Positions 1-64,000 of a DNA stretch of 64,000 nucleotides are shown here, in pieces. Position numbers and translations under genes: made by a program. This DNA is from an uncultured Olsenella sp. (GTDB taxonomy: Bacteria > Actinomycetota > Coriobacteriia > Coriobacteriales > Atopobiaceae): the NCBI GenBank assembly GCA_949287905.1, contig CASEHX010000001.1, forward strand, positions 62,001 through 126,000, given 5' to 3'. The notes under the pieces were generated by a model. It had not been told where the DNA came from. It saw only the letters and a list, made by a program, of their open reading frames with translations, and did no database searches. How positions within the stretch are numbered: position 1 is the first letter of the stretch; every line of letters begins with the position of its first letter.

Positions 1-2
1 GC

Positions 3-701
3 GCCCTCGACGGCGTCTCGCTCGACGTCGTGGCAGGCGAGTACGTTGCCATCATGGGGCCGTCCGGCTCGGGCAAGACCACGCTCCTGAACTGCATCTC
101 CACGATCGACCGACCCACCTCCGGCCACATCTACGTGGACGGCCAGGACATCACCGCCCTGCGTCCGGGCCAGCTCTCGAAGTTCCGCCGCGAGCGTCTG
201 GGCTTTGTCTTCCAGGACTCAAACCTGCTCGACACCCTCACCGCGCGCGAGAACATCGCGCTCGCGCTCACGATCAACCGCACGCCCGCCCGCGAGGTAC
301 CTGCCCGCGTGACCACCGTGGCGCAGCGCCTGGGTGTTGCCGACGTGCTTGACAAGTTCCCGCACGAGATGTCCGGCGGCCAGAAGCAGCGCGTCGCAGC
401 GGCCCGCGCCATCGTGACCGACCCGTCGCTGGTCCTGGCCGACGAGCCCACCGGGGCCCTCGACTCGCGCAACTCGCGCCTGCTCCTGGAGAGCCTCGAG
501 GATCTCAACAACGCTGGAGCCACGATCATCATGGTCACGCACGACTCCTTTGCCGCGAGCTACGCCCGCCGCGCCCTCTTCCTCAAGGACGGCCGCGTCT
601 GGAACGAGCTCGTCCGCGGCACCAAGACGCGCAAGGCCTTCTTCAACGAGATCATGGACGTCGTGTCCTTCCTGGGAGGGGAGGGCGCAGATGTACGCTA
701 G
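3..701 (+). CDS. ABC transporter ATP-binding protein, BceA/LolD type (5' end outside window)
   Basis: ATP-hydrolysing subunit of an ABC exporter that would energise the permease encoded next. The reading frame is already open at the left edge (it reads ALDGVSLDV before the first in-window GTG at 30), so only some twenty N-terminal residues are missing. Visible motifs in order: Walker [10 protein letters not shown] (about nt 57-83), the ABC signature MSGGQKQR (about 369-392) and Walker [12 protein letters not shown]. The stop at 699-701 lies inside the permease gene (11-base overlap), which indicates translational coupling. A small ATPase paired with a ten-segment FtsX-type permease fits the BceAB antimicrobial-peptide detoxification family. 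No sensor kinase or response regulator is visible, and one could lie to the left. The substrate cannot be told from sequence. Confidence 0.93.
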
Positions 702-2802
702 GATCGCGCTCGGCAACGTCCGCAAGTCCTTCCGGGACTTCGCGGTCTTCTTCCTCACGCTGGCCTTTGGCGTCTGCGTGTTCTACGCCTTCGGCTCCAT
801 CACCGACCAGGCCGCCGTCATCCAGATGGGCGAGGACCAGCGCCGCATGGTGCAGGCCCTCACGGACATCCTCTCCGGCCTCTCCGTCTTCGTTGTCGTC
901 ATCCTCGGGTTTCTCGTGGTCTACGCCAACCGCTTCCTCATCCGGCGGCGCAAGCGCGAGTTTGGCATCTACCTCACGCTCGGCATGGACATCCGCCGCG
1001 TCTCGCTGATCGTGGTCATAGAGACGCTCGTCGTGGGTGTGGTCGCGCTCGCGGTGGGCCTGCTGCTGGGCCTTGCGCTCTCGCAGGTCATGATGTACGT
1101 CACGGCGGGGCTCTTCGAGGCCACGATCAGGGGCTTCGTCTTCGCGTTCTCGCCGGCGGCGGCACTCTCCACGGTGGCGTGCTTCGCGGGCATCTTCCTC
1201 GTGACGCTCGTCTTCAACGTGACCACGGTCAGCCGCTACAAGCTCATCGACCTCATCAACGCGGACAAGGTGAGCGAGAAGGTCCGTCTGCGCAGCCTGC
1301 CGCTCTCGGTGGTGCTCTTCCTCGTGTCGCTCGCGCTGATCGGCGTGGCGTACAAGACGCTGCTCGAGCACGGCATGATGGAGGAGGGCCCGTACTTCGC
1401 GCTGGCCACGGGCCTGGTTACGGTGGGCACGCTGCTGTTCTTCTTCTCGATCTCCGGCTTTGCGCTGCGTGCGCTCCAGGCGAGCCCGCGCGCCTACCTC
1501 TCCGGCCTCAACATGTTCGTGTTGCGCCAGCTCAACAGCCGCATCAACACCGCGTGGCTCTCCATCAGCATGGTGTGCGCGATGCTCTTCCTGGCCATCT
1601 GCGGCGTGTGCACGGGCTTCTCGGTGGCAACGGGCATGAACGAGAGCCTGCGCGTGGGCACGGTCTATGACATGTCGCTCATAAGCTACCCGATGGGCAT
1701 GGCCGTGCAGGATGCCGCGCCTTACGAGCAGGGCGGTCCGGCCGCGGCGGACGATTACGACGCCATCGCCCGCCTGCGCGCCGACATCCCCAACTACGAC
1801 GAGCTCTTCCGCGACGCCGTGCAGGTCAACCAGTACACCTACGACGCCGAGGGCAACCCGCTCGTGGACACCACCGTGGAGGAGCTCTTTGCCAACACGG
1901 ACTTCACCGGCAACGCCACCGTTCAGACCATGATGCAGGGCAATACCGCGCAGCGCCTCACCGTGGTACCCGTCTCTGAGTACAACACGCTGGCCCAGAT
2001 GGCGGGCGAGAAGACCGTGGAGCTCGCGGCGGGGGAGTGCCTGCTCTGGAACGACCTCTCATCCCTCGACGAGCTCTGGGACGCCGTGACTGAGCAGAAC
2101 CCGGAGGTCGAGGTGGGCGGCCAGACGCTGCGCTTTGCCGCCGAGCCGCTCGTTCACCTGGTCTTCTCGGACACGGCCGCTGGCGGCACGGTTTCCGGCG
2201 CCCTCGTGGTCCCGGACGACATGGTGCCCGCAGGCGCCGGCCCCAGCGTCACCGCGGTGAACCTCATGTACGACGGCGGGCGCACCGAGGTGGAGCCGGA
2301 CGCCGTCGCCGCGATCAACGAGGCGTATGGCGACGTCATGGGCCAGGGCTCCACGCTCGACGCCTGGCCGGCATGGACCTGCACGACCGCCCAGGGGCTG
2401 CTCGACCAGTCCTCCGGCACTACCGTCGTGGTCACCTACCTGGCCATCTACATCGGCGTGGTCCTGCTCGTGTGCTGCGCGACGGTGCTCGCCCTCCAGC
2501 AGCTCTCCGAGGCGGCGGACAACGTGGGCCGCTACCGCGTGCTCTCTGAGCTCGGCGCCGAGAAGCGCATGGTAGACCACGCGCTTCTCGCCCAGATCGG
2601 CGTGTACTTCCTCTTCCCGCTGGTGGTGGCCGTGGCGCACGCGGCGGTGGCGCTCTCCGTGGTGAACGACATCGTGGCGCTGCTCACGGGCTTTCAGATC
2701 GGGACGGCGCTCGCGGGGACGGTGGCCTTTGTCGTGGCGCTCTACGGAGGCTACTTCCTTGTGACCTACCTCACCTCGCGCGGCATGCTCTCCCGCGCGT
2801 AG
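691..2802 (+). CDS. ABC transporter permease, BceB/FtsX family
   Basis: Inner-membrane permease, 703 residues, starting at ATG 691 after a GGAGGGGAGG ribosome site inside the ATPase gene. I see seven hydrophobic segments in the first 312 residues (about 18-35, 61-80, 103-133, 153-178, 204-222, 236-258, 287-312). A hydrophilic extracellular region of about 260 residues follows, then three segments near 578-605, 632-660 and 672-697. This seven-plus-three topology with the large loop before helix 8 is that of BceB-type permeases, which remove bacitracin-like peptides or act in signalling. RRRKREFGIYLTLGM after helix 2 matches the coupling region of FtsX-fold proteins. Pairing with the preceding ATPase is certain from the overlap; the ligand is unknown. 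Confidence 0.92.
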   Translation: MYARIALGNVRKSFRDFAVFFLTLAFGVCVFYAFGSITDQAAVIQMGEDQRRMVQALTDILSGLSVFVVVILGFLVVYANRFLIRRRKREFGIYLTLGMDIRRVSLIVVIETLVVGVVALAVGLLLGLALSQVMMYVTAGLFEATIRGFVFAFSPAAALSTVACFAGIFLVTLVFNVTTVSRYKLIDLINADKVSEKVRLRSLPLSVVLFLVSLALIGVAYKTLLEHGMMEEGPYFALATGLVTVGTLLFFFSISGFALRALQASPRAYLSGLNMFVLRQLNSRINTAWLSISMVCAMLFLAICGVCTGFSVATGMNESLRVGTVYDMSLISYPMGMAVQDAAPYEQGGPAAADDYDAIARLRADIPNYDELFRDAVQVNQYTYDAEGNPLVDTTVEELFANTDFTGNATVQTMMQGNTAQRLTVVPVSEYNTLAQMAGEKTVELAAGECLLWNDLSSLDELWDAVTEQNPEVEVGGQTLRFAAEPLVHLVFSDTAAGGTVSGALVVPDDMVPAGAGPSVTAVNLMYDGGRTEVEPDAVAAINEAYGDVMGQGSTLDAWPAWTCTTAQGLLDQSSGTTVVVTYLAIYIGVVLLVCCATVLALQQLSEAADNVGRYRVLSELGAEKRMVDHALLAQIGVYFLFPLVVAVAHAAVALSVVNDIVALLTGFQIGTALAGTVAFVVALYGGYFLVTYLTSRGMLSRA

Positions 2803-2942
2803 CGTGACGGTTCGCGGGGGCGGCAAACCTCCGTCCTCCGTCACGCGCCGCTGGCCGAATGTAAACATTCTTATTGTGCGGCGGGTGGGTATCATTGACG
2901 GAAGGAAGGGGGCTTTGCCCGTCCCCGCGGTCAGGAGGAAAC

Positions 2943-3506
2943 ATGGGACTGATTGACAAGCTCAAGAGCAAGTTCGTCTCTGCGGACGGCACGTTCAACC
3001 CGCCCGACGCCTCGTTCGCCACGCGTCCGGATACCGTCTACGCGCCCGTCTCGGGTGTGATCATCCCGCTCGAGGAGGTCAACGACGAGGTCATCTCCGC
3101 CGGGCTCATCGGCAACGGCTACGGCATCCTGCCCACGGGCACGGGGGTCCTCTACGCACCGGTCAACGGCCGCATCGCCGCCACCACGGTGACCAACCAC
3201 TCCATCGGCATCGCCACGAACGAGGGGATCGACGTCCTCATCCACATCGGCATCGGCACCGTCAACATGAAGGGCAAGGGCTTCAAGCGCTTTGTCGAGG
3301 CAAACGACGAGGTCCATGCCGGACAGGTGCTCATGACCTTCGACATCGAGGCCATCAAGGCCGCCGGCTGCGACGAGGTCATCGCCTGCGTCGTCTCCAA
3401 CCCCGACGACTTCAAGAAGGTCCGCCACGTGGGCGCCTCCGGCACTCTCATCGGCGACCGCCCGCTCGTCAAGGTCGGCGACCCGCTGCTCACCGTCAAG
3501 AAGTAG
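2943..3506 (+). CDS. crr: PTS glucose-type EIIA domain protein
   Basis: Single-domain EIIA(Glc)-like phosphocarrier, 187 residues, that accepts phosphate from HPr and passes it to an EIIB; cytoplasmic. The two family histidines are present: His86 in TNHSIGI and the phospho-acceptor His101 in VLIHIGIGTV. The typical APVSG and GDxV-type turns precede them. ATG 2943 follows AGGAGGAAAC, an ideal ribosome site. A longer upstream reading is open but has no support. A candidate -10 (TATCAT, 2890-2895) lies 47 bases upstream. No EIIBC, HPr or enzyme I gene is in the window, so its sugar partner is unknown. Adjacent glycerol dehydrogenase suggests a carbon-metabolism neighbourhood, but they are separated by a hairpin and need not be co-transcribed. 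Confidence 0.93.
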   Translation: MGLIDKLKSKFVSADGTFNPPDASFATRPDTVYAPVSGVIIPLEEVNDEVISAGLIGNGYGILPTGTGVLYAPVNGRIAATTVTNHSIGIATNEGIDVLIHIGIGTVNMKGKGFKRFVEANDEVHAGQVLMTFDIEAIKAAGCDEVIACVVSNPDDFKKVRHVGASGTLIGDRPLVKVGDPLLTVKK

Positions 3507-3593
3507 GGGGGCGCGACCTTCTCGTCCTTCTCGCCCGTCGTGGAGGCCGTCGCCCGTTTGGGCGCGGCAGCCGCGGGTACCATAGCGTTGCAG

Positions 3594-3620
3594 GGCCCCG
3601 TCGCGTCTTGCGGCGGGGCC
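3594..3620 (+). terminator. GC-rich hairpin between crr and gldA
   Basis: An 11-bp stem with one G-U pair (GGCCCCGTCGC, loop GTCTT, GCGGCGGGGCC) is followed by TCATCTTTGG. It could end crr transcription or sit in the leader of the dehydrogenase gene 25 bases downstream; the T-run is weak. Confidence 0.45.
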
Positions 3621-3645
3621 TCATCTTTGGAAGAGAGGAAGCAAC

Positions 3646-4737
3646 ATGGCACGCGTCTTCATCAGTCCCAGCAAGTATGTCCAGGGCCCCGGCGAGCTCA
3701 CCCGCCTCGGCGAGTACGCCAAGGCCTACGGCGCCCACGCGCTCGTGGTCATCTCCGAGGGCGGCCTGCGCCGCTCCGGCGACGTCATCACCGCGAGCCT
3801 TGATGCCGCCGGCGTGGCGCACACCTACGACAACTTCAACGGAGAGTGCTCCCAGGCGGAGATCGACCGCCTCGTGGAGGTCTTCCGCACGTCCGGCGCC
3901 GACTTCGTCGTGGGCGTGGGCGGCGGCAAGATCTTCGACACCGCCAAGGCCGTCGCGGCCGCCGTCGACGTGCCCGTGGTGATCGTGCCCACGATCGCCG
4001 CCACCGACGCCCCGTGCTCGGCGCTCTCCGTCATCTACACCGACGACGGCCAGTTCAAGGAGTACCAGTTCTTCAAACAGAACCCCAACCTCGTCCTCAT
4101 GGACACCGACGTCATCTCCAAGAGCCCGGTGCGCCTGACGGTCTCCGGCATGGGCGACGCGCTGGCTACCTACTTCGAGGCCCGCGCCTGCAAGCGCTCC
4201 GACGCCACCACCTGCGCCGGCGGCCACGTGACCGAGGCTGCCATGACGCTCGCCCAGCTCTGCTACGAGACCCTCATCTCCGACGGCCTCAAGGCCAAGC
4301 TCGCGCTGGAGGCCGGCGCCTGCACCGAGTCCGTGGAGAAGATCATCGAGGCCAACACGCTGCTCTCCGGCCTGGGCTTTGAGTCCGCGGGCCTCGCCGG
4401 CGCGCACGCCATCCACAACGGCATGACCGCCCTGCCCGAGACCCACGCCTACTACCACGGCGAGAAGGTCGCCTTCGGCACGCTCACGCAGCTCGTCCTG
4501 GAGAACGCCGACGAGCTCTACGAGGTGCTCGACTTCTGCGTGGAGGTTGGCCTGCCGGTGACGTTTGCGCAGCTCGGCGTCGAGGACGCAAGCTACGAGC
4601 GCGTGCTCGAGGTGGCCAAGCTCGCCTGCGCTCCGAGCGACACCCTCGGAAACATGCCTTTTGAGGTCACACCCGAGAAGGTCGCCTCCGCCATGCTCGC
4701 GGCCGACGCCTACGGTCGCGCGGCGCTGGCCGAGTAG
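3646..4737 (+). CDS. gldA: Glycerol dehydrogenase (Fe/Zn-dependent alcohol dehydrogenase family)
   Basis: NAD-dependent oxidation of glycerol to dihydroxyacetone, cytoplasmic; 363 residues, the usual length for GldA. The dinucleotide-binding GVGGGKIFDTAK is at residues 90-101. The three metal ligands of the family are all present: Asp171 (GMGDALATYFEAR), His254 (AGAHAIHNG) and His271 (HGEKVAFG). ATG 3646 follows GAGAGGAAGC. The downstream gap is occupied by the 31-bp repeat array and a strong hairpin that probably ends this transcript. No dihydroxyacetone kinase is adjacent, so the fate of dihydroxyacetone in this strain is not shown here. Confidence 0.95.
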   Translation: MARVFISPSKYVQGPGELTRLGEYAKAYGAHALVVISEGGLRRSGDVITASLDAAGVAHTYDNFNGECSQAEIDRLVEVFRTSGADFVVGVGGGKIFDTAKAVAAAVDVPVVIVPTIAATDAPCSALSVIYTDDGQFKEYQFFKQNPNLVLMDTDVISKSPVRLTVSGMGDALATYFEARACKRSDATTCAGGHVTEAAMTLAQLCYETLISDGLKAKLALEAGACTESVEKIIEANTLLSGLGFESAGLAGAHAIHNGMTALPETHAYYHGEKVAFGTLTQLVLENADELYEVLDFCVEVGLPVTFAQLGVEDASYERVLEVAKLACAPSDTLGNMPFEVTPEKVASAMLAADAYGRAALAE

Positions 4738-4763
4738 AGCGCTCTTCTCGCTACGTTATTCTC

Positions 4764-5050
4764 GTGCGCCGGATTCGGCCCGACTGCGTATACGGTGCGC
4801 CGGATTTGGCCCAACTGCGTATACGGTGCGCCGGATTCGGCCCAACTGCGTATCCGGTGCGCCGGATTCGGCCCGACTGCGTGTCCGGTGCGCCGGATTT
4901 GGCCCAACTGCGTATCCGGTGCGCCGGATTCGGCCCAACTGCGTGACTCGTGCGCCAAAATGAGCCCGACTGCGTGGGGACCCTCACGCAGTCGGGCGTT
5001 TTTTGGCGCAACCACGGTGCCGCATCACGCAGTTGGGCGTTTTTAGGCGC
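4764..5050 (+). repeat. 31-bp tandem repeat array ending in two inverted copies
   Basis: Six contiguous 31-bp units start at 4764, 4795, 4826, 4857, 4888 and 4919, each beginning GTGCGCCGGATT. A diverged seventh starts at 4950. Units carry either CCCGACTGCGT or CCCAACTGCGT. Two inverted copies follow: 4985-4997 matches the GAC variant and 5026-5038 matches the AAC variant, each followed by a T-run and GGCGC. There are no spacers, so this is not CRISPR. Short open frames across it are by-products of the repeat. Confidence 0.9.
4952..5009 (+). terminator. Strong hairpin with T-run, probable gldA terminator
   Basis: Arms GCGCCAAAA (4952-4960) plus GCCCGACTGCGTG (4964-4976) pair perfectly with CACGCAGTCGGGC (4985-4997) and TTTTGGCGC (5001-5009). 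The loop is GGGACCCT, and six T lie at 4999-5004 within the descending arm. The inner 13-bp stem followed by T6 has intrinsic-terminator form. Confidence 0.75.
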
Positions 5051-5102
5051 AGGGTAGTTTGCGTCAAGTATTGCGTCAATGCCCAGTCGCGCGCCGGCCA
5101 CG

Positions 5103-5137
5103 AAAAACGGGGCCGGTTCCCAGGCGGAACCGGCCCC
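5103..5137 (-). terminator. Intrinsic terminator for the minus-strand gene ending at 5176
   Basis: A perfect 12-bp stem GGGGCCGGTTCC / GGAACCGGCCCC (5109-5120, 5126-5137) has loop CAGGC. On the minus strand it is followed by a run of five T (AAAAA at 5103-5107 on +). Confidence 0.85.
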
Positions 5138-5175
5138 GATGCGTTCAGCGAAACAGTTCAGCGCAAACGCGCCGC

Positions 5176-5484
5176 CTAGTCGTCCTTCTCGCCAGAGAGG
5201 GAGGCGTAGAACGTGGCGTGATCGAAGACGTCCTTGATGGTCTGGCCGTTTACGAAGGGCAGCGCCAGGAACTCGTCGACGGTGGGAACGAGCTCGGAGC
5301 AGTCAACGAAGTGGTTCTTCTCGTTGCGACGGCTCGTGTCCTGCGCGCGCCAGGACTCATAGTTGCAATCCGTGAGGTAATAGACACTCGATCCGATCTT
5401 CATGTAGACGGAGTGGTTGCAGTGCAGGTACTCGACCAGACCTTCGTAGTTGATGTCGAGAGCCTCTGCTGCCTTCTTTCCCAT
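5176..5484 (-). CDS. Small conserved-looking protein of unknown function
   Basis: A 102-residue acidic protein that I do not recognise. Start ATG at 5484 (minus strand) has AAAGGGG nine bases upstream, and a clear intrinsic terminator follows the stop, so it is very likely a real single-gene unit. The sequence (MGKKAAEALDINYEGLVEYL...) has no signal peptide, no membrane segment and no known motif. It is rich in aromatic residues (YMKIGSSVYYLTDCNYESW), with an acidic C-terminus SGEKDD. It sits between the gldA repeat array and the phosphatase gene, both strands converging with gldA. Function cannot be inferred. Confidence 0.75.
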   Translation of the reverse strand: MGKKAAEALDINYEGLVEYLHCNHSVYMKIGSSVYYLTDCNYESWRAQDTSRRNEKNHFVDCSELVPTVDEFLALPFVNGQTIKDVFDHATFYASLSGEKDD

Positions 5485-5593
5485 GGCGATCCCCTTTCGT
5501 CGGAGGCCAATCGGACGTTAGCAAGACTATAACCCGCCCAGCGGACGGTTATGCGCACGTTTGCGAAATGTTAGGCGAGCGTTGCCCGAGCGG

Positions 5594-6280
5594 TCAGCGG
5601 GCGGTGCCGCGGGAGGTGCCGAGAAGAACGCGCTCCAGCTCGGCGGGGGAGTCCACGAAGGTGGTGGCGCCGGCGGCGAGAAGATCGTCCACGCTGCGGA
5701 ATCCCCAGGTGCAGCTGATGCACGGGCAGCCGACGCTCGCCGCCGTCTGCACGTCGACCTCGGAGTCGCCGACGTATGCCATGCCTTCGCACGAGGCGCC
5801 CATGCGCTTGAGCGCCGCCTCGACCATGTCCGGCGCCGGCTTCTTGCGGATGCCGGCCGCCTCGTTCTCGCCGAGGACGGCGTCGAAGGCGCCGGGGAAC
5901 TGCCGGGCAACGAGCTCCTGGACGGCAAAGTCGCCCTTGTTGGAGACCACGGCCAGGCGCACGCCGGCGGCCCGCAGGTTGGCAAGGAGCTCGGGGATGC
6001 CGGGATAGGGACCGGTGTGGTCCTCGCAGTGGGCGGCATAGTGGGCGCAGAAGTCCTCGTAGACGGCGTCCTGCTCGGCCGCGCTGGTGCCGGCGGGCAC
6101 GGCTCGCTCGATGAGCTTGCGGATGCCGTTGCCCACGAAACGCCGCACGTCGTCGAGGGAGTGCGGCGGCATGTCATGCGCGGCGAGCGCGGCGTTGGTG
6201 GAGATCCAGAGGTCCTCGATGGTGTTGAGCAGGGTTCCGTCGAGGTCAAAGACGGCGGTTGCGTACGCGGGCATGGGCAT
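5594..6280 (-). CDS. gph: HAD-family phosphatase, phosphoglycolate phosphatase-like
   Basis: Cytoplasmic haloacid-dehalogenase-superfamily phosphatase, 228 residues. Motif I FDLDGTLLNT gives nucleophile Asp12 and acid/base Asp14. Motif II is VVSNKG, the motif III lysine is in RKKPAPDM, and motif IV is YVGDSEVD. The helical cap between motifs I and II places it in subfamily I with Gph/PgmB. The most likely role is hydrolysis of 2-phosphoglycolate or a similar small phosphate ester; HAD substrate assignments from sequence are uncertain. Start is ATG 6280, with an in-frame ATG two codons later as an alternative. A 29-base dispersed repeat lies 67 bases upstream of the start. Confidence 0.87.
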   Translation of the reverse strand: MPMPAYATAVFDLDGTLLNTIEDLWISTNAALAAHDMPPHSLDDVRRFVGNGIRKLIERAVPAGTSAAEQDAVYEDFCAHYAAHCEDHTGPYPGIPELLANLRAAGVRLAVVSNKGDFAVQELVARQFPGAFDAVLGENEAAGIRKKPAPDMVEAALKRMGASCEGMAYVGDSEVDVQTAASVGCPCISCTWGFRSVDDLLAAGATTFVDSPAELERVLLGTSRGTAR

Positions 6281-6346
6281 CCTTCGCTTGGAAATCTGAG
6301 CGAGGGTGATTCTCGCACTTTTCGCGTCTCTTCACAGGGTCGCGAT

Positions 6347-6375
6347 GTGACAGTTGGCTACGACCCCTTTGTCAC
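6347..6375. repeat. 29-base dispersed element (single copy here)
   Basis: Begins GTGACA and ends TGTCAC (a 6-bp inverted repeat) around a core containing TTGGCTACGACCCC. Near-identical copies occur twice in tandem at 48942-48970 and 48976-49004. Here it lies between the stop of the XRE gene and the start of gph. Confidence 0.85.
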
Positions 6376-6393
6376 GTCGCGCGCCGCCGCGGC

Positions 6394-6690
6394 TCACCGG
6401 GAGGGCGAGAACCTCTTGCTCCTGTCGTACCAGATCGCGAGCTTGTTTGGGGGAAGCCTGTCCAGGTCGTAGAAGAGGGATGCCAGGGGGACGTCGAGGC
6501 TGTCCGCGATCCTGACCAGCATGTCGAGGGAGGCATTCTCCTTGCCGAGGATGAACTGGTTGAGATGGGAGCGGTCGATGGAGGCGATGGCCGCGAGCTG
6601 CGACTGGTTGTAGCCGCGTTCGGCGCAGCGCCTGAGGATGGCCTCCCCGACCTGCTTTCTCACAAAGATGCATGTCTCCCTAGTGTCCAT
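6394..6690 (-). CDS. XRE-family helix-turn-helix regulator
   Basis: A 98-residue cytoplasmic DNA-binding protein. An HTH_3/XRE domain covers about residues 15-70: RGYNQSQLAAIASIDRSHLNQF is the helix-turn-helix and ENASLDMLVRIADSLDVPL the supporting helices. No partner domain follows, only a basic tail (DRSKRFSPSR). It is transcribed divergently from aspS, so it could act at the shared 290-base spacer, where a perfect dyad overlaps the aspS promoter region, although XRE proteins often act elsewhere. Start ATG 6690 has only weak ribosome-site sequence. It is not part of a visible toxin-antitoxin pair. Confidence 0.85.
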   Translation of the reverse strand: MDTRETCIFVRKQVGEAILRRCAERGYNQSQLAAIASIDRSHLNQFILGKENASLDMLVRIADSLDVPLASLFYDLDRLPPNKLAIWYDRSKRFSPSR

Positions 6691-6849
6691 AGGGCAATCC
6701 TACGGTCCGCCAATTCGATGCCTGTTGGACATAGCCAACGCACAATCCCGGGTTACAGCAGGTAAAGGCCACATCTGCATCAGTGGGAAGGGGGCCCGGG
6801 GGAGGAAAATGCCCTCGTTACGTTTCGGGTTATTGTATTCGGCGCGCTT

Positions 6850-6881
6850 CTCGCTGTCAGCGAGCGTGCCTGTAGTAAAAT
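6850..6881 (+). promoter_or_regulatory. Putative aspS promoter with overlapping dyad
   Basis: A -10-like TAAAAT lies at 6876-6881, about 98 bases before the aspS start. The expected -35 position falls inside CTCGCTGTCAGCGAG (6850-6864), a perfect 7-bp inverted repeat around one base that could be an operator. No T-box features were found in the leader. Confidence 0.45.
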
Positions 6882-6978
6882 CTGCCCCGCTGCGCGCCCG
6901 CCGTCTACGCGCGACGCAGCCATCCAAACGGCGTCGCCCGTACGGCACGGGGCGACAGGGACGAGAAAGGCTTTGCAC

Positions 6979-8748
6979 ATGGACTCCCACACCATGCACA
7001 CCCACAGCTGCGGCGAGCTGCGCCGCGAGCACATCGGCCAGACGGTCACGCTGACCGGCTGGGTCTGGCACCGTCGCGACCACGGCGGCCTTATCTTCGT
7101 TGACCTGCGCGACCGCGAGGGCGTGACGCAGGTCTCCTTTGACCCGGAGCACTCCGGCGGCGAGGCGTTCCATGCGGCCGAGACCATCCGCTCCGAGTGG
7201 CCGATCAAGGTCACCGGCGTGGTGCGCGAGCGCCCCGAGGGCATGGAGAACAACAAGATCGCCACGGGCGAGGTCGAGGTCCTCATCGACCAGATCGAGG
7301 TCCTCAACTCCTCCAAGACGCCGCCCTTCCAGATCGAGGACCACGTGGACACCTCCGAGGACGTCCGCCTGCGCTACCGCTACCTCGACCTGCGCCGCCC
7401 GCGCATGACGGCCAACCTCAAGATGCGCTCCGACTTCACCTTCGCGCTGCGCCAGGCGCTGCACGACCGCGAGTTCCTCGAGGTGGAGACCCCGGCGCTC
7501 TTCAAGTCCACGCCTGAGGGCGCGCGCGACTTCCTCGTGCCGTCCCGCACCCAGCCCGGCCACTTCTACGCGCTGCCGCAGTCCCCGCAGCTCCTGAAGC
7601 AGCTTCTCATGGTCGGCGGCGTGGAGCGCTACTACCAGGTTGCCAAGTGCTTCCGCGACGAGGACCTGCGCGCCGATCGCCAGCCCGAGTTCACGCAGGT
7701 GGACATCGAGATGAGCTTCGTCGAGCAGGACGACGTCATGGGCGCGCTCGAGGACGTGCTGGCAGACGCCTTCGCCAAGATGGGCGTCGAGATGCCCACG
7801 CCGCTGCGCCGCCTGGACTACTGGGACGCGATGGACACCTACGGCTCCGACAAGCCCGACACCCGCATCGGCATGGAGCTCCACGACGTGACCTCGATCT
7901 TCTCGGCCTCCAAGTTCAAGCTCTTTGCGAGCGCGGCGGCCACCGAGGGACAGTACGTCAAGGCCATCAACGCCAAGGGCGCCGGCGCCTGGCCGCGCGC
8001 GCAGATCGACAAGCTGGCGAACGTCGCCGCCGAGTTTGGCGCCAAGGGCCTCGCGTGGATCGCGTTCCGTGAGGACGGCTCCGTGAACAGCCCCATCGTC
8101 AAGTTCTTCTCCGACGAGGAGATGGAGGCCCTCAAGGCAGAGATGGGCGTCGAGCTGGGCGACCTCGTGATGTTTGCCGTGGCCGACCGCAAGACGGCGG
8201 ACGAGATCCTGGGCGGCATGCGCCTGCACATGGCAAACGCGCTGAACGTCCCGCGCGAGGGCCACGACTTCCTCTGGGTGGTCAACTTCCCGCTCTTCCA
8301 CTGGGACGACGAGGCCAAGCGCTACGAGGCCGAGCACCAGCCCTTCACCCTGCCCACCGAGCTCGACGTCGAGAAGATCAAGGCTGACCCGCTGGCGATC
8401 GGCTCCGCCACGTACGACTTCGTCATGGACGGCTGCGAGGCGGGCGGCGGCGGCATGCGTATCCACAACTCCCAGATGCAGCTCGACATGCTCGAGCTCA
8501 TGGGCTTCTCGGTGGAGCGCGCCCGCGAGCAGTTCGGCTTCCTGATGGACGCCCTCGAGTACGGCGCGCCCCCGATGGGCGGCTTTGCCCTCGGCCTCGA
8601 CCGCGTGTGCATGCTGCTCGCCGGCGAGGACTCCATCCGCGACGTCATGGCGTTCCCCAAGACGTCGAGCGGCTCCGACCTCATGTCCGAGGCCCCGAGT
8701 GAGGTCTCCACGAAGCAGCTCAAGGAGGTCGGCCTGCGCCTGCTCTAG
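6979..8748 (+). CDS. aspS: Aspartyl-tRNA synthetase
   Basis: Charges tRNA-Asp with aspartate; cytoplasmic, class II synthetase, 589 residues, the length of bacterial-type AspRS. An N-terminal OB-fold anticodon-binding domain (TLTGWVWHRRDHGGLIFVDL) is followed by class II motif 2 (FRDEDLRADRQPEFTQVD), the bacterial GAD insertion domain, and motif 3 (GGFALGLDRVCML). ATG 6979 is chosen over an in-frame TTG two codons earlier because GAAAGG at 6964-6969 is spaced correctly for the ATG. The gene stands alone with its own terminator. It may be discriminating or non-discriminating; sequence inspection alone does not settle this. Confidence 0.98.
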   Translation: MDSHTMHTHSCGELRREHIGQTVTLTGWVWHRRDHGGLIFVDLRDREGVTQVSFDPEHSGGEAFHAAETIRSEWPIKVTGVVRERPEGMENNKIATGEVEVLIDQIEVLNSSKTPPFQIEDHVDTSEDVRLRYRYLDLRRPRMTANLKMRSDFTFALRQALHDREFLEVETPALFKSTPEGARDFLVPSRTQPGHFYALPQSPQLLKQLLMVGGVERYYQVAKCFRDEDLRADRQPEFTQVDIEMSFVEQDDVMGALEDVLADAFAKMGVEMPTPLRRLDYWDAMDTYGSDKPDTRIGMELHDVTSIFSASKFKLFASAAATEGQYVKAINAKGAGAWPRAQIDKLANVAAEFGAKGLAWIAFREDGSVNSPIVKFFSDEEMEALKAEMGVELGDLVMFAVADRKTADEILGGMRLHMANALNVPREGHDFLWVVNFPLFHWDDEAKRYEAEHQPFTLPTELDVEKIKADPLAIGSATYDFVMDGCEAGGGGMRIHNSQMQLDMLELMGFSVERAREQFGFLMDALEYGAPPMGGFALGLDRVCMLLAGEDSIRDVMAFPKTSSGSDLMSEAPSEVSTKQLKEVGLRLL

Positions 8749-8773
8749 CGTTGGCGACAAGAACGTCCGCTCC

Positions 8774-8816
8774 GGGCCCGTCTCCGCGTGATCGCGGCGG
8801 CGGGCCCGTTCTTCTC
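8774..8816 (+). terminator. Intrinsic terminator after aspS
   Basis: GGGCCCG (8774-8780) pairs with CGGGCCC (8801-8807), with inner CCGCG/CGCGG, followed by GTTCTTCTC (8808-8816). The tail carries the TTCTTCTCGGC word found in other 3' flanks of this window. Confidence 0.75.
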
Positions 8817-9287
8817 GGCACCCCGGGCGCTTCTCCCCACGAGTCCGCGACTTTTGCACGAGCGGTCCAAGCCCCTCTGCGCGAAGTCTGACTTTTGCAC
8901 GAGCAAACCTCGGTTCGACAAGATTGAAGATTGCATATACGCAGGTAAAAGACTTGCGCTTGGATTGTGGGCAGCCGAAGACCTCTTCTTGCTCGTGCAA
9001 AAGTCATGGTTTGTGACGAGGTGAGGGGTCGTGGCGAAGAAGACGCGGGAGTGAGCGGGGCGAGGGGATGACGGGCGGCGAGGGGGCAAGGACCTGGTGA
9101 GAAGAACCGGGCGCTCGTGCATAGGTCGGGTTTTGTGCAGCCGGAGGATTTTTCTGTACCGGTCACCTGCGAAAACGCAATCCGCCGCAGCTCGCGGCCA
9201 TGCGTCGCGCCACATTGCCGTCCGGCCGAACCGCTATCCTAGAGGGCGAGAAAAACGCAAGCCTTCCCGCCCTGCAAAGGATCCCGC
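8817..9287. repeat. Non-coding gap with a 17-bp inverted repeat and an extra direct copy
   Basis: No gene is supported in this 470-base stretch. GACTTTTGCACGAGC occurs at 8849-8863 and 8890-8904 and, inverted, at 8991-9005. The second and inverted copies form a perfect 17-bp pair (8890-8906 with 8989-9005) separated by about 80 bases of unusually AT-rich sequence. The dnaE promoter probably lies near TATCCT (about 9234-9239). Confidence 0.7.
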
Positions 9288-12200
9288 ATGGCATTCGTCC
9301 ACCTGCACAACCACTCGGACTTCTCGATCCTCGACGCCGCGACGCGCGTCTCGGACATGGTCAAGCGCGCCGTCGACCTGGGCATGCCGGCCCTGGCCCT
9401 CACCGACCACGGCTACATGTTTGGCATCCCTGACTTTGACATGGAGTGCCGCAAGTACAACTCGGCCCAGAAGGACATGGGTCAGTGGCGCCATGACGTG
9501 GAGTGCTTCCAGAAGGGCTGGGACCTCGAGGAGCCGGAGCCGGACGCCGAGGACGCCGCCCCGCACGACCGCGTTCACGCTCAGTGGGCCTCCGACGTGC
9601 GCATCTGGGAGGAGACCCACGACCTTGACGCCGTGCGCGCCAACCGCCCGAGCCTGCTCATCAAGCCAATCTTTGGCTGCGAGGCCTACTTCATCACGGA
9701 CGACTGCATCGAGAAGGGCACCAAGCAGTACCGCTACCACCTGATCCTGCTCGCCAAGAACGAGACCGGCTACGTCAACCTCATGAAGATGATGAGCGAG
9801 GCGGCCTCCGGCGACATGTTCTACTACTACCCGCGCACCACGCTCGACATGCTGCGCCGCTACCACGAGGGCATCATCTGCACCTCGGCGTGCGTCTCGG
9901 GCATCATTCCGCGCATGTACTTCCAGGGTCGCCCGGACGAGGCGCGCCGCTGGGCCCTCACGTACCAGGAGATCTTTGGCGAGGACTTCTACCTCGAGGT
10001 CCAGGACCACGGTCTCGCGGACCCCAACTGGGGCGGCTTCACCGACCGCACGCTCTCCGAGCAGATCGTGAAGCTCGGCTACGAGCTGGGCATCAAGGTC
10101 ATCGCCACCAACGACAACCACTACCTCACGCGCGAGGACGCCCCCACGCAGGACGTGCTCTCGTGCATCGGCACCGCCTCCAAGCTCGACGACGAGAACC
10201 GCAAGCGCATGACCGGCACGGAGTTCTACATCAAGAGCGAGGAGGAGATGCGCGAGCTCTTCTCGTGGGCGCCCGAGGTCATAGACAACACGCTCGAGGT
10301 GGCCGAGAAGTGCGACTACGAGCTGGACTGGTCGCACATGTACCTCCCCAAGTTCCCGGACCTCGACCCCGGCGAGACCTCGGAGGAGCGCTTCCGCAAG
10401 GAGTGCGAGGCGGGTCTGGCCAAGCGCTACGGCGAGGACTGGCGCGAGCTCGAGATCGGCGGCGAGAACGTCAAGGAGCGCTTTGAGTACGAGTACAAGG
10501 TCATCTGCGAGAAGGGCTTTGCGGACTACTTCCTGATCGTCCAGGAGTACGTGCGCTGGGCCAAGAGGAACGGCATCGGCGTGGGCCCGGGCCGAGGATC
10601 CGCCGCCGGCGCCATCGTTGCCTACGCGATGGACATCACCACCTTCGACCCGCTCGACAACGGCCTCATGTTCGAGCGCTTCCTCTCCCCGCAGCGCTCC
10701 GAGATGCCCGATATCGACATGGACTTCGACGATGAGCGTCGCCTCGAGGTCGTGGAGCACGTCCGCCAGCTCTACGGCCCCGAGCGCGTCTGCCACGTCA
10801 TCACCTACTCCACGATCAAGGCCAAGCAGGCCATCAACGACGCCGCGCGCGTGCTGGACTTCCCGGTCTGGCAGGGCCAGAAGCTCTCCAAGATGCTCAA
10901 CAACGATCCCAAGCTCACGCTGGGCGCCGCCCTCCACAAGACCGAGAAGCACCCCGACCAGTACTCGCCTGACTTCGAGGCAGCCTACAACGACGACGCC
11001 GACATGCGTCGCATCATCGACGCCGCGCTCTCGATCGAGGGCCTGCACCGCGGCGAGGGCGTCCACGCCTGCGCCGTCCTGATCACCCCCACGCCGGTGA
11101 ACGACCACGTGCCCACCAAGGTGGACACCAAGGGCGGCGTCGAGATCACCCAGTACGAGGGCCACTCCGTGGCGGACATGGGTCTGCTCAAGATGGACTT
11201 CCTGGGCCTGCGCACCCTCACGGTCATCTCCAAGGCGCTCGCCAACATCAAGGCCAACTACGGCATAGACATCAACGTCGACGAGATCCCCTTCGACGAC
11301 CCAGAGATCTACAAGCTCATGCGCGAGGGCCGCACGGCCGGCGTCTTCCAGATCGAGTCCGCCGGCATGACGTCCACGATCAAGAACATGCGTCCCACCG
11401 AGTACAAGCAGGTGGTCGCTCTTATCGCCCTCTACCGTCCCGGCCCTCTGGGCGCCGGCATGGTCACGAGCTACATCAACCGCATGAACGGCCGCGAGGA
11501 GGCCGTCTCCTACGACCCGCGCCTGGACGACATCCTGGGCGAGACCTACGGCACCATGGTCTACCAGGAGCAGGTCATGAAGATCTCGATGAAGATGTCG
11601 GGCTTCTCGGCCGGCGAGTCGGACTCGCGCATCCGCAAGCCCGTGGCCAAGAAGAAGATCAAGCTCCTCACCGACACGGTCTTCCACTGGGACGACGGCA
11701 AGGACGAGACCACCTACGACCACTGGATGAACGGCGCCGTCCAGAACGACTACACCAAGGAGACGGCCCAGAAGATCTGGGACGACGTCCTCGAGTTCGC
11801 GTCCTACGCGTTCAACAAGTCGCACTCCGCGGGCTACGCCATCCTGGTCATGCAGACGGCCTGGCTCAAGGCCCACTATCCCAAGGAGTACATGGCCTCG
11901 GTCCTCACGTCCTACATGGGCAAGACCGACAAGATCGTCCACTACGTCACCTCGTACCGCCACGAGGGCGTGGCCATCCTGCCGCCGGACATCAACGAGT
12001 CCGGCCGCGACTTCACGGCCGTTCCCGAGGGCGTGCGCTTTGGCTTTGCCGGCATCCGCGGCGTGGGCGAGGGCGTGGGCGAGGCGATCATGGAGGAGCG
12101 CGAGAAGGGCGGCCCCTTCGCCAACCTCCACGACTTCGTTGACCGCATGGACTCCGGCCAGGCAAACCGCCGCGTGGTGGAGGCCCTCATCTGCGCCGGC

Positions 12201-13118
12201 GCCTTCGACTCCACCGGATACACCCGCATGCAGCTGATGCGTTTCGTGGACAAGAACAACCCCGAGAACATCATCGACGCCGCCACGCGCCGCCAGAAGG
12301 AGCGCGCCACGGGCCAGGTCTCGATGTTCGACATGTTTGGCGACGTGGCCGGCTCGGGCTTTGAGAGCAGCGTCCCCGAGCCCGACGGCGTGGAGTGGGA
12401 CCGCTCGATCAAGCTCGCCCGCGAGCACGAGGTCCTGGGCCTCTACGTCTCCGACCACCCGCTGCGCCCCTACGAGTACGCGCTCGCCAAGAACCGCGAC
12501 TACACCGTCTCCGACATCGAGGTCGCCGAGGAGTACGTGGACCCCACGGGCGCCGTTCACGAGCGCTACAAGGTTCCCGAGGGCAAGGTCATCCGCCTCG
12601 CCGGCATGGTCTCCGCCGTGCAGAAGCGCACGACCAAGAACGGCGACTCCATGGCAATCGTCACGCTCGAGGACATGGAGGGCGAGGTCACGCTCGTCGT
12701 CTTCCCCAAGCTCTATAAGAAGTGCGCGAGCACGCTCGCGGGCGAGGTTGACATGGAGACCGGCGAGAGCACGGGCGACGTCTTTGTGAAGGTGGAGGGC
12801 AAGCTCGAGCGCTCCGACCGCGGCAACCAGGTCATCTGCATGTCCGTGGAGCCGCTCGTTCTGGACGAGAAGAGCAACCGCCCCAAGGTACTCGAGGTGA
12901 ACATCCCGGTCTCGCTGCTCACGGGCCCCTACATGGAGAGCCTGAGCGACGTGCTCGGCCGCTATCCCGGTCTCGACCACGTTGAGCTGCGCGTGGAGGC
13001 GGCGTCCGGAGACGTCATGCGCATGGAGCTGCCCTGCCGGATCGACGCGCGCAACATGGTTCTTCTCGCCGAGATGACCGACCTCGTGGGGCGCCAGGGC
13101 AAGGTGCTCGTGGCGTAG
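9288..13118 (+). CDS. dnaE: DNA polymerase III alpha subunit, with PHP domain
   Basis: Replicative DNA polymerase, 1276 residues. The N-terminal PHP domain starts at residue 5 (HLHNHSDF) and keeps the further metal-site signatures TDHG, GCEAY, TSAC and NDNHYL, so it may be a working proofreading 3'-5' exonuclease, as in actinobacterial DnaE1. The polymerase palm carries PDIDMDFDD at residues 474-482. YRPGPL, GVFQIES, a helix-hairpin-helix segment and an OB-fold (IRLAGMVSAVQKR) follow in normal order. Compared with the family there is an insertion of about 60 residues inside the PHP domain (roughly 59-115), acidic in the middle (EEPEPDAEDAA). ATG 9288 follows AAAGG at 7 bases. It is a single gene with a terminator/repeat array behind it. 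Confidence 0.98.
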   Translation: MAFVHLHNHSDFSILDAATRVSDMVKRAVDLGMPALALTDHGYMFGIPDFDMECRKYNSAQKDMGQWRHDVECFQKGWDLEEPEPDAEDAAPHDRVHAQWASDVRIWEETHDLDAVRANRPSLLIKPIFGCEAYFITDDCIEKGTKQYRYHLILLAKNETGYVNLMKMMSEAASGDMFYYYPRTTLDMLRRYHEGIICTSACVSGIIPRMYFQGRPDEARRWALTYQEIFGEDFYLEVQDHGLADPNWGGFTDRTLSEQIVKLGYELGIKVIATNDNHYLTREDAPTQDVLSCIGTASKLDDENRKRMTGTEFYIKSEEEMRELFSWAPEVIDNTLEVAEKCDYELDWSHMYLPKFPDLDPGETSEERFRKECEAGLAKRYGEDWRELEIGGENVKERFEYEYKVICEKGFADYFLIVQEYVRWAKRNGIGVGPGRGSAAGAIVAYAMDITTFDPLDNGLMFERFLSPQRSEMPDIDMDFDDERRLEVVEHVRQLYGPERVCHVITYSTIKAKQAINDAARVLDFPVWQGQKLSKMLNNDPKLTLGAALHKTEKHPDQYSPDFEAAYNDDADMRRIIDAALSIEGLHRGEGVHACAVLITPTPVNDHVPTKVDTKGGVEITQYEGHSVADMGLLKMDFLGLRTLTVISKALANIKANYGIDINVDEIPFDDPEIYKLMREGRTAGVFQIESAGMTSTIKNMRPTEYKQVVALIALYRPGPLGAGMVTSYINRMNGREEAVSYDPRLDDILGETYGTMVYQEQVMKISMKMSGFSAGESDSRIRKPVAKKKIKLLTDTVFHWDDGKDETTYDHWMNGAVQNDYTKETAQKIWDDVLEFASYAFNKSHSAGYAILVMQTAWLKAHYPKEYMASVLTSYMGKTDKIVHYVTSYRHEGVAILPPDINESGRDFTAVPEGVRFGFAGIRGVGEGVGEAIMEEREKGGPFANLHDFVDRMDSGQANRRVVEALICAGAFDSTGYTRMQLMRFVDKNNPENIIDAATRRQKERATGQVSMFDMFGDVAGSGFESSVPEPDGVEWDRSIKLAREHEVLGLYVSDHPLRPYEYALAKNRDYTVSDIEVAEEYVDPTGAVHERYKVPEGKVIRLAGMVSAVQKRTTKNGDSMAIVTLEDMEGEVTLVVFPKLYKKCASTLAGEVDMETGESTGDVFVKVEGKLERSDRGNQVICMSVEPLVLDEKSNRPKVLEVNIPVSLLTGPYMESLSDVLGRYPGLDHVELRVEAASGDVMRMELPCRIDARNMVLLAEMTDLVGRQGKVLVA

Positions 13119-13157
13119 GCTGCCGCGACGTTGCTGTAGGACGTTCTTGCCACGAAT

Positions 13158-13201
13158 CCCGTCGAGTGCGCGCTCACCCGCATACACTCGGCGGGATTTT
13201 T
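13158..13201 (+). terminator. Probable dnaE terminator
   Basis: CCCGTCGAGTG (13158-13168) pairs with CACTCGGCGGG (13185-13195) with one G-U, followed by ATTTTT. It is also the first unit of the repeat array described next. Confidence 0.65.
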
Positions 13202-13545
13202 GTCCGTCTGGACGAGAAGCGCGTCGACTGCGCGCTCAAACCACCGCCCCAGCGCGCACTCGGCGGGATTTTTTCCGTCTGGACGAGAAACGCGCCGACT
13301 GCGCGCTCACCCGCATACACTCGGCGGGATTTTTGTCCGTCTGGACGAGAAGCGCGTCGACTGCGCGCTCAAACCACCGCCCCAGCGCGCACTCGACGGC
13401 ATTGCTGTCCGCACGGACGAGAAACGCGCCGAATGCGCGCTCAAACCACTGCCCCGGCGCGCACTCGGCGGGAATTTTGTCCGTCTGGACGAGAAACGCG
13501 CCGAATGCGCGCTGCCATGAGTCTTCCAGCGCGCAGTCGACGCGA
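13158..13545 (+). repeat. Tandem array of 61-72-bp terminator-like units
   Basis: Six units begin near 13186, 13258, 13319, 13390, 13462 and 13533. Each has a version of ACTCGGCGGGATTTTT, then GTCC-N4-GGAC, then CGAGAAACGCGCCGACTGCGCGC. A segment of about 96 bases from 13167 is repeated without visible change from 13300 (133-base shift). Open frames through it on both strands are repeat artefacts. Confidence 0.88.
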
Positions 13546-13650
13546 TTTGTGGTGGACGCATTCTTCTCGGCATAGATTCCTGAATAAACGGGTACGAGGA
13601 GAGAAGCGGGCGCAACGGACGCCTGCACCCCTTAAGAGAGAGGACCCGCC

Positions 13651-14031
13651 ATGGCCGAGGTCAAGTTCTACCGCTGCAACCACTGCGGCAACATCGTGGC
13701 TGTCGTGAAGGACGGCGGCGTCACGCCGAGCTGCTGCGGCGAGCCCATGGAGCTGCTCGTTGCCGGCTCCACCGACGCCGCCACCGAGAAGCACGTGCCC
13801 GTCGTTGCCAAGGACGGCAACCACATCGTGGTCTCCGTGGGCGAGGTGGCCCATCCCATGATCCCGGAGCACTACATCGAGTGGGTCGCGCTCGTGACGG
13901 ACGGCAAGCTCTGCCTCAAGCACCTGGCGCCCGGCGACGAGCCCAAGGCCAAGTTCGGCGCCTGCTGCTCCGAGGGCGGCACGGTCTACGCCTACTGCAA
14001 CCTGCACGGCCTCTGGAAGGCAGACGTCTAG
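13651..14031 (+). CDS. dfx: Desulfoferrodoxin (superoxide reductase)
   Basis: Reduces superoxide to hydrogen peroxide without producing oxygen; cytoplasmic oxygen defence of anaerobes. The 126 residues form two domains. The desulforedoxin-type centre I uses Cys9, Cys12, Cys28 and Cys29. The neelaredoxin-type catalytic centre II uses His48, His68, His74, Cys116 and His119. Catalytic Glu46-Lys47 precede His48. All ligands are present, so it should be a 2Fe superoxide reductase. ATG 13651 follows GAGAGAGGACCCGCC. A second, diverged copy lies 357 bases downstream; the two are separated by a terminator, so they are probably transcribed separately. No rubredoxin or rubrerythrin gene is adjacent. 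Confidence 0.96.
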   Translation: MAEVKFYRCNHCGNIVAVVKDGGVTPSCCGEPMELLVAGSTDAATEKHVPVVAKDGNHIVVSVGEVAHPMIPEHYIEWVALVTDGKLCLKHLAPGDEPKAKFGACCSEGGTVYAYCNLHGLWKADV

Positions 14032-14060
14032 CTCCACGGCTCGCATCCTGCGGCGACTCG

Positions 14061-14086
14061 GGCCCCGGTCTGACCGGGGCCTTTTT
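14061..14086 (+). terminator. Intrinsic terminator after dfx
   Basis: A perfect 9-bp stem GGCCCCGGT / ACCGGGGCC (14061-14069, 14073-14081) with a 3-base loop and TTTTT. Confidence 0.9.
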
Positions 14087-14387
14087 CTGTGGCTCATAGG
14101 ACAAGACGCGCGCTGTTGAAACGGACGCCTGCGCAGGCAGACAACCGCACTTCGTGCGCCTAGCCCTCATGCCTCGTTCTGCGCCCGGAAAAGCGTGCTG
14201 TCCGGAGGGGCGCCCCGAAGGTGAGCGCCCGGACCCCGGACCCCGCTTCAGGAACCGAGAAGGGACGTGTCAACTTGGCGAGGGTTTCTTGGCGCCCCGC
14301 GCGCGGCGGGGGAGGGCGCCGGCGGCGGGGTACGTACGGGGCAACGCGTCGGCGCAGAGGGCGCCTCGCCCAAGAGAGAGGACGATC
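14087..14387. other. Gap between the two desulfoferrodoxin genes
   Basis: About 300 bases of GC-rich sequence. A frame is open through it into the second dfx gene, but it has no ribosome site and no similarity to the first copy, so I see no gene here. It presumably holds the promoter of the second copy. Confidence 0.5.
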
Positions 14388-14771
14388 ATGGCAGAGACCA
14401 AGTTCTATCACTGCGAGCACTGCGGAAACGTCGTTGCCGTCGTGAGTGACGGCGAGAACCCGCCGAGCTGCTGCGGGGAGCCCATGGTGCTGCTCCTTCC
14501 CATGACGGAGGGTGCCGGGGAGGAGCGCCACGTCCCCGTCTGCGAGCGCGAGGGCGACCATCTCGCGGTGCGCGTGGGCGAGGTCCGTCACGACATGGTG
14601 GCGGAGCACCTCATCGAGTGGATCGCGCTCGAGTGCGACGGTCGCCTGTGCTTCAAGTTCCTCCGCTGGGAGGAGGAGCCGAGGGCGACGTTTGGCGTCA
14701 CCCACACGCACGGCTGCACGGTCTACGCCTACTGCAACCTGCACGGTCTCTGGAAGCGCGAGCTCCTCTAG
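14388..14771 (+). CDS. dfx: Second desulfoferrodoxin, diverged paralogue
   Basis: 127 residues, colinear with the first copy and clearly its paralogue. Centre I cysteines 9, 12, 28 and 29 and centre II ligands His48, His68, His74, Cys116 and His119 are all kept. The difference of note is at the position before His48: the first copy has Lys47, the second Arg47. That lysine is important for guiding superoxide to the iron in characterised enzymes, so activity may be altered. ATG 14388 is chosen because GAGAGAGGACGATC precedes it and the protein then aligns from residue 1 with the first copy; a 78-residue upstream extension in frame is not supported. A hairpin (14814-14833) follows. Confidence 0.93.
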   Translation: MAETKFYHCEHCGNVVAVVSDGENPPSCCGEPMVLLLPMTEGAGEERHVPVCEREGDHLAVRVGEVRHDMVAEHLIEWIALECDGRLCFKFLRWEEEPRATFGVTHTHGCTVYAYCNLHGLWKRELL

Positions 14772-14813
14772 GGGCCGCTCCCCGAGTTCGCGGAGACATC
14801 GAGTGCCGTGAGA

Positions 14814-14833
14814 GGGCCCCGGGGACGGGGCCC
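14814..14833 (+). terminator. Hairpin after second dfx
   Basis: GGGCCCC / GGGGCCC with loop GGGGAC, followed by TTGTCGT; the T-run is poor but the position suits a terminator. Confidence 0.55.
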
Positions 14834-14919
14834 TTGTCGTGTGGGGCGTTGGCGAGAAGGTCCGCGGGGCCGGCGCGTCGTGTGGCACAATTGGAGCAGC
14901 GAAGACGAGGGGAGAGCAG

Positions 14920-16749
14920 ATGAAGATCGGCATCGCGCAGATGACGACGCGCGCGGGAGACCTTGAGAAGACTGTGGAGCGCATGGGCGAGTTCGCGCGG
15001 CGTGCCGCCGAGATGGGCGTGGAGCTGCTCGTCTTTCCCATGGCGGCGCTCTGCGGCGTCACGCCGGTCCAGAGCGCGGACCGCGAGGGCTTTCTCCTCG
15101 ACCTGATGGAGACCCTCGCGCCGGAGCTCGAGGACCTGGCGTGCCCGTGCCTGATCCCGCTGGTCCTGAGCACCGACGGTTCGCCGCTGCCCGAGGCGCT
15201 GCTCGTCGAGGGCAAGGACATCAAGCCCGTGCGGCTCTCCGCCCGGCTCTCCTCGATGGGCGCGCGCGATGCCGGCGACCCGGGCACGGACGCCCTTCCC
15301 GAGCTCCCGTTCCACGGAGCCCGGCTGGGCATCGCCTTCACCTACGAGGACCTCGACGCCTACGACGACTACGAGTACGACGTCGACGTGATCGTCTTCC
15401 TGTCCGGATACGGCTTTGCCGCGGACGACGCCTCGAGCGCCCTGGGCTCGTCGCTTCAGGAGGGGCGCTTCATGGCGGATGCCGAGGCCACGGGTGCCTG
15501 GATCGTGGGCGTGGGGTCGCTCGGATGCTATGACGCGCAGGTCTTCTGCGGCTCGAGCTTCGTTCTCGCGCCCTGGGGTGAGCTTGCCGCCCAGGCGCCC
15601 TCGTTCGAGGAGGACCTCCTCGTCTATGACGTGGACCCCTCGGCGGAGGGGCCGCTTCCGGAGCCGCTCGACCCGGAGGTGTACGACGCGCCGCTCATGA
15701 CCTGGGAGGCGCTGAGGGTGGGCCTCTCCGACCTCGTTCGCGGCGCGCATGGCTCGACGGCCTGCGCCGTCGTGGGAGACGGGCTCTCCGACGCCCTTCT
15801 CGCGGTTCTCGCCGTTGACGCCCTCGGGCCCGTCAACGTCCGCGTCGTTCTGACCGAGACGGGGGAGCGAGAGGCGGACGAGGCGCGCTCGGCGCTCGTG
15901 AGGGCGCTCCGGCTTCCCGAGGAGAACGTCGAGCGGCTGGACGTTCGCACCGCCCCCGACGCTGCGTCCGCCCGCGACCTCGCCGAGCTCTCCCTCGCGG
16001 CGCTCGCCCGCCGGGAGGGTTGCGTTGCCCTCGGGGGTGGCGACAAGACCGGCTGGGCGCTCGAGCGAAGCGACGGGCGACTCTCCGCGGCGCAGATCGA
16101 GCCCTTTGCCGACCTCTATCGCTCCGACCTCGTAGAGCTCTCCCGCGTGAGGTCGATGATCTCTCCCGTCATCCCGCCCCGTCTGCTCGGGGCCTATCGC
16201 GTGCCGGACGTCGCGGGGCTCCGGGACGCCTTTGACTCCGACGAGGCCGCGCTCGAGTTTGCGGACCTCGTCCTCGCGAGCTACGTCGAGTGGGAGCGCC
16301 CGGTCTCTGACATCGTCGCCGAGCGGGGGCACGGGGAGGAGGCCATGGCCGTCATCGGACGGATGAGGGACCTCGAGGCCTCGCGTCCTTCTCGCCCCCT
16401 TGCCCCGACGCTCTCGTCGAGGACGCTCGGGGAGGCCCGGGCGCCCCTCGGCTTTGCCTGGCGCGACCGCGTGCGCGAGCGGTCGGAGCGGATGGAGGCG
16501 TTCCTGGGGAGCGTCATGCCGGGAGGCACGGCCCCCAGCGAGGCTCCGCGCGAGCCGGAGCCGGCCGTCGCGCCGCCGACCAGCGGGGAGATCAGGGACA
16601 TCATGGGACACCTCCGCGACTTCTCCCTCGGCGGCGCCTTCTCCGCCTTTGGGGCGGGCGGCGAGCAGGGGCATGGGCCGGGCGGCGGGCGCCCCGACGG
16701 GCAGGGTCCTCATCACGGCCCGTGGTCGGGGCCCTTCTCCGAGAACTGA
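14920..16749 (+). CDS. NAD synthetase-like two-domain protein without recognisable catalytic residues
   Basis: 609 residues with the layout of glutamine-dependent NAD synthetase (NadE): a nitrilase-fold amidase domain (about 1-240) and an ATP-pyrophosphatase-fold domain (about 265-450). Family landmarks are readable: KIGIAQMTTRAGD at the start, QVFCGSSFVLAPWG, and ALGGGDKTGWALERSD followed by PFADLYRSDLVELSR. The active sites are not. The glutaminase Glu after FP is Met41, and no Cys is found at the expected nucleophile position (LSGYGFA, 161-167). The SGGxDS loop is replaced by GDGLSD (286-291). After about 480 the sequence turns proline- and glycine-rich (GHGPGGGRPDGQGPHHGPW). It lies alone upstream of ruvC. 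Probably a pseudoenzyme; a regulatory role is a guess. Confidence 0.75.
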   Translation: MKIGIAQMTTRAGDLEKTVERMGEFARRAAEMGVELLVFPMAALCGVTPVQSADREGFLLDLMETLAPELEDLACPCLIPLVLSTDGSPLPEALLVEGKDIKPVRLSARLSSMGARDAGDPGTDALPELPFHGARLGIAFTYEDLDAYDDYEYDVDVIVFLSGYGFAADDASSALGSSLQEGRFMADAEATGAWIVGVGSLGCYDAQVFCGSSFVLAPWGELAAQAPSFEEDLLVYDVDPSAEGPLPEPLDPEVYDAPLMTWEALRVGLSDLVRGAHGSTACAVVGDGLSDALLAVLAVDALGPVNVRVVLTETGEREADEARSALVRALRLPEENVERLDVRTAPDAASARDLAELSLAALARREGCVALGGGDKTGWALERSDGRLSAAQIEPFADLYRSDLVELSRVRSMISPVIPPRLLGAYRVPDVAGLRDAFDSDEAALEFADLVLASYVEWERPVSDIVAERGHGEEAMAVIGRMRDLEASRPSRPLAPTLSSRTLGEARAPLGFAWRDRVRERSERMEAFLGSVMPGGTAPSEAPREPEPAVAPPTSGEIRDIMGHLRDFSLGGAFSAFGAGGEQGHGPGGGRPDGQGPHHGPWSGPFSEN

Positions 16750-16817
16750 CGCGTCCCGCGAGCCGTTGTTCCCAGATGGACCGTTTGACGGGTTCTGGTC
16801 ACCTCGTCCCCCACATG

Positions 16818-16826
16818 TGCTAGGAT
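16818..16826 (+). promoter_or_regulatory. Extended -10 promoter for ruvCAB
   Basis: TGCTAGGAT is an extended -10 (TGn-TAGGAT) ending 28 bases before the ruvC start; no good -35 is seen. Confidence 0.55.
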
Positions 16827-16854
16827 AGAACGGACGTTCGTAAGAGGGAGGGAC

Positions 16855-17361
16855 ATGATCATCCTTGGCATCGACCCGGGACTGGCCCACACGGGCTGGG
16901 GCGTGGTGGAGACGCGGGGCACCGCATGCCGCGCCCGCGCCTACGGCTGCATCGCCACGAAGGCGGGCGAGCCCATCGACGTGCGCCTGGGAAGGATCTG
17001 CCGCACCCTCGGCGAGGTCATCGAGAAGTACGGTCCCACCGAGCTCGCCATAGAGAGCATCTACTTCGGCGAGAACACCAAGTCCGCCATCGCCACGGCC
17101 CAGGCCCGCGGCGCGGCCATCGTGGCGTGCTCGACGGCGGGCCTCACGGTGGGCGAGTACACGCCCATGCAGATCAAGCAAGCCGTCGTGGGAACTGGCG
17201 CCGCGGACAAGCACCAGGTTGCCTACATGGTGAGAAGCATCCTCGGTCTGGATCACGAGCCCCGGCCGGATCACGCCGCCGACGCGCTTGCCGCGGCGGT
17301 GTGCCACGCAAACGTGGCCAGGACGACGGCCCTTGGAAAGGCAAGGAGGATTCCCGCGTGA
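16855..17361 (+). CDS. ruvC: Holliday junction resolvase RuvC
   Basis: Dimeric endonuclease that cuts Holliday junctions in homologous recombination, working with RuvAB. 168 residues with the RNase H-like fold. Catalytic acidic set: Asp7 (GIDPGL), Glu67 (AIESIYF), His140 and Asp143 (DHAADALA), the His-containing version known from Thermus-type RuvC. ATG 16855 follows AGAGGGAGGGAC. It is the first gene of a ruvC-ruvA-ruvB operon: its TGA overlaps the ruvA GTG by four bases, and ruvA overlaps ruvB likewise. Confidence 0.97.
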   Translation: MIILGIDPGLAHTGWGVVETRGTACRARAYGCIATKAGEPIDVRLGRICRTLGEVIEKYGPTELAIESIYFGENTKSAIATAQARGAAIVACSTAGLTVGEYTPMQIKQAVVGTGAADKHQVAYMVRSILGLDHEPRPDHAADALAAAVCHANVARTTALGKARRIPA

Positions 17362-17990
17362 TAGTTCAGCTGACCGGTACGCTCCTCGAGGTCACGCCCT
17401 CACGCGTGGTCATCGACGTGAGCGGGGTCGCCTTTGAGCTCGGCGTCTCCTCGACGACCGCCGCCTCGCTGCCCCACGCGGGCGAGGCGGGCGTGAGCGT
17501 GCTCGTTCGCATGATCGTGCGCGAGGACGCGATGGAGCTCTACGGCTTTGCCACGCGCGAGGAGCGCGCCCTCTTCGACCAGCTGCGCGCCATCTCCGGC
17601 GTGGGCCCCAAGCTCGCGCTCTCCGTGCTGTCCACGTTCTCCCCGGCCGCGCTCGCGCAGGTGGTGCTGGCGCAGGACGCCGGGCGCATGGCACAGGTGC
17701 CGGGCGTGGGGCGCAAGAAGGCGAGCCGCCTTCTCGTGGAGCTCTCGGACGTCTTCTCCAAGAACGCCGAGCTGCGCGGCCTCGTCGGTCTCACGGAGCC
17801 CGATGCCGCGCTGCCGCTCGCAGCCCCGCCCTCCGCGGGGGCCGAGGCCGAGGCGGCCGAGGCGCTGCTCTCGATGGGCTTCACCTCGCAGGAGGCGGAG
17901 CTCGCACTGGACGGTCACGCCGAGGCCGGTGCCGTCACCGTGGAGCAGGTGCTCGCCTACGCGCTGCGTCGCCTGGGGAGTGGTAGATGA
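17358..17990 (+). CDS. ruvA: Holliday junction DNA helicase subunit RuvA
   Basis: Tetrameric junction-binding protein that loads RuvB for branch migration. 210 residues in the usual three domains: an N-terminal OB-fold ([23 protein letters not shown]), tandem helix-hairpin-helix motifs ([17 protein letters not shown] and [19 protein letters not shown]), and the flexible C-terminal RuvB-binding domain ([17 protein letters not shown]). Start is GTG 17358, since [11 protein letters not shown] is the conserved beginning of the family and the GTGA overlap with ruvC supports coupling. Upstream in-frame sequence is ruvC in another frame. Confidence 0.97.
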
Positions 17991-19042
17991 TGTGGGAGGC
18001 AAGCGAGAAGGACCTCTTCGCCGGCGCCGCCCCCAAGCGCCCCGCCGGGCGAGACGTCACCGGTGAGCTTACGGTGGACGACCTCGACCAGGATCGCACG
18101 CTGCGCCCGCGCTCCCTCGACGAGTACATAGGCCAGGAGCGTGTGCGCGAGAACCTCCGCGTGCTCATCCAGGCGGCGCGCGACCGCGGCGAGACGCTCG
18201 ACCACGTGATCTTCTCGGGTCCTCCGGGCCTGGGCAAGACCACGCTCGCGGGCATCGTCGCCAACGAGATGGGCGCGAAGATGCACACCACCTCCGGCCC
18301 CGCCATCGAGCGCGCCGGCGACCTCGCGGCGATCCTCACCAACCTCGAGGAGGGCGACGTCCTCTTCGTGGACGAGATCCACCGGCTCAACCATCAGATC
18401 GAGGAGATCCTCTATCCCGCGATGGAGGACTTCTTCCTGGACATCGTCATCGGCAAGGGCCCGGCGGCGCGCTCCATCAGGATCGACGTGCCGCACTTCA
18501 CCCTCGTCGGTGCCACCACGCGCACCGGCCTTCTCACCGGCCCCCTGCGCGACCGCTTTGGCATCTCGTACCGCCTTGACTACTACACGCCCGCCGAGCT
18601 CTCGATCATCGTGAGCCGCTCGGCGAACATCCTGGGCGTTGGGATCGACGCCCAGGGCGCCGCGGAGATCGCCTCGCGCTCGCGAGGAACGCCGCGTCTG
18701 GCCAACCGCCTGCTCAAGCGTGTGCGCGACTACGCTCAGGTCAAGCGCGAGGGCACGATCACCGGCGAGGTGGCCGCCGAGGCGCTCGAGTTCTTTGAGA
18801 TCGACGCCCTGGGACTGGACACGATGGACGTGCGCATCCTCACGGCGCTCTGCGGCACCTTCCGCGGCCGCCCGGTGGGCCTCACCACCGTGGCGAGCGC
18901 CGTCTCAGAGGACCCCGCCACGCTCGAGGACGTCTACGAGCCGTACCTGCTGCAGCGCGGTCTCATCGTGCGCACGCCGCAGGGCCGTCAGGCGACGCTC
19001 GCCGCCTTCGACCACCTGGGGATGGAGCCGCCCGCGCACTAG
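17987..19042 (+). CDS. ruvB: Holliday junction DNA helicase motor RuvB
   Basis: AAA+ ATPase ring that drives branch migration on RuvA-bound junctions; 351 residues. Walker [10 protein letters not shown] is at 78-86, Walker B VDEIH at 128-132, sensor 1 in GATTRTG, and the arginine finger segment GPLRDRFG follows. The C-terminal winged helix ends [10 protein letters not shown]. Start ATG 17987 overlaps the ruvA stop (ATGATG; the second ATG three bases on is an alternative). The first 30 residues are a non-conserved acidic leader, common in this family. Confidence 0.98.
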
Positions 19043-19215
19043 GGCGCTCGGCCGGTCGAGCGCGGGCATCGGACCCCACGCGTGCGGGCGTCGGCCAATT
19101 GAATGGGTTCCGTGACCGGGCGCCTCTGACGAACGCTTTACGCGCTCACCGGGTTTCTCGTGGGATAAGATAGGGCCGTATTCGCCCAAGGGGCACTCAC
19201 TTGAGAGGGAGATCC

Positions 19216-19674
19216 ATGAGCCAGTTTGTCACCGAGTCCGGCGTCTTTGTCAACCAGAGCATCGAGTCGCGCGAGGAGCTCATCCGCTTCGTCTGCGACA
19301 AGGCCCTCGAGCTGGGGTGCGTCTCGGACGCAGACGCCGCCTACGACGCCTTCATGGCGCGCGAGGCCATGGGCGAGACGGGCATGACGGATGGCTTTGC
19401 GGTTCCCCACGCCAAGTCATCGGCCATCACCGCGCCCGCGGTCCTCGTGGTGAAGAACGACCACCCGGTTGAGTGGCCGAGCTTTGACGGCAGGCCCGTC
19501 GACGTTGCCATCGCCCTGCTCGTCCCCGACGACGAGGCGGGCAACACCCACATCAAGCTGCTCTCCAAGACCGCCGTGCTCCTCATGAGGGACGAGTTCA
19601 AGAACCTCGTCCGCGGCTCCGAGGACCCCAAGGAGATTGCCGACGCCGTGAACGCCGGCGTCTCGGAGGACTAG
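19216..19674 (+). CDS. PTS fructose/mannitol-type EIIA (PtsN-like)
   Basis: A 152-residue single-domain EIIA of the Fru/Mtl/Ntr family. The phospho-acceptor is His65 in GFAVPHAKS, and the conserved core (AVLVVKNDHPVEW, LLVPDDEAGNTHIKLLSKTA) is complete. It could supply phosphate to a fructose-type EIIBC or act as a regulatory EIIA; none of its partners is in the window. ATG 19216 follows GAGAGGGAG; a TTG five codons upstream is in frame but would overlap that ribosome site. A -10-like TAAGAT at 19166-19171 lies about 45 bases upstream. The DJ-1 gene follows after 62 bases and may share the transcript. Confidence 0.9.
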   Translation: MSQFVTESGVFVNQSIESREELIRFVCDKALELGCVSDADAAYDAFMAREAMGETGMTDGFAVPHAKSSAITAPAVLVVKNDHPVEWPSFDGRPVDVAIALLVPDDEAGNTHIKLLSKTAVLLMRDEFKNLVRGSEDPKEIADAVNAGVSED

Positions 19675-19736
19675 CCGCAGGATCTGATCGTTGGGCGGAG
19701 CCTCGGGGAGGGGCCGCCGCAAGGGGGGAGTGTCTC

Positions 19737-20318
19737 ATGTTCAAGCAGGCAAGCGACGCGCGCGTTGCCGTCTTCGTTGCTCCGGGCCTCGAGGAGATCG
19801 AGGGCCTCACGGTGGTGGACCTGCTCTTTCGCGCCGGCGTGCCGTGCGACACCGTGGCCATCACGCCCGAGCGGCAGGTGACGTCCTCGCACGAGGTGAC
19901 CATCGTGTGCGATCGCTCCATCGGGGACGCAGGCTTCTCGTTTGACGAGTACGACATGCTCGTGCTGCCGGGTGGCATTCCCGGCACCCCCAACCTGCGC
20001 GCCTGCGAGCCGTTGTGCGCCGCCCTGCGCGAGTTTGCCGCGGCGGGACGACCCCTCGCCGCCATCTGCGCGGCGCCGTCCATCCTGGCGGAGCTCGGCC
20101 TGCTCGAGGGCAGGCGCGCCACGTCCAACCCCGGCTTCCAGCACGTTCTTTCCGAGCACGGCGCCGAGCTTCTCGCCGACGAGCCCGTGGTGGTCGACGG
20201 CAGCCTCATCACGAGCCAGGGCGCGGGCACGGCCATGCTCTTTGGCCTGGAGATCGTGCGACACTTCCTGGGCGACGAGGCCGTCGAGCGCGTCCGTGCG
20301 GGCGTGGTCCTGCGCTAG
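19737..20318 (+). CDS. DJ-1/PfpI (ThiJ/YajL-like) family protein
   Basis: 193 residues with the flavodoxin-like DJ-1 fold. The reactive cysteine is Cys111 in AAICAAPSIL, paired with Glu20 (PGLEEIE), the residue set typical of DJ-1, and LVLPGG precedes it. Bacterial relatives are linked to protection against oxidative and carbonyl stress and to protein or nucleotide deglycation claims that are debated. Assignment to YajL-type rather than protease PfpI rests on overall pattern and length. It lies downstream of the EIIA gene and upstream of argC, from which it is separated by 260 bases containing the probable arg promoter. Confidence 0.9.
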   Translation: MFKQASDARVAVFVAPGLEEIEGLTVVDLLFRAGVPCDTVAITPERQVTSSHEVTIVCDRSIGDAGFSFDEYDMLVLPGGIPGTPNLRACEPLCAALREFAAAGRPLAAICAAPSILAELGLLEGRRATSNPGFQHVLSEHGAELLADEPVVVDGSLITSQGAGTAMLFGLEIVRHFLGDEAVERVRAGVVLR

Positions 20319-20519
20319 GCCTGCGGACGCGCGCTCTTCTCGGTGCGTCCCGTCTGCGGCGCACGCTCTCTGACACCCCACAAAAGTCGGCCGAGATTCT
20401 GCGCCAACTGGGAAAACCCAGAAGCTCGCCCAAGATTTGCGGCCGCAAAGGCGGCGCGGGCGAGAAGGGCGAGAAGGGCCTCGGTTTGCGGCTCCATGTG
20501 ACAAGCAGGTGACGGCTCC

Positions 20520-20548
20520 TTGACGGGTGCGCCGCCACGCGCCATTGT
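20520..20548 (+). promoter_or_regulatory. Possible arg operon promoter
   Basis: TTGACG (20520-20525), 17-base spacer, CATTGT (20543-20548), 31 bases before argC. The -10 is poor. The rest of the 260-base gap shows GC-rich hairpin potential (20440-20490), but no arginine-repressor box that I can identify. Confidence 0.35.
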
Positions 20549-20578
20549 CTGTGTGACAAAGACGTCAGGGAGGTTTTC

Positions 20579-21655
20579 ATGGAGCGCGTGCGGGCATGCG
20601 TGGTTGGTGCGACGGGCTATGCGGGGATCGAGGTGTGCCGCCTCGTCCTGGGACACCCCGTGCTCGAGCTTGCCATGGCGACCGACCGCAAGCAGGCCGG
20701 GACGCGCCTGGACGCCGTGTACCCGTCGTTTGCCGGCTGCTGCGACGTGGTGCTCTCGCTGCCCGAGCCGGACGCCATCGCCGCTGCCGCTGACGTGGCG
20801 TTTCTTGCCGTGCCGCACACCGCGAGCCTGGCGCTCACGCCGGAGCTGCTCCCGCGCGGCGTGAGCGTGATCGACCTCTCCGCCGACTACCGCTTGCACG
20901 ACCCGGCCGTCTACGAGGCCTGGTACGCCACCCCGCACACCTCGCCCGAGCTCCTCGGCCAGACCGTCTACGGCCTGCCGGAGCTCTTCCGCGCCGGCGT
21001 GTCCGCGCTCGCCGAGCGTCGCGCCGCCGGGGAGGCCGTGCTCGTGGCCGTGCCGGGCTGCTATCCCACGGCCACGGCCCTCGCCGCCGCTCCGGCGCTG
21101 GCATCCGGCGTCGCGACCGGCGACCTTGTCATCGCCGACGCCATCTCCGGCGTCTCCGGCGCGGGCCGCGGCTGCAACGAGCGCACGCACTTCTGCCACG
21201 CCAACGAGTCCGTCGAGGCCTACGGCGTGGCCAAGCACCGTCACACGCCGGAGATCGAGCAGACGCTCTCCGAGGTGGCGGGCCGCGAGATGTCCGTGGT
21301 CTTCACGCCGCACCTGGCCCCGCTCACGCGCGGTCTTCTCTCCACGGTCTACCTGGAGGCGGCGCCCGGCGTGAGCGCCGAGGACGTGCAGGCCGCCTAC
21401 GAGCGCGCCTACGCGAACGAGCCGCTGGTCGCGATGCTTCCCGCGGGAAGGATGCCCGCCACCGCCTCCGTTGCCGCAACCGCGCGCGCCCAGGTGGGCG
21501 TGGCGCTCGACGACCGACGACGATGCACGATCATCGCGTCCTGCGCGATCGACAACCTCGGGAAGGGTGCGGCCGCTCAGGCCGTCCAGTGCGCCAACGT
21601 CGTGCTGGGGCTTCCCGAGACCACGGGGCTTCTCGCCCCGGCGCCCCTCATCTAG
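20579..21655 (+). CDS. argC: N-acetyl-gamma-glutamyl-phosphate reductase
   Basis: Third step of arginine biosynthesis: NADPH-dependent reduction of N-acetylglutamyl phosphate to the semialdehyde. 358 residues. The N-terminal nucleotide-binding GATGYAGIEVCRLVLGHP is typical, and the catalytic cysteine is Cys161 in VPGCYPTAT. HRHTPEIEQTL and PHLAPLTRGLL are family landmarks. ATG 20579 follows GGGAGG. It is the first gene of argC-argJ-argB-argD; argF, argG, argH and argR are not in the window. Confidence 0.97.
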   Translation: MERVRACVVGATGYAGIEVCRLVLGHPVLELAMATDRKQAGTRLDAVYPSFAGCCDVVLSLPEPDAIAAAADVAFLAVPHTASLALTPELLPRGVSVIDLSADYRLHDPAVYEAWYATPHTSPELLGQTVYGLPELFRAGVSALAERRAAGEAVLVAVPGCYPTATALAAAPALASGVATGDLVIADAISGVSGAGRGCNERTHFCHANESVEAYGVAKHRHTPEIEQTLSEVAGREMSVVFTPHLAPLTRGLLSTVYLEAAPGVSAEDVQAAYERAYANEPLVAMLPAGRMPATASVAATARAQVGVALDDRRRCTIIASCAIDNLGKGAAAQAVQCANVVLGLPETTGLLAPAPLI

Positions 21656-21656
21656 C

Positions 21657-21680
21657 CCCCGGGAGCGTCGCTCCCGGGCT
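21657..21680 (+). terminator. Hairpin in the argC-argJ gap
   Basis: CCCGGGAGC-GTC-GCTCCCGGG is a perfect 9-bp stem with a 3-base loop followed only by CTT. Inside an operon it more likely moderates read-through or protects the mRNA end than terminates fully. Confidence 0.5.
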
Positions 21681-21698
21681 TCCAAGGGAGAAGAACCC

Positions 21699-22985
21699 AT
21701 GTCTGACTTTTCACCGCTCGCGGTCCCCGTGGCGCCGGATACGCCCGAGGCCTGCGGCTTTGTCCCCTGCGAGGGCGGCGTCTGCGCCGCCTCTGGCATC
21801 AGTGCCGCTGGCGTCTCCGCCGGTTTTCGCAGAAACCCCGAGCGTCTTGACCTCGCGCTCGTGACGGCCGAGGAGCCCTGCGTCGCCGCGGCCACGTTCA
21901 CGACCAACCGCTTCTGCGCGGCGCCCGTCACGGTGAGCCGCGCCCACGTGGCGGACGGCCGTGCCCGCGCCGTGGTGCTCAACTCCGGCAACGCCAACGC
22001 GGCCACCGGCGAGCCGGGCCTGGCCTGCGCCGAGCGCGCCTGCGAGCGCGTGGCCGCCGAGCTGGGCTGTGCCGCCGAGGACGTGCTCGTGTGCTCCACG
22101 GGCGTGATCGGCGTGCCGCTGCCGTGGGAGCCCTACGAGGCGGGCGTGCCTGCCGCCGTTGCCGCGCTCGCGCCGAGTGCCGCCGGCGCGCATGACGCCG
22201 CCTGCGCCGTCATGACCACGGACACCGTGCCCAAGGAGGTCTCCATCGCGGGCGAGGTCCCGCAGGTGGGTGGCGGCACCGTGACCGTGCACGTGGGCGG
22301 CTTCGTCAAGGGGTCGGGCATGATCCAGCCCAACATGGCCACGATGCTCGCCGTGCTCGCCACGGACGCCCCGCTCACGGCTGAGGCCGCACGCGAGGCC
22401 CTGCGCGCCGCCGTGGGACAGAGCTTCAACAAGGTGACCGTGGACTCGGACACCTCCACCAACGACACCTGCATCCTGCTCGCCACCGGCGTGGCGGGCG
22501 GCGAGAAGATCGACCTCTCGCACCCCGCGTACCCGGTCGTGGCGGCGGCGGTGCGCGCCGCATGCGTGGAGCTGGCCCGCAAGATCGCCGCGGACGGGGA
22601 GGGCTCCACGAAGCTCGTCACCGTCACCGTCACGGGTGCCGCCACGGACGAAGACGCGGACACCGTGGCCCGCGCGATCGCCAACTCGCCGCTCGTGAAG
22701 ACCGCGATCTTTGGCCATGACGCCAACTGGGGTCGCGTGGCGGCCGCCGCCGGCAAGTGCGGCGTGCCCTTCGACCAGTATGCCGTGGACATCGACTTTC
22801 TGGGCGTTCCGGTCTGCCGCGCGGGGCTCACCGTTCCCATGGACGAGGAGGACATGCTGCGCCGCTTTGAGGCGCCGGAGATCCCCATCACCGTTAATCT
22901 CGGCATGGGCGAGGCGTCAACCCGCGTCTGGACCTGCGACCTCACCCACGACTACGTCACGATCAACGGCGACTACCGCACGTAG
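21699..22985 (+). CDS. argJ: Glutamate N-acetyltransferase / amino-acid acetyltransferase
   Basis: Transfers acetyl from N-acetylornithine to glutamate, recycling the acetyl group of the arginine pathway. If bifunctional, it also makes acetylglutamate from acetyl-CoA. 428 residues. The self-cleavage and nucleophile site is in NMATMLAVLATDA: cleavage before Thr gives the N-terminal threonine of the beta chain. NSGNANAATG and FGHDANWGR are further signatures. ATG 21699 follows AAGGGAG. No separate argA is visible, so ArgJ probably carries the first step too. A large inverted repeat separates it from argB. Confidence 0.97.
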   Translation: MSDFSPLAVPVAPDTPEACGFVPCEGGVCAASGISAAGVSAGFRRNPERLDLALVTAEEPCVAAATFTTNRFCAAPVTVSRAHVADGRARAVVLNSGNANAATGEPGLACAERACERVAAELGCAAEDVLVCSTGVIGVPLPWEPYEAGVPAAVAALAPSAAGAHDAACAVMTTDTVPKEVSIAGEVPQVGGGTVTVHVGGFVKGSGMIQPNMATMLAVLATDAPLTAEAAREALRAAVGQSFNKVTVDSDTSTNDTCILLATGVAGGEKIDLSHPAYPVVAAAVRAACVELARKIAADGEGSTKLVTVTVTGAATDEDADTVARAIANSPLVKTAIFGHDANWGRVAAAAGKCGVPFDQYAVDIDFLGVPVCRAGLTVPMDEEDMLRRFEAPEIPITVNLGMGEASTRVWTCDLTHDYVTINGDYRT

Positions 22986-22991
22986 CCGGTA

Positions 22992-23180
22992 GGGCTGCGG
23001 AGGGCGCGGGGAATGTCCGCCGCGAGTTCCGCAGCCCGGAGGGGGTTTGCCGACAAGGTCCGACGCTCAAACAGCTTGGCGCAGAGGACGCGCCAAGAAC
23101 TCGCGGCGGACCTTGTCGGCAAACCCTCGGAGGGCGAGGACTGTCTGAGCGCCGGACATTCCCCGCGCCCTCCGCAGCCC
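22992..23180. repeat. Complex nested inverted repeat between argJ and argB
   Basis: Outer arms 22992-23019 and 23153-23180 form a perfect 28-bp inverted repeat. Two inner pairs are also perfect: 23015-23029 with 23097-23111 (15 bp), and 23043-23062 with 23107-23126 (20 bp). A small CTTGGCG/CGCCAAG hairpin lies at 23075-23097. The two inner pairs are not properly nested with each other, so alternative folds compete. No protein is supported here; the argB start follows 45 bases later. Confidence 0.9.
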
Positions 23181-23225
23181 GGACGACCAGATCGCCCTTC
23201 TCGCCAGCGTATCTAAGGAGCAACC

Positions 23226-24101
23226 ATGAAGCAGCGTGACAAGCAGCAGCGCGACGCCGCGGCCTCGAAGGTCGACGTCCTGAACGAGGCCCTGCCGTGG
23301 ATCCACCGCATGACCGGCAAGACCTTCGTCATCAAGTACGGCGGCTCAGCCATGGAGAACCCCGAGCTCTGCCGCCAGGTGGTGGCGGACATCGAGATGC
23401 TCAAGCTGCTGGGCATCCGCATCGTGCTCGTGCACGGCGGCGGCAAGGCCATCAGCGCGCACGTCAAGGCGCTGGACCTGCCGGTGCAGTTCAAGGGCGG
23501 CCTGCGCGTGACCGACGACGCCACGATGGAGGCCGTGCGCGAGGTGCTCGTGGGCAAGGTCAACCAGGACCTGGTCTGGGCGCTCAACGAGTACGGTCAC
23601 AACGCCGTGGGCATCTCCGGCGCGGACGGCAAGACCCTCAAGGCCGAGCAGATCGACCCCGAGCTCGGGCGCGTGGGCCGCATCCGCGAGGTGGACCCGA
23701 GCCTCATCGAGACCATCCTCGAGGACGGCTACATCCCGGTGGTTGCCACGGTGGGCTGCGCGCCCGACGGCTTCTTCAACATCAACGCCGACGCGGCCGC
23801 CAGCAAGATCGCCGAGGCCATGGGCGCCGACAAGCTCATCTACCTCACCGACGTGGACGGCCTCTACGGAGACGTCAACGACGAGAATTCCCTCATCCAG
23901 ACCCTCACCCGCTCGGAGACCCACATGCTGCTCGAGTCCGGCGAGCTGGACGGCGGCATGCTGCCCAAGATCCGCTCGATCGCGGAGGCCCTCGACGGGG
24001 GCGTCTCCGAGGTGGTCATCCTCAACGGAACCTTCCCGCATTCGCTGCTTCTGGAGATCTTCACCGACGCAGGCTGCGGTACCATGTTCACCAGAGACTA
24101 G
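23226..24101 (+). CDS. argB: Acetylglutamate kinase
   Basis: Phosphorylates N-acetylglutamate with ATP, second step of arginine synthesis. 291 residues with amino-acid-kinase fold: FVIKYGGSAM near the N-terminus, LVHGGGKAIS for the nucleotide/substrate loop, then NINADAAASKIAEAMGADKLIYLTDVDG. The N-terminal 25 residues form an extra helix as in arginine-inhibited hexameric enzymes, so feedback inhibition by arginine is plausible. ATG 23226 follows AAGGAGCAACC. Next gene argD starts 45 bases downstream. Confidence 0.97.
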   Translation: MKQRDKQQRDAAASKVDVLNEALPWIHRMTGKTFVIKYGGSAMENPELCRQVVADIEMLKLLGIRIVLVHGGGKAISAHVKALDLPVQFKGGLRVTDDATMEAVREVLVGKVNQDLVWALNEYGHNAVGISGADGKTLKAEQIDPELGRVGRIREVDPSLIETILEDGYIPVVATVGCAPDGFFNINADAAASKIAEAMGADKLIYLTDVDGLYGDVNDENSLIQTLTRSETHMLLESGELDGGMLPKIRSIAEALDGGVSEVVILNGTFPHSLLLEIFTDAGCGTMFTRD

Positions 24102-24146
24102 CCGCGCATGCCCGTGCGGCTCGCCCAGGCGAAGGGAGAGAGACCC

Positions 24147-25409
24147 ATGTCCGAAGACGAGAAGAACGACCAGCTCATCGCCGTCAATGCCGAGGAGAGG
24201 CGCCTCGACGACACCTTTGTGATGCACACCTATGGACGTATGCCCGTCGAGTTTGTGAGCGGGCATGGCGCCACGCTCGTCGATGCCTCCGGCCGCGAGT
24301 ACATCGACCTTCTCGGTGGCATCGGCTGCGCGAGCCTGGGGCACGCACACCCCGCCGTGGTCGAGGCCCTGCGCGAGCAGGCCGGCAGGATCTGGCAGAC
24401 GGGCAACTACTTCTATGCCGAGAACCGCGGCGAGCTTGCCTCCGCGCTCTCGGCCCTGCTCTCCACCACGACCGACGAGGGCGGCCACGAGATGGGTTCC
24501 ACCGGCACGCGCTGGAAGACCTTCTTTGCCAACTCCGGTGCCGAGGCCAACGAGGGTGCCATCAAGCTGGCGCGCCGCTGGGGCGAGACCAACCTCGATG
24601 GTGCCAGCACGATCGTCACCGCGCGCAAGAGCTTCCACGGCCGCACGTTGGCGACGCTCGCCGCCACCGGCCAGGACAAGTTCCACAAGAGCTTCCGCCC
24701 GCTGCCCGAGGGCTTTGTCTCGGTGCCGCTGAACGACATCTACACCCTGCGCGAGCGCGTGGAGCGCGGCGGCATCTGCGCCATCATGCTCGAGTGCGTC
24801 CAGGGCGAGGGCGGCGTCTGGAACGCCAACTACGACTACCTGCGCGACGTGCGCGATCTCTGCACCGAGAAGGGCCTCCTGCTGATCATCGACGAGGTCC
24901 AGACGGGCTTCTACCGCTGCGGCTCGCCGTTCTGCTTCCAGCGCTCCGGCATCGAGCCGGATGTGGTGGCCATGGCCAAGGGCATCGCCGGCGGCTTCCC
25001 CATGGGCGCCGTCGCCGCTCGCGCCGAGGTGGCCGACCTGCTGCAGCCCGGAGACCACGGCTCCACCTTCGGCGGCAACGCGCTCGCCTGTGCCGTGGGC
25101 CTGGCCTGCGTGAACGCGCTTGCCGAGGGGGAGATGGGCGAGCACGTGCTCTCCGTCGGGCGTCACCTGCGCCACCGCCTCACCGCCATGTCGCACGTGA
25201 GCGAGGTCCGCGGCCACGGCCTCATGCGCGGGGCCCAGCTCGACGTGCCCATCGCCACGCAGGTCGTGGAGGAGGGCCTCGCCGACGGCCTGGTCATGAA
25301 CCACGTCGGCGACTCCATCCTGCGCTTCCTTCCGCCGCTCGTGATCACGCGCGAGGAGGTCGACGAGGCGTGCGACCGCCTCGAGGCGCTCATCGGCCGC
25401 CTGGCGTAG
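24147..25409 (+). CDS. argD: Acetylornithine aminotransferase
   Basis: PLP-dependent class III aminotransferase, fourth step of the acetylated arginine pathway; cytoplasmic, 420 residues. Landmarks: LLGGIGCASLGHAHPAVVEAL, NSGAEANEGAIKLARRW (PLP phosphate), IIDEVQTGFYRCG (Asp contacting the PLP ring nitrogen), and MAKGIAGGFPMGA with the Schiff-base lysine. ATG 24147 follows GAAGGGAGAG. The N-terminus has a short acidic extension (MSEDEKNDQLIAVNAEERR). Last gene of the visible arg operon; a repeat array with two terminator-type hairpins follows. Confidence 0.97.
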   Translation: MSEDEKNDQLIAVNAEERRLDDTFVMHTYGRMPVEFVSGHGATLVDASGREYIDLLGGIGCASLGHAHPAVVEALREQAGRIWQTGNYFYAENRGELASALSALLSTTTDEGGHEMGSTGTRWKTFFANSGAEANEGAIKLARRWGETNLDGASTIVTARKSFHGRTLATLAATGQDKFHKSFRPLPEGFVSVPLNDIYTLRERVERGGICAIMLECVQGEGGVWNANYDYLRDVRDLCTEKGLLLIIDEVQTGFYRCGSPFCFQRSGIEPDVVAMAKGIAGGFPMGAVAARAEVADLLQPGDHGSTFGGNALACAVGLACVNALAEGEMGEHVLSVGRHLRHRLTAMSHVSEVRGHGLMRGAQLDVPIATQVVEEGLADGLVMNHVGDSILRFLPPLVITREEVDEACDRLEALIGRLA

Positions 25410-25576
25410 GGCGTCGGCCCGTCGTTCTTCTCGGCTGGTCTAGCCAAGAATCCCGCGCGGCGCATGGCGCCCGACCAGGAACCCCGCGCGCCGCATGGCA
25501 TCCGACCAAGAATCCCCCGCGCCGCATGGCATCCGACCAAGAATCCCCCGCGGCGCATGGTGCCCGACCAAGAATC

Positions 25577-25629
25577 CCGCGCGGCGCATGCAAAAGGTGA
25601 AACCATCGCATGCGCCGCGCGGCTTTTCT
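25577..25629 (+). terminator. Terminator-like hairpin 1 behind argD
   Basis: Perfect 15-bp stem CCGCGCGGCGCATGC / GCATGCGCCGCGCGG (25577-25591, 25608-25622) with a 16-base loop and CTTTTCT. Confidence 0.7.
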
Positions 25630-25648
25630 GTCCGTTTGGACAAGAATC

Positions 25649-25689
25649 CCGACCCACGCGTTCTTCTCGGCATGCGTGGGTCGGTTTTT
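25649..25689 (+). terminator. Terminator-like hairpin 2 behind argD
   Basis: Perfect 11-bp stem CCGACCCACGC / GCGTGGGTCGG (25649-25659, 25674-25684), loop GTTCTTCTCGGCAT, followed by TTTTT. Confidence 0.75.
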
Positions 25690-25795
25690 CTGGTCGGGCC
25701 AACAGGACCGGCGGGGCCGACAGGGCCGATAGGGCCAACAGGACCGGCGGGGCCGACAGGGCCGATAGAGCCGACGGGCCGACGAGACCGACCGC
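25690..25795. repeat. 9-base tandem repeat (36-base higher-order unit)
   Basis: Variants of GGGCCGACA repeat about eleven times. A 36-base block at 25696-25731 is duplicated at 25732-25767. In two frames it would read as Gly-Pro-X, but no start, ribosome site or conserved gene accompanies it. The rest of the gap to 26017 is relatively AT-rich and non-coding apart from the site below. Confidence 0.8.
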
Positions 25796-25933
25796 CTGGA
25801 ATTATGGAGAATGCGAGATTCCGCGCAGACTCACAAAAGGTTCCCAAACGGATGCCGACGAGGTTTTCATTGTCAATAGCGCAGCTAGGCAATACCGTTG
25901 CTCGATCTCTTGGAGATTGGTGCAACCTAACGT

Positions 25934-25994
25934 GCAACTAGCGTCAGTTTGGGGCAACTAGCGTCAGTTTGCGGGAAGGTGCGCCCGCTATCCT
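25934..25994 (+). promoter_or_regulatory. Promoter with duplicated 17-base operator-like repeat
   Basis: GCAACTAGCGTCAGTTT occurs at 25934-25950 and 25954-25970. Each copy contains the dyad AACT-N6-AGTT. The second copy covers the -35 position of a -10-like TATCCT (25989-25994), placing the start of transcription near 26001, 17 bases before the next gene. The layout suggests a repressor site. Confidence 0.5.
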
Positions 25995-26017
25995 CCTCTC
26001 ATCTGAGGGGAGGGCAC

Positions 26018-27127
26018 ATGTGCGAGAAGAGACTCTGCCTGGCGGGTGAGGACTCGCTGCGGATGCTGAGGTTTGCCCGGAGGAGCGAGGGCCTCATCCT
26101 GGCTCCAGCCGAGAAGAGCGTGCTTCGAGACTGCGACGACGCCGTGGACGCGCAGACGCTGGTGAGGGCACTGCCGTCGGAGATCTTCGTCCCCTCACGC
26201 CAACAGCCGGTTTGCCTGCGCTTTGACGACGACGCCTCGAGGAGCCAGTCAGCGTTCGTCCACGCCGTGTCGGGACTCGCGCACCTGCCCGATTCGGCCT
26301 ACCTCGAGGTCCTCACCGTCTCGGGCGACCCACTCGTTTCTCGTGGAGGGGACGTGACGCACGTGCTGGTAGAGAGCGCGGGAATGTCGCTCGTGAGCGC
26401 CGCCGACATCATGGGGGGCGTGGAGCGTCGCGGACTGCTGTCGAAGGAGGCCTGCATCATTCGCCTTCTGGGGTTCGCGATGGAGCTCGTCGGCCTGTAC
26501 GCGCGCGACCCCCTCGAGCCACGCGCGGGGGAGGTGGCGCATGACATCGAAACGATTTCCTCGGTGCGCGACCTGGAGGGGTTTCTCGAGAACGCGTCGC
26601 GCGTGAGAGGCCTCGAGCGCGCACGACTCGTCGCCTCATACGCCAACGACGGCTCCAACTCGACAATGGAGACGCTCTGGTACGCGGCGTTCTGCCTTCC
26701 GCCGCGCCTGGGAGGGAGCCATCTCGTGCGACCTCTACAGAACGTTCCCCTTGACTGGCCGGACGAGGTGGCGTCGGTCGTGGGTCACGGCACCATGCGG
26801 CCCGACTTCTACTGGCCGGGATACGAGACTGCCTGCGAGCATCAGGGCGGAGACCACGCGGACGAGGCCGCGCTCGTCGAAGACAGCGGTCGAGCGCGTG
26901 ACTACGAGCTCTGCCACATCCATTACCTGCCGCTCACGAAAAAGGACGCGCGCAAGGAGGAGTCGATGAGGGCAGTGCTGGCGCAGCTGTTCTCCATAAT
27001 AGAGCCGTATGAGAGTGCCGCGTTTCCTCGGAAGGCGCGCAGGATCCTCAACGATCCCGAGGTACGCGCCGCGCGCAGGGTGCTCATCGGACAGCTGATG
27101 CCACCGATCGTCAGGTCGGCCGCATAA
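26018..27127 (+). CDS. Putative PD-(D/E)XK-fold nuclease-like protein of a Coriobacteriia-type family
   Basis: 369 residues, not firmly identified. The middle region SNSTMETLWYAAFCLPPRLG followed by a GG-rich turn and RPLQN, then MRPDFYWPGYETACEHQG (about residues 258-276), resembles the DUF559/Vsr-like endonuclease fold: a beta-hairpin with PD and a later E-x-x-G/Q before His. I associate proteins with this LPPRLGG...RPD-FxWP pattern with Coriobacteriia genomes, mostly of unknown function. ATG 26018 follows GAGGGGAGGG. No signal peptide or membrane segment. The gene is isolated: it has its own operator-like promoter, and nearly identical repeat arrays flank it on both sides, which suggests mobility or duplication. 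Function is unproven; no partner toxin or antitoxin gene is adjacent. Confidence 0.65.
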   Translation: MCEKRLCLAGEDSLRMLRFARRSEGLILAPAEKSVLRDCDDAVDAQTLVRALPSEIFVPSRQQPVCLRFDDDASRSQSAFVHAVSGLAHLPDSAYLEVLTVSGDPLVSRGGDVTHVLVESAGMSLVSAADIMGGVERRGLLSKEACIIRLLGFAMELVGLYARDPLEPRAGEVAHDIETISSVRDLEGFLENASRVRGLERARLVASYANDGSNSTMETLWYAAFCLPPRLGGSHLVRPLQNVPLDWPDEVASVVGHGTMRPDFYWPGYETACEHQGGDHADEAALVEDSGRARDYELCHIHYLPLTKKDARKEESMRAVLAQLFSIIEPYESAAFPRKARRILNDPEVRAARRVLIGQLMPPIVRSAA

Positions 27128-27165
27128 TGAGGGCCAAGGGAGGCGCGGCCGAACCACGAATCCCG

Positions 27166-27497
27166 CGCGGCGCATGGCATCCGACCAAGAATCCCGCGCG
27201 GCGCATGGCGCCCGACCAGGAATCCCGCGCGCCGCATGGCATCCGACCAGGAACCCCGCGCGCCGCATGGCGCCCGACCAGGAACCCCGCGCGCCGAATG
27301 GCATCCGACCAAGAATCCCGCGCGGCGCATGGTGCCCGACCAAGAATCCCGCGCGGCGCATGGTGCCCGACCAAGAATCCCGCGCGGCGCATGCAAAAGG
27401 TGAAACCATCGCATGCGCCGCACGGCTTTTCTGTCCGTTTGGACAAGAATCCCGACCCACGCGTCCTTCTCGGCATGCGTGGGTCGGGATTCTTGGT
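27166..27497 (+). repeat. Second CCAAGAATCCCG repeat array, homologous to the one at 25441
   Basis: About eight direct units of roughly 29-30 bases are followed by the same two-hairpin module. Stem CCGCGCGGCGCATGC pairs with an arm carrying one change; then comes GTCCGTTTGGAC. The second hairpin is extended to 19 perfect bp (27444-27462 with 27477-27495) around GTCCTTCTCGGCAT. It lacks the T-run and instead ends ATTCTTGG. Confidence 0.9.
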
Positions 27498-27505
27498 AGA
27501 GGTGC

Positions 27506-27597
27506 GACAAGAGCTTGACGACAAGAGCTTGGCGACAAGAGCTTGGCGACAAGAGCTTGGCGACAAGAGCTTGGCGACAAGAGCTTGGCGACAAGAG
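27506..27597 (-). repeat. 14-bp minisatellite next to the MFS gene stop
   Basis: Six full copies of GACAAGAGCTTGGC (the first with A for G at position 13) from 27506 to 27589, plus a partial seventh. They end a few bases from the stop codon of the minus-strand transporter. Fourteen is not a multiple of three, so it would change the reading frame at each unit if translated. Confidence 0.92.
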
Positions 27598-27600
27598 CCC

Positions 27601-28830
27601 CTACGCCTCCGCGCGCTCGGGAACCCGCAGCATCGTGGCAAACCCCACGACAAAGAGCACCGCGATCGAGAGCACGCCGAGGCTGGAGTTGCCGGTGAGC
27701 GCGGTGAACGTACCCACCAAGAACGTGCCGAGAATGGCGGCGTACTTGCCAAAGATGTCGAAGAAGCCAAAGTACTCGTTGGCGCGCTCCTTGGGGCAGA
27801 GCTTGCCAAACTCGCTGCGCGAAAGCGCCTGGATGCCGCCCTGGAACATGCCCACCAGAATGGCCAGGAACCAGAACTCGGCGGCCGAGCGCAGGAAGAA
27901 CGCGGCAAAGAGCGTGATGCCAAAGTACGCCGCGATCGCGATCAGGAGCATGCGGCGCGTGCCGTACTTGGACGAGAGGCGCCCGTAGATGATGGCGCTC
28001 GGGAAGGCCACGAACTGCGTGACGAGAAGCGCGAGCACGAGCTGCGTGGAGTCGATCCCCAGCTCGGTGCCGTAGCTCGTGGAGAGCTTGATGATGGTGT
28101 GCACGCCGTCGATGTAGAAGAAGTAGGCGATCATGTAGTAGCGGATCGCGCGGTTGGCCCAGATCTCGCGCAGCGTGCCGGCAAGCCCGCGCACCGCGTT
28201 GGCCACGGCGTGCGGCGCACGCGGCTTGTAGTGGAGCTGCCGCACGTTCTTGAGCAGCGGCACCGTGAAGGCCGCCCACCACAGGCCGGTGATCAAGAAC
28301 GCGATCTGCATGGCGGTCTGCATCGTGATCCCCAGCGTCTCGTAGCCCAGGACCACGCCCAGGCAGGCGATGAACGGCACACAGCTGCCGATGTAGCCCC
28401 ACGCGTAGCCCGCCGACGAGATCTCGTCCATGCGCTCGTCGGTCGTGGTGTCCACGAGCAGCGCGTCGTAGAAGACCATCGAGGAGTTCAGCGCCACCGA
28501 GGAGATCACGTAGATGATCAGGAACGCTAGCGCCGTGGTCACAAAGCCCAGCGCCACCGTGGCGATCACGCCCGTGCCCACGCAGCCCACGATGAACTTC
28601 TTCTTCATGCCCTGCATGTCGGCGATCGAACCCAGCACGGGCATGAGCAGCGCGATGATCAGCGACGCCACCGTCTCGGCGTAGCTCCAGGCCACCACGA
28701 CCTCGCCGTCGGGGGAAAGCGACGAGAAGTAGATGGGAATCACGCTCGTGGCGAGAAGGACGAGCGCGGAGTTGCCCACGTCGTAGACGATCCAGCTCTT
28801 CTCGGCCTTGGTCATCTTCTGGTGCGCCAT
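27601..28830 (-). CDS. MFS transporter, UMF1/YxiO-like
   Basis: Integral membrane protein of 409 residues with about twelve hydrophobic segments. The N-terminal WIVYDVGNSALVLLATSVIPIYF and the following tripeptide-rich loops, plus FYDALLVDTTTDERMDEISSAG (written here in part of its length), are typical of the UMF1 (Atg22-like) group of major facilitator proteins. Members are thought to export amino acids or other small molecules; the substrate is unknown. Start at ATG 28830 is set by GGAAAGGAAGC just upstream and by the normal UMF1 beginning. A much longer open frame upstream on this strand is not supported. The gene is a lone minus-strand unit facing the repeat arrays. Confidence 0.88.
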   Translation of the reverse strand: MAHQKMTKAEKSWIVYDVGNSALVLLATSVIPIYFSSLSPDGEVVVAWSYAETVASLIIALLMPVLGSIADMQGMKKKFIVGCVGTGVIATVALGFVTTALAFLIIYVISSVALNSSMVFYDALLVDTTTDERMDEISSAGYAWGYIGSCVPFIACLGVVLGYETLGITMQTAMQIAFLITGLWWAAFTVPLLKNVRQLHYKPRAPHAVANAVRGLAGTLREIWANRAIRYYMIAYFFYIDGVHTIIKLSTSYGTELGIDSTQLVLALLVTQFVAFPSAIIYGRLSSKYGTRRMLLIAIAAYFGITLFAAFFLRSAAEFWFLAILVGMFQGGIQALSRSEFGKLCPKERANEYFGFFDIFGKYAAILGTFLVGTFTALTGNSSLGVLSIAVLFVVGFATMLRVPERAEA

Positions 28831-28993
28831 GTGCTTCCTTTCCCAGCGGAGGGACAACGCCCTAATGTTACGCGTCCGTGCGCCTTCCAGCGCGTAAGAA
28901 GTGGGTAACGCGGGCGAGAAGCGCCGCGGGCGAGAGGTACGGCGACCCGCCGAATGGGGCATAATCGACTCAGGCGACGACGAAAGGGCTGCC

Positions 28994-29959
28994 ATGCCTG
29001 CTATCCTCACGCACGATCTCTTTGGCCGCGGCGTCCTCGAGGACGTGACGAGCCTCCTGGGCATGCGCTCCCTCGACGAGCGCGACGCGTTCCTTCTGGG
29101 CAACCAGGGCCCCGACCCGCTGTTCTACATCGTCGTCGACCCCCTCATGCACAAGTGGGCGCCGCTCGGGGGCGCCCTGCACGACGCCTCGGGCGCCACG
29201 GTGCTTCTCGCCATGCGAGAGGCGGCGCTTCGCCTGGAGGGTCGCGAGCGCTCCGTCGCCCGGGCATACGTTGCGGGCTTTGCCTGCCACTGGCTGCTCG
29301 ACTCCGCGGTGCACCCCTTTGTCTACTGGTGGCAGAACGGCCTCGTCTCCGCAGGCGTGCCGGGGCTCGACGACTCGGCGGCGTCGCGGGTCCATGCAGA
29401 GATCGAGCGCGACCTCGACGAGATGGTCCTCTACGCGCTCACCGGTCGCACGGTCGAGCGCTGGCGGCCGCACGAGCGCGCGCTCGCGGCCTCGCGCGCG
29501 ACCCTCGCCGCCATCGACAAGCTCTACTTCTACGCCTCCCTCTGGATCTTCGAGCGCGCCATCGACCCGCGCACCTTCTCCACGGCGGTGCGCGAGTTCC
29601 GCCTGGTCCAGAGCGTCTTCGACTCCCCGTCGGGCAGGAAGCGCGCCGCCCTCGGCACCGTCGAGCGGCTGGTGACGAGAAAGCCCTTCTCCCTGGTGCG
29701 CTCCATGTCGCATCGCGCCCGCGCGTGCGACACCTCGGACTTCGACAACCGGGACCGCCTCGTGTGGGAGAACCCCTTCACGCACGAGAAGAGCACCGCG
29801 AGCTTCTGGGACCTCTACGACGCCGCCCGCGCCCGCGTGCTCCCGACCGTCGCCGAGCTCCTCGCGCCCGAGTTTGACCTCGCCGCCGCCCGCGAGCTCA
29901 CGGCGGACCTCAACTTCGAGGGCAAGCCGACCCCGTCGGGGGAGAAGGTCGCGTGGTAG
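28994..29959 (+). CDS. Zinc-dependent phospholipase C-like protein
   Basis: 321 residues. The pattern ILTHDLFG near the N-terminus, LLGNQGPDPLFY, and YVAGFACHWLLDSAVHPFVYW resembles the zinc-binding histidine/aspartate set of the bacterial phospholipase C fold (PF00882-type). No signal peptide is seen, unlike secreted phospholipases, so it may be a cytoplasmic hydrolase of unknown substrate; such family members are common and uncharacterised in Gram-positive anaerobes. Start ATG 28994 follows AAAGGGCTGCC. A -10-like CATAATC lies about 28960. Its last bases overlap the start of the Vsr gene. Confidence 0.75.
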   Translation: MPAILTHDLFGRGVLEDVTSLLGMRSLDERDAFLLGNQGPDPLFYIVVDPLMHKWAPLGGALHDASGATVLLAMREAALRLEGRERSVARAYVAGFACHWLLDSAVHPFVYWWQNGLVSAGVPGLDDSAASRVHAEIERDLDEMVLYALTGRTVERWRPHERALAASRATLAAIDKLYFYASLWIFERAIDPRTFSTAVREFRLVQSVFDSPSGRKRAALGTVERLVTRKPFSLVRSMSHRARACDTSDFDNRDRLVWENPFTHEKSTASFWDLYDAARARVLPTVAELLAPEFDLAAARELTADLNFEGKPTPSGEKVAW

Positions 29960-30483
29960 CCCGCTCCCGCGTTCCCGAGGCATCTTCCGAGGCGACGCGC
30001 CACGTGATGCAGGCAAATCGGTCCAAGAACACGGGGCCGGAGCTCAGGGTGAGGTCTGCGCTCAGGGAGGCGGGCCTCACCGGGTACCGCATCCACTGGA
30101 AGAAGGCGCCCGGCAAGCCCGACGTGTGCTTTCCCGGCAGGCGGGTGGCGATACAGATCAACGGCTGCTTCTGGCACCGGTGCCCCCACTGCGCGCCGTC
30201 GCGTCCCAAGACCCATCCCGAGTTCTGGGAGGAGAAGTTCGCGCGCAACCGCGCGCGCGACGAGCGAAACGTCCGCCTCCTGATGGAGGAGGGATGGACG
30301 GTGCTCGTGGTCTGGGAGTGCCAGCTCAAGCGCGGGCGCTTCGACGCTACGATGACAAGAATCGTGACCGAGGTGCGTGCGGCGGGGGAGGGGCGGCTGC
30401 CCGCGCACGTGGTCGACGTCGGCACGTCGCCCGCGTGGCGCCTTCGGAGCGCCAGGGGGCGTCGCCGGCACAGGCGTCGCTAG
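29953..30483 (+). CDS. vsr: Very short patch repair endonuclease (Vsr)
   Basis: DNA mismatch endonuclease that nicks next to T in T:G mismatches arising by deamination of 5-methylcytosine. 176 residues. RSKNTGPELRVRSAL matches the N-terminal helix. PGKPDVCFPGRRVAIQI carries catalytic Asp57. GCFWHRCPHC (71-80) supplies the active-site His75 and zinc ligands, and HPEFWEEKFARNRARD is the following helix. Start GTG 29953 overlaps the previous gene by 7 bases. The C-terminus is an unusually Arg-rich tail (RSARGRRRHRRR). No DNA cytosine methyltransferase gene is adjacent, although vsr is usually next to one. Confidence 0.93.
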   Translation: MVARSRVPEASSEATRHVMQANRSKNTGPELRVRSALREAGLTGYRIHWKKAPGKPDVCFPGRRVAIQINGCFWHRCPHCAPSRPKTHPEFWEEKFARNRARDERNVRLLMEEGWTVLVVWECQLKRGRFDATMTRIVTEVRAAGEGRLPAHVVDVGTSPAWRLRSARGRRRHRRR

Positions 30484-30585
30484 CGAGGGCGGCCGCTCGA
30501 CAAGGCCTTACGGGACACGAGCGGCCCGAGGTGCTAGTCTGTTCTGAATGAATGGGCGCCAGGAGCGAGTGAGGAGGTCGAGCCC

Positions 30586-31362
30586 ATGTCCACGTACGTC
30601 TTCTCCGACGTTCACGGTCACCGTGCGACGCTCGAGCGCGTGCTCATGCGCGTCTCGCCCTCCGACGAGGACCGTATCATCTGCCTGGGCGACATGATCG
30701 ACCGCGGGCCGGACCCCGTCGGCGTGCTCCGCCTGGTCCGCTCGCTCCCGGGCGCCGTTGCCCTGATGGGAAACCACGAGGAGCTCATGCTCTCGTGCAT
30801 CGAGAACAGAGACGATGCCCTCGCCGCCATGAACTGGGGCATCAACGGCGGTGCCGTCACGTCAGCCGGTCTCGAGGAGATCGACGTGGACGAGGCCAAC
30901 GACCTCCTCAACTGGGTGGCGGAGCTTCCGCGCTCCGCGTTCGCCCTCGTGGGGGACAGGCTGTTCCTCATGGCCCATGCCGGCGTGTGCCTTGGCGTGC
31001 CGGCGCCCGACGTCTGGGACGAGTCTGCCGCCGAGGCGTACCTCTCCGCACAGGAGCCCGAGGACCTCACGTGGATTCGCGAGGAGTTCTGGGGCGCCGA
31101 GAAGGGCCTCTCCGCGGGCGGCTCCGGCCCCATCGTGGTCGCGGGGCACACCCCCACGCCCTACCTCGAGCGCATGGCGTTCTCCCTCGACCGCTCGCCC
31201 GTCAACGAGGACGGCCTCGCGCGCATGGTGCGCGTGGGGGAGGAGCAGGACCGCTGGGACATCGACTGCGGCGCCGCCGGGGGCTGTGGGTACGGCCAGG
31301 TCCTCATGCTCAGGCTCGAGGACGGCGAGGAGTTCTACGAGCCCGTGCTCGAGGGGGAGTGA
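30586..31362 (+). CDS. Metallophosphoesterase / Ser-Thr protein phosphatase-like (PPP family)
   Basis: 258 residues with the complete PPP signature: FSDVHGH (Asp8, His10), CLGDMIDRGPDP, ALMGNHEEL, a lone His in FLMAHAG, and VVAGHTPTP near the C-terminus. Bacterial relatives include PrpA/PrpB of Escherichia coli and ApaH-like phosphatases, so either phosphoprotein or dinucleotide polyphosphates could be the substrate. ATG 30586 follows GAGGAGGTCGAGCCC. It is a single gene; the Ser/Thr kinase in this window is 26 kb away with its own PP2C phosphatase. Confidence 0.9.
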   Translation: MSTYVFSDVHGHRATLERVLMRVSPSDEDRIICLGDMIDRGPDPVGVLRLVRSLPGAVALMGNHEELMLSCIENRDDALAAMNWGINGGAVTSAGLEEIDVDEANDLLNWVAELPRSAFALVGDRLFLMAHAGVCLGVPAPDVWDESAAEAYLSAQEPEDLTWIREEFWGAEKGLSAGGSGPIVVAGHTPTPYLERMAFSLDRSPVNEDGLARMVRVGEEQDRWDIDCGAAGGCGYGQVLMLRLEDGEEFYEPVLEGE

Positions 31363-31464
31363 GCCCGTCCCCGGTCAACGGGCGATTGCCCCCGAGGCGT
31401 GCGACGGTCCCGCCGCATGTGTGACAATGGGGCGAGGATCGTTTCGTCGAAAGTGAGGTGAGCC

Positions 31465-33006
31465 ATGGTTGCGCTCACAACGGCGCGTGCCGCCGACCTT
31501 CTCCACGGCTCCCTCGGAACCGCTCCCGAGGGCGAGGGCTGGGTGCGTCCCCTTCGCTTCACCGCCGCCCAGATGCGCGCGCTCGGCAGCGTTCGCGCCT
31601 GGCACCCCGGCCTCTACAAGCAGATGGCCGCCTGCACCGCCGGCGTGCGACTCGAGTTTGAGACCGACGCGTCCCACGTGCGCGTGGAGGTGACGCTGGG
31701 CAAGGTCCCGCGCGGCACGGCCGCCGTGCTCGACGACGTCGCCCGTCATGCGGGCTCCGCGCCCGACCCGGGCGTGGTCTCCGTTGAGGTGGACGACCTC
31801 CCGCCGGTCGCCATGCGCCCGGACGAGCGCGACGCGATCGAGATCGACCTCGCCGAGTCCGACGACGCCCCCGACGCCCCGGCGACCCTCCCGGGCATGG
31901 GGCGGCGCAGGCGCGTCCGCGTCTGGCTTCCCTGCCTCGTGAGCTGCGCGGTCCGCGACGTCTCGTGCGACGGCGGGTACCTCGAGGCCGTTCCCGAGCG
32001 CGACGTGCTCCTCGTGCTCGGCGACTCCATATCGCAGGGGTTTGCGTCAGACCAGCCCGCGGACGCCTGGCCCGCGCTCCTCGCGAGGGAGACGGGCATG
32101 GAGCTCCTCAACCAGGGCATCGGCGGGCAGGTGTTCCAGCCCGGAACCCTGTGGGGCCTGGAGGCCCTCGACCCCGCCGCCATCGTGGTGGAATTTGGCG
32201 AGAACTACCGATACGAGCGCTGCGCCGCGTCGGCGATCGGCCGCGACGTCCGCGCGTACCTCTCGGAGGTTGCCCTCGCCTGGCCGGATACGCCGACGTG
32301 GGTGCTCGGCGTGCCCCCTCACACGGAGGACGTCTACCCCACGCACGCGAGGAGCTGCTTCGCCGAGGTCGACGGCCTCATCGCGGACGCGGCGGCCCGT
32401 CACGACTCCATGACGCTCGTCGACGCCTCCGCCCTTCTCGACGAGGGGAGGCTCGCGGAGCTTTTGGCCGACGGGTCCGACCATCCCGGCACGCGCGGTC
32501 AGGAGATGTTCGCCCGACGCCTGCTGTCGGTCATGGGGCTCGGTGCCGAGAAGGACCAGGAGTCCCCGGCGGACCGCGTGGAGGACGCCGCGGAGAAGGA
32601 CCCGGAGTCCGAGGGCTCCGCTGCCGAGGGCAAGGCAGAGAGGGGCCTTGGGGAAGAGGGGCCTGCGTCCGCCGCCAAGGCCGCCCCCTCCGACTCCAAG
32701 GCCGCCGACGCTGACCCCGTGGTGCCGCAGCTCAGCATCTATGACCTCATCGACGGCGAGGGGCACGCCGAGGCTGCTCCTGCGGAGCCCGAGCCGGAGC
32801 CCACCGAGCCTGCGCCTGCGGAGCCCGAACCCGAACCCGAGCCCGCTCCTGCGGAGCCCGAGCCCGAACTCGAACCGGAGCCCGTCGCTCCCTCCCCGGA
32901 GCCTCCGCGGCGCCCCTCGGGATCCAAGGGACGCCCGAAGAAGGGCGATCAGCGCAAGAAGCGCGCTTCATCGAAGAATCACAAATCCCGACGTTCTCGG
33001 CGGTAA
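31465..33006 (+). CDS. SGNH/GDSL hydrolase with an acidic Pro-Glu repeat tail and basic C-terminus
   Basis: 513 residues in three parts. Residues 1-165 form an N-terminal beta-rich domain (LRFTAAQMRALGSVRAWHPGLYKQMAACTAG). Residues 180-350 form an SGNH hydrolase domain with GDS at 186-188 (nucleophile Ser188) and SDHPGTRGQ supplying the Asp-x-x-His pair. About 155 low-complexity residues follow: Glu/Ala-rich, then repeated EPEPEP/PAEPEPE (about 430-480), ending in a very basic segment (SKGRPKKGDQRKKR...). The combination resembles GDSL-like lipase/acylhydrolases acting on small carbohydrate esters. There is no signal peptide, so a cytoplasmic or nucleic-acid/ribosome-associated setting for the tail is possible. 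The substrate is unknown. Confidence 0.78.
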   Translation: MVALTTARAADLLHGSLGTAPEGEGWVRPLRFTAAQMRALGSVRAWHPGLYKQMAACTAGVRLEFETDASHVRVEVTLGKVPRGTAAVLDDVARHAGSAPDPGVVSVEVDDLPPVAMRPDERDAIEIDLAESDDAPDAPATLPGMGRRRRVRVWLPCLVSCAVRDVSCDGGYLEAVPERDVLLVLGDSISQGFASDQPADAWPALLARETGMELLNQGIGGQVFQPGTLWGLEALDPAAIVVEFGENYRYERCAASAIGRDVRAYLSEVALAWPDTPTWVLGVPPHTEDVYPTHARSCFAEVDGLIADAAARHDSMTLVDASALLDEGRLAELLADGSDHPGTRGQEMFARRLLSVMGLGAEKDQESPADRVEDAAEKDPESEGSAAEGKAERGLGEEGPASAAKAAPSDSKAADADPVVPQLSIYDLIDGEGHAEAAPAEPEPEPTEPAPAEPEPEPEPAPAEPEPELEPEPVAPSPEPPRRPSGSKGRPKKGDQRKKRASSKNHKSRRSRR

Positions 33007-33008
33007 CT

Positions 33009-33037
33009 TTGCCTCTGTGACGGACAAAACGTAAAAT
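33009..33037 (+). promoter_or_regulatory. Promoter upstream of the ATP-grasp-like gene
   Basis: TTGCCT (33009-33014), 17-base spacer, TAAAAT (33032-33037), a good sigma-70-type match 48 bases before the start codon. Confidence 0.65.
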
Positions 33038-33085
33038 CAACTCGTTCTCTGCCGCCTCGCGGCATCAAAACGAATCGAGGAACCC

Positions 33086-34477
33086 ATGAGCAACCTTCAC
33101 GGTCGCGCGCTCGAGGACGAGTATCTCGGCATCATGCGCGACCTTGGCGGAGACGCGGAGGGTCGAGAGATCGCCGCGTCCTACCTTGCGTCCGCCCACC
33201 CCGTCGCCAATAGGGAGGGGACGCCGACCTGGTCCGTTACCCCGAAGATCCTTTGCAGCGCAGAGATGGGAATCCTGCGCGACGCGGCCGAGACGATGGG
33301 CCGCATTCTCGAGCGCGTCACGGCGCGCTTCCTGACAGACGCCGACTTCTGCGCCCACTTCCGCCTCCCCGAGGAGGCGGAGGCCCTCTCTCTCGTGCCC
33401 ACCGGCTACGAGCAGCTCATTCCGTTCGCCCGCGTGGACGTGCTCTTTGACGAGGAGACGGGCGGCTTCTCCGTGGTGGGCGCCGCCACGGACAGCTCGC
33501 TCGGCATGACCGCCTCCGTGGAGGTCACGCGCGCGGCACAGCTCACCGAGACCTATCGCCGCTTCGCCGAGCTCCACCCCGAGGTGGAGACCTTCGACGT
33601 CACCGGTGGCGTCATCGACGCCCTCCGCGAGACCTACATGTCCTGGGCGAACGCCGACACCGGCACGCGCCACCCGGAGCGCCCCGCCGTGGGCATCGTG
33701 GACTATCCCGAGTCCGCCTCCGCGAGCGAGTTCTCCGACATCATCGAGCGCCTTGCCGACGAGGGCGTCTTCGCGCGCTTCGTCGACATCCGCGACCTGC
33801 GCATCGAGGAGGCGGGCGGCCACCGTCGCCTCGTCGACTCCCAGGGTCCCATCGGCTGCGTCTACCGTCGCGTGCTCCTCTCCGAGATGCTCGAGAAGCC
33901 CTGCGAGGGCGCCGACGCCCTCGTCGAGGCGGCCCGTCGCGGCCTTGCCTGCGTGATCGGCGGCTTCAGGACGTGGCCCGTCTCCACCAACGCCCTTCTC
34001 GCCGTGCTCTCCTCCGATGCCGTGGAGGACGTGCTCGACCACGAGGAGCTCGCCTTCGTCCGCGCCCACGTCCCCGAGACGCACCTGCTCACGCGCGGGT
34101 GCGACCTCACGCCCTATCTCGCCGAGCCCGAGCGCTGGCTCGCCCGCCCGATGGGGCCCTACCGCGCCAACGAGGCCGTCTCCGGCGCCGCCTACGACGA
34201 TCGCGACGACTGGTGGCGCGTCCTTCTCGCCTGCGCCGAGGAGGGCGGCGTGATCCAGGAGCGTCCGAGCGCCTATCGCTCGTCCGCGGTGCTGGGCGCC
34301 CCGGCGGTCGGCGAGGACGAGAGCCGCGCCGGCGAGACTGTGGAGGTCGAGAACATCCTCGGCCTGCACCTCTTCCGCGGGCAGTTTGGCGGCGTCTACG
34401 CGCGCGGTGGCTACGAGGGCAGCCACGGCCCGTGGTCCAACCGCGTCACCATGGGCTGCCTCGTCGTCAGAGACTAG
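33086..34477 (+). CDS. ATP-grasp-like protein related to glutathionylspermidine synthase fold (tentative)
   Basis: 463 residues; not firmly recognised. The central part (PAVGIVDYP, then FARFVDIRDLRIEEAGG, GPIGCVYRRVLLSEMLEK, RRGLACVIGGFRTWPVSTNA) has the rhythm of the circularly permuted ATP-grasp/glutathionylspermidine-synthase group, in which an I-Y-R-R segment and a later lysine or arginine bind nucleotide. A K or R pair consistent with ATP binding is not certain by eye. No membrane segment. The stop lies one base before the dgt start, so the two are almost certainly co-transcribed from the promoter at 33009. A peptide- or polyamine-ligase activity would be a guess. Confidence 0.5.
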   Translation: MSNLHGRALEDEYLGIMRDLGGDAEGREIAASYLASAHPVANREGTPTWSVTPKILCSAEMGILRDAAETMGRILERVTARFLTDADFCAHFRLPEEAEALSLVPTGYEQLIPFARVDVLFDEETGGFSVVGAATDSSLGMTASVEVTRAAQLTETYRRFAELHPEVETFDVTGGVIDALRETYMSWANADTGTRHPERPAVGIVDYPESASASEFSDIIERLADEGVFARFVDIRDLRIEEAGGHRRLVDSQGPIGCVYRRVLLSEMLEKPCEGADALVEAARRGLACVIGGFRTWPVSTNALLAVLSSDAVEDVLDHEELAFVRAHVPETHLLTRGCDLTPYLAEPERWLARPMGPYRANEAVSGAAYDDRDDWWRVLLACAEEGGVIQERPSAYRSSAVLGAPAVGEDESRAGETVEVENILGLHLFRGQFGGVYARGGYEGSHGPWSNRVTMGCLVVRD

Positions 34478-34478
34478 C

Positions 34479-35726
34479 ATGGCGCTTCCCCAGAACAGAC
34501 TTGCGCCCGGGCTCGACGGGCGCCTCTCCGATCGTGCCGCGGCGCTCGTTGCCGAGCGCCTGGCCTCCGGTCGCCTCTCTCCGTTTGCGTGCCATGACGC
34601 CTCGGCGATCCGGCGCGACCCCTGCGAGCGCGACCGCGACACCGCGCTGCGCCCCGCCTTCGTGCGCGACGCGGAGAAGATCATGCACCTGCCGGCCTAC
34701 AACCGCCTGGCGGGCAAGACGCAGGTCTTCTCGTTTCGCGCCGACGACGACCTCTGTCGTCGCGGTCTGCACGTGCAGCTCGTGGCGCGGGTCGCCCGTG
34801 ACATCGGCCGCGCGCTCGGCCTCAACCTGGACCTCATCGAGGCCATCGCGCTTGGTCACGACCTCGGTCACACGCCCTTCGGGCACGCCGGCGAGCGCTT
34901 CCTCTCCGACGCCTATCACGAGCGCACGGGCCGCTGGTTCTTCCACAACGTCCAGAGCGTGCGCGTCATGGACGAGCTCGCCGGACGCAACGTGAGCCTG
35001 CAGGTGCTCGACGGGGCGCTCTGCCACAACGGGGAGTTCGAGCTGCAGCGCTTTGAGACGAGCGGCCTGGCGGAGTTCGACACCTTCGAGCGCGTCGTCT
35101 CCTGCTGCTGGGAGCACGGCGCCGAGACGATCTCCCATCTGCGCCCGATGACGCTCGAGGGGTGCGTGGTGCGCGTCTCGGACATCATCGCCTATGTGGG
35201 CAAGGACCGTCAGGACGCGATCACGGCCGGTCTCGCCGACGAGGGGACCTTCGACGACGGCCTGGGCGGCGGCTACAACGCCTGGGCGCTCGCGGCCTTC
35301 GTGGCGGACGTCGTGGAGAACAGCGCAGGCGAGGACCACATCGCGCTCTCCGAGGAGGGCTTTGCCGAGATGCGCCGCGCCAAGCGCGAGAACTACGAGA
35401 AGATCTACGGCGCGGGCGAGGTCAACGGCGACTTCTCCCGCGAGATCACCGAGCTCTTCTCGGCGCTCTACGACCACGAGCTCGCCGCGCTGCGCGCGGG
35501 GGACGAGCATGCGGCCGTCTTTGCCCACCACGTGCTCCCGCTCGAGCGCCGTCAGGCGTTCTACGGCCGCAGCTACGACTGGGAGAGCGACCTCGACCGC
35601 ACGGTGGTGGACTTCATCTCCTCGATGACCGACGACTACTTCATGGCCACGTGCTCGGCGCTCTTCCCGCGCGCGGCGGAGCTCTTCCCGCGTCGCGGCC
35701 ACTTCGCCGACGGCGTGCGGGCCTAG
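34479..35726 (+). CDS. dgt: dGTP triphosphohydrolase-like HD-domain protein
   Basis: Hydrolyses dGTP (or other dNTPs) to nucleoside and triphosphate, adjusting dNTP pools; cytoplasmic. 415 residues with the HD-domain metal site: GHDLGHTPFGHAGE around His127-Asp128, an upstream His in RRGLHVQLVARV and a downstream Asp in VRVSDIIAYVGKD. The N-terminal MHLPAYNRLAGKTQVF matches the family. ATG 34479 is one base after the previous stop, so translation is probably coupled. It could equally be a dNTPase of wider specificity. Confidence 0.9.
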   Translation: MALPQNRLAPGLDGRLSDRAAALVAERLASGRLSPFACHDASAIRRDPCERDRDTALRPAFVRDAEKIMHLPAYNRLAGKTQVFSFRADDDLCRRGLHVQLVARVARDIGRALGLNLDLIEAIALGHDLGHTPFGHAGERFLSDAYHERTGRWFFHNVQSVRVMDELAGRNVSLQVLDGALCHNGEFELQRFETSGLAEFDTFERVVSCCWEHGAETISHLRPMTLEGCVVRVSDIIAYVGKDRQDAITAGLADEGTFDDGLGGGYNAWALAAFVADVVENSAGEDHIALSEEGFAEMRRAKRENYEKIYGAGEVNGDFSREITELFSALYDHELAALRAGDEHAAVFAHHVLPLERRQAFYGRSYDWESDLDRTVVDFISSMTDDYFMATCSALFPRAAELFPRRGHFADGVRA

Positions 35727-35833
35727 GGGCGTTGGGGCGAGGGCTCGCATCGCCCGTCTCGATCGGTTGCCCGGGGCCCGTGGCGGTTCTCGCGGCAACC
35801 TCAACCCCATTGTGAGCCTTGCCCCAGGGCCAG

Positions 35834-35842
35834 TGCTAGAAT
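35834..35842 (+). promoter_or_regulatory. Extended -10 promoter of the alpha/beta hydrolase gene
   Basis: TGCTAGAAT, the same extended -10 seen before the PP2C gene and similar to that of ruvC, 30 bases upstream of the start. Confidence 0.5.
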
Positions 35843-35872
35843 GGCCCCTCGTCAAAGGCTGAAGGGAGTTCC

Positions 35873-36874
35873 ATGGCGCTGGCGAGAAGAACAAGACGGG
35901 TCCTCATCGTGGTGGCGGTGCTCATCGTCCTGGCCGCCGTGGCCCTGGGCGCGGCGGGGAACTTCCTCGTGGACTTTGCGCTCAACCCGCACTCCGAGGT
36001 CTCGATGGCCAGCACGATGCGCGCCGGTGACGTCGACGGGCTCGACTACGCGGAGGCCCCCAAGCTCGACGAGGCCTACGCGGGGGAGGCCGCCTCCTGG
36101 TTTGACGCCGGGAAGAGGAGCGTCTCCCATCAGGCGGACGACGGCACGGTGCTGCTCGGCTGGGAGCTGGGCGGCTCGGAGGACGGCGCCTATGCGGACG
36201 GGCACACCTGGGCCGTGGTCTGCCATGGCTATGTTGGCGAGCCCGCCGACATGGCGAAGTACGCCTATCACTTCAGCCAGCTCGGCATGGACGTGCTCAT
36301 GCCCGCCGCGCGCGGCCACGAGCGCAACGTCGACACCGGCCTCATCCAGATGGGATGGCAGGACGCGAGCGACCTCGTGGGCTGGGTGGACGACATCGTC
36401 GATCGCGACCCGGACGCAAAGATCCTGCTCTTTGGCACCTCGATGGGCGGTGCCGAGGTCATGATGGCCTCCGGGCTGGACGGACTCTCCGAGAACGTGC
36501 GCCTGATCGTGGAGGACTGCGGCTACACGAGCGTGTGGGACGAGTTCTCGCTCCAGCTGGACAACGTCTTCGGCCTGCCGAGCTTCCCGATCCTGAACGC
36601 GGCCGACGCCGCGTGCCTGCTGCGCGCGGGCTACACCTTCGAGGGGGCCTCGGCCGTGGAGAGCCTGCGTCAGGCGCGCGTGCCCATGCTCTTCATCCAT
36701 GGCGACGCGGACGAGTTCGTGCCCTTCTCGATGCTCGATGAGTGCTACGAGGCCTGCGCGAGCGAGGTGAAGGAGAAGCTCGTCGTGGAGGGCGCCGGTC
36801 ACGGCCTCTCCGCCAGCACCGACCCCGAGCTCTACTGGAAGACCGTGGACGCCTTCATCTCAGACAATCTGTAG
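35873..36874 (+). CDS. Membrane-anchored alpha/beta hydrolase
   Basis: 333 residues. An N-terminal hydrophobic helix (about residues 9-33, after RRTRR) anchors or exports it. The rest is an alpha/beta hydrolase: VVCHGYVGEPADMAKYAYHF gives the oxyanion region, LLFGTSMGGAEVMM the nucleophilic Ser in G-T-S-M-G, FIHGDADEFVP the acid and EGAGHGLS the His. It resembles the BAAT/FrsA-like or cinnamoyl-esterase-like extracellular hydrolases of Gram-positive bacteria. The active site should face outward if the helix is a signal anchor. The substrate is unknown. It is a single gene; the start ATG 35873 lies after AAGGGAGTTCC. Confidence 0.88.
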   Translation: MALARRTRRVLIVVAVLIVLAAVALGAAGNFLVDFALNPHSEVSMASTMRAGDVDGLDYAEAPKLDEAYAGEAASWFDAGKRSVSHQADDGTVLLGWELGGSEDGAYADGHTWAVVCHGYVGEPADMAKYAYHFSQLGMDVLMPAARGHERNVDTGLIQMGWQDASDLVGWVDDIVDRDPDAKILLFGTSMGGAEVMMASGLDGLSENVRLIVEDCGYTSVWDEFSLQLDNVFGLPSFPILNAADAACLLRAGYTFEGASAVESLRQARVPMLFIHGDADEFVPFSMLDECYEACASEVKEKLVVEGAGHGLSASTDPELYWKTVDAFISDNL

Positions 36875-36922
36875 GATTGCCGACGGCGCGGCGCCGCCTG
36901 GCGGCTTCCCGCCACACTGGCG

Positions 36923-36928
36923 TACAAT
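36923..36928 (+). promoter_or_regulatory. -10 element immediately upstream of rarA
   Basis: TACAAT ends only eight bases before the rarA ATG (36936), and no ribosome site lies between, so the transcript may begin at or near the start codon (leaderless). Confidence 0.45.
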
Positions 36929-36935
36929 CGTTCCC

Positions 36936-38279
36936 ATGGATACCTTGTTCACACGCGTCGAGACCGCGCGAAAAAACGAGAACGCTCCGCTCGCGGCCCG
37001 CATGCGGCCCGCCACGCTCGACGGCTACGTCGGTCAGGAGAAGGCCGTCGGGCCCGGCAGCTGGCTGCGGCGCGCCATCGAGCACGACACGCTCTCCTCG
37101 GTCATCCTGTACGGCCCCGCCGGCACGGGCAAGACCACGCTCGCGCGCATCGTCGCCAACACCACGCATGCCGAGTTCGTCGAGGTCAGCGCCATCACCG
37201 GCACGGTGAAGGACCTCCGGCGAGAGATCGAGGCGGCAGAGTCCCGCCTGCTCACGCTCGGCCGGCGCACCATCCTCTTCGTGGACGAGATCCACCGCTT
37301 CAACCGCAGCCAGCAGGACGCGCTGCTGCACGCGGTGGAGGACCGGATCGTGGTTCTTGTCGGCGCCACGACGGAGAACCCCTACTTCGAGGTCAACTCC
37401 GCCCTGATCAGCCGCAGCCGCGTCGTGGAGCTCACCGCCCTCGACGACGACTCGGTCCGCGAGCTCGTCCGTCGCGCGCTCGCCGCCCCAGAGGGCCTGG
37501 CAGGGCGCTTTGAGCTCTCGCCCGAGGCGGAGGACGAGGTCGTGATGCTGGCCGGCGGGGACGGTCGGGCGGCCCTCACCTCGCTCGAGCTCGCCTCACA
37601 GATGGTGGACGCTCCGGAGGAGGGCGCCGCCGCGGGCGAGAAGGACGGCCCCGCCCCGCTCCTCATCACGCGCGAGCACGTCCTCGAGGCCAACCCCCGC
37701 CGCGGCCTGCCCTACGACAAGTCCGGCGACATGCACTACGACATCATCTCGGCCTTCATCAAGTCCATGCGCGGCAGCGACCCCGACGCCGCGCTCTACT
37801 GGCTCGCCCGCATGCTCGACGCCGGCGAGGACCCCAAGTTCATCGCCCGGCGTATTATGATCTGCGCCTCGGAGGACATCGGCAACGCGGACCCGCAGGC
37901 GCTGCTCGTTGCCCATGCCGCCTTCCGCGCGACCGAGGTCATCGGCATGCCGGAGTGCCGCATCAACCTGGCGCAGGCGGCCACCTACCTGGCGCTCGCC
38001 CCCAAGTCAAACGCCGCGGAGGCGGGCATAGACGCCGCGCTCGAGGAGGTCCGCCGCGGCCCGCGTCGCGAGGTTCCCAACCACCTGCGCGACCGCCATC
38101 GCCCCGGCTCGGACGAGTACGGACCCTACCTCTACCCGCACAACTACCCAACGGGATGGGTGGAGCAGCGCTACCTGCCCGAGGGACTCGAGCGGGGCTG
38201 CTTCTACCACCCGAACGGCCGCGGCTGGGAGGCCTGGCGCGAGGAGGCAATCGGCCGGGACCGCGCGGGGGAGGCCTAG
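36936..38279 (+). CDS. rarA: Replication-associated recombination AAA+ ATPase RarA (MgsA)
   Basis: Clamp-loader-like AAA+ ATPase that acts at stalled replication forks with SSB and RecA; 447 residues. Walker A GPAGTGKTT is at 60-68, Walker B FVDEIHRFN, sensor 1 GATTENPYFEVN, and the C-terminal domain with PYDKSGDMHYDIISAFIKSMRGSD and MPECRINLAQAATYLA is characteristic. The N-terminal MRPATLDGYVGQ is family-typical. Start ATG 36936 lacks a ribosome site (see the -10 at 36923). The downstream gap is short and leads to the DUF948-like gene. Confidence 0.96.
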   Translation: MDTLFTRVETARKNENAPLAARMRPATLDGYVGQEKAVGPGSWLRRAIEHDTLSSVILYGPAGTGKTTLARIVANTTHAEFVEVSAITGTVKDLRREIEAAESRLLTLGRRTILFVDEIHRFNRSQQDALLHAVEDRIVVLVGATTENPYFEVNSALISRSRVVELTALDDDSVRELVRRALAAPEGLAGRFELSPEAEDEVVMLAGGDGRAALTSLELASQMVDAPEEGAAAGEKDGPAPLLITREHVLEANPRRGLPYDKSGDMHYDIISAFIKSMRGSDPDAALYWLARMLDAGEDPKFIARRIMICASEDIGNADPQALLVAHAAFRATEVIGMPECRINLAQAATYLALAPKSNAAEAGIDAALEEVRRGPRREVPNHLRDRHRPGSDEYGPYLYPHNYPTGWVEQRYLPEGLERGCFYHPNGRGWEAWREEAIGRDRAGEA

Positions 38280-38385
38280 GGTTCGCCGCTCGACCGCCCT
38301 CGCGCAAGACGGTGGCGAGGTTGGGTAGAATGGGAGACTAGGGTTCGACTCTCAAGACAAGGCTCCCGAAGGAGGGCGCTAAACC

Positions 38386-39000
38386 ATGGAACTCTTTATT
38401 CAGATCGCCCTTGTCGTCCTGGTCGTTGCCGGCGTCTGGGCCGTCGTGGAGATCGCCCTCACCATGCGGACCGCCCGACGCGAGGTGGAGCAGGTCAGCG
38501 CGTCCGCCCGCGAGGTCGTCGAGCAGGCGCAGCCCGTGGTCGCCAAGCTCGACGGCATCATGGACGAGCTCGAGCCGGCCGCGAAGCGCGTGACCCCGCT
38601 GCTCGAGAAGACCGAGGTCGCGGTGGGGGAGGCCACGGGCTCGCTCGATCGCCTCAATGCCATCCTGGACGACGTTTCCTCCGTGTCCGGCGCCGCCTCG
38701 AGCGTGACCGGCGCGGTCAAGGGCGTTGCCGAGAGCGCCGCCGCGGGCGTCGCCGGCGTGGTCTCGCGCCTGAAGGGCGGAGCGCAGGGGGAGGCACCGC
38801 GGCTGGACGAGAAGAGCGGCGAGGCCGTCGTCGTGCCCGAGCGCGCGGCGCAGCAGGAGCGCCCCCAGGAGAAGGTCCGCTACGTCGACTATGCCGAGGT
38901 GGCGCCCTCGGAGGCCGCCGCTCCCGCCTCGCAGGGCGCTCCCGCCGACGACGAGGGTGCCGTCGATGCCCCGGCCAATACCGATGAGGGGGAGAACTGA
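38386..39000 (+). CDS. DUF948-like membrane protein with coiled coil
   Basis: 204 residues. One N-terminal transmembrane helix (IQIALVVLVVAGVWAVVEIALT, stated in part; about residues 4-25) is followed by a helical segment rich in heptad-like repeats (VEQVSASAREVVEQAQPVVA) and then a disordered acidic C-terminus. This is the layout of DUF948 proteins such as YtxG, a general stress protein of Bacillus. Its stop codon overlaps the start of the RsbW-like gene (TGATG), and a sigma-B-type factor follows, so a stress-regulon operon is suggested. Function of the family is unknown. Confidence 0.78.
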   Translation: MELFIQIALVVLVVAGVWAVVEIALTMRTARREVEQVSASAREVVEQAQPVVAKLDGIMDELEPAAKRVTPLLEKTEVAVGEATGSLDRLNAILDDVSSVSGAASSVTGAVKGVAESAAAGVAGVVSRLKGGAQGEAPRLDEKSGEAVVVPERAAQQERPQEKVRYVDYAEVAPSEAAAPASQGAPADDEGAVDAPANTDEGEN

Positions 39001-39368
39001 TGGACCAGAAGCACGCTTCGCTGTGCGTCCCCGCCGAGGCGGCCTTCGCCCGCTCGGTGCGCATGACGGCCGCCACCTTTGCCGTGAGCTGTGACATGAG
39101 CGTCGAGGACGTCGAGGACGTCCGCATGATCGCCGAGGAGGGCTTCGTCTACACCTGCGCGACGGCCCCGGAGAGCGTGGAGGTGCGCTTCTCCCTCGAA
39201 AGGGGTCGCGTGACCATGGACTTCTCGCTTGGCGACACCGAGCCGTCCGACGAGTCGGTCGACCTGGTCCGGGTGCTTCTCTCCGCCGTGTGCGACGAGT
39301 TTGCCTTCGAGGACGACGGGTCGACGCTGCACCTCGTTCGCGCATCGGGCGAGTCCGATGGAGAGTAG
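39000..39368 (+). CDS. RsbW-like anti-sigma factor, apparently without an intact ATP site
   Basis: 122 residues. The first half aligns by eye with anti-sigma factor RsbW/SpoIIAB (VPAEAAFARSVRMTAATFAV, then MSVEDVEDVRMIAEEGF). However, the N-box E-A-C-T-N is E-E-G-F-V, so the ATP-binding asparagine is missing, and no D-x-G-x-G box follows. It is about 40 residues shorter than RsbW. It lies directly upstream of the sigma-factor gene with an 11-base overlap, the usual arrangement for an anti-sigma and its sigma. I infer that it binds that sigma factor; kinase activity on an anti-anti-sigma is doubtful. No rsbV is in the window. Confidence 0.65.
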   Translation: MDQKHASLCVPAEAAFARSVRMTAATFAVSCDMSVEDVEDVRMIAEEGFVYTCATAPESVEVRFSLERGRVTMDFSLGDTEPSDESVDLVRVLLSAVCDEFAFEDDGSTLHLVRASGESDGE

Positions 39369-40191
39369 GACGAGGGCTCGCGCTGAACAGGCCGTCTCCC
39401 ACTCCGGCCGCCGCTCTCCCGAGGGGCGCGTCGCATGGGACAAGGACCGCACGCGCGAGCTGTTCAGACGCTACAAGGACAAGGGCGACACCGCTGCGCG
39501 CGACCAGCTCGTCATGAACCACCTCAACCTCGTGCGCTTTCTCGCGTCCAAGTTCAAGAACCGCGGCGAGCCCGTAGAGGACCTGGTCCAGGTGGGCACG
39601 ATCGGCCTCATCAAGGCCATCGACCGCTTTGACCCCGAGCGTGGGCTCGAGTTCACCACCTACGCCACGCCCACCATCATGGGCGAGATCAAGCGCCACT
39701 TTCGCGACAAGGGCTGGTCGGTGCGCGTGCCGCGCCGCCTGCAGGAGCTTTCCGCCAAGGTCAACCAGGCGACGGACGAGCTCACCAACCAGCTGCAGCA
39801 CAGCCCCTCGGTAGAGGAGATCGCCGAGCATCTGGGGGCGTCCGTCGAGGAGGTTCTCGACGCGATGGAGTCTTCGAGCGCCTACAGCTCCGTCCCGCTC
39901 GAGGGCGGCGGCTCGTCTGACGACGAGGAGGCGCCGTCGGTCATCGACCACTACGCCACCGAGGATGCCGACCTCGCCGCCTCGGACGACCGCATCGTCC
40001 TCGAGCAGGCCATCGCCGACTTCTCCCCGCGCGAGCAGGACGTCATCCGCATGCGCTTCGTCGACGGCCTCACGCAGGTGGAGATCGCCGAGCGCCTGGG
40101 CATCTCGCAGGTCCAGGTCTCGAGACTGCTGCGACGCACCCTCCGGCGCCTCCAGGAGAAGATCGATCCCGAGGGAATCATGGGCTTCTAG
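39358..40191 (+). CDS. RNA polymerase sigma factor, SigB/SigF family
   Basis: Alternative sigma-70-type factor, 277 residues. Region 2 (DLVQVGTIGLIKAIDRFDPE), region 3 (SVRVPRRLQELSAKVN) and region 4 with its HTH (LTQVEIAERLGISQVQVSRL) are all present, and there is no region 1.1. MGEIKRHFRDKGW between 2.4 and 3 is highly typical of SigB/F/G. Start ATG 39358 lies within the end of the RsbW-like gene, so expression is coupled to its likely inhibitor. The target promoters are unknown. It may govern general stress, as SigB does in Firmicutes. Confidence 0.93.
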   Translation: MESRTRARAEQAVSHSGRRSPEGRVAWDKDRTRELFRRYKDKGDTAARDQLVMNHLNLVRFLASKFKNRGEPVEDLVQVGTIGLIKAIDRFDPERGLEFTTYATPTIMGEIKRHFRDKGWSVRVPRRLQELSAKVNQATDELTNQLQHSPSVEEIAEHLGASVEEVLDAMESSSAYSSVPLEGGGSSDDEEAPSVIDHYATEDADLAASDDRIVLEQAIADFSPREQDVIRMRFVDGLTQVEIAERLGISQVQVSRLLRRTLRRLQEKIDPEGIMGF

Positions 40192-40247
40192 CCACGCTTC
40201 CGCGCGCGGCGCGCGGGCGTCGAGAAGAGCCTCGAAGAGGGGGATAG

Positions 40248-41648
40248 ATGCAAGAGAGGTCCCGTGCAACCGCCTATGAGAAGTGGCGCTTCCGCGCGGT
40301 CGTCGTCTGGGCGATCGTGGGCGCCATCGCGCTTCTCGTCCTCGCGGTGCGAGGGTTCATGCTCGTGGGCCAGGCGGTCGAGCTCCTGCTCGTGGGAACG
40401 ATCGTCGGCTTCATGTGCAGCCCCATCGTCAACTGGCTCGAGGAGCGCCGCGTGCCACGTGGGCTCGCGGCCCTGCTCGCGCTGCTCGTCATCGTCGTTG
40501 CGGTCATCGTGGTGGTCGCGCTCTTCCTGGGGCCGTTCCTGCGCGAGCTCATGATCCTGCTGCGCAACGTCCCCACCTACGTGAGCCAGCTCCAGGATGC
40601 GATCGGCACGTTCTGGGACACGTTCGGGAGCTCCCGCAACGCCAACGTGCAGTCGGTCGTCAACGCGCTGGTCGAGGTGCTCTCGGACTCCGGGACGCAG
40701 ATCGCCTCCGAGCTCGCCCGCGGGCTCTCCAGCGGCCTCGTGACCAACGTCGCGGACGCCGCCGGGCACCTCGTGACCGTCTTTCTCGGGCTCGTGCTCG
40801 CCTACTGGCTCGCGCTCGACTACCCCAAGATCATGCGCGAGCTCGCCATCGTCGCCGGGCCCGAGTACGACGAGGAGATGATCCTCACGCTCGCGGTCCT
40901 CTCTCGCTCGACCGGCGGCTACATGCGCGGCACGCTCATCACGTCGCTGGCCAACGGCCTCATGGTCGCCGCCGGGCTCGCGCTTCTCGGCCACCCGTAC
41001 GCCGGCCTCGTGGGGATAGCCACCTTCGTGCTCCACTTCGTACCGGTGATCGGCCCGTTCCTCTCCTCGATCTCCGCGGTGCTCCTCGCCCTGTTCGTGA
41101 GCCCCGTCCTGGCGTTTTGGACCCTCGTCGTCACCATCGTCGCGCAAAACGTCACGGACAACGTGCTCTCTCCGATCGTCATGCGCTCGGCGGTGAAGAT
41201 CCACCCGGCGCTCTCCCTCCTGGGAATCATCATCGGAGGCTGTCTCGGCGGGGCGGTGGGCATGGTCCTGGCCGTGCCGCTCACGGCGGCCATTCGAGGC
41301 CTCTTCGTCTACTACTTCGAGACGCACACCAACCGCCAACTCGTCTCCGAGGACGGCGCCCTCTTCGGGAGCACGCCGTTCAACGACGAGAGCGGCCGCC
41401 CGCGTCCGACCTTCGACGCGCTCGACGACGACACGTTCATCGCGCGCTCGCGCCTTCTCGCCGGCCTCTCGCGCCTCCATGACGACGCCGAGAGATCCGC
41501 GGACGCGGCGGAGGCGGCGGAGGCGGCGGACGTGCCGAAGGCGGCGGAGGCGGCAGATGCGGAGGGCGTGCCGGAGGCGGCGGATGCGGCGGATGCGGCG
41601 GACGCCGAGAAGGACGCGCGGGACGCGCAGGGCGTGCGGGAAGCGTAG
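40248..41648 (+). CDS. AI-2E family (PerM/YtvI-like) transporter
   Basis: 466 residues with about eight hydrophobic segments. An N-terminal pair with LVGTIVGFMCSPIVNWLEERRVPRG is followed by a large polar segment. A C-terminal bundle has FVLHFVPVIGPFLSSI and IVAQNVTDNVLSPIVMRSAVKIHPALSLLG, which is the family signature. Members have been linked to autoinducer-2 export or Na+/H+ exchange; the substrate here is unknown. The last 60 residues are an Ala/Glu/Asp run (AAEAADAADAADAEK) encoded by a GGCGGA/GCGGAT-rich simple repeat (about 41505-41610), so length probably varies between strains. Start ATG 40248 has AGAGGGGGATAG upstream. It follows the sigma gene by 56 bases and may be in the same operon. 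Confidence 0.88.
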   Translation: MQERSRATAYEKWRFRAVVVWAIVGAIALLVLAVRGFMLVGQAVELLLVGTIVGFMCSPIVNWLEERRVPRGLAALLALLVIVVAVIVVVALFLGPFLRELMILLRNVPTYVSQLQDAIGTFWDTFGSSRNANVQSVVNALVEVLSDSGTQIASELARGLSSGLVTNVADAAGHLVTVFLGLVLAYWLALDYPKIMRELAIVAGPEYDEEMILTLAVLSRSTGGYMRGTLITSLANGLMVAAGLALLGHPYAGLVGIATFVLHFVPVIGPFLSSISAVLLALFVSPVLAFWTLVVTIVAQNVTDNVLSPIVMRSAVKIHPALSLLGIIIGGCLGGAVGMVLAVPLTAAIRGLFVYYFETHTNRQLVSEDGALFGSTPFNDESGRPRPTFDALDDDTFIARSRLLAGLSRLHDDAERSADAAEAAEAADVPKAAEAADAEGVPEAADAADAADAEKDARDAQGVREA

Positions 41649-41672
41649 CCCTCTTGTGCCTTCCTCCGGTCC

Positions 41673-42005
41673 CGACCATAAGAACCGACCGGCGCGTTCT
41701 TACTGGCCTCGACCATAAAACCCGACCGGCGCGTTCTTATCGGCGTCGACCATAAAACCCGCCCGGTTCGCTCTTATCTGCGTCTACCATAAAAGCCGCC
41801 CGGTGCGTTCTTCTCATCATGCGTGGCTCGGGTTTTTTGTCCAAACGGACACGAATCCCGTTCTGCGCATTCGGTAGTTCCATTTTTTGAATGCGTGGCG
41901 CGGGATTCTTGGTTTGCTGGCGTGAGGCAGCATGCGTGGGGCGGGATTCTTGGTTTGCTGGCGTGAGGCAGCATGCGTGGCGCGGGATTCTTGGTTCGGC
42001 GGCTC
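41673..42005 (+). repeat. Two adjoining repeat arrays: 37-bp units then 41-bp units
   Basis: Four units with exact 37-base period start at 41673, 41710, 41747 and 41784 (CGACCATAAAACCCGACCGG-like). The fourth runs into a hairpin with loop TTCTTCTCATCA and TTTTTT (41833-41838), then GTCCAAACGGAC. From about 41891 three 41-base units (starts 41891, 41932, 41973) read ATGCGTGGCGCGGGATTCTT, the reverse complement of the CCAAGAATCCCG word of other arrays. The remaining bases to 42138 hold the alaS promoter. Confidence 0.9.
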
Positions 42006-42087
42006 GTGGGAGAACGCACCGGGGGGAATTTGTGGTCGCCGAGCGGCAACGCGCCCGCGCAGCGAAGCGTACCGTCGCAGCTCGCGC

Positions 42088-42093
42088 TATACT
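42088..42093 (+). promoter_or_regulatory. -10 element of alaS
   Basis: TATACT, 45 bases upstream of the alaS start. No T-box leader was recognised between it and the gene. Confidence 0.5.
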
Positions 42094-42138
42094 AGGACGG
42101 TTGATTACGCGAGAAGACCACCCGACTGAGGGAGACAC

Positions 42139-44802
42139 ATGAGCACCGCCGACTACAAGACCATGACCACCGCCGAGATTCGTGAGGACTTCCTGCGCTT
42201 CTTCGAGGCTAAGGGCTGCAAGCTGTACCCGTCCTCGTCGCTCGTGCCGGACGACCCGTCGCTTCTGCTCACCAACGCGGGCATGAACCAGTTCAAGGAG
42301 TACTACCAGGGCAAGAAGACCATGCCCGAGATCGGCGCCTGCTCCTGCCAGAAGTGCCTGCGCACCAATGACATCGACAACATCGGCGACGCCACGCACC
42401 TCTCCTTCTTTGAGATGCTCGGCAACTTCTCCTTTGGCGGCTACTCCAAGGCCGACGCCATCGCCTGGGCCTACGATTTCATCACGAACCCCGACCACCT
42501 GGGCCTTCCGCCCGAGCGCCTCTATATGACCGTCTTTGAGGACGACGACGAGGCCATCGAGCTCTGGCACGAGCAGGGCGTCCCCTACGACCACATCTCC
42601 CGCCTCGGTGCCGACGACAACTTCTGGGCCGCCGGCCCCACCGGCCCCTGCGGCCCGTGCTCGGAGATCTACTTCGACCAGGGCGAGGAGTTCGGCTGCG
42701 GCGGCGAGCACTGTGGCCCCGGCTGCGACGACTGCGACCGCTTCCTCGAGTTCTGGAACCTCGTCTTCACGCAGTACGACCGCCAGGAGGACGGCTCGAT
42801 GCCGGAGCTGCCGCACCGCAACATCGACACCGGCATGGGCCTCGAGCGCATTGCGGCCATCATGCAGCACAAGGGCACCAACTACGACGGTGACCTGCTC
42901 CAGGGCCTCATCGGCGTGGGCGAGGGCCTCTCCGGCCACACCTACGGCACCGACGCCGCCCGCGACCGCAGCCTGCGCATCGTGGCCGACCACGCCCGCG
43001 CCGTCACGTTCATGATCGGCGACGGCATCCTGCCGGGCAACGAGGGCCGCGGCTACGTCCTGCGCCGCCTGCTGCGCCGCGCCGTCTACCACGGCCGCCT
43101 CATGGGCATCGAGGGCGAGTTCCTCGGCTCCTACGTGAAGAAGATCTGCGAGCTCATGGGCCAGAACTACCCGGCCATCACGGAGAACCGCTCGCTCATC
43201 GACGGCATCGTCCGCGCCGAGGAGGAGCGCTTCGGCGCCACGCTCGACGCCGGCGAGGAGCTGCTCGCCGCCGAGCTCGACGGCCTTGCCGAGGGCGCCA
43301 CGCTCTCCGGCGAGGTGGCCTTCAAGCTGCACGACACCTACGGGTTCCCCATCGACCTCACGCGCGAGATCTGCGAGGGCGCCGGTCACGACGTCGACAT
43401 GGACGCCTTCGACGCCTGCATGACCGAGCAGCGCGAGCGTGCCCGCGCCTCCGCCAACCGTGACGCCTGGGGCACCTTCAACGACGTCTGGACCGCGCTC
43501 TCCGACCGCCTGGCGGACACGGAGTTTGTTGGCTACGACCAGGACGAGGCCTCCGCGCACGTGCTCGCCATCGTGGCGGACGGCGCCGAGGCCGAGCGCG
43601 CCGAGACGGGCGACGAGGTCGAGGTCGTTCTCGACGTCACCCCGTTCTACGCCGAGATGGGCGGTCAGGTGGGCGACACCGGCGTCCTGACGACGGCTGC
43701 CGGCGCGCGTCTGCGCGTGACCGGCACCAAGGTCAAGGACACGCTCTACGTGCACGCGGCAACGGTCGAGGAGGGCACCGTCGCCGTGGGCGACGAGGTC
43801 TGCGCCGCGATCGACGCCGGTCGCCGCGAGCTCATCCGCCGCAACCACACCGCCACGCACCTGCTCGACGCCGCGCTCAAGAGGGTCCTGGGCGACCACG
43901 TCTCCCAGGCCGGCTCCCTCGTGGCGCCTGACCGCCTGCGCTTTGACTTCACCCACTTCGAGGCTGTGACGGCCGATGAGCTCGCCCGCATCGAGGGCAT
44001 GGTCAACGCGGAGATCTTTGCCGCCGAGCCCATCGTGACCCGCGTCATGGGAATCGACGAGGCCAAGGCATCCGGCGCCGTCGCCCTCTTCGGCGAGAAG
44101 TACGGTGACGTCGTGCGCGTGGTCTCCACCGGCGAGTCCGACGCTCCCTTCTCGCGCGAGCTCTGCGGCGGCACGCACGCCAAGAACACCGCCGACCTCG
44201 GCATCTTCAAGATCGTCTCCGAGGGTTCCGTGGGCTCCAACGCCCGCCGCATCGAGGCCGTGACCTCGATGGGCGCCATCGAGTACGTGGACGAGCGCCT
44301 GCTCGCCCTCGACGAGGTGGCCCACGAGCTCAAGTGCCGCCCGGACGACGTCTCCGCGCGCGTGGCCGCCCTCCAGGCGGAGCTGCGCGAGACGCGCAAG
44401 GCCCTCGAGGCCGCGACGACCGGCGCCGGTGCCGGCAAGGTGGCCGACGCCATCAAGTCCGCGGTCCAGCTCGACGGCTACAAGGTCGTGGTCGCCCGCA
44501 TCGACGGCCTCTCCGGCAAGGAGATGCGCTCCGCCTGGGACGGCATCCGCGACGCTTCCAACGGCGAGCCCGTGGCCTGCGTGATCGCCTCCGCCACGCC
44601 CGACGGCAAGGTCGCCCTTCTCGCCGGTGGCACGGACGCCGCCGTCTCCGCTGGCTTTGCCGCCGGCTCCATCATCAAGGACATCGCCGGCCTCGTGGGC
44701 GGTCGCGGCGGCGGAAGGCCCAACATGGCCCAGGCCGGCGGCTCCGACGTCTCCGGCATCGACGCCGCGCTCGACGCGGCGCGCTCGGCGCTCGGGATCT
44801 AG
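42139..44802 (+). CDS. alaS: Alanyl-tRNA synthetase
   Basis: Charges tRNA-Ala; class II synthetase of 887 residues, full length. The N-terminal catalytic domain begins EIREDFLRFFEAKGC and includes LTNAGMNQFKEYY and the class II core. The editing domain has the zinc motif HTATHLLDAAL (HxxxH) and CGGTHAKN, and the C-terminal C-Ala domain ends in the Gly-rich DHHA1 segment VGGRGGGRPNMAQAGG. All are present, so it should edit mischarged Ser and Gly. ATG 42139 follows GAGGGAGACAC. Its stop overlaps the ruvX start by one base; alaS-ruvX-mltG is a conserved gene order in Gram-positive bacteria. Confidence 0.98.
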   Translation: MSTADYKTMTTAEIREDFLRFFEAKGCKLYPSSSLVPDDPSLLLTNAGMNQFKEYYQGKKTMPEIGACSCQKCLRTNDIDNIGDATHLSFFEMLGNFSFGGYSKADAIAWAYDFITNPDHLGLPPERLYMTVFEDDDEAIELWHEQGVPYDHISRLGADDNFWAAGPTGPCGPCSEIYFDQGEEFGCGGEHCGPGCDDCDRFLEFWNLVFTQYDRQEDGSMPELPHRNIDTGMGLERIAAIMQHKGTNYDGDLLQGLIGVGEGLSGHTYGTDAARDRSLRIVADHARAVTFMIGDGILPGNEGRGYVLRRLLRRAVYHGRLMGIEGEFLGSYVKKICELMGQNYPAITENRSLIDGIVRAEEERFGATLDAGEELLAAELDGLAEGATLSGEVAFKLHDTYGFPIDLTREICEGAGHDVDMDAFDACMTEQRERARASANRDAWGTFNDVWTALSDRLADTEFVGYDQDEASAHVLAIVADGAEAERAETGDEVEVVLDVTPFYAEMGGQVGDTGVLTTAAGARLRVTGTKVKDTLYVHAATVEEGTVAVGDEVCAAIDAGRRELIRRNHTATHLLDAALKRVLGDHVSQAGSLVAPDRLRFDFTHFEAVTADELARIEGMVNAEIFAAEPIVTRVMGIDEAKASGAVALFGEKYGDVVRVVSTGESDAPFSRELCGGTHAKNTADLGIFKIVSEGSVGSNARRIEAVTSMGAIEYVDERLLALDEVAHELKCRPDDVSARVAALQAELRETRKALEAATTGAGAGKVADAIKSAVQLDGYKVVVARIDGLSGKEMRSAWDGIRDASNGEPVACVIASATPDGKVALLAGGTDAAVSAGFAAGSIIKDIAGLVGGRGGGRPNMAQAGGSDVSGIDAALDAARSALGI

Positions 44803-45215
44803 TGAGGGTCCTCGCGCTCGACATAGGTGAGGTGCGCGTCGGGGTCGCGGTGAGCGATCCCGACGCTCGCGTATCGTCGCCCGTCTGCGTGCTTCCCGCG
44901 GCCGAGGTCCTCGCCCACGCCGTCACCTTCCGGCGCGTCCTCGAGGACTGGGAGCCCGACCTTCTCGTGTGCGGCCTCCCGCGCACGATGGCAGGGGAGG
45001 ACGGCCCCCAGGCGGAGCGAATTCGCGCCCAAGCACAAAAAATCGCCACATCCTGCGGACTTCCCTTGGAGTTTGCGGACGAGAGGCTGTCTTCGGCCGA
45101 GGCCAAGCGTATCCTGAGGGAGCAGGGGCTCAGCGAACGCTCCATGCGCGGCAAGGTCGACATGGTCGCCGCGAGCCTGTTTTTGCAGTCCTGGCTCGAC
45201 GCCAGGCAGATCTGA
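44802..45215 (+). CDS. yqgF: RuvX/YqgF-type putative pre-16S rRNA nuclease
   Basis: 137-residue RNase H-fold protein. RVLALDIGEVRVGVAVSDPD gives the first catalytic Asp, VCGLPRTMAGEDGP the conserved loop, FADERLSSAEAKRIL the acidic helix, and KVDMVAASLFLQSWLD the last Asp. Family members process the 5' end of 16S rRNA and were earlier thought to be Holliday-junction resolvases. Start is GTG 44802, since the family begins right at this point and the codon overlaps the alaS stop by one base. Longer in-frame readings are alaS in another frame. mltG follows nine bases later. Confidence 0.93.
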   Translation: MRVLALDIGEVRVGVAVSDPDARVSSPVCVLPAAEVLAHAVTFRRVLEDWEPDLLVCGLPRTMAGEDGPQAERIRAQAQKIATSCGLPLEFADERLSSAEAKRILREQGLSERSMRGKVDMVAASLFLQSWLDARQI

Positions 45216-45224
45216 AAGGCTACT

Positions 45225-46514
45225 ATGGCCACACCCGACAGCAGGGACCCGAAGCGCGCCGCTCACTTTGGCGCACAGGGCGACGGACGGGGCGCCGATC
45301 TGGGAACGGGGGCCATGGCTCCCATTCCGGCTTCCCCGAGCGCAACGGCACCGCACACGGTGCTCAAGGACGGGCAAGTCTCAAAGCGAGCCGCGGCTGC
45401 CACCAGGCGCGCCGGCTCACACATGTCAAAGGGCACGCGCGGAGCCTCTCAGGGCAGGCACGTTCCTCTCGCGGTTGTCGCCGTCGTCATCGCGGTGGCG
45501 GTGGCCTGCGTCGCGGGCATCTTCTTCGTGCCCGGTCTCTTCTCGAGCAACGAGGATCCCCAGCAGCAGGAGGCAGAGCTCGCCGAGCCCGGAACCGAGG
45601 TCACGATCACGATCCCCGAGGGCTCCGGTGCCGCCGCCGTCGCTCAGGTGCTCTACGAGAACGGCCTCATCGCCGACCAGAGCGAGTTTCTCGCCGAGGT
45701 CCGTCGGACCGAGGCTGAGTCCGCCATCAAGAGCGGCTCCTACCTGATCGTTGCCGGCTCCGACAACACGCAGATCATCGAGCTGCTCACGGCCGGCCCC
45801 AACATCTCCACGGCGCAGATCACCGTTCCCGAGGGGTACACCGTGAAGCAGATCGCGGCGCTCGCCGAGGAGAAGCTCGGAATCTCCGCCGATGACTTCC
45901 TGGCGCAGGCGAAGGCCTCCAACTACGTGGCCGACTACTCCTTCCTCGCGGACGTCGACCCGAGCTACGACTCGCTCGAGGGCTATCTCTTCCCCAAGAC
46001 CTACGACTTCTCCAGCGAGGAGAGCGTCACCGCCGACACCGTCATCCGCGTCATGCTCGACCAGTTCGAGACCGAGGTCGCCTCGCTCGACCTCGTCTCG
46101 GCGGCGGCGTCCATCTCTGAGCGCTACGGAATCCAGGTCGACGAGAACGACCTCGTGACCCTCGCCTCGATCATCGAGCGCGAGGCGGGCGGGGACGAGC
46201 ACCGAGGCGACGTTGCCTCCGTCTTCTACAACCGCCTGAGGGACGGCATGATGCTCCAGAGCGACGCGACGCTCGTCTACTCGCTCGACCGTGAGGTCAC
46301 GGCCGACGACCTCAAGGTGGACGACCCCTACAACACCTATACGCGGGACGGCCTCACGCCGACTCCGATCTGCTCCCCGGGCCTGCCGTCGATCGAGGCC
46401 GCTGCCAACCCCAACGACACCGACTACCTCTACTTCTTCCTCAGCGGCGACTACGCGGCCTTCTCGAGGACCCTCTCTGAGCATGAGCAGGCAATCGCAA
46501 ACCGGCCGCAGTAG
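45225..46514 (+). CDS. mltG: Endolytic murein transglycosylase MltG
   Basis: Cleaves nascent peptidoglycan glycan strands and so ends their elongation; membrane-anchored with the domain outside. 429 residues: a cytoplasmic, low-complexity N-terminus (1-79), one transmembrane helix (about 80-103), a LysM-like region with TVPEGYTVKQIAALAEEKLG, and the YceG catalytic domain. Catalytic Glu318 lies in LASIIEREAGG, and DVASVFYNRLRDGMMLQSDATLVYSL-type sequence follows. CSPGLPSIEAAANPND is near the end. The cytoplasmic tail of 79 residues is longer than usual and rich in Ala/Pro. Start ATG 45225 comes nine bases after ruvX. Confidence 0.95.
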   Translation: MATPDSRDPKRAAHFGAQGDGRGADLGTGAMAPIPASPSATAPHTVLKDGQVSKRAAAATRRAGSHMSKGTRGASQGRHVPLAVVAVVIAVAVACVAGIFFVPGLFSSNEDPQQQEAELAEPGTEVTITIPEGSGAAAVAQVLYENGLIADQSEFLAEVRRTEAESAIKSGSYLIVAGSDNTQIIELLTAGPNISTAQITVPEGYTVKQIAALAEEKLGISADDFLAQAKASNYVADYSFLADVDPSYDSLEGYLFPKTYDFSSEESVTADTVIRVMLDQFETEVASLDLVSAAASISERYGIQVDENDLVTLASIIEREAGGDEHRGDVASVFYNRLRDGMMLQSDATLVYSLDREVTADDLKVDDPYNTYTRDGLTPTPICSPGLPSIEAAANPNDTDYLYFFLSGDYAAFSRTLSEHEQAIANRPQ

Positions 46515-47022
46515 CGCGCGCCGCGGGCCCTTCCGGGCCACTCGATACGTGTCCGCGCTGCCCCTCGTCGACGTGAGCGAGCTCGTCGGCGAGGGGGTGC
46601 GCCTCGTGCTTCTCGACCGCGACAACACCTGCGTGCCCCGCGACGCGAAGGTGCCGCCTGCCGCGGTGATGGAGTGGCTCGACCGGGCGCGTGCCGCGGG
46701 CCTCACGCTGTGCCTGGTGTCCAACAACTTCCATTCCGACCAGGTGCGCGGGTCGGCCGAGCACATGGGCATGGACGTGGTCGATCACGCCATGAAGCCG
46801 CTCCCGATTGCCCTGCGTCGTGCGATGCGCATGGAGGGCTTCTCCCCGCGCGAGACCGTGATGATCGGGGACCAGGTGTTCACCGACGTGGTCGCGGGAA
46901 ACCTCGCCGGGGTGCGCACGATCCTCGTGCGCCCGCAGTCGCGCAAGGACCTCTGGTACACCCACATCTTCCGCGTCTTCGAGCGCCTCGCCCTGCGCGG
47001 GGTCACCTTCGACGGCGAGTAG
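46483..47022 (+). CDS. YqeG-family HAD-IIIA phosphatase
   Basis: 179 residues. Motif I LLDRDNTCVPRD with nucleophile Asp and second Asp, motif II LVSNNFH, a lysine in AMKPLPIALRRAM, and motif IV MIGDQVFTDVVAGNLAG. This is the small cap-less HAD-IIIA layout of YqeG, whose substrate is unknown (a phosphatidylglycerophosphate-phosphatase-type role has been shown for eukaryotic relatives). Start ATG 46483 overlaps mltG by 32 bases and keeps the conserved run RATRYVSALPLVDV. A GTG at 46549 would cut this run and is less likely. In Bacillus, yqeG lies in a cluster with yqeH and aroE; here aroK follows. Confidence 0.87.
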   Translation: MSRQSQTGRSSARRGPFRATRYVSALPLVDVSELVGEGVRLVLLDRDNTCVPRDAKVPPAAVMEWLDRARAAGLTLCLVSNNFHSDQVRGSAEHMGMDVVDHAMKPLPIALRRAMRMEGFSPRETVMIGDQVFTDVVAGNLAGVRTILVRPQSRKDLWYTHIFRVFERLALRGVTFDGE

Positions 47023-47040
47023 CCCAACTACGTAGCTGCC

Positions 47041-47185
47041 GGGCCACACACCATTCCTCCGAGAAGTGCGCTTCGCGAAACTTCTCTCCGGAATGATGTG
47101 TGGCCCTACCGATGTCGCGGGCCGCGCCCCCGTGTTCCGGAGGGAGGTTTCGCGAAGCGCACCTCCCGGAGGAACACGGGGGCGC
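47041..47185. repeat. Two long hairpins with reverse-complementary loops
   Basis: Hairpin 1: 27-base arms 47041-47067 and 47080-47106 (23 matched) around GCGCTTCGCGAA. Hairpin 2: 25-base arms 47124-47148 and 47161-47185 (22 matched) around TTCGCGAAGCGC, the exact reverse complement of the first loop. The two stems are unrelated in sequence. Both carry a small internal mismatch of about three bases (TCC/GGA type) at a similar place. Confidence 0.9.
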
Positions 47186-47245
47186 CCCACGGGCACCCGG
47201 TATCGAGTAGAATCTCTTCTCGGTATGAGACGCGAGGAGGAAGCT

Positions 47246-47791
47246 TTGTCGCACGATCCGAGATACGTTGTCCACGAGGGGTGCGACCACCTCTTCTTCG
47301 TGGGGTTTCTCGGTGCCGGCAAGTCAACGCTCGCGCGCAACCTCGGCGGGCTCTTCCACAGGCCGCACGTTGACACCGACCGCCTCGTGGAGCGCGCGCT
47401 CGGTCGCTCCGTGGCGCAGATCTTTGCCGACGAGGGCGAGGATCGGTTCCGCGAGGAGGAGACCGCCCAGCTGAGACGCCTCAGGGCACGCAAGTCGCTG
47501 CTCGTGAGCTGTGGCGGCGGCATCGTGGAGCGTGCCGAGAACTGCGAGCTCATGCACGAGATGGGGGTCGTGGTGTTTCTCGATGGCGACCTCGAGGACT
47601 CGCTCCGGCAGATTCGCCGCCCCGACCTCAGGCCCGATCTGGGCACGGCGGAGCACGCCGCCGAGGTGTATCGCCGCCGGCGCCCGCTCTACGAGGGCGT
47701 CGCGGACATCACGATCGACATACGCAACAAGTCGTTTGAGCAGGTCGCCCTCGAGTCGGGCAAGCTGCTGTGGGAGAAGGGCCTCTTATGA
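47246..47791 (+). CDS. aroK: Shikimate kinase
   Basis: Phosphorylates shikimate in the aromatic amino-acid pathway; 181-residue P-loop kinase. Walker A GFLGAGKSTLARNL, shikimate-binding Asp in HVDTDRLVE, Arg in EDRFREEE, the GGG turn in VSCGGGIVE and the lid Arg in RPDLRPDLG are all present, so it should be active. Start chosen: TTG 47246, because GGAGGAA lies six bases upstream. An ATG at 47225 is in frame but has no ribosome site. Its TGA overlaps the next gene's ATG (ATGA), so it is coupled to the AroB-like protein. Confidence 0.92.
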   Translation: MSHDPRYVVHEGCDHLFFVGFLGAGKSTLARNLGGLFHRPHVDTDRLVERALGRSVAQIFADEGEDRFREEETAQLRRLRARKSLLVSCGGGIVERAENCELMHEMGVVVFLDGDLEDSLRQIRRPDLRPDLGTAEHAAEVYRRRRPLYEGVADITIDIRNKSFEQVALESGKLLWEKGLL

Positions 47792-48927
47792 GCGACGCCA
47801 GTGACGCCACCGAGAGAAACGACACCGTGAAGGCGGCCGCCCCGCGGACCGTGCGCCAGTGGGTGGTCATGCGCGGGGGTTCGATGGACCTGCGCGTGGG
47901 GGAGGGCATCCTGCCCGAGGCCGCGAGCACCCTCCGGTCCTCCGCCGGGCGCCCGCACTCCTGCCTCCTCGTCCACGAGGAGCGTACGCCCGAGGACGTG
48001 GTGCGCACCCTTCACGACAACCTCTGCGCCTCCGGCTTTGCCGTGAGCGCGGCAACCTTCGACGCCGACGGGTGCGACCTGGCCACGGCCTCGAGGTTCT
48101 GCTCCCTTCTCGGCGACGCGCGAACCACCAGCGATGACGTGGTGGTCGCGGTCGGCGGCTACGAGACGCTCTCGGTTGCCTCGTTCGCATGCTCCTCGTG
48201 GTGCGGCGGCGTTCCGCTCGCCGAGGTCCCGCTCGACCTCGCGAGCGCCGTCGTGGCGGCCACGACGCCGCGCGCCCTCGACGCGTCCGGGCTGCCGCGC
48301 ATGCTCTCGCAGGACGCCACCGCGCGCTTCACGTTCATCGACCTCGACCTCGTTGCCGCCGACCCCGCGTGCGAGGAGTCGAGGCTCGCCTTCGCGCTCA
48401 TGGCGCAGACGGCCATGTGCGACTCCGACCGCTCCTTCGGCCAGCTCTGGGACGTGGCCGACCAGCTGGCGGCCGGTGACCGCGAGGCCCTTGCCGAGCA
48501 GGTCAAGAACACGCTCAAGAGCCGCGGCAAGGTCTCCTCGGCGACGAGCGCCGCGCTTCGCCAGTCGCTCGAGTTTGGCACGACGTTCGCCGGCGCCCTG
48601 CGCTCGATCGCTCCCGAGGTGAGCGCCTCGACGGCGCTCGCCGACGGCATGCGCTTTGCGTCGCGTCTCGCCGTGGTGCTCGAGTCGCTCCCCGTGGACG
48701 ACATGCTCGCGGTGGACGAGCTGCTTGAGCGTCTCGGCCTCGACACCACGCGGGAGACGGTGGACCCGGCCGAGCTCGTCGCTCGCATTCGAAGCGAGCG
48801 CCTCCTTCGCACCAACCGCTTCATGCTCGCCGTCCCGCGCGCCCTCGGTCGCGTTCGCCTCTCCGTTATGTCCGACGAGACGATGACCGAGCACGCCACG
48901 GCATGGTGCGCCTCTCGTCCGGCGTGA
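47788..48927 (+). CDS. Degenerate 3-dehydroquinate synthase-like protein (AroB position)
   Basis: 379 residues. It occupies the place of aroB in the conserved order aroK-aroB-pepP-efp-nusB and follows the AroB layout: DDVVVAVGGYETLSVASFAC equates to the NAD-binding GGGVxxDxxGF, EVPLDLASAVVAATTPRAL to the PTTLLAQVDSSVGGKT strand, and LEFGTTFAGALR (262-272) to LNFGHTFGHA. In each case the key residues are gone. The lysine of GGKT is absent, the first zinc-ligand histidine is Thr265, and the HGE histidine and the AE-x-x-K glutamate are not found. Normal synthase chemistry is therefore unlikely. Translation is coupled to aroK (ATGA). I infer a decayed or repurposed AroB; another aroB may exist elsewhere. 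Confidence 0.72.
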   Translation: MSDASDATERNDTVKAAAPRTVRQWVVMRGGSMDLRVGEGILPEAASTLRSSAGRPHSCLLVHEERTPEDVVRTLHDNLCASGFAVSAATFDADGCDLATASRFCSLLGDARTTSDDVVVAVGGYETLSVASFACSSWCGGVPLAEVPLDLASAVVAATTPRALDASGLPRMLSQDATARFTFIDLDLVAADPACEESRLAFALMAQTAMCDSDRSFGQLWDVADQLAAGDREALAEQVKNTLKSRGKVSSATSAALRQSLEFGTTFAGALRSIAPEVSASTALADGMRFASRLAVVLESLPVDDMLAVDELLERLGLDTTRETVDPAELVARIRSERLLRTNRFMLAVPRALGRVRLSVMSDETMTEHATAWCASRPA

Positions 48928-48941
48928 CCCCTGGCCACGGC

Positions 48942-49004
48942 GTGACATTTGGCTACGACCCCTTTGTCACATAATGTGACACTTGGCTACGACCCCATTG
49001 TCAC
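48942..49004. repeat. Two tandem copies of the 29-base GTGACA...TGTCAC element
   Basis: Copies at 48942-48970 and 48976-49004, five bases apart, differ at two positions. Both match the copy at 6347. They lie between the AroB-like stop and the M24 peptidase start, ending 19 bases before its ATG, next to the ribosome site GAAAGGA. Confidence 0.92.
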
Positions 49005-49023
49005 ATCGAGAAAGGATACGAAC

Positions 49024-50148
49024 ATGGCAGATGCTAAGGCATGCGCCGGGCGCGTGGAGCGCCTGCGCGAACTGATGGCGGAGCGCGGCTACGACGCCGT
49101 CATCCTGCGCAACAACCCTGACCTTCGCTGGCTCACCGGCGCCGAGCGCACCTTCGACGACGAGATCGCCCACACCGCGGTGATCACCGCCACCGGGCAG
49201 TGGCTCCACACCGACTCCCGCTACTACAACACCTTCGTCGAGCGCCTGGGCGCGGACACCGTGTGGGCGCTGGACATGGACGTCATCGACCCGGCCGCCT
49301 GGGCGGCGCGTCGCCTGGCTGCCGAGCGCGTGCGCGTGGCTGCCGTGGAGGATACCTGCGACCTCGCGTTCTACGACGATCTTCTCGTGGAGCTCGGCCG
49401 TGCCGGGATCGCCTGCCTCACCCCGCGTCTCCACGGTGACATCTGCGACCTGCGCATGGTCAAGGACGCCGAGGAGGTCTCCCTCATGCACCGCGCGCAG
49501 GAGATCACCGACGAGGCCTTCTCGCACATCTGCGAGTTCATCCGCCCTGGCATGACGGAGCAGCAGATCCGCGTTGAGCTGGAGAACTACATGCTCTCGC
49601 ACGGCGCCGACGCGCTCTCCTTTGGCACGATCCTTGCCTCCGGCCCCAACGGCGCCAACCCGCACGCCCAGCCCGGCGAGCGCCAGGTGCGCGAGGGCGA
49701 CCTCATCGTCATGGACTACGGCGCCGGCTATCACGACTACCACGCGGACATGACGCGCACCGTCTCGGTGGGCGAGCCGAGCGAGGAGCAGCGCGCCGTC
49801 TACGACGTGGTGCGTCGCGCCCACGAGGAGAGTGCCGCGGCCGTGCGCGCCGGCGTGATCGGCCGTGACATCCACGAGATCGCGGCGCGCGTGATCTCCG
49901 ACGCCGGCTACGGCGACTACTTCGGCCACGGTCTCGGCCACGGAGTGGGCATCCAGATCCACGAGAACCCGAACTTCAACCGTCGCTGGGACCGTCCGGT
50001 GCCGGAGGGCTCGGTCGTGACCATCGAGCCGGGCATCTACCTGCCCGGGCGCTTCGGCATCCGTCTCGAGGACTTTGGCCTCGTGACCGCCGACGGCTAC
50101 GAGCCCTTCACGCGCTCCACGCACGACCTCGTGGTCGTGGGGAAGTAG
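49024..50148 (+). CDS. pepP: M24 family Xaa-Pro aminopeptidase
   Basis: Metallo-aminopeptidase that removes N-terminal residues before proline; cytoplasmic, 374 residues. An N-terminal creatinase-like domain (MAERGYDAVILRNNPDLRWLTG) precedes the pita-bread domain. Metal ligands: Asp in IVMDYGAGYHDYHADMTRT (two Asp), His in GHGLGHGVGI, Glu in TIEPGIY and Glu in IRLEDFG. All are complete. It could be PepP or PepQ; dimer/substrate details are not resolved. Start ATG 49024 follows GAAAGGATACGAAC; a 25-codon upstream extension runs through the dispersed repeat and is not supported. Position upstream of efp is conserved in many Gram-positives. Confidence 0.93.
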   Translation: MADAKACAGRVERLRELMAERGYDAVILRNNPDLRWLTGAERTFDDEIAHTAVITATGQWLHTDSRYYNTFVERLGADTVWALDMDVIDPAAWAARRLAAERVRVAAVEDTCDLAFYDDLLVELGRAGIACLTPRLHGDICDLRMVKDAEEVSLMHRAQEITDEAFSHICEFIRPGMTEQQIRVELENYMLSHGADALSFGTILASGPNGANPHAQPGERQVREGDLIVMDYGAGYHDYHADMTRTVSVGEPSEEQRAVYDVVRRAHEESAAAVRAGVIGRDIHEIAARVISDAGYGDYFGHGLGHGVGIQIHENPNFNRRWDRPVPEGSVVTIEPGIYLPGRFGIRLEDFGLVTADGYEPFTRSTHDLVVVGK

Positions 50149-50185
50149 GCGCCCGCCCGCCCTTCTCGGCATGAGCCACCCTCTG

Positions 50186-50320
50186 CGTACCAAGAATCCC
50201 GAGCTGCGCGTTCTTCTCGTCATGCGCAGCTCGGGTTTTTTGTCCAAACGGACACGTTTTGGCCCGCGCGCATGCGAAGGTTCAATCTTTTGCATGCGCC
50301 GCTCGGGATTCGTGGAACGC
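50186..50320. repeat. Two-hairpin repeat element with GTCC-AAAC-GGAC linker
   Basis: Hairpin A, 50198-50235 (see terminator). Linker GTCCAAACGGAC, 50242-50253. Hairpin B, GCGCATGC (50268-50275) with GCATGCGC (50292-50299). Then CCGCTCGGGATTCGTGG. The order and the loop words match, in reverse, the modules at 25577 and 27376. The rest of the pepP-efp gap holds only the efp promoter. Confidence 0.88.
50198..50241 (+). terminator. Terminator after the M24 peptidase gene
   Basis: Perfect 12-bp stem CCCGAGCTGCGC / GCGCAGCTCGGG with loop GTTCTTCTCGTCAT followed by TTTTTT (50236-50241). Confidence 0.9.
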
Positions 50321-50373
50321 CGGCGCACCCGCGCTCCCCACATCATGGAATCCCCGCGTAGACCGTCCGCGGG

Positions 50374-50382
50374 TGCTAAACT
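50374..50382 (+). promoter_or_regulatory. Extended -10 promoter of efp
   Basis: TGCTAAACT, 37 bases upstream of the efp ATG. Confidence 0.5.
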
Positions 50383-50419
50383 AAGCAACCGTATGTGAGC
50401 ACTACGGGAAAGGCACAAC

Positions 50420-50986
50420 ATGGCAACCATCAGCACTGCAGACTTCAAGAACGGCATGGGCCTCAAGATCAACGACAAGTACTACACGATCGTCGAGTTC
50501 CAGCATGTCAAGCCCGGCAAGGGCGGTGCCTTCGTCCGCTACAAGATCCGCGACCTCAAGAGCGGCCGCGTGATCGACCAGACCTGCAACGCCGGCACCA
50601 AGTTCGAGAACGTGCAGCTCATCACCAAGGAGATGCAGTACCTCTACAACGACGGCGGCACCTTCTACTTCATGGACAACGAGACCTACGAGCAGGTCGA
50701 GCTCCCCGCGGACTTCATCGGCGACAACGCCAAGTGGTTCAAGGAGAACGACAACGCCCAGCTCCTCTATGCCGACACCGAGCTTCTCGGCGTGCAGCCC
50801 CCGATGTTCATCGAGGTCGAGATCACCGAGACCGACCCCGGCTTCAAGGGCGACACCGTCCAGGGCGGCTCCAAGCCCGCCACCATCGAGACCGGCGCCG
50901 TGATCCAGGTTCCGCTCTACCTCAACGTGGGCGAGAAGATCAAGGTCGACACCCGCGACGGCGGAAAGTTCGTCGGCCGCGTCTAG
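50420..50986 (+). CDS. efp: Elongation factor P
   Basis: Prevents ribosome stalling at polyproline stretches; cytoplasmic, 188 residues. The three beta-barrel domains are all there. Domain I has the loop HVKPGKGGAF with Lys34, the residue at the tip near the peptidyl-transferase centre. Arg is absent at this position, so any modification would be of the lysine type rather than rhamnosylation. Later landmarks: FMDNETYEQVEL, VEITETDPGFKGDT and the C-terminal GEKIKVDTRDGGKFVGRV. ATG 50420 follows GGGAAAGGCACA. A terminator-like hairpin (51009-51053) lies behind it. Confidence 0.98.
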   Translation: MATISTADFKNGMGLKINDKYYTIVEFQHVKPGKGGAFVRYKIRDLKSGRVIDQTCNAGTKFENVQLITKEMQYLYNDGGTFYFMDNETYEQVELPADFIGDNAKWFKENDNAQLLYADTELLGVQPPMFIEVEITETDPGFKGDTVQGGSKPATIETGAVIQVPLYLNVGEKIKVDTRDGGKFVGRV

Positions 50987-51008
50987 GCGAGCTCCAGAGA
51001 TCCGTCTC

Positions 51009-51053
51009 GGCGGGGTCGTTCCGGGTGCCCGGTTCGGCCCCGCCGTCCTTCTC
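51009..51053 (+). terminator. Branched hairpin after efp
   Basis: GGCGGGG (51009-51015) pairs with CCCCGCC (51038-51044). An inner CCGGG-TG-CCCGG hairpin lies within, and GTCCTTCTCT follows. Confidence 0.6.
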
Positions 51054-51066
51054 TGCACACAACGGG

Positions 51067-51072
51067 TATACT
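51067..51072 (+). promoter_or_regulatory. -10 element of the asp23-nusB operon
   Basis: TATACT, 39 bases upstream of the chosen asp23 start. It also lies too close to the alternative ATG at 51079, which supports the later start. Confidence 0.55.
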
Positions 51073-51111
51073 GTCAGGATGAACGAACGTATCGAGCAAG
51101 GGGGTCCACCA

Positions 51112-51474
51112 ATGGCCGAAAGCGAGCTCTTTGTCTCTGGCATCGGCATCTCCAAGGATGTCGTCTCCACGATCGTCGGCATCGCCGCGCGTCGTGTTGA
51201 GGGCGTGGCCTCCGTCGGGGGCAACGACATTGCCTCGAGCCTGATCAGCGTCTTCACGAGCAGGACCGTGGCCCCCGAGAAGGCCGTGGAGTCCTTCGTG
51301 GAGGACGACAGCCTGCACGTGACGGTTCATCTCGCCGTCTTCTACGGCTACCCGTTCACCAAGCTCGCCGCCGACGTCCGCAAGGAGGTCGCGCGCGCCA
51401 TCACCGAGCAGGTCGGCGTCGGCGTGTCCGCCGTTGACGTCTGCATCGACAGCCTCGTCTTCCCCAAGGAGTAA
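51112..51474 (+). CDS. Asp23/Gls24 family envelope stress protein
   Basis: 120-residue protein of the Asp23/Gls24 family (LFVSGIGISKDVVSTIVGIAARRVEGV near the start, VHLAVFYGYPFTKLAADVRKEVARAI later). Members bind the membrane through partners and take part in cell-envelope homeostasis; many are found beside nusB, as here. Start ATG 51112 is preferred because AAGGGGG lies eight bases upstream. The ATG at 51079 is only a few bases after the -10 element and has no ribosome site. The stop is five bases before the TTG of nusB, so translation is coupled. Confidence 0.88.
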   Translation: MAESELFVSGIGISKDVVSTIVGIAARRVEGVASVGGNDIASSLISVFTSRTVAPEKAVESFVEDDSLHVTVHLAVFYGYPFTKLAADVRKEVARAITEQVGVGVSAVDVCIDSLVFPKE

Positions 51475-51479
51475 CACCC

Positions 51480-52043
51480 TTGAGCACTCACTTCGGTGGG
51501 CGTACGCTCGCCCGCAGCCAGGCCCTCCAACTGCTGTTTCAGGCGGAGGTCAACAATCGTGCCGTCGTTGACGTCCTCGACGGGGAGTATGCGCTCTCGG
51601 AGGGGCCGCTCGACGACTACGCTCGCCGTCTCGCCCTCGGCGTCGACGAGCGTCGTCCCGACCTCGACGCGGTTCTCGCCGAGCGCTCCGCGGGGTGGTC
51701 GCTCTCCCGCATGAACGACGTCGACCGCAACCTCCTGCGCATCGCGCTCTACGAGATGCTCGACGTGGAGGAGGTCGACATCGCCGTCTCCATCGACGAG
51801 TGCGTCGACCTGGCAAAGGCGTACGGCACGGACGAGTCGTCGCGCTTCGTGAACGGCATCCTCGGCCGCGTCGCCGACGACCTCGAGGCGGGCGCCGACG
51901 TCGTTGCCGTCGCCCGCGAGCGCCTGCGCGCCAAGGCTGCCGAGGAGGCCGCGAAGGCCGAGGCCGAGGCCGAGAAGGCCGACGAGTCGAATGAGTCCGA
52001 CGTCGAGGCCATGACCGATTCCGATGCGGGGGAGACCGCATAA
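51480..52043 (+). CDS. nusB: Transcription antitermination factor NusB
   Basis: RNA-binding component of the rRNA antitermination complex; helical NusB fold. 187 residues: RSQALQLLFQAEVN at the N-terminus, RMNDVDRNLLRIALYEMLDVEEVDIAVSIDECVDLAKAYGTDESSRFVNGILGRV (known family core, shown in parts: DRNLLRIALYEML and SSRFVNGILGRV). It carries a long Ala/Glu-rich acidic tail of about 45 residues after the core, absent from most NusB. Start is TTG 51480, set by AAGGAG at 51466-51471. It is followed by xseB with a one-base stop/start overlap (TAATG). Confidence 0.95.
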   Translation: MSTHFGGRTLARSQALQLLFQAEVNNRAVVDVLDGEYALSEGPLDDYARRLALGVDERRPDLDAVLAERSAGWSLSRMNDVDRNLLRIALYEMLDVEEVDIAVSIDECVDLAKAYGTDESSRFVNGILGRVADDLEAGADVVAVARERLRAKAAEEAAKAEAEAEKADESNESDVEAMTDSDAGETA

Positions 52044-52336
52044 TGGCCCGCGTCGACGTCTCCGGCTACCAGAGCTTTGGCCAGATCAACGACCGCCTCG
52101 GCGAGCTCGTGGGGCAGGTGCGCGACAAGGACGTCTCCCTGGAGCGCTCGCTCGACCTCTTCGAGGAGGCGATCGCGCTCGGGTCCAAGGCCGTGAGCCT
52201 CGTCGACACCACGGACTTCTCCCCGGAGGAGGAGGCGCGCCTCGCGGATTCCGAGGCCGACGCCCCTGAGAAGCCCAGCGGCGCGGATGCCGTCGCAGAA
52301 GACGGCGGCCCCACGGGCGCCGTCTCCGGGAACTAG
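52043..52336 (+). CDS. xseB: Exodeoxyribonuclease VII small subunit
   Basis: Small subunit of exonuclease VII, which degrades single-stranded DNA together with XseA. 97 residues: the helical-hairpin core (QINDRLGELVGQVRDKDVSLERSLDLFEEAIALG) is typical in both spacing and content, quoted here only as its ends QINDRLGELV and LFEEAIALG. A non-conserved acidic tail follows. ATG 52043 overlaps the nusB stop. xseA is not next to it, although it usually is; it must lie elsewhere if the enzyme is functional. Confidence 0.9.
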   Translation: MARVDVSGYQSFGQINDRLGELVGQVRDKDVSLERSLDLFEEAIALGSKAVSLVDTTDFSPEEEARLADSEADAPEKPSGADAVAEDGGPTGAVSGN

Positions 52337-52339
52337 ACC

Positions 52340-53077
52340 ATGCCATCCCGCCGACGGCTCGACGCCGAGCTCGTCGAGCAGGGATTCTTCTCCACGGCAG
52401 ACGAGGCGATGCGCGCCGTCATGGCGGGCGACGTCTCCACGACCGACCGACGCCTCACCGCCCCCGGCGAGCAGGTTCGCGCCGGCATCCCCCTGCACGT
52501 TCGCGGTCGCGCCGCGTACGTGAGCCGCGGCGGGCTCAAGCTGGAGCGCGGCCTTTCCGCCTTTGGCGTAGACCCGACGGGCCTTGCCTGCCTGGACGTT
52601 GGGTGCTCCACCGGGGGGTTCACCGATTGCCTGCTCAAGCACGGGGCCGCGTCCGTCGTCTCGGTGGACGTGGGATACGCCCAGTTCTCCTGGGAGCTGC
52701 GAGGCGACCCTCGCGTCCGGCTGCTCGAGCGAACCAACATCGTCGACGTCCCCGCGCTCCTTGGCGCGGACGTCGTGGACCTTGCCGTGTGCGACGTCTC
52801 CTTCACCTCGGTGACGACGGTGCTTCCGGCGGTGTGCGAGCTGCTGCGTCCCGGCGGGACCTTCCTCACGTTGGTCAAGCCGCAGTTCGAGGCGGCGCGC
52901 GAGGACGTTGGGGAGGGCGGCGTGGTCCGCGACCCGCAGGTGCGCCTCGCCGTGCTCGACCGCGTGCGTGCCTCCTTCGGGGAGGCGGGCCTCACGGTAC
53001 TGGGGACCTGCGAGAGCCCCATCACCGGTCACAAGGGAAACGTCGAGTTTCTCCTCTGTGCCACCGTCCCCGTATGA
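52340..53077 (+). CDS. tlyA: TlyA-family rRNA 2'-O-methyltransferase
   Basis: 245 residues. An N-terminal S4 RNA-binding domain (RRRLDAELVEQGFFSTADEAMRAVMAGDV, seen as RRLDAELVEQGF) is followed by an FtsJ-type Rossmann methyltransferase with SAM motif DVGCSTGGFTDCLL and VVSVDVGYAQ. KPQFEAAREDVGEGGVVRD-type sequence and the family end GHKGNVEFLL are present. In mycobacteria TlyA methylates C1409 of 16S and C1920 of 23S rRNA, giving capreomycin sensitivity; the shorter form acts on 23S only. Start ATG 52340 is three bases after the xseB stop. The next gene, NAD kinase, and recN follow as in many Gram-positive genomes (tlyA-nadK-recN). Confidence 0.94.
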   Translation: MPSRRRLDAELVEQGFFSTADEAMRAVMAGDVSTTDRRLTAPGEQVRAGIPLHVRGRAAYVSRGGLKLERGLSAFGVDPTGLACLDVGCSTGGFTDCLLKHGAASVVSVDVGYAQFSWELRGDPRVRLLERTNIVDVPALLGADVVDLAVCDVSFTSVTTVLPAVCELLRPGGTFLTLVKPQFEAAREDVGEGGVVRDPQVRLAVLDRVRASFGEAGLTVLGTCESPITGHKGNVEFLLCATVPV

Positions 53078-53205
53078 GGCGGTGCCGATCCCCCCTCTTG
53101 CATGGGTGCGTGAATTGGGGGACATGAGAGGGGCGAAGGTGCCATTTCACGCGGCCGAGCCGTCGAGAGAGCGGTGCGACCGGACGCCGCCGCTTGCGTG
53201 CGGGG

Positions 53206-53211
53206 TATACT
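53206..53211 (+). promoter_or_regulatory. -10 element of the NAD kinase gene
   Basis: TATACT, 32 bases before the GTG start. Confidence 0.5.
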
Positions 53212-53243
53212 GACCACGGAAGGACGCGAGAGAAAGGCCCGGA

Positions 53244-54101
53244 GTGAAGGTTCTCATCGTTCCCAACTACGCGCGCGAGGACGCCATCGAGAGCGCCCGG
53301 CGCCTCGAGGCGTGGCTCGACGACGAGGGCATCGACGTCGCCTGGGCCCATGACAAGCGCCTCCTGCCGAGCGTGACCGCGAGCGCCGATGGCTGCGACC
53401 TCGTGATTTCTCTCGGCGGCGACGGAACGCTGCTGCGCGCCGCCCGAATCGTCGGCTACTCGGGAATCCCCGTCCTCGGCATCTCCTACGGCCACCTCGG
53501 CTTCCTCACCGCCGCCGGCCCCGACGACCTGCTCGAGACCGTGCGCGACGCCCTGGCGGGCGAGCTGCACGTCTCCCGCCGCGCCACGCTCGACATCGCG
53601 TGCGAGTTCGTGGGCGAGGACGGCTCCTCGCAGGTCACACACAGCTTTGCCCTCAACGACTTTGCCCTGTCGCGCGGCGGCGCCGGAGACATGGTGGAGT
53701 TTGACGTCTCCGTCTCCGGCAAGCACATCGACCGCCTGCGCGGGGACGGCTTTGTGGTCTCAACGGCAACCGGCTCCACGGGCTACGCCCTCGCGGCCGG
53801 CGGTCCCATCGTGACGCCCGAGTTCACAGGCATGGTCTGCGTGCCCATCGCGCCCCATACGATCATGGCCCGCGCCTTCCTCACCTCTCCCTCGGATGTG
53901 GTGGAGATCGAGATGAGCCCGGAGCGCCCGGCGATGCGCCACTTCTTCGCGGACGGCCAGCCCGTGCGCGGCGAGAAGGGCAGCGTGGGCGTGCGCGCCG
54001 TCGTGAGGCGCGGTCCCGGCGACCTCGTCCTTCTCGACCGGAGCACCCAGAGCTTCTACGACTCCGTCTCCCGCGTGTTCTACGGCCAGGTGGGCAAGTG
54101 A
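53244..54101 (+). CDS. nadK: NAD kinase
   Basis: Phosphorylates NAD+ to NADP+, the only route to NADP; cytoplasmic, 285 residues. The diagnostic GGDGT motif is in ISLGGDGTLLRAARIV. The NE/D segment is ALNDFALSRG and the later conserved stretch STATGSTGYALAAGGPIV. Start is GTG 53244 (CGGAGTGAAG), where the family begins MKVLIVPN. It sits between tlyA and recN, a common order. Note that a NAD-synthetase-like protein without active-site residues is also in this window, at 14920. Confidence 0.97.
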   Translation: MKVLIVPNYAREDAIESARRLEAWLDDEGIDVAWAHDKRLLPSVTASADGCDLVISLGGDGTLLRAARIVGYSGIPVLGISYGHLGFLTAAGPDDLLETVRDALAGELHVSRRATLDIACEFVGEDGSSQVTHSFALNDFALSRGGAGDMVEFDVSVSGKHIDRLRGDGFVVSTATGSTGYALAAGGPIVTPEFTGMVCVPIAPHTIMARAFLTSPSDVVEIEMSPERPAMRHFFADGQPVRGEKGSVGVRAVVRRGPGDLVLLDRSTQSFYDSVSRVFYGQVGK

Positions 54102-54135
54102 GGGCGACGGCAGTGACTGACGGGTGGGATTCGCG

Positions 54136-55770
54136 ATGATCGACGAGCTGCATGTGCGCGACGTCGCGCTCATCCGCGACGCCACGATCGAGCCCGCGAC
54201 GGGGCTCACCGTTCTCACGGGAGAGACGGGTGCCGGCAAGACGGCGCTGCTCTCCTCGATCAAGCTGCTCGTGGGCGAGCGCTCGGACGCGGGAATGGTC
54301 CGCGAGGGCTCGGCGGCGCTCGAGGTCGAGGGCAGGCTCTTCCTTCGTGGGGATGACGAGGACGGCACGGTGGTGCGTCGGCGCGTGAGCACGGACGGCC
54401 GCGGCCGCGTTGAGCTGAACGGCCATATGGCGAGCGTTCGCGAGCTCGCGGACCGCGTGGGCTCGACGGTCGACCTCTGCGGCCAGCACGAGCACCAGAG
54501 GCTCCTGTCCGTCCAGACTCACGCCGAGATGCTCGACATGTGGGCGGGCGCGCCCGCTGCCGAGGCGCTCGAGGTCTACCGCGACGCGCTCTCCGCCGCC
54601 GGGGAGGCGGCTGCCGAGCTGGAGCGCGTGCGCGAGATGGGCCGTGCCACGGGCGAGAAGCTCGACGAGGCGGCCTTCGTCCTCCGCAGAATCGATGAGG
54701 TGGATCCGCGCGAGGGCGAGCTCGAGGAGCTGGAGGCACAGCTCCCGCGCGTCGAGCACGGAGAGGCCCTCATGTCGGCGGCCCTCGGTGCGCGCGAGCG
54801 TCTTGCCGGAGACGACGGCGCCTGCGACGCGCTCGGTGATGCCGTGCGCTCGCTCGGGGACGCGGCCCGCTTTGACGAGAGGCTCTCCGGCTGGGCGTCC
54901 ACGCTCGAGAGCGCCCTGCTCGACATCGAGGACGTGGCCTCCGAGCTGCGGGGATATGCGGACGAGGTCGACTTTGACCCCGAGGAGCTCGACCGCGTCC
55001 AGACGCGCCTGGCGGCCCTCGAGGGTCTGCGGCGCACGTACGGACCACGCATGGAGGACGTGCTGCGCCGGAGGGAGGAGGCGCGCGAGGTCATTGCCGC
55101 CGCGAACGACGGGGGAGAGCTGGAGCGCCGCGCCGCCGAGGAGGTCGAGCGCCGCGAGGCGGCGTTGGCCGAGGCGGCCGACGCCCTCGACGCCGTGCGC
55201 CGCGAGGCCGCGCCGCGCCTTGCCGCCGCCGTGAGCGAGCAGATGGCGTTTCTCGAGATGGGGAGCGCCGGCCTCGAGGTCTCCATCGATAGGCGCCCGC
55301 GCGCCGAGTGGGGGAGCCGCGGGCCGTCTCGTGTGGAGCTGCTCTATCGCCCCGCCGCCGGGCTCTCCGCCCGCCCCCTGAGAAAGATCGCCTCGGGTGG
55401 CGAGGTCAGCCGCGTGATGCTTGCCGTCAAGGTCGTCCTGGGGGAGTCGGACGCCTGTGAGACGCTCGTCTTTGACGAGGTCGATGCCGGCGTGGGCGGT
55501 GCCACGGCCGTCGCGCTCGCGAGCGTGCTCGCGCGGCTCGCCAAGACGCACCAGGTCATCGTCGTCACGCACCTCGCGCAGGTGGCGGTTGCGGCCGAGC
55601 GTCACTATCTCGTCGAGAAGCGCACGGGGGAGGGCGAGGTCCCCGAGACCACGCTCACCGTGATATCCGGCGAGGAGCGCGTGACCGAGGTGGCGCGCAT
55701 GCTCTCGGGAGACACCGGGGCGGCGAGCCGTGACCTCGCTCGGGAGATGCTCTCCGGGCGCGCCTCGTAG
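54136..55770 (+). CDS. recN: DNA repair protein RecN
   Basis: SMC-like ATPase that helps bring broken DNA ends together for RecA-dependent repair; 544 residues, normal length. Walker A LTGETGAGKTALLSSIKLL is at about 28-46. Two long coiled-coil arms rich in Ala/Glu/Arg follow (about 155-370). The ABC signature SGGEVSRVMLAVK and Walker B LVFDEVDAGVGG are near the C-terminus. ATG 54136 begins MIDELHVRDVALI, the usual RecN start; a GTG four codons upstream is in frame and less likely. The AT-rich gap that follows separates it from the phosphatase-kinase cluster. Confidence 0.96.
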   Translation: MIDELHVRDVALIRDATIEPATGLTVLTGETGAGKTALLSSIKLLVGERSDAGMVREGSAALEVEGRLFLRGDDEDGTVVRRRVSTDGRGRVELNGHMASVRELADRVGSTVDLCGQHEHQRLLSVQTHAEMLDMWAGAPAAEALEVYRDALSAAGEAAAELERVREMGRATGEKLDEAAFVLRRIDEVDPREGELEELEAQLPRVEHGEALMSAALGARERLAGDDGACDALGDAVRSLGDAARFDERLSGWASTLESALLDIEDVASELRGYADEVDFDPEELDRVQTRLAALEGLRRTYGPRMEDVLRRREEAREVIAAANDGGELERRAAEEVERREAALAEAADALDAVRREAAPRLAAAVSEQMAFLEMGSAGLEVSIDRRPRAEWGSRGPSRVELLYRPAAGLSARPLRKIASGGEVSRVMLAVKVVLGESDACETLVFDEVDAGVGGATAVALASVLARLAKTHQVIVVTHLAQVAVAAERHYLVEKRTGEGEVPETTLTVISGEERVTEVARMLSGDTGAASRDLAREMLSGRAS

Positions 55771-56225
55771 GGATCGTTTGGCGGGCCCTGCTGCCCCTCC
55801 GTCTCTGCGCGCTGTTTCGGGACGCTGCTCTTGTCGCCAGGCTGCCGAGAAGCCGGTAATCCGGAGCGTACGACCGTCGAGTTTGCCCAATTGCAAGAAT
55901 TCCAGAGCTGCCTAAGGGACGGTTTGCCGAATAGCGGCAAATCTCGAAGCATAATTGCCGATTAGCAAGAAGTCTAAAGCAAATTCGAAAAATAGAATAT
56001 CAAAGAGAATAGAATTGATGCAATAATATGGGGCATGCGCCGAACAAGGCAAATATCTGTGCCGAAGTCCTACAAAAATGCAGCTAAACATCTATAGCCT
56101 GAGAACTCCCGTCTCCCTAAATCGTCACTAAACTCAGCGAAACGTCTCTTGACAAGCAAGATAAGATGCTAGAATCAACGAACCAAAATTGATGATTGGC
56201 ATGCTGAGTCGGAGGGAGGGCGCGT
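55771..56225. other. 455-base non-coding gap, strikingly AT-rich from about 55900
   Basis: From roughly 55900 to 56200 the sequence turns A+T-rich (for example AATTCGAAAAATAGAATATC) in a genome otherwise very G+C-rich. No gene is supported. It contains the promoter below and several short A-tracts. It may mark the boundary of an acquired block or a protein-bound regulatory region. Confidence 0.6.
56149..56175 (+). promoter_or_regulatory. Strong promoter of the PP2C-kinase-Ig cluster
   Basis: TTGACA (56149-56154), 15-base spacer, TGC-TAGAAT (extended -10, 56167-56175), about 50 bases before the GTG start. This is the best match to the sigma-70 consensus in the window. Confidence 0.7.
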
Positions 56226-57059
56226 GTGTTTGGAATTGCCGGCTGCTCAGACGTGGGTGCGCGAAAGACCGTCAATCAGGATGCCTGGTGCGCCCTGTCG
56301 GCGGAGACGAGCGTGGGTGACGTTGCGATGGCCGTCGTGTGCGACGGCGTCGGCGGCCTCACGAGCGGCGAGCTTGCCAGCTCGACGGTCGTCCATGAGT
56401 TCGATCGCTGGTTTCGGAGGGACCTCGCGCCCCTTGCCCTCGCATCCGTGACGAGGGAGGGGGAGATCAGCCTCTCGGACGTCGCTGATGCCTGGGGGCA
56501 CCTGCTCGATGACCTCAATCGCCGCATCGGCGAGTACGGGCGTCGACGGGGAGCCCTCATGGGCACCACCTTCTCCGGCCTGCTCGTCTGTCAGGGTCGC
56601 TTCGTCGTCGGTCATGTGGGGGACAGCCGCGTCTACCGCATCGCCTCAGGGCGTATTGAGCGCCTCACCAACGACCAGACCCTTGCCGCGAGCGCGGTTG
56701 CCAGGGGCATCGTCAGCGCGGAGGATGCGCCGCTCATGCCCCATGGTTCGGCGCTGATCCAGTCCGTGGGCACCCAGGTGGGCCTGCGTCCCGAGTTCAC
56801 CTATGGGGAGGCTCGTGCGGGTGACCTCTTTGTCGCCTGCTCCGACGGCTTCTATCGGCGGCTCGGGGACGAGGGCCTGCGCGACGCCTACGCTCGGGTC
56901 AACATCACCAGCGAGGATGACCTGCTCGCCGTCACCGAGCGCCTCATCGAGCAGGGCGTCGCCGATGGCGAGAGGGACAACCTCACCGCCGTCTGCCTCT
57001 CTGTGACGGAAGCCCGCCCGGTTGCCCCACCCGGAGCTCGAGAAGGAGGCGCCGGATGA
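56226..57059 (+). CDS. PP2C-family Ser/Thr protein phosphatase
   Basis: Metal-dependent phosphatase that removes phosphate from Ser/Thr, presumably reversing the kinase encoded next. 277 residues, single PP2C domain of the PrpC/Stp type. Metal-binding Asp19 is in KTVNQDAWC, Asp40 in VVCDGVGG, then FVVGHVGDSRVYR, LFVACSDGFYR and the final ERDNLTAVCL, all intact. Start is GTG 56226, which reads MFGIAGCSDVGARKT as normal for the family; ribosome site GGAGGGAGGG is upstream. Its TGA overlaps the ATG of the kinase gene, so the pair is translated together. Confidence 0.95.
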   Translation: MFGIAGCSDVGARKTVNQDAWCALSAETSVGDVAMAVVCDGVGGLTSGELASSTVVHEFDRWFRRDLAPLALASVTREGEISLSDVADAWGHLLDDLNRRIGEYGRRRGALMGTTFSGLLVCQGRFVVGHVGDSRVYRIASGRIERLTNDQTLAASAVARGIVSAEDAPLMPHGSALIQSVGTQVGLRPEFTYGEARAGDLFVACSDGFYRRLGDEGLRDAYARVNITSEDDLLAVTERLIEQGVADGERDNLTAVCLSVTEARPVAPPGAREGGAG

Positions 57060-58897
57060 CGCGCGTGGGAGATCGGGTCGACGGAAAGTACGAGATCCTG
57101 AGCCTCATCGGCGAGGGCGGCATGTCTCGCGTGTGGCTCGCCCGCGACCAGCGCCTCAACAAGCTCTGGGCGGTCAAGGAGATAGACCGCGTCGCACGCG
57201 ACGCCAACAACGCCGTGGTGGTGCAGGGCCTCATCGCCGAGGCCAACCTCATGAAGCGGCTCGACCACCCGGCGCTTCCCCGCATCGTGGACATCGTCGA
57301 GGACGAAAAGACCGTCTACGTCGTCATGGACTACGTCGAGGGCAAGTCCCTCAAGGGGGTCATGCGCGATCTCGGACGTCCCATGGACGAGAAGGACGTC
57401 ATCTCGTGGGGGACGCAGCTCTGTGACGTCCTCGAGTACCTGCACACGAGGACCCCACCGGTCATCTACCGCGACATGAAGCCCTCCAACGTCATGCTGC
57501 GCGACGACGGCTCGGTGAAGCTTGTCGACTTCGGCATCGCACGCGAGTACAAGGAAGATCGAAGCTCCGACACACAGATCCTCGGGACCAGGGGGTATGC
57601 CGCCCCCGAGCAGCTCAGTCGCGTCCGCCAGTCCGACGTTCGCACGGACGTCTATGCCCTCGGGGTCACGCTGTGGTCGCTCGTGACGGGGCTCGCCCCC
57701 TCCGAGGTCGACGTGCTCCGACCCATCAGACAGGTTGACCCGGGGCTCTCGGAGGGGCTCGAGCACATCATCAACCGGGCGACGCGCCAGGACCCCGCCG
57801 AGCGCTACCAGTCCTGCGCGGAGATGCGCCATGACCTCATGCGCCACGACCGTCTGACCGAGGGGTACCGGAGCGCCCAGCGAGCGAAGATCCGTCGCTT
57901 CAACGTCGCGCGCGGCCTTGCGATGGGGCTGGCCGCGCTCGGCGTGGCATGCATCGCCCTGGGCGTCCTTCTCAGGGACAGGACCTACGAGAGCCTTCTC
58001 GATGCGGCGCGCACCGCGAGCGCGAGGGAGCTCGGTGGCGCACCGTCGGCCGCGGAACGGGGCTACGTGCTGGCGGCCTCCGTGGACCCGGGCAACGTCA
58101 CCGCCTATCTCGAGCTCGTGGACAACGTCTACAAGGCGGACCAGAACTTCTCGATGGAAGAGGCGGAGCGCCTGGGCTCCCTCATGGGCGAGCGCCTGCG
58201 GGACGTCCAGGGCTCCGAGGGCTACGCCAGGCTCTGCTATGAGATCGGCATTCTCTACTACGTCTACTACGAGCAGGACGAGGGGGAAGAGGAGGGGCGC
58301 ACCTATGCGATGAGCGCGGGCGTGCAGGCGGCGCAGTGGTTCCAGCGTGCCGCGGACCGCTGCGACGAGCTCCTCGCCTCGGGGAGGGACTGCGAGCTCA
58401 CCCCGGCGGAGCGTTCGGCGACGACCGCCTACGTGACCATCGGCCAGTTCTACCGGAGGCTCTCCCAGGCAACGCTCGAGGGCTCCGAGGGCAGCGTCTA
58501 CGAGGGCTACTGGGACTCGCTCGTCTCTGCGTTCGAGTCCGTGGAAGACGATGGCCCGATCATGGTGCGCCTCCGTCTCTTTCGGCTCATCTACGAGGCG
58601 ATCTCCTCACCCACGTATCTCAGCGGATTCCGTCGCGCGGGAGTGACGGAGCGTCAGGCGCTCGAGCTTCTGGAGGGCGTCCTCGCCTCCACCGCGGAGC
58701 TCTCGGGTGACGTTGGGGCTAGCGAGCGATCCCAGGCGATGCACGACGAGATTCTCTCCGGCGTCACCTCGCCGAGCGGGGTCGCCGGGGACGTCTCCGA
58801 GTCGCCGGCGTACCAGAACATCGAGGCGGTCTTCGGTGGAGCGGGGACGAGGGCGGAGTCGGCCCGTGCGACCCGCCCCTCGGGTCCCGAGGGCTAG
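57056..58897 (+). CDS. Transmembrane Ser/Thr protein kinase
   Basis: 613 residues. The N-terminal cytoplasmic kinase domain (about 12-270) has P-loop IGEGGMSRVWLA, catalytic Lys41, YRDMKPSN with Asp140 (Tyr in place of the usual His), DFG at 158-160 and GTRGYAAPEQ. A transmembrane helix follows (about 284-304). Then comes an extracytoplasmic, helical, Ala/Glu-rich region of about 300 residues with repeat-like pairs (YEIGILYYVYYEQDEGEEEG; WFQRAADRCDELLA), reminiscent of TPR-type helices. There are no PASTA domains, so it is not the PknB/PrkC type. It is coupled to the PP2C gene. Ligand and targets are unknown; the giant Ig protein downstream is a candidate partner. Confidence 0.92.
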   Translation: MTRVGDRVDGKYEILSLIGEGGMSRVWLARDQRLNKLWAVKEIDRVARDANNAVVVQGLIAEANLMKRLDHPALPRIVDIVEDEKTVYVVMDYVEGKSLKGVMRDLGRPMDEKDVISWGTQLCDVLEYLHTRTPPVIYRDMKPSNVMLRDDGSVKLVDFGIAREYKEDRSSDTQILGTRGYAAPEQLSRVRQSDVRTDVYALGVTLWSLVTGLAPSEVDVLRPIRQVDPGLSEGLEHIINRATRQDPAERYQSCAEMRHDLMRHDRLTEGYRSAQRAKIRRFNVARGLAMGLAALGVACIALGVLLRDRTYESLLDAARTASARELGGAPSAAERGYVLAASVDPGNVTAYLELVDNVYKADQNFSMEEAERLGSLMGERLRDVQGSEGYARLCYEIGILYYVYYEQDEGEEEGRTYAMSAGVQAAQWFQRAADRCDELLASGRDCELTPAERSATTAYVTIGQFYRRLSQATLEGSEGSVYEGYWDSLVSAFESVEDDGPIMVRLRLFRLIYEAISSPTYLSGFRRAGVTERQALELLEGVLASTAELSGDVGASERSQAMHDEILSGVTSPSGVAGDVSESPAYQNIEAVFGGAGTRAESARATRPSGPEG

Positions 58898-58906
58898 GAG
58901 GGTCGG

Positions 58907-59353
58907 ATGGAGGCTCACGAGGTCCTGCTCGCTGTTGGCGGCGCGCTCATCGCGGCGTCCCTTGTCCTCGCGGGTGTCGCTGCCTGGCTGTATCGCGCCC
59001 TCGACATCAGGGGCGTGCGTGACGATCTCTCGGGACTTGTCCGGGTGCGCGAGATCGCGTCCGCCAGGCGGGAGGACGACCAAGGGTCCGCGGCGCGCGC
59101 CCCTTCGGGGGCGTCGCGGGGCCGTGTCACGCGTGGGGAGCCGCCGCCTGATGCGGCGGGGGACCCAGGTGGTCCCACCACGCAATGGGGCGCGGGAGAG
59201 GGCGCTTCGGGCGGGCTGCGGCGGGGTGCCGGAGACGACGAGGAGACCCTGTTCGATGGCGGGCTCGCCGACGCCTGGCCGTGTGCGCCGCTCGGGTTTC
59301 ATGTGACGAGAGGGGACATGGGGGTCGGGAGCCCCCGGGGGATAGAGGAGTAG
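58907..59353 (+). CDS. Small single-pass membrane protein with disordered tail
   Basis: 148 residues, not recognised. One hydrophobic helix (about residues 6-28, LLAVGGALIAASLVLAGVAA) is followed by a long Gly/Arg/Pro/Asp-rich region. Near the end is DDEETLFDGGLADAWP; a short E-T-(L/T)-L-type acidic motif of this kind is seen in small membrane proteins beside PP2C/kinase/FHA genes of Gram-positives, but the match here is slight. Start ATG 58907 lies nine bases after the kinase stop, with GGAGGGTCGG before it. It belongs to the same operon. A phosphorylation substrate or adaptor is only a guess. Confidence 0.6.
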   Translation: MEAHEVLLAVGGALIAASLVLAGVAAWLYRALDIRGVRDDLSGLVRVREIASARREDDQGSAARAPSGASRGRVTRGEPPPDAAGDPGGPTTQWGAGEGASGGLRRGAGDDEETLFDGGLADAWPCAPLGFHVTRGDMGVGSPRGIEE

Positions 59354-59356
59354 AGC

Positions 59357-62300
59357 ATGAGCTGGACAGGACGAGGCAGCTGCGCCAAGAACACCCCAAG
59401 AGGAAACGGCGGAAAGCGAGGGCTGGCGCTGCTCGCCGGCGTGCTGGCGGCGCTCGTCGCCGCGCTCGCCGCGACCCCCGCTCCCGTCGCACACGCCTCG
59501 GAGCGGCCCACGGTCACCTTTGTGGCCCTGGGCATCCCCGACGCCACCCTGATCGACGGCGAGGACGTCTGGGGCTCTATGGCCAGCTACTGCGTCACGG
59601 TGTCGATGGATGCCGACTACGCCTTGGTCGAGGAGCGCTCGACGATCTTCGACTCGGCGGGGGCCTTGACCCTCGACGAGCATAGGGGATGGGACTCCGC
59701 CCCAGGTCAAGACGGTGGGACCATGCTCTACCAACGGAGCTTCACCATGGGTGCAAGCTATCACAACGAGCTTGGGGTGACCGTCGCCTATCAGCGGAGG
59801 GGCGAGGACGGTTCCCCCGTCGGCGAGGTCCTGACGACCACGCATGCCTATCAAAGGCGCGTCACCGTGGAAACCCGCTCACCCGAGGTGAGTCTCACGA
59901 CGAACGGAGGACGGCCCCAGGGGCACTGCCACCTCAGCGTTGACTCCGTGACCGTCGTGGCGGTCGTCAGCATGCCGTTCTACGAGGACGGCGGGGTGAG
60001 CCTGGACGAGACCTGGAAGGAGCTGAGCCGGGAAGAGGACGAGACGGGAATCGAGACGCGCGCGTTCGCCAAGACCTTCTCGGAAGAAGGTGCCCATGAC
60101 GTGAGGGTGAGCGCCCGGACCCGCTTTGGAAAGGAGGGTGGGGACAGCCTGGGCTTTACCCTCGATCGCACTGCCCCTGAGGTGAGCGTTGCCCTTGGCA
60201 ACGACGACGCTCTCAACGGTGCGTACTATGTCGGCTCGCGTGCCGTGACCATCAGGATTGAGGAGGCGTTGGGCTTCGACCCGGAGAGGGTGAGCGTCCT
60301 GGTCAACGACGAGCCCGTGAGCCTCGACTGGTCCGGCGAGGGGGCCGAGCACACGGCTGAGGTCGTCTTCGAGAAGGACGGCACCCACAGGCTCAGGGTC
60401 TTTTGCTCAGACCTTGCGGGCAACCTGGGCGAAGGCGAGGACCCGTACGAGCTCGTCGTCGACACCACGGACCCGACTCTTATCGTGACCTGCGACAACA
60501 ATGACGCGGGGCGCGAGTCCCACTACAGGGACGGCCGTGCGTTCGCGATCGTCGCGAAGGACGTCAACCTGGATCGAGACTCGCTCTCCGTCGTCAAGGA
60601 CGGTGAGGTCCTCGAAGGCGTTGGCTGGGAGCGGGGAGACGACGGCTCGTACGAGGCGACCGTGGCGTTCGAGACGGACGGCGTCCATTCGCTCTTGGTG
60701 ACGTGCGGGGACCTTGCCGGGAACTTCGCCGCGTATGAGTCCGGCGAGTTCGTCATAGACAGGGTCGCACCCGTCATCGGCGTTTCCTGGGACAGCGGGG
60801 GCGCAGCGGGAGAGGGTGCGTTCTTCAATGCTCCCCGCGTGGCCACGATCGACGTCAGGGATGAGAACTTCGACCCCGACCTCATCACGGTTGACACCAA
60901 CGGGACGGTGGGCGAATGGAGCGACGAGGACCAGAGCCTGAGCGTCGCGTTCGACACGGACGGCGAGTGCCGTCTCGTCGTCTGTGGCAGGGATCCCGCG
61001 GGCAACGAAGCCGACGTCTATGACTCCGGATCCTTTTTCGTCGACATGACGCCACCGGTCCTGAGCGTTGCCTTCTCTGACGGTGACGCGCATGCCAACA
61101 GGGTCGACGGCATTGCCTACTACGCCGACGAGCGCTTCGCAACGATCACGGTGGTCGAGAAGAACTTCGACCCCGGTCGCGTTACCGTTTCCGGCGGGGG
61201 AAGAAGGGGCGAGTGGCAGGACGGCGAGAACGACGCCCACACGCTCGAGGTCACGTTCCCGGAGGCCGTCGCTGCTCATGAGCTGCGGGCCTCCGTTGCC
61301 GACCGCGCCGGCAACGGCGGCGTCGATGCCGAGGGCGCGCCCTTCGAGTACGAGTCCGGTGTCTTCGTCGTGGACGCCACGAGGCCCGAGGTCACGATCG
61401 AGCTCGACAAGCCGCCCGTCCAGACCTTCGACGGCGCCGACTTCTTCGCCGAGGCGCCTGCGGCCACCGTCACGGTGAGGGACGCGCACTTCGACCCCGA
61501 GTCCTCCCTCATCGAGGCCGAGGGCGCGACCTTCGGAGGCTGGGTCGAGGGCGGGTCCGAGGACGGCGTTACCACCTGGACCTCCACGGCCACGTTCGTC
61601 GAGGGGGTCGGGCGCACCCTCGAGGTGACCGCGAGGGACCGGTCAGCCAACCGCACGACCAGGGCATACCAGAACAACGCCGTGACCGGTGGGGCAACGC
61701 TCGTCTCGCCCACGTTCTCCGTGGACCTCACGGCCCCTGTGGTGACGGGCGCCTCCATGAGCAGGCCCCCTTCGAACAGTTACGGCGGAAACCACCTCTT
61801 CTTCGACTCCGACGCCATGATGAGCGTGACGGTCATGGACAACATCGGCCTCGAGTCCTTCCAGGTCGTGAAGGGAGGGGACACGAGCGGCTGCTATGTT
61901 GCCGCCCACCCCGAGACCTCGGTAAACGTCGAAGGGGGCGTCCAGTACAACGTCCTTATCGGCCTCGTCGAGGGTCGCGCCTTCGACAGCGCCATCCGCG
62001 TCTGCGCGAAAGACCATGCGGGCAACAGGCGCTACTGGGACCTCACGCCCCATGGCGAGGAGGTTTACGTGTCTCACGTCGAGGGCGTCTCCAACCCGTC
62101 GGTCTTTGACGGCGTCTATCCCGACTCCCTGCTGCAGGACACGGTCTTCCCCAGGCTCACGCTCACCGGTCCCGCCGCGGGCAGCTACAGCAGCGCGCCC
62201 CAGACCGTCTCCCTGAGCGTCGAGGAGCTGAACGTCCCGATTCTCCAGACCTACGAGCCGGACCAGGCAGTGCTCACGGTGAGGCGGGTGGCAGGCGACG

Positions 62301-63886
62301 CCTCCTCCGCTGCCACCACCTGGAGCCGTTCGGTGAGCCAGCTCGTCCATGCGGACGACATTACCCACATGCTCTCCGAGGTCCTCTCCGCCGACGGACG
62401 CTACACCGTCTCGGCCCAGGTGAGAGATCCCGCCGGTAACCTTGCCACGGCCGAGCTCCCCGAGTTCACGGTCGATCGGACGGCGCCCGTCGTGGAGGTC
62501 GTCTTTGACAACGACGACGTGCGCAACGGCAAGTACTACAAGGCCGCGCGCACCGCCACCATCACCGTGACCGAGCGCAACTTCGACCCGGCCCTCGTGG
62601 CCATCGAGACAAGCGGCAGCGTGGGCGACTGGTCCACGAGCGGTGACGTTCACACCGTCACCGTCTCCTTCTCCACCGACGGCGCGTACGACCTCTCCGT
62701 GAGCGGCACCGACATGGCAGGAAACGTCATGGAAGCGTACCGTGCGGACGAGTTCGTCATCGATCTCCAGGCGCCCGAGATCGCCTTCGACGGCGTCGAG
62801 GGCCAGAGCGCCTACAACGACTCCGTCCGGCCGGTCATCGTCTTCACCGACGAGGCCAACTTCGATGCCGGCGGCATCTCCTACACGATCGAGGGCACCA
62901 AGAACGGCGAGGTCGTCTACGAGACCTTCGTCTCCGATCAGGAGCGGGGCCAGACCGTCACCTATGCCGACTTCGCGCGAGAGCCCGATGTCGACGACAT
63001 CTACACGATCAGCGCCCGCGTGGTCGACCTCGCAGGCAACGAGGCCGAGGAATCGGTCACCTTCTCGGTCAACCGGTTTGGGTCCACCTTCCGTGTGGTG
63101 GACGCCGATTCGTATGCCAGAAACGACGGCTACCTGCTCGAAGGGCGCGAGGTCGTCGTCGAGGAGGTCAACGTGAGCGGCGTCGAGTCCGAGAGGCACG
63201 CCGTGACCGTCACCGAGGGTGCGAGCGTCTTCCAGCTCGCCCTCAACGAGGCCCCACAGCCCACCGGCTACACCATCGAGACCGGTGTGTCCGAGGACTC
63301 CGAGTCCAGCGGCTGGTCCGTCTACACCTATCGCATCCCTGCGGGAAACTTCGTGCGCGACGGACGCTATCACGTCTCCGTCAGGTCCGAGGACCTGGCG
63401 GCCAACATCAACACCAGCTCCAACTACTACGAGCGCGAGGCGGGCGGGACCGCTGCCGCCGAGGTCGACTTCATCCTCGACACCACCGATCCCGTGGTGA
63501 CGAGCCTGAACATCGAGGACGGTGCCGTCTATGAGACCGGTGCCTACGAGGGCGCCTTCACGGTCGTCGAGAACATCGGCGTGCGCGAGGTCGAGGTTCT
63601 CGTTGACGGCGAGGCCGTCGAGGTCATCGACGACGGCTACGGAAACTACCGCTTCAGGATCGAGGCCGCCCCCTTCACGTCGCGCAGCCTCTCCATCACG
63701 GCCACCGACCTCGCCGGCCGCACCGGCAGCGCCGGCGCCGACGACTTCCGCGTCACTGCCGACATCTTCGAGCTGCGGCTGCCGTGGGCCATCGCCGGCA
63801 TCGTCGCCGCTGTGGCCGCCTTCGGATGCCTGGCCTGCCTCTTCGCCATCAGGCGCAAGCGCGACGAGAGGGGTGCCCGTTCGTGA
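59357..63886 (+). CDS. Large surface-exposed protein with about a dozen bacterial Ig-like domains
   Basis: 1509 residues, type I membrane protein. Signal peptide about 1-48 (basic start, then LALLAGVLAALVAALAATPA, cleavage after AHA). Ectodomain of repeated Ig-like modules of about 95-105 residues, joined by linkers of the form (F)xVDxTAPxV. Inside modules recur NDDxxNGxYY, (R)xATITVxExNFDPxxV, DGxYxLxVxGxDxAGNxxxxY; these are best conserved near 60180-61070 and 62470-62770. One C-terminal helix (about 1474-1498, WAIAGIVAAVAAFGCLACLF) and a short basic tail. No LPxTG sorting motif. Last complete gene of the kinase cluster; start ATG 59357 follows GAGGAG, three bases after the previous stop. 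Adhesion or ligand sensing is inferred. Confidence 0.88.
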   Translation: MSWTGRGSCAKNTPRGNGGKRGLALLAGVLAALVAALAATPAPVAHASERPTVTFVALGIPDATLIDGEDVWGSMASYCVTVSMDADYALVEERSTIFDSAGALTLDEHRGWDSAPGQDGGTMLYQRSFTMGASYHNELGVTVAYQRRGEDGSPVGEVLTTTHAYQRRVTVETRSPEVSLTTNGGRPQGHCHLSVDSVTVVAVVSMPFYEDGGVSLDETWKELSREEDETGIETRAFAKTFSEEGAHDVRVSARTRFGKEGGDSLGFTLDRTAPEVSVALGNDDALNGAYYVGSRAVTIRIEEALGFDPERVSVLVNDEPVSLDWSGEGAEHTAEVVFEKDGTHRLRVFCSDLAGNLGEGEDPYELVVDTTDPTLIVTCDNNDAGRESHYRDGRAFAIVAKDVNLDRDSLSVVKDGEVLEGVGWERGDDGSYEATVAFETDGVHSLLVTCGDLAGNFAAYESGEFVIDRVAPVIGVSWDSGGAAGEGAFFNAPRVATIDVRDENFDPDLITVDTNGTVGEWSDEDQSLSVAFDTDGECRLVVCGRDPAGNEADVYDSGSFFVDMTPPVLSVAFSDGDAHANRVDGIAYYADERFATITVVEKNFDPGRVTVSGGGRRGEWQDGENDAHTLEVTFPEAVAAHELRASVADRAGNGGVDAEGAPFEYESGVFVVDATRPEVTIELDKPPVQTFDGADFFAEAPAATVTVRDAHFDPESSLIEAEGATFGGWVEGGSEDGVTTWTSTATFVEGVGRTLEVTARDRSANRTTRAYQNNAVTGGATLVSPTFSVDLTAPVVTGASMSRPPSNSYGGNHLFFDSDAMMSVTVMDNIGLESFQVVKGGDTSGCYVAAHPETSVNVEGGVQYNVLIGLVEGRAFDSAIRVCAKDHAGNRRYWDLTPHGEEVYVSHVEGVSNPSVFDGVYPDSLLQDTVFPRLTLTGPAAGSYSSAPQTVSLSVEELNVPILQTYEPDQAVLTVRRVAGDASSAATTWSRSVSQLVHADDITHMLSEVLSADGRYTVSAQVRDPAGNLATAELPEFTVDRTAPVVEVVFDNDDVRNGKYYKAARTATITVTERNFDPALVAIETSGSVGDWSTSGDVHTVTVSFSTDGAYDLSVSGTDMAGNVMEAYRADEFVIDLQAPEIAFDGVEGQSAYNDSVRPVIVFTDEANFDAGGISYTIEGTKNGEVVYETFVSDQERGQTVTYADFAREPDVDDIYTISARVVDLAGNEAEESVTFSVNRFGSTFRVVDADSYARNDGYLLEGREVVVEEVNVSGVESERHAVTVTEGASVFQLALNEAPQPTGYTIETGVSEDSESSGWSVYTYRIPAGNFVRDGRYHVSVRSEDLAANINTSSNYYEREAGGTAAAEVDFILDTTDPVVTSLNIEDGAVYETGAYEGAFTVVENIGVREVEVLVDGEAVEVIDDGYGNYRFRIEAAPFTSRSLSITATDLAGRTGSAGADDFRVTADIFELRLPWAIAGIVAAVAAFGCLACLFAIRRKRDERGARS

Positions 63887-63975
63887 GAGCTTGGTTGGGA
63901 CCGGGGGGACAAACAGAGGGCGCCTCGTCGGCCGTGTTGTGCGAGAATTGCATGAGGTCGAGGAAAGGGGCACAC

Positions 63976-64000
63976 ATGGCCGAGAGGAACACGAGGGGCG
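63976..64000 (+). CDS. Start of the next gene (cut by right edge)
   Basis: ATG 63976 after AGGAAAGGGGCACAC opens a frame reading MAERNTRG at the window edge. Only eight residues are visible; identity cannot be told. A -10-like GAGAATTGC lies about 63942, so it may have its own promoter, 90 bases after the Ig-protein stop. Confidence 0.55.

Follow-up and report, generated by a model that had tools for sequence, protein, structure and literature searches.

In the boxB hairpins of the nut sites of lambdoid phages, the loop is conserved and the stem sequence varies. The attC sites of integrons keep their structure while the sequence varies, and it is the folding of the single strand that matters; they are read at the stem base and at extrahelical bases, and their tips are variable. 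Studies in vitro have also brought to light the d(GCGNAGC) mini-hairpins and the (GNA)2 internal loops, and both the GNA triloop closed by a C-G pair and the GNA/GNA internal loop form DNA folds of unusual stability, in which the G-A pairs are sheared.

The two hairpins described here were found in an uncultured Olsenella sp., in a window of 64,000 nucleotides that is the whole stretch of DNA analysed. They lie in the intergenic region between yqeG and aroK, as one forward copy (hp1) and one reverse copy (hp2) separated by a gap of 17 nt (Table 1). Their family resembles boxB in having a conserved loop on variable stems, and attC in that structure is kept while sequence varies and single-strand folding would matter, but here the tip is fixed. 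An earlier note on this DNA had described a pair of hairpins that share a 12-nt tip but point in opposite directions, and this was confirmed from the sequence and its inverted repeats, the hp2 loop TTCGCGAAGCGC being the exact reverse complement of the hp1 loop GCGCTTCGCGAA. The arms of hp1 (47041-47067 and 47080-47106) are 27 nt long and 85% complementary. The internal mismatch noticed in both stems proved to be a 3x3 mismatch placed exactly 7 bp below the loop in each hairpin, and since TCC/TCC in hp1 and GGA/GGA in hp2 are one sequence in a common orientation, hp2 is the same element reversed, beyond the loop alone. The stems had also been called unrelated, which holds for the basal 10-15 bp only, as the upper 7 bp (GAGAAGT and GGGAGGT) and the TTCC below the mismatch belong to a family consensus. 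A covariance model of the family (R1) matched hp1 at G000:C1:109042-109105 (E=8e-17) and hp2 at G000:C1:109123-109186:- (E=1e-17). The hp1 loop begins 46 nt past the yqeG stop codon, and a block at the aroK promoter, TATCGAGTAGAATCTCTTCTCGGTA, is conserved in related genomes whether or not they have the hairpins.

Table 1. Features of the yqeG-aroK region (window positions) and the two transposase genes of the source genome (contig positions)
Feature	Position	Strand	Basis
yqeG (HAD-IIIA phosphatase), upstream gene; stop 47020-47022	46549..47022	+	NCBIfam TIGR01668, E=1.6e-31
hp1, forward hairpin	47041..47106	+	sequence, inverted repeat, model R1 match
hp1 basal stem	47041-47057/47090-47106	+	
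hp1 3x3 internal loop TCC/TCC	47058-47060/47087-47089	+	
hp1 7-bp top stem	47061-47067/47080-47086	+	
hp1 conserved tip GCGCTTCGCGAA, mini-stem CGC/GCG, triloop TTC	47068..47079	+	sequence, genome occurrences, alignment A1
hp2, reverse hairpin	47124..47185	-	sequence, inverted repeat, model R1 match
hp2 basal stem	47124-47138/47171-47185	-	
hp2 internal loop GGA/GGA (+ strand reading)	47139-47141/47168-47170		
hp2 top stem	47142-47148/47161-47167	-	
hp2 conserved tip; + strand TTCGCGAAGCGC contains GC-GAA-GC	47149..47160	-	
Promoter-like -10 TAGAAT of aroK, a short way 3' of hp2	47208..47213	+	sequence
aroK (shikimate kinase), downstream gene; start codon TTG at 47247 assumed from ribosome-binding-site position	47247..47791	+	NCBIfam shikimate kinase models, best E=1.9e-31
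RAYT-like Y1 transposase gene L110, single-copy	3952-4882 (G000:C25)		
RAYT-like Y1 transposase gene L111, single-copy	4931-5936 (G000:C28)		

The idea that the loop is the conserved part and the stems are variable was supported both across the genome and among the family copies. The 1.99 Mb genome contains nine exact copies of the tip 12-mer, as against one of the reversed control, and 9 of 9 are hairpin tips; the genome check that had been proposed for further loops found many more, on other stems. From genomes of the same genus (Thermophilibacter/Olsenella, Atopobiaceae), 109 copies were gathered, 63 of which make up an ungapped alignment (A1). The family core reads TTCC-TNC-GAGAAGT-GCGCTNCGCGRA-ACTTCTC-TNC-GGAA and stands on a variable, GC-rich and almost perfectly paired basal stem, and there is a second form with a shifted internal loop (AC/TTA). 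Model R1 found about 25-28 distinct places in the source genome at E<1e-4, with opposite-strand repeats of one place merged and the weakest matches possibly being other hairpins. Among 149 genomes of the order, 10 of 10 genus members were positive, nine with about 9-30 matches (some of them opposite-strand repeats) and the tenth with a single match, and among 296 genomes of the phylum the matches were confined to the same order. Pattern matches in Bryobacterales, Planctomycetota, Acidovorax, Verrucomicrobia, Acidobacteria, Oscillospiraceae and Azospirillum were without extended stems and were put down to chance. No Rfam covariance model scored the hairpins above its gathering score, the only matches being sub-threshold ones to miRNA precursors, and a description of the family was not found in the open-licence papers searched. 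Elsewhere in the window, at 6889-6971 on the plus strand, the Rfam aspS RNA motif (RF02930) scored 43.6 bits, just above its gathering score.

A sister family in the same order, which we take to be Collinsella-like, has related tips (GGGCTNCGCGA and GCGCTGCGCGGA) on perfect stems of 24-38 bp, and shows the same forward-then-reverse arrangement as the Thermophilibacter family. Among the loop variants, position 11 (A/G) tracks the genome and position 6 tracks the locus, a pattern suggestive of concerted change or of a co-evolving factor; it was not used as main evidence because the sample had been picked by a near-exact pattern.

In A1, 97.9% of the cells are paired, both sides have changed at 21 of the 26 pairs, and the covariation score is 0.569, compared with 0.161 after shuffling and at most 0.132 when slid. 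Double changes number 329 cells over the 26 pairs versus 82 in the shuffles, and these counts, together with the nine occurrences of the 12-mer against one for its control, all nine at tips, exclude a chance origin of the twin hairpins. Columns 21 and 44 hold 43 A-T and 20 G-C pairs with no mixed state, and even the mini-stem of the tip varies in a paired way in single copies, where CGC/GCG has become CAC/GTG, TGC/GCA or CTC/GAG. The polarity of the element is equally regular: with the loop in a given orientation, the mismatch is TNC/TNC in 53 of 63 copies and GNA/GNA in none, and the polarities of loop and mismatch are separated in 0 of 63. The middle base of the internal loop is free and is Watson-Crick in only 17 of 63. 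When the complementary strand is read instead of the one on which the tip is written, 53 of 63 copies have GNA/GNA in both mismatch loops, and the tip is GC-GNA-GC (C-GNA-G); structures of GCGAAGC are listed in PMC5430850. Folding energy was tried as a criterion for which strand is read and was rejected, since with either DNA or RNA parameters the strands differ by less than 1 kcal/mol, which is uninformative. Because the energy models fail to separate the strands, we can only infer that the GNA strand has such a stable fold in the family.

The placement of the copies relative to genes, as called by a simple codon-score finder, follows a rule: in about 80 of the 109 copies a same-strand gene ends 36-62 nt before the loop, and 21 reverse copies precede a gene start, most of them by 78-141 nt. 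The stable hairpin soon past a stop codon that marks an intrinsic terminator is thus present. No reverse copy was seen within 65 nt past the preceding stop between co-directional genes, and the reverse copies, where inspected, adjoin a -10-like box, e.g., TAGAAT or TACAAT. The T content per 7 nt after the stem is 2.4-2.7 for forward copies versus 0.9 for reverse copies; T is enriched after solitary forward copies, and reverse copies and many of the twins, the window pair among them, lack a T tract. Genes with forward copies encode L24, GroEL, IMP dehydrogenase, phosphoglycerate mutase, rubrerythrin and a glutamate synthase subunit, to which PNPase and PurL were added by eye, and those that follow reverse copies are aroK and, by eye, uvrA, leuS, ackA and purL. 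The genes for L24, GroEL, IMP dehydrogenase, phosphoglycerate mutase and rubrerythrin are housekeeping genes and usually highly expressed.

Other repeats are also found in the window. The pattern AAGAATCCCG[AC] has 14 matches versus 0.6 expected, clustered at 25446-25652, 27187-27494, 41900-41992 and 50192-50242 and including hairpins at 27444-27495 and 50191-50242; this is probably the other conserved-loop group of the earlier note. With up to one mismatch, GCGAGAAGAAC occurs at 31 window sites versus 1.9 expected (e.g., 13059 and 35882), and also around many forward hairpins (e.g., L019, L064 and L087), often as an outer inverted pair that encloses them. The sequence GAGAAGAAC is about eight times denser in intergenic than in intragenic DNA.

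The way in which the stems change points to the DNA level. Only 7 of 1638 cells in A1 (0.4%) are G-T and 12 are A-C, whereas in control terminator-like hairpins at the same loci, with stems of at least 12 bp, G-T makes up 9.1-9.7%, a share that possible false hairpins from the simple scan would inflate. In the basal stems of close orthologue pairs, which are not phylogenetically independent, there are 187 double versus 51 single changes, and nine orthologues at the L24 gene show double changes only and no single ones, including A-T to T-A swaps that are impossible via G-T. Such changes suggest homogenisation of the arms at the DNA level, e.g., by template switching. Template switching during replication creates and repairs perfect stems (PMC8794818), and it homogenises arms and inverts spacers (PMC8604942). 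A neutral process of this kind would also erase the mismatch and scramble the direction of the loop, so the core and its polarity must be under selection. As a separate observation, contigs C6 and C25 (L003 and L009) share their beginning, an L24 gene end and its hairpin, and show slight differences further on, which may be an assembly break or a duplicated locus.

Copies are also gained and lost. The yqeG-aroK twin is intact only in the source genome and its relative G010; G014 has a decayed reverse copy, G006 and G002 have apparent single-arm remnants of hp2, and other relatives have no hairpin. At the uvrA locus and at that of the MHHKN gene, promoter regions alternate between hairpin-type and hairpin-free, and as some orthologous sites are without any hairpin, the element is dispensable there. 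In G004, the left arm of one copy is fused to the right arm of its partner. Two side observations concern these loci. Upstream of uvrA (L317-L333), hairpin-free species carry a GAACAC-N-GTTGC box resembling an SOS/LexA site, and hairpin-bearing species have a different promoter region without this box, which may amount to a change of regulation. Upstream of the MHHKNILL gene (L343-L359), the species without the family hairpin have in common a perfect 12-bp hairpin, ACAACGCCCCCG...CGGGGGCGTTGT, directly 5' of the -10, a promoter-linked hairpin different from the conserved-tip family.

From their position and anatomy, the twin hairpins are read here, with a probability of about one half, as a convergent pair from a polar hairpin family that would mark the boundaries of transcription units as terminators or insulators. 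The forward copy, placed where the upstream gene ends, would act as its terminator or within it, and the reverse copy, just 5' of the next promoter, would face transcription from that side, so that the two would jointly insulate the promoter; this is what we infer to be the reason for a copy upstream of a promoter. The oriented core, made up of the tip mini-hairpin and the 3x3 TNC/TNC (GNA/GNA) loop, would be selected as a folded polar structure, while the basal stem would merely have to pair and its sequence could drift with both arms staying complementary, mostly through homogenisation by template switching. The tip may be read by RNA polymerase or Nus factors, or by a dedicated protein, and its recognition by some protein is possible.

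Among the other explanations, a role in RNA is unlikely, though it comes ahead of the rest: the tip of a 3' UTR hairpin would bind an RNA-binding protein or nuclease and set the formation or stability of the mRNA 3' end, much like boxB. The fixed distance from the stop codon in the 3' UTR, the conserved tip and internal loop, and the housekeeping nature of the genes would suit it, but transcription would run through the reverse copies, located 5' of promoters, in the other sense, G-U is nearly absent and A-C as rare as G-T even though selection on RNA tolerates G-U, and it leaves unexplained why the strand with the GNA loops is the non-coding one. A bolder reading, which we consider improbable, takes up that strand: a polar signal in DNA structure, a folded single strand or cruciform nucleated by GC-GNA-GC and held by GNA/GNA, would be read by a dedicated Coriobacteriales factor that stops transcription or organises supercoiling one-way, with the stem being free and re-matched by template switching. 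A palindromic double-stranded site bound by a nucleoid protein or a transcription factor, with folding of the site being incidental, is very improbable. Its conserved, palindromic 40-bp core often adjoins promoters, but the half-sites change together with no mixed states, e.g., at columns 21 and 44, the variable basal stem would have no need to pair, and in duplex DNA neither the offset tip nor the mismatched TNC/TNC has dyad symmetry. Least probable of all is a lack of function, with palindromes made and perfected by template-switch mutation and the tip kept only as a folding nucleus. The perfect and fast-evolving stems, above all in the sister family, speak for it, as template switching does create such stems (PMC8794818), but under a neutral process the 3x3 mismatch would disappear and the loop would become inverted (spacer inversion, PMC8604942), and 53 of 63 copies retain the mismatch with its polarity, and the position relative to genes is strict.

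A mobile palindrome of the REP/REPIN type, in which a transposase that works on folded single-stranded DNA spreads single hairpins and inverted pairs, ranks between the RNA reading and the DNA-structure signal and is likewise unlikely. There are multiple dispersed copies, with inverted pairs 17-250 bp apart, copies are gained and lost between close species, the aroK, uvrA and MHHKN loci occur with and without hairpins, and many members of the genus have RAYT-like Y1 transposases. The earlier note had named HUH/REP-type transposases, and here its suggestion was not supported: both Y1 transposase (PF01797) genes of the source genome are flanked by hairpins of their own (TGATTCAAAAGGGGACAGACCCCTTTTGAATCA and, in tandem, TGTGACAAAGGGGTCGTAGCCGACTGTCACA), the family hairpin being absent from the flanks of 2 of 2, which led to rejection of a RAYT/REP origin by this flank test, and none was present within 1.5 kb of ten further Y1 loci. 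Moreover, no Y1 transposase was detected in G004 or G019 (98-99% complete), yet these genomes give 11 and 14 model matches, respectively. The basal stems differ from locus to locus, which is unexpected if a whole element was copied, a conserved tetranucleotide at the hairpin foot is absent from A1, where foot and basal stem vary freely, and position and orientation strictly follow gene ends. No clean insertion with target duplication was found at the loci compared, and no integron-type cassette arrangement was seen around the loci read. Carriage by viruses was rejected as well, the pattern occurring at one place in 2.9 million viral contigs and without the family stem. The missing transposase link weakens a transposon-type origin, with some room left for spread in the long past. 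The note's other suggestion, a recombinase site, gives way to a boundary element, which fits better with the location at gene ends and upstream of promoters and with the strict orientation rule.

Returning to the boundary reading and to known systems, the family is like intrinsic (rho-independent) terminators in having a stem-loop soon past the stop codon, a GC-rich base and, at many solitary forward copies, a T-rich tail. It is unlike them in its conserved and oriented 40-nt core, in which the 3x3 mismatch and the tip are fixed, its near lack of G-T pairs, the twin and reverse copies that are mostly without a T tract, and the reverse copies 5' of promoters. With the REP, BIME and REPIN elements and their RAYT (TnpA-REP) partners, the family has in common short imperfect palindromes with a stem mismatch that are extragenic and occur as singles and inverted pairs; however, REPs keep foot and stem, whereas this family keeps the tip and varies the foot, was found without an associated transposase and has its orientation tied to gene ends. 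Compared with boxB, it is longer, chromosomal, located at gene ends and equipped with an internal loop. Its non-coding strand, which has a GC-GNA-GC tip and GNA/GNA within the stem, matches the d(GCGNAGC) mini-hairpins and the (GNA)2 internal loops, and a genomic family built on these motifs was not found in the open-licence papers searched. We rate the family as extragenic terminator-like palindromes not described in those papers, and there is a real chance that it is less ordinary than that. It offers a clear natural case of a conserved tip and polarity on stems that turn over with almost no G-T intermediates, and thus allows a direct test of whether compensatory stem evolution in bacteria proceeds by DNA template switching or by paired point mutations. 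Should the boundary role prove true, the family would provide a sequence-recognisable, oriented insulator or terminator for the little-studied, GC-rich Coriobacteriales of the gut.

Follow-up and report, generated by a model that had tools for sequence, protein, structure and literature searches.

An orphan kinase, phosphatase and Ig-protein unit related to type VII secretion loci in an uncultured Olsenella species

Four adjoining genes in the window, i.e., the whole 64,000-nucleotide stretch of uncultured Olsenella DNA analysed here, correspond to parts of type VII secretion system (T7SS) loci. The D, H and I components are known from T7SSd and the F component from T7SSe; what is unusual is the presence of the unit in a genome that has neither the secretion ATPase nor a WXG100 protein. 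On balance, we favor the reading that the window carries an orphan D, H and I module with an F-like phosphatase, working as a trans-envelope phospho-signalling unit. The module is best read as separable: it is joined to a T7SS in some genomes, free-standing in others and pared down in the window.

Results

The four-gene unit and its chromosomal site

An earlier note on this DNA described four linked genes, and their positions (56226-63886) and spacings are confirmed. All four open reading frames lie on the + strand: a PP2C-type Ser/Thr phosphatase (TseF-like; 56226..57059, 277 aa, GTG start), a membrane Ser/Thr kinase (TsdD-like; 57056..58897, 613 aa), a small single-pass protein (TsdH-like; 58907..59353, 148 aa) and a giant Ig-like surface protein (TsdI-like; 59357..63886, 1509 aa). 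Their junctions measure -4, +9 and +3 bases. A codon-based gene caller recovered the phosphatase, kinase and Ig genes and missed the 148-aa frame. This frame is nevertheless supported, since homologues sit directly 3' of the kinase in all 41 kinase loci examined; the profile was built on 34 of these loci, and the other seven match it at 8e-7 or better. The identical gene set, order and chromosomal site are found in two sister species, so the linkage is more than chance. For each of the four genes dN is lower than dS. A promoter scan of L003 600-10200 gave two promoter-like sites where 0.6 would be expected; the first falls within the Ig gene and the other on the minus strand. A terminator scan of the same range was at chance level.

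The unit is bounded on the left by recN (54124..55770, + strand) and on the right by a TIGR02452 gene (3.2e-45), whose start (63976..64000, + strand) continues past the window edge and which is followed by pyrG (CTP_synth_N, 9.9e-123). There is no gene besides the four between recN and TIGR02452/pyrG, and in 26 of the 28 other genus members the site is empty, recN being followed directly by TIGR02452 or pyrG. Thus, the FHA, vWA, EssC or YukD genes that were expected to the right are not there. Genes near orphan units elsewhere, lying outside the window unit and named by eye (alaS-like, sigma-factor-like), look like housekeeping genes.

Phosphatase and kinase

The phosphatase matches Pfam PP2C_2 (1.6e-12) and the Stp1/IreP family (8e-39, under the family cut-off). 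It lacks the TTLL-bearing C-terminal tail that its orthologues in both sister species have. The kinase catalytic domain (residues 1-270; 57056..57865, + strand) matches Pfam Pkinase at 9.1e-48 and its catalytic residues are intact, including the catalytic lysine (AVKE), the YRDMKPSN loop and DFG. A single transmembrane segment is placed by hydropathy at residues 282-300 (57899..57955, + strand). Beyond it lies an extracytoplasmic helical, TPR-like domain (57956..58897, + strand), assigned from profile, model and fold comparison.

The sensor region had been called helical and unlike PASTA, and this holds: the ectodomain has no PASTA match in Pfam and its model is all-helical (mean pLDDT 89.6). 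A PASTA kinase (PknB/PrkC/Stk1) was rejected, as the extracellular PASTA repeats are absent; the kinase scores 217.9 bits against NCBIfam PknB_PASTA_kin and does not reach the cut-off of 450. The fold of the ectodomain is only TPR-like, the best VIA Z, 9.9, lying within the range that chance allows for helical proteins. Foldseek returned nothing for it at E <= 0.001, and a PDB profile search gave 47 matches, mostly TPR and designed helical proteins and none labelled EssB. EssB/YukC, the T7SSb cytosolic pseudokinase suggested by common topology, was also ruled out, as the catalytic Lys, Asp and DFG are all present. By sequence, the kinase ectodomain is homologous to ectodomains in EssC loci.

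Small protein and Ig protein

The small protein belongs to no Pfam family. It has one N-terminal membrane helix by hydropathy, a conserved juxtamembrane DIRGVRDDLSG and a tail that is predicted from charge to be cytosolic. Acidic-Thr-x-hydrophobic motifs occur in the tails of such small proteins and often also in phosphatase tails, where tandem DLPTMVE arrays reach up to 11 copies. The motif was noticed first and its enrichment tested afterwards: in 34 H tails, [DE]x(1,2)Tx[LIVMF] occurs 89 times against 19.2 in shuffled tails (0 of 1000 shuffles as high), while the same pattern with Ser in place of Thr occurs 9 times against 17.0. In 24 held-out tails, the motif occurs 55 times against 13.3. 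The window small protein has only one, at Thr114 within DDEETLFD (59246..59248, + strand), which is a candidate phosphorylation and FHA-docking site.

A tie of motif count to FHA presence locus by locus was tried, and it is not strict. Genes at L066 and L074 bear FHA without the motif, at L080 the motif is absent from H but occurs 11 times in PP2C, and L043/L064 carry motifs although the stretch examined shows no FHA.

The Ig protein matches Pfam Big_13 (7.3e-24) and also Big_3_3, with about 10-12 Ig-like repeats. Hydropathy gives two membrane segments: an N-terminal signal region, the signal peptide being judged solely in this way, and a helix at residues 1470-1489, which is followed by a short basic cytosolic tail.

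Relation to T7SSd and T7SSe

Garrett, Higginson and Palmer (2024) described T7SSd, made up of TsdA, C, D, H and I, and defined both T7SSd and T7SSe by searching outward from EssC (PMC11217815). The D-H-I core of T7SSd is a kinase, a single-pass protein and an Ig protein that is exported by Sec and has a membrane helix at its C-terminus; TsdC is an EssC-type ATPase with an N-terminal FHA domain and TsdA is a WXG100 protein (PMC11217815). T7SSe, in Bacillota, has the phosphatase F, the ATPase TseC, a WXG100 pair and the FHA-bearing TseJ, and also TseB and TseK (PMC11217815).

The set had been taken as unknown, but its parts correspond to TsdD, TsdH and TsdI of T7SSd, and the phosphatase resembles TseF of T7SSe. 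The kinase has one transmembrane helix and a helical ectodomain as in TsdD; the small protein has a single transmembrane helix and, with the topology taken from charge, a cytosolic tail as in the published description of TsdH; and the Ig protein exceeds 1000 aa, with an N-terminal signal and a C-terminal transmembrane helix as in TsdI. The genes are adjacent in the order D-H-I. Unlike T7SSd, the window genome has neither the TsdC ATPase nor the TsdA WXG100 protein, and the unit has an added PP2C and lies between recN and TIGR02452. As in T7SSe, a PPM phosphatase, TseF-like by type, stands alongside D, H and I, and units of relatives have the FHA-bearing J type. In contrast to T7SSe, components A, A2, B, C and J are all missing from the window unit, whose host belongs to Actinomycetota; neither TseB nor TseK is within the four genes.

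The orphan state and its distribution

In the window genome (G000, 91% complete), the EssC/TsdC secretion ATPase is absent, the best hit being an FtsK-level match of 113.6 bits, and WXG100 has no match at E <= 0.001. The earlier note had named a known type VII locus as what would speak against its proposal. This applies to the components, i.e., the D-H-I core, but the genome lacks EssC and WXG100. The window locus is therefore homologous to part of a T7SS locus and is not itself a T7SS.

Within the family, the kinase ectodomain is found in 38 of 140 genomes, 26 with EssC and 12 without, and order-wide 15 of 61 kinase-bearing genomes have no EssC. In many relatives the kinase-small-Ig unit is followed by WXG100 and EssC, and the full D-H-I-WXG100-EssC set occurs within the genus itself, at L048 in G107. 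The window clade (window, L061, L062 and L063) is entirely orphan, with support of 100/99 in the kinase tree, and L063 is an orphan unit in another genus at another site. Starred branches of this tree require the T7SS link to have been gained or lost four times or more; no direction is claimed for these changes, the outgroups being very long branches.

An FHA gene is present in both sister species and missing from the window unit. In orphan units of the sister species and two other families, a phosphothreonine-reading FHA protein replaces the secretion genes. Outside the family, L113 has the order PP2C-kinase-H-Ig-trypsin/TM/FHA, with an Ig protein of 2021 aa, in a genome that is 99% complete and has no EssC, and L114 reads kinase-H-Ig-FHA.

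Discussion

We suggest that the kinase creates FHA docking sites on the motif-bearing tails and that the phosphatase removes them. The TPR-like ectodomain of the kinase, perhaps with the envelope-spanning Ig protein, would sense an outside or cell-wall cue, and the kinase would then phosphorylate the small protein on threonines of its cytosolic tail, of which Thr114 is the one left in the window. An FHA protein would dock on the phosphothreonine and the phosphatase would reset it. In T7SS-bearing genomes, docking probably falls to the FHA parts of EssC and the J-type protein, and in the orphan units of the sisters it would fall to the separate FHA protein. In the window, another of the genome's FHA proteins, such as those in L118 and L119, could dock in trans, or the output may have been lost. 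A comparable arrangement is described for T6SS, where PpkA phosphorylates Thr14 of TssL and Fha binds it (PMC3953482). By analogy, both would have a membrane kinase and an FHA reader acting on a threonine of a membrane protein; the secretion system and the hosts differ, and we claim homology only for generic domains. As to docking in the window itself, the single motif and the lack of an FHA gene speak against it, and this step has no known operon partner there. The earlier note's outside-in signalling system is thus plausible in its phospho-signalling role and doubtful as a complete system, the FHA gene of the sisters being missing.

A broader reading, which we put forward tentatively, is that D-F-H-I is an autonomous trans-envelope receptor borrowed by secretion systems. 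The kinase and phosphatase would act on the motif arrays of the small protein and the phosphatase, and these arrays would be docking points for FHA outputs that can replace one another, namely the secretion ATPase, a small FHA protein, or a surface protease with FHA in its cytosolic tail. If this is true, T7SSd is a single output on a signalling chassis of wider use, and TsdI is a sensor or stalk and not a secretion conduit. That orphan units retain the kinase, the small protein and the Ig protein although no secretion machine is there speaks for a role in signalling and against the Ig protein serving purely as a conduit. For the otherwise unexplained small protein, and for the phosphatase tail, the acidic-Thr arrays offer a testable candidate job, phospho-dependent FHA docking. 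They provide a route to testing whether threonine phosphorylation switches these T7SS, which the 2024 paper raised as an untested possibility (PMC11217815). Since T7SSd and T7SSe were searched outward from EssC, units without EssC were invisible to that survey (PMC11217815). In the open-access papers searched, we found no record of orphan units or motif arrays.

The absence of EssC could also mean recent decay. The unit would then be the remnant of a full T7SSd/e-type system that has lost its ATPase, its WXG100 protein and, in the window, its FHA gene, with the four genes now going too. All four evolve faster than the neighboring recN, the window H is down to a single motif, and both sisters keep the FHA gene and the phosphatase-tail motifs that the window lacks. 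However, the four frames and the kinase motifs are intact, dN/dS against the L061 sister is 0.33-0.48, the orphan clade extends to another genus and site, and the orphan state recurs across the kinase tree. We therefore consider decay unlikely. Draft assemblies leave room for an ordinary T7SSd split over two sites, with the partner missing from the assembly: the window genome is incomplete, the sister genomes are 76% and 87% complete and the relatives are drafts. This is highly improbable, as G000, G103 and G109 have neither WXG100 nor EssC above the FtsK level, four genomes of 96-99% completeness (G048, G050, G058 and G235) also have no EssC, and T7SS loci keep the secretion genes directly beside the unit. 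The WXG100 search took in three of these four (not G235) and gave one sub-threshold match, a 753-aa frame in G058.

Finally, the Ig protein could be an adhesin or receptor regulated by the kinase, and the operon one for surface display or host sensing, as with the bifidobacterial PFNA operon. The PFNA operon comprises the Pkb2 kinase, an FN3 protein, an ATPase, DUF58 and a transglutaminase, with a phosphatase and FHA in some species (PMC8430577). To that extent the parts are similar, the window unit and its relatives having a membrane kinase, an Ig/FN3-type surface protein, a phosphatase and FHA, and no secretion ATPase. The likeness is one of parts; the AAA ATPase, DUF58 and transglutaminase genes are not seen at the window locus, and the homology of the kinase ectodomain, H and Ig points toward T7SS loci, which makes this reading rather improbable. 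The FN3 protein of the PFNA operon is smaller than the window Ig protein. As to purpose, a PFNA-like role is compatible with the signalling module that we favor.

The four-gene unit and its relatives

The four ORFs, their sizes and their junctions of -4, +9 and +3 were as the earlier note had described them when we rechecked the window, which spans G000:C1:62001-126000. The first matches PP2C_2 in Pfam, the second Pkinase and the fourth bacterial Ig-like repeats; the third has no noteworthy Pfam match. The left neighbour is recN, and the first gene beyond the window's right edge (stretch L003) is a TIGR02452 gene (3.2e-45; microbial PARG domain, 6.8e-18), followed by pyrG (9.9e-123). The unit thus comprises these four genes and no more. 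Downstream of pyrG lie what we take, by eye, to be xerD, mraZ and the beginning of the division cluster.

recN was matched in all 31 genomes of the genus, only weakly in G093, and the unit stands between recN and TIGR02452 only in the window's genome (G000) and its two sisters, G103 and G109. In 26 of the other 28 the site is empty, with TIGR02452 or pyrG less than 1.5 kb after recN; G093 and G106 gave no call. The unit is therefore an optional cassette. Every reading frame is open, the kinase motifs are intact, and the acidic motifs of PP2C (NQD, DGVGG, GDSR, SDG, DN) are recognisable. Between the window and the sister locus L061, dN/dS by NG86, which is rough for GC-rich genomes, is 0.211/0.636 for PP2C, 0.158/0.472 for the kinase, 0.40/0.836 for the small protein (H), 0.305/0.673 for the Ig protein and 0.054/0.581 for recN. 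Because dN lies below dS and frames and motifs are intact, the unit is under constraint, though recN is more strongly constrained.

Searched for together with its TM segment, the kinase ectodomain turned up in 38 of 140 family genomes (9 of 35 genera); across the order, an alignment-based search matched 61 of 395 genomes. Of 44 kinase places in the family, the window and 40 of the other 43 were analysed by gene calling and clustering (G071, G069:C204 and G070:C59 were excluded). By profile search, the small single-pass protein follows the kinase in 41/41 loci. Of the 41 loci, 39 have the Ig protein cluster; it is missing from L064, whose contig measures 3.8 kb, and from L067, in which a trypsin-TM-FHA protein comes directly next. 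In 25/41 a PP2C gene is found no more than 6 kb away. Many loci continue with a WXG100 protein (PF06013 1.9e-19; TIGR03930 4e-20) and with EssC, 1500 aa long and carrying an FHA domain at its N-terminus; two examples scored 706 and 671 bits against TIGR03928, under the 778-bit cut-off.

The T7SSd and T7SSe systems that Garrett, Higginson and Palmer reported in 2024 (PMC11217815) have this gene set; the likeness to the O. uli proteins is drawn from that published description. There, the membrane kinase TsdD has a helical ectodomain, TsdH crosses the membrane once and carries a short cytosolic tail, and TsdI is a 1654-aa Ig protein with a Sec signal and C-terminal TM, for which an envelope-spanning role like that of EsaA was proposed (PMC11217815). 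The earlier note knew of no such set with so large an Ig protein; the published T7SSd, as described there, answers this, together with L048 (G107, of the window's genus), where kinase, H, Ig protein, WXG100 and EssC are consecutive. The parts are known; the arrangement is new.

Separation from the secretion system

G000 has no EssC in a genome search (best TIGR03928 match FtsK-like, 113.6 bits) and no WXG100 protein genome-wide. Of the 140 genomes in the family, 33 score above 500 bits with TIGR03928. Such an EssC accompanies the kinase in 26 of its 38 family genomes and is lacking from the other 12. The unit lies inside a contig in nine of these 12 (G000, G103, G109, G058, G048, G050, G123, G136, G138) and at a contig end in G124, G125 and G127, for which the lack of EssC is less certain. 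The kinase occurs in 26/33 genomes with EssC vs 12/104 without (Fisher p 7e-13, kinship ignored), three partial-EssC genomes being excluded; p is 4e-13 when they count as lacking it. In seven EssC-bearing family genomes the family search showed no kinase ectodomain; one of them, G121, gave a weak match by alignment search. Elsewhere in the order, EssC is present in 19 of 22 kinase-bearing genomes, the exceptions being G235, G355 and G379.

Incomplete assembly could hide EssC; the chance that it does so in all four genomes of the window's clade is about 1e-4, if independent. This clade (support 100/99) joins the window, both sisters and L063, from G058 of a different genus, in a carefully inferred ML tree covering 38 kinases and two outgroups (three truncated kinases excluded), and all its members are orphans without EssC. 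With five rows (contig ends or unclear) treated separately, the orphan label changes at least four times on starred branches and six times on the best tree. Separation of the unit from the T7SS recurs, with gain and loss indistinguishable.

In L072 (G062:C78), an EssC-like FHA fragment of ~450 aa adjoins a kinase-H-Ig-PP2C unit split by minus-strand-facing genes. This is possibly a broken T7SS locus, perhaps secretion loss caught midway.

FHA proteins and threonine motifs

In both sisters the fifth gene, after the Ig gene, encodes an FHA protein (PF00498 2e-11 in L061; also L062). FHA proteins also occur in L069, whose genome (G128) has EssC at another place, in L077 (DUF6382-like), in L067 (the trypsin-TM-FHA protein) and in two loci of other families, L113 (PP2C-kinase-H-Ig of 2021 aa-trypsin/TM/FHA) and L114 (kinase-H-Ig-FHA). 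An FHA protein thus often stands at the T7SS position of WXG100 and EssC. No FHA ORF was found in the stretch examined of the window, L063, L065, L071 or L078 loci, the L078 contig breaking off inside a DUF6382-like gene.

The H tails are low-complexity. The pattern [DE]x(1,2)Tx[LIVMF] occurs 89 times in 34 tails vs 19.2 (sd 4.2) shuffled, with 0/1000 shuffles as high; these 34 are the tails caught by our finder, which missed 7/41. In 29 dissimilar tails the count is 73 vs 16.0, and in 24 outside those of first sighting 55 vs 13.3. Replacing Thr in the pattern gave no enrichment in the H tails (Ser 9 vs 17.0, Ala 15 vs 30.2, Gly 20 vs 22.5, Val 10 vs 17.0); the reversed pattern is slightly enriched (26 vs 17.9, 35/1000 shuffles). 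Phosphatase tails carry similar tandem copies: DLPTMVE four times in L041 and L079, 11 C-terminal repeats of this type in L044, L056 and L080, six related copies in L072, and TTLL three times in L061 and L062. Many other phosphatase tails have no tandem motif copies.

FHA domains bind phosphothreonine. The pThr-binding residues of the TsdC/TseC FHA domains are described as conserved (PMC11217815). The simplest reading is that the acidic-Thr motifs are FHA docking sites written by the kinase, and the 11-repeat phosphatase array is a possible multivalent FHA platform. The kinase ectodomain would act as the sensor, H and the phosphatase tail would be substrates of the kinase, and the FHA protein would read their sites. 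The nearest known worked example for the proposed mechanism is the Agrobacterium T6SS, where, by the published account, TssL Thr14 is phosphorylated by PpkA and then bound by Fha (PMC3953482). FHA without the motif in L066 and L074 counts against a strict motif-FHA rule; L063 has neither. In the window, the FHA gene is gone, the phosphatase tail is shortened and without motif, and H keeps a single motif (DDEETLFD, Thr114). If orphan units work, TsdI is not solely a conduit, and an FHA-docking chassis, if confirmed, would raise the significance of this moderately interesting unit.

G000 has four FHA domains away from the unit: two adjoin a second kinase locus and the others lie in proteins of 144 and 174 aa. 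That locus (L040, G000:C27:36000-54000) holds two FHA genes, one phosphatase and a pair of kinases, and it resembles the common PknB locus of cell-wall control. Fusions of a trypsin-like protease, a membrane helix and a cytosolic FHA domain (L067:6686-8914; L113:3707-5476, minus strand; L115:6784-8439, minus strand, from an FHA profile match and similar look by eye) adjoin kinase units without EssC, their genomes belonging to three families.

Other features of the T7SSd-type loci

DUF6382+FHA proteins of the TseJ type occur in Actinomycetota at L053:3640-4797 (Pfam match just above cut-off), L077:12085-13314 and L050:15062-16444 (both below). With these, and PP2C beside many kinase genes, the division of T7SSd and T7SSe by phylum looks blurred. 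A ~92-aa protein adjoins T7SSd-type loci (L050:16452-16733, minus strand; L053:3352-3633; L054, L068, L070, L076). The predicted model of the L053 protein is ubiquitin-like (pLDDT 91.8), with the EccD5 ubiquitin-like domain of ESX-5 as best Foldseek match (E 2.7e-5) and a VIA Z of 10.7, a score that unrelated ubiquitin folds equal; Pfam YukD gave 0.056, in one of four scanned. As far as the published description goes, no T7SSd locus has a ubiquitin-like protein (PMC11217815). Candidate T7SS substrates also adjoin such loci (L053:1122-2678; L049:15304-16857 and L066:432-1937, both minus strand), comprising an Mbeg1-like lipase-type protein (PF11187 2.9e-17, L053) and an unclassified ~500-aa family.
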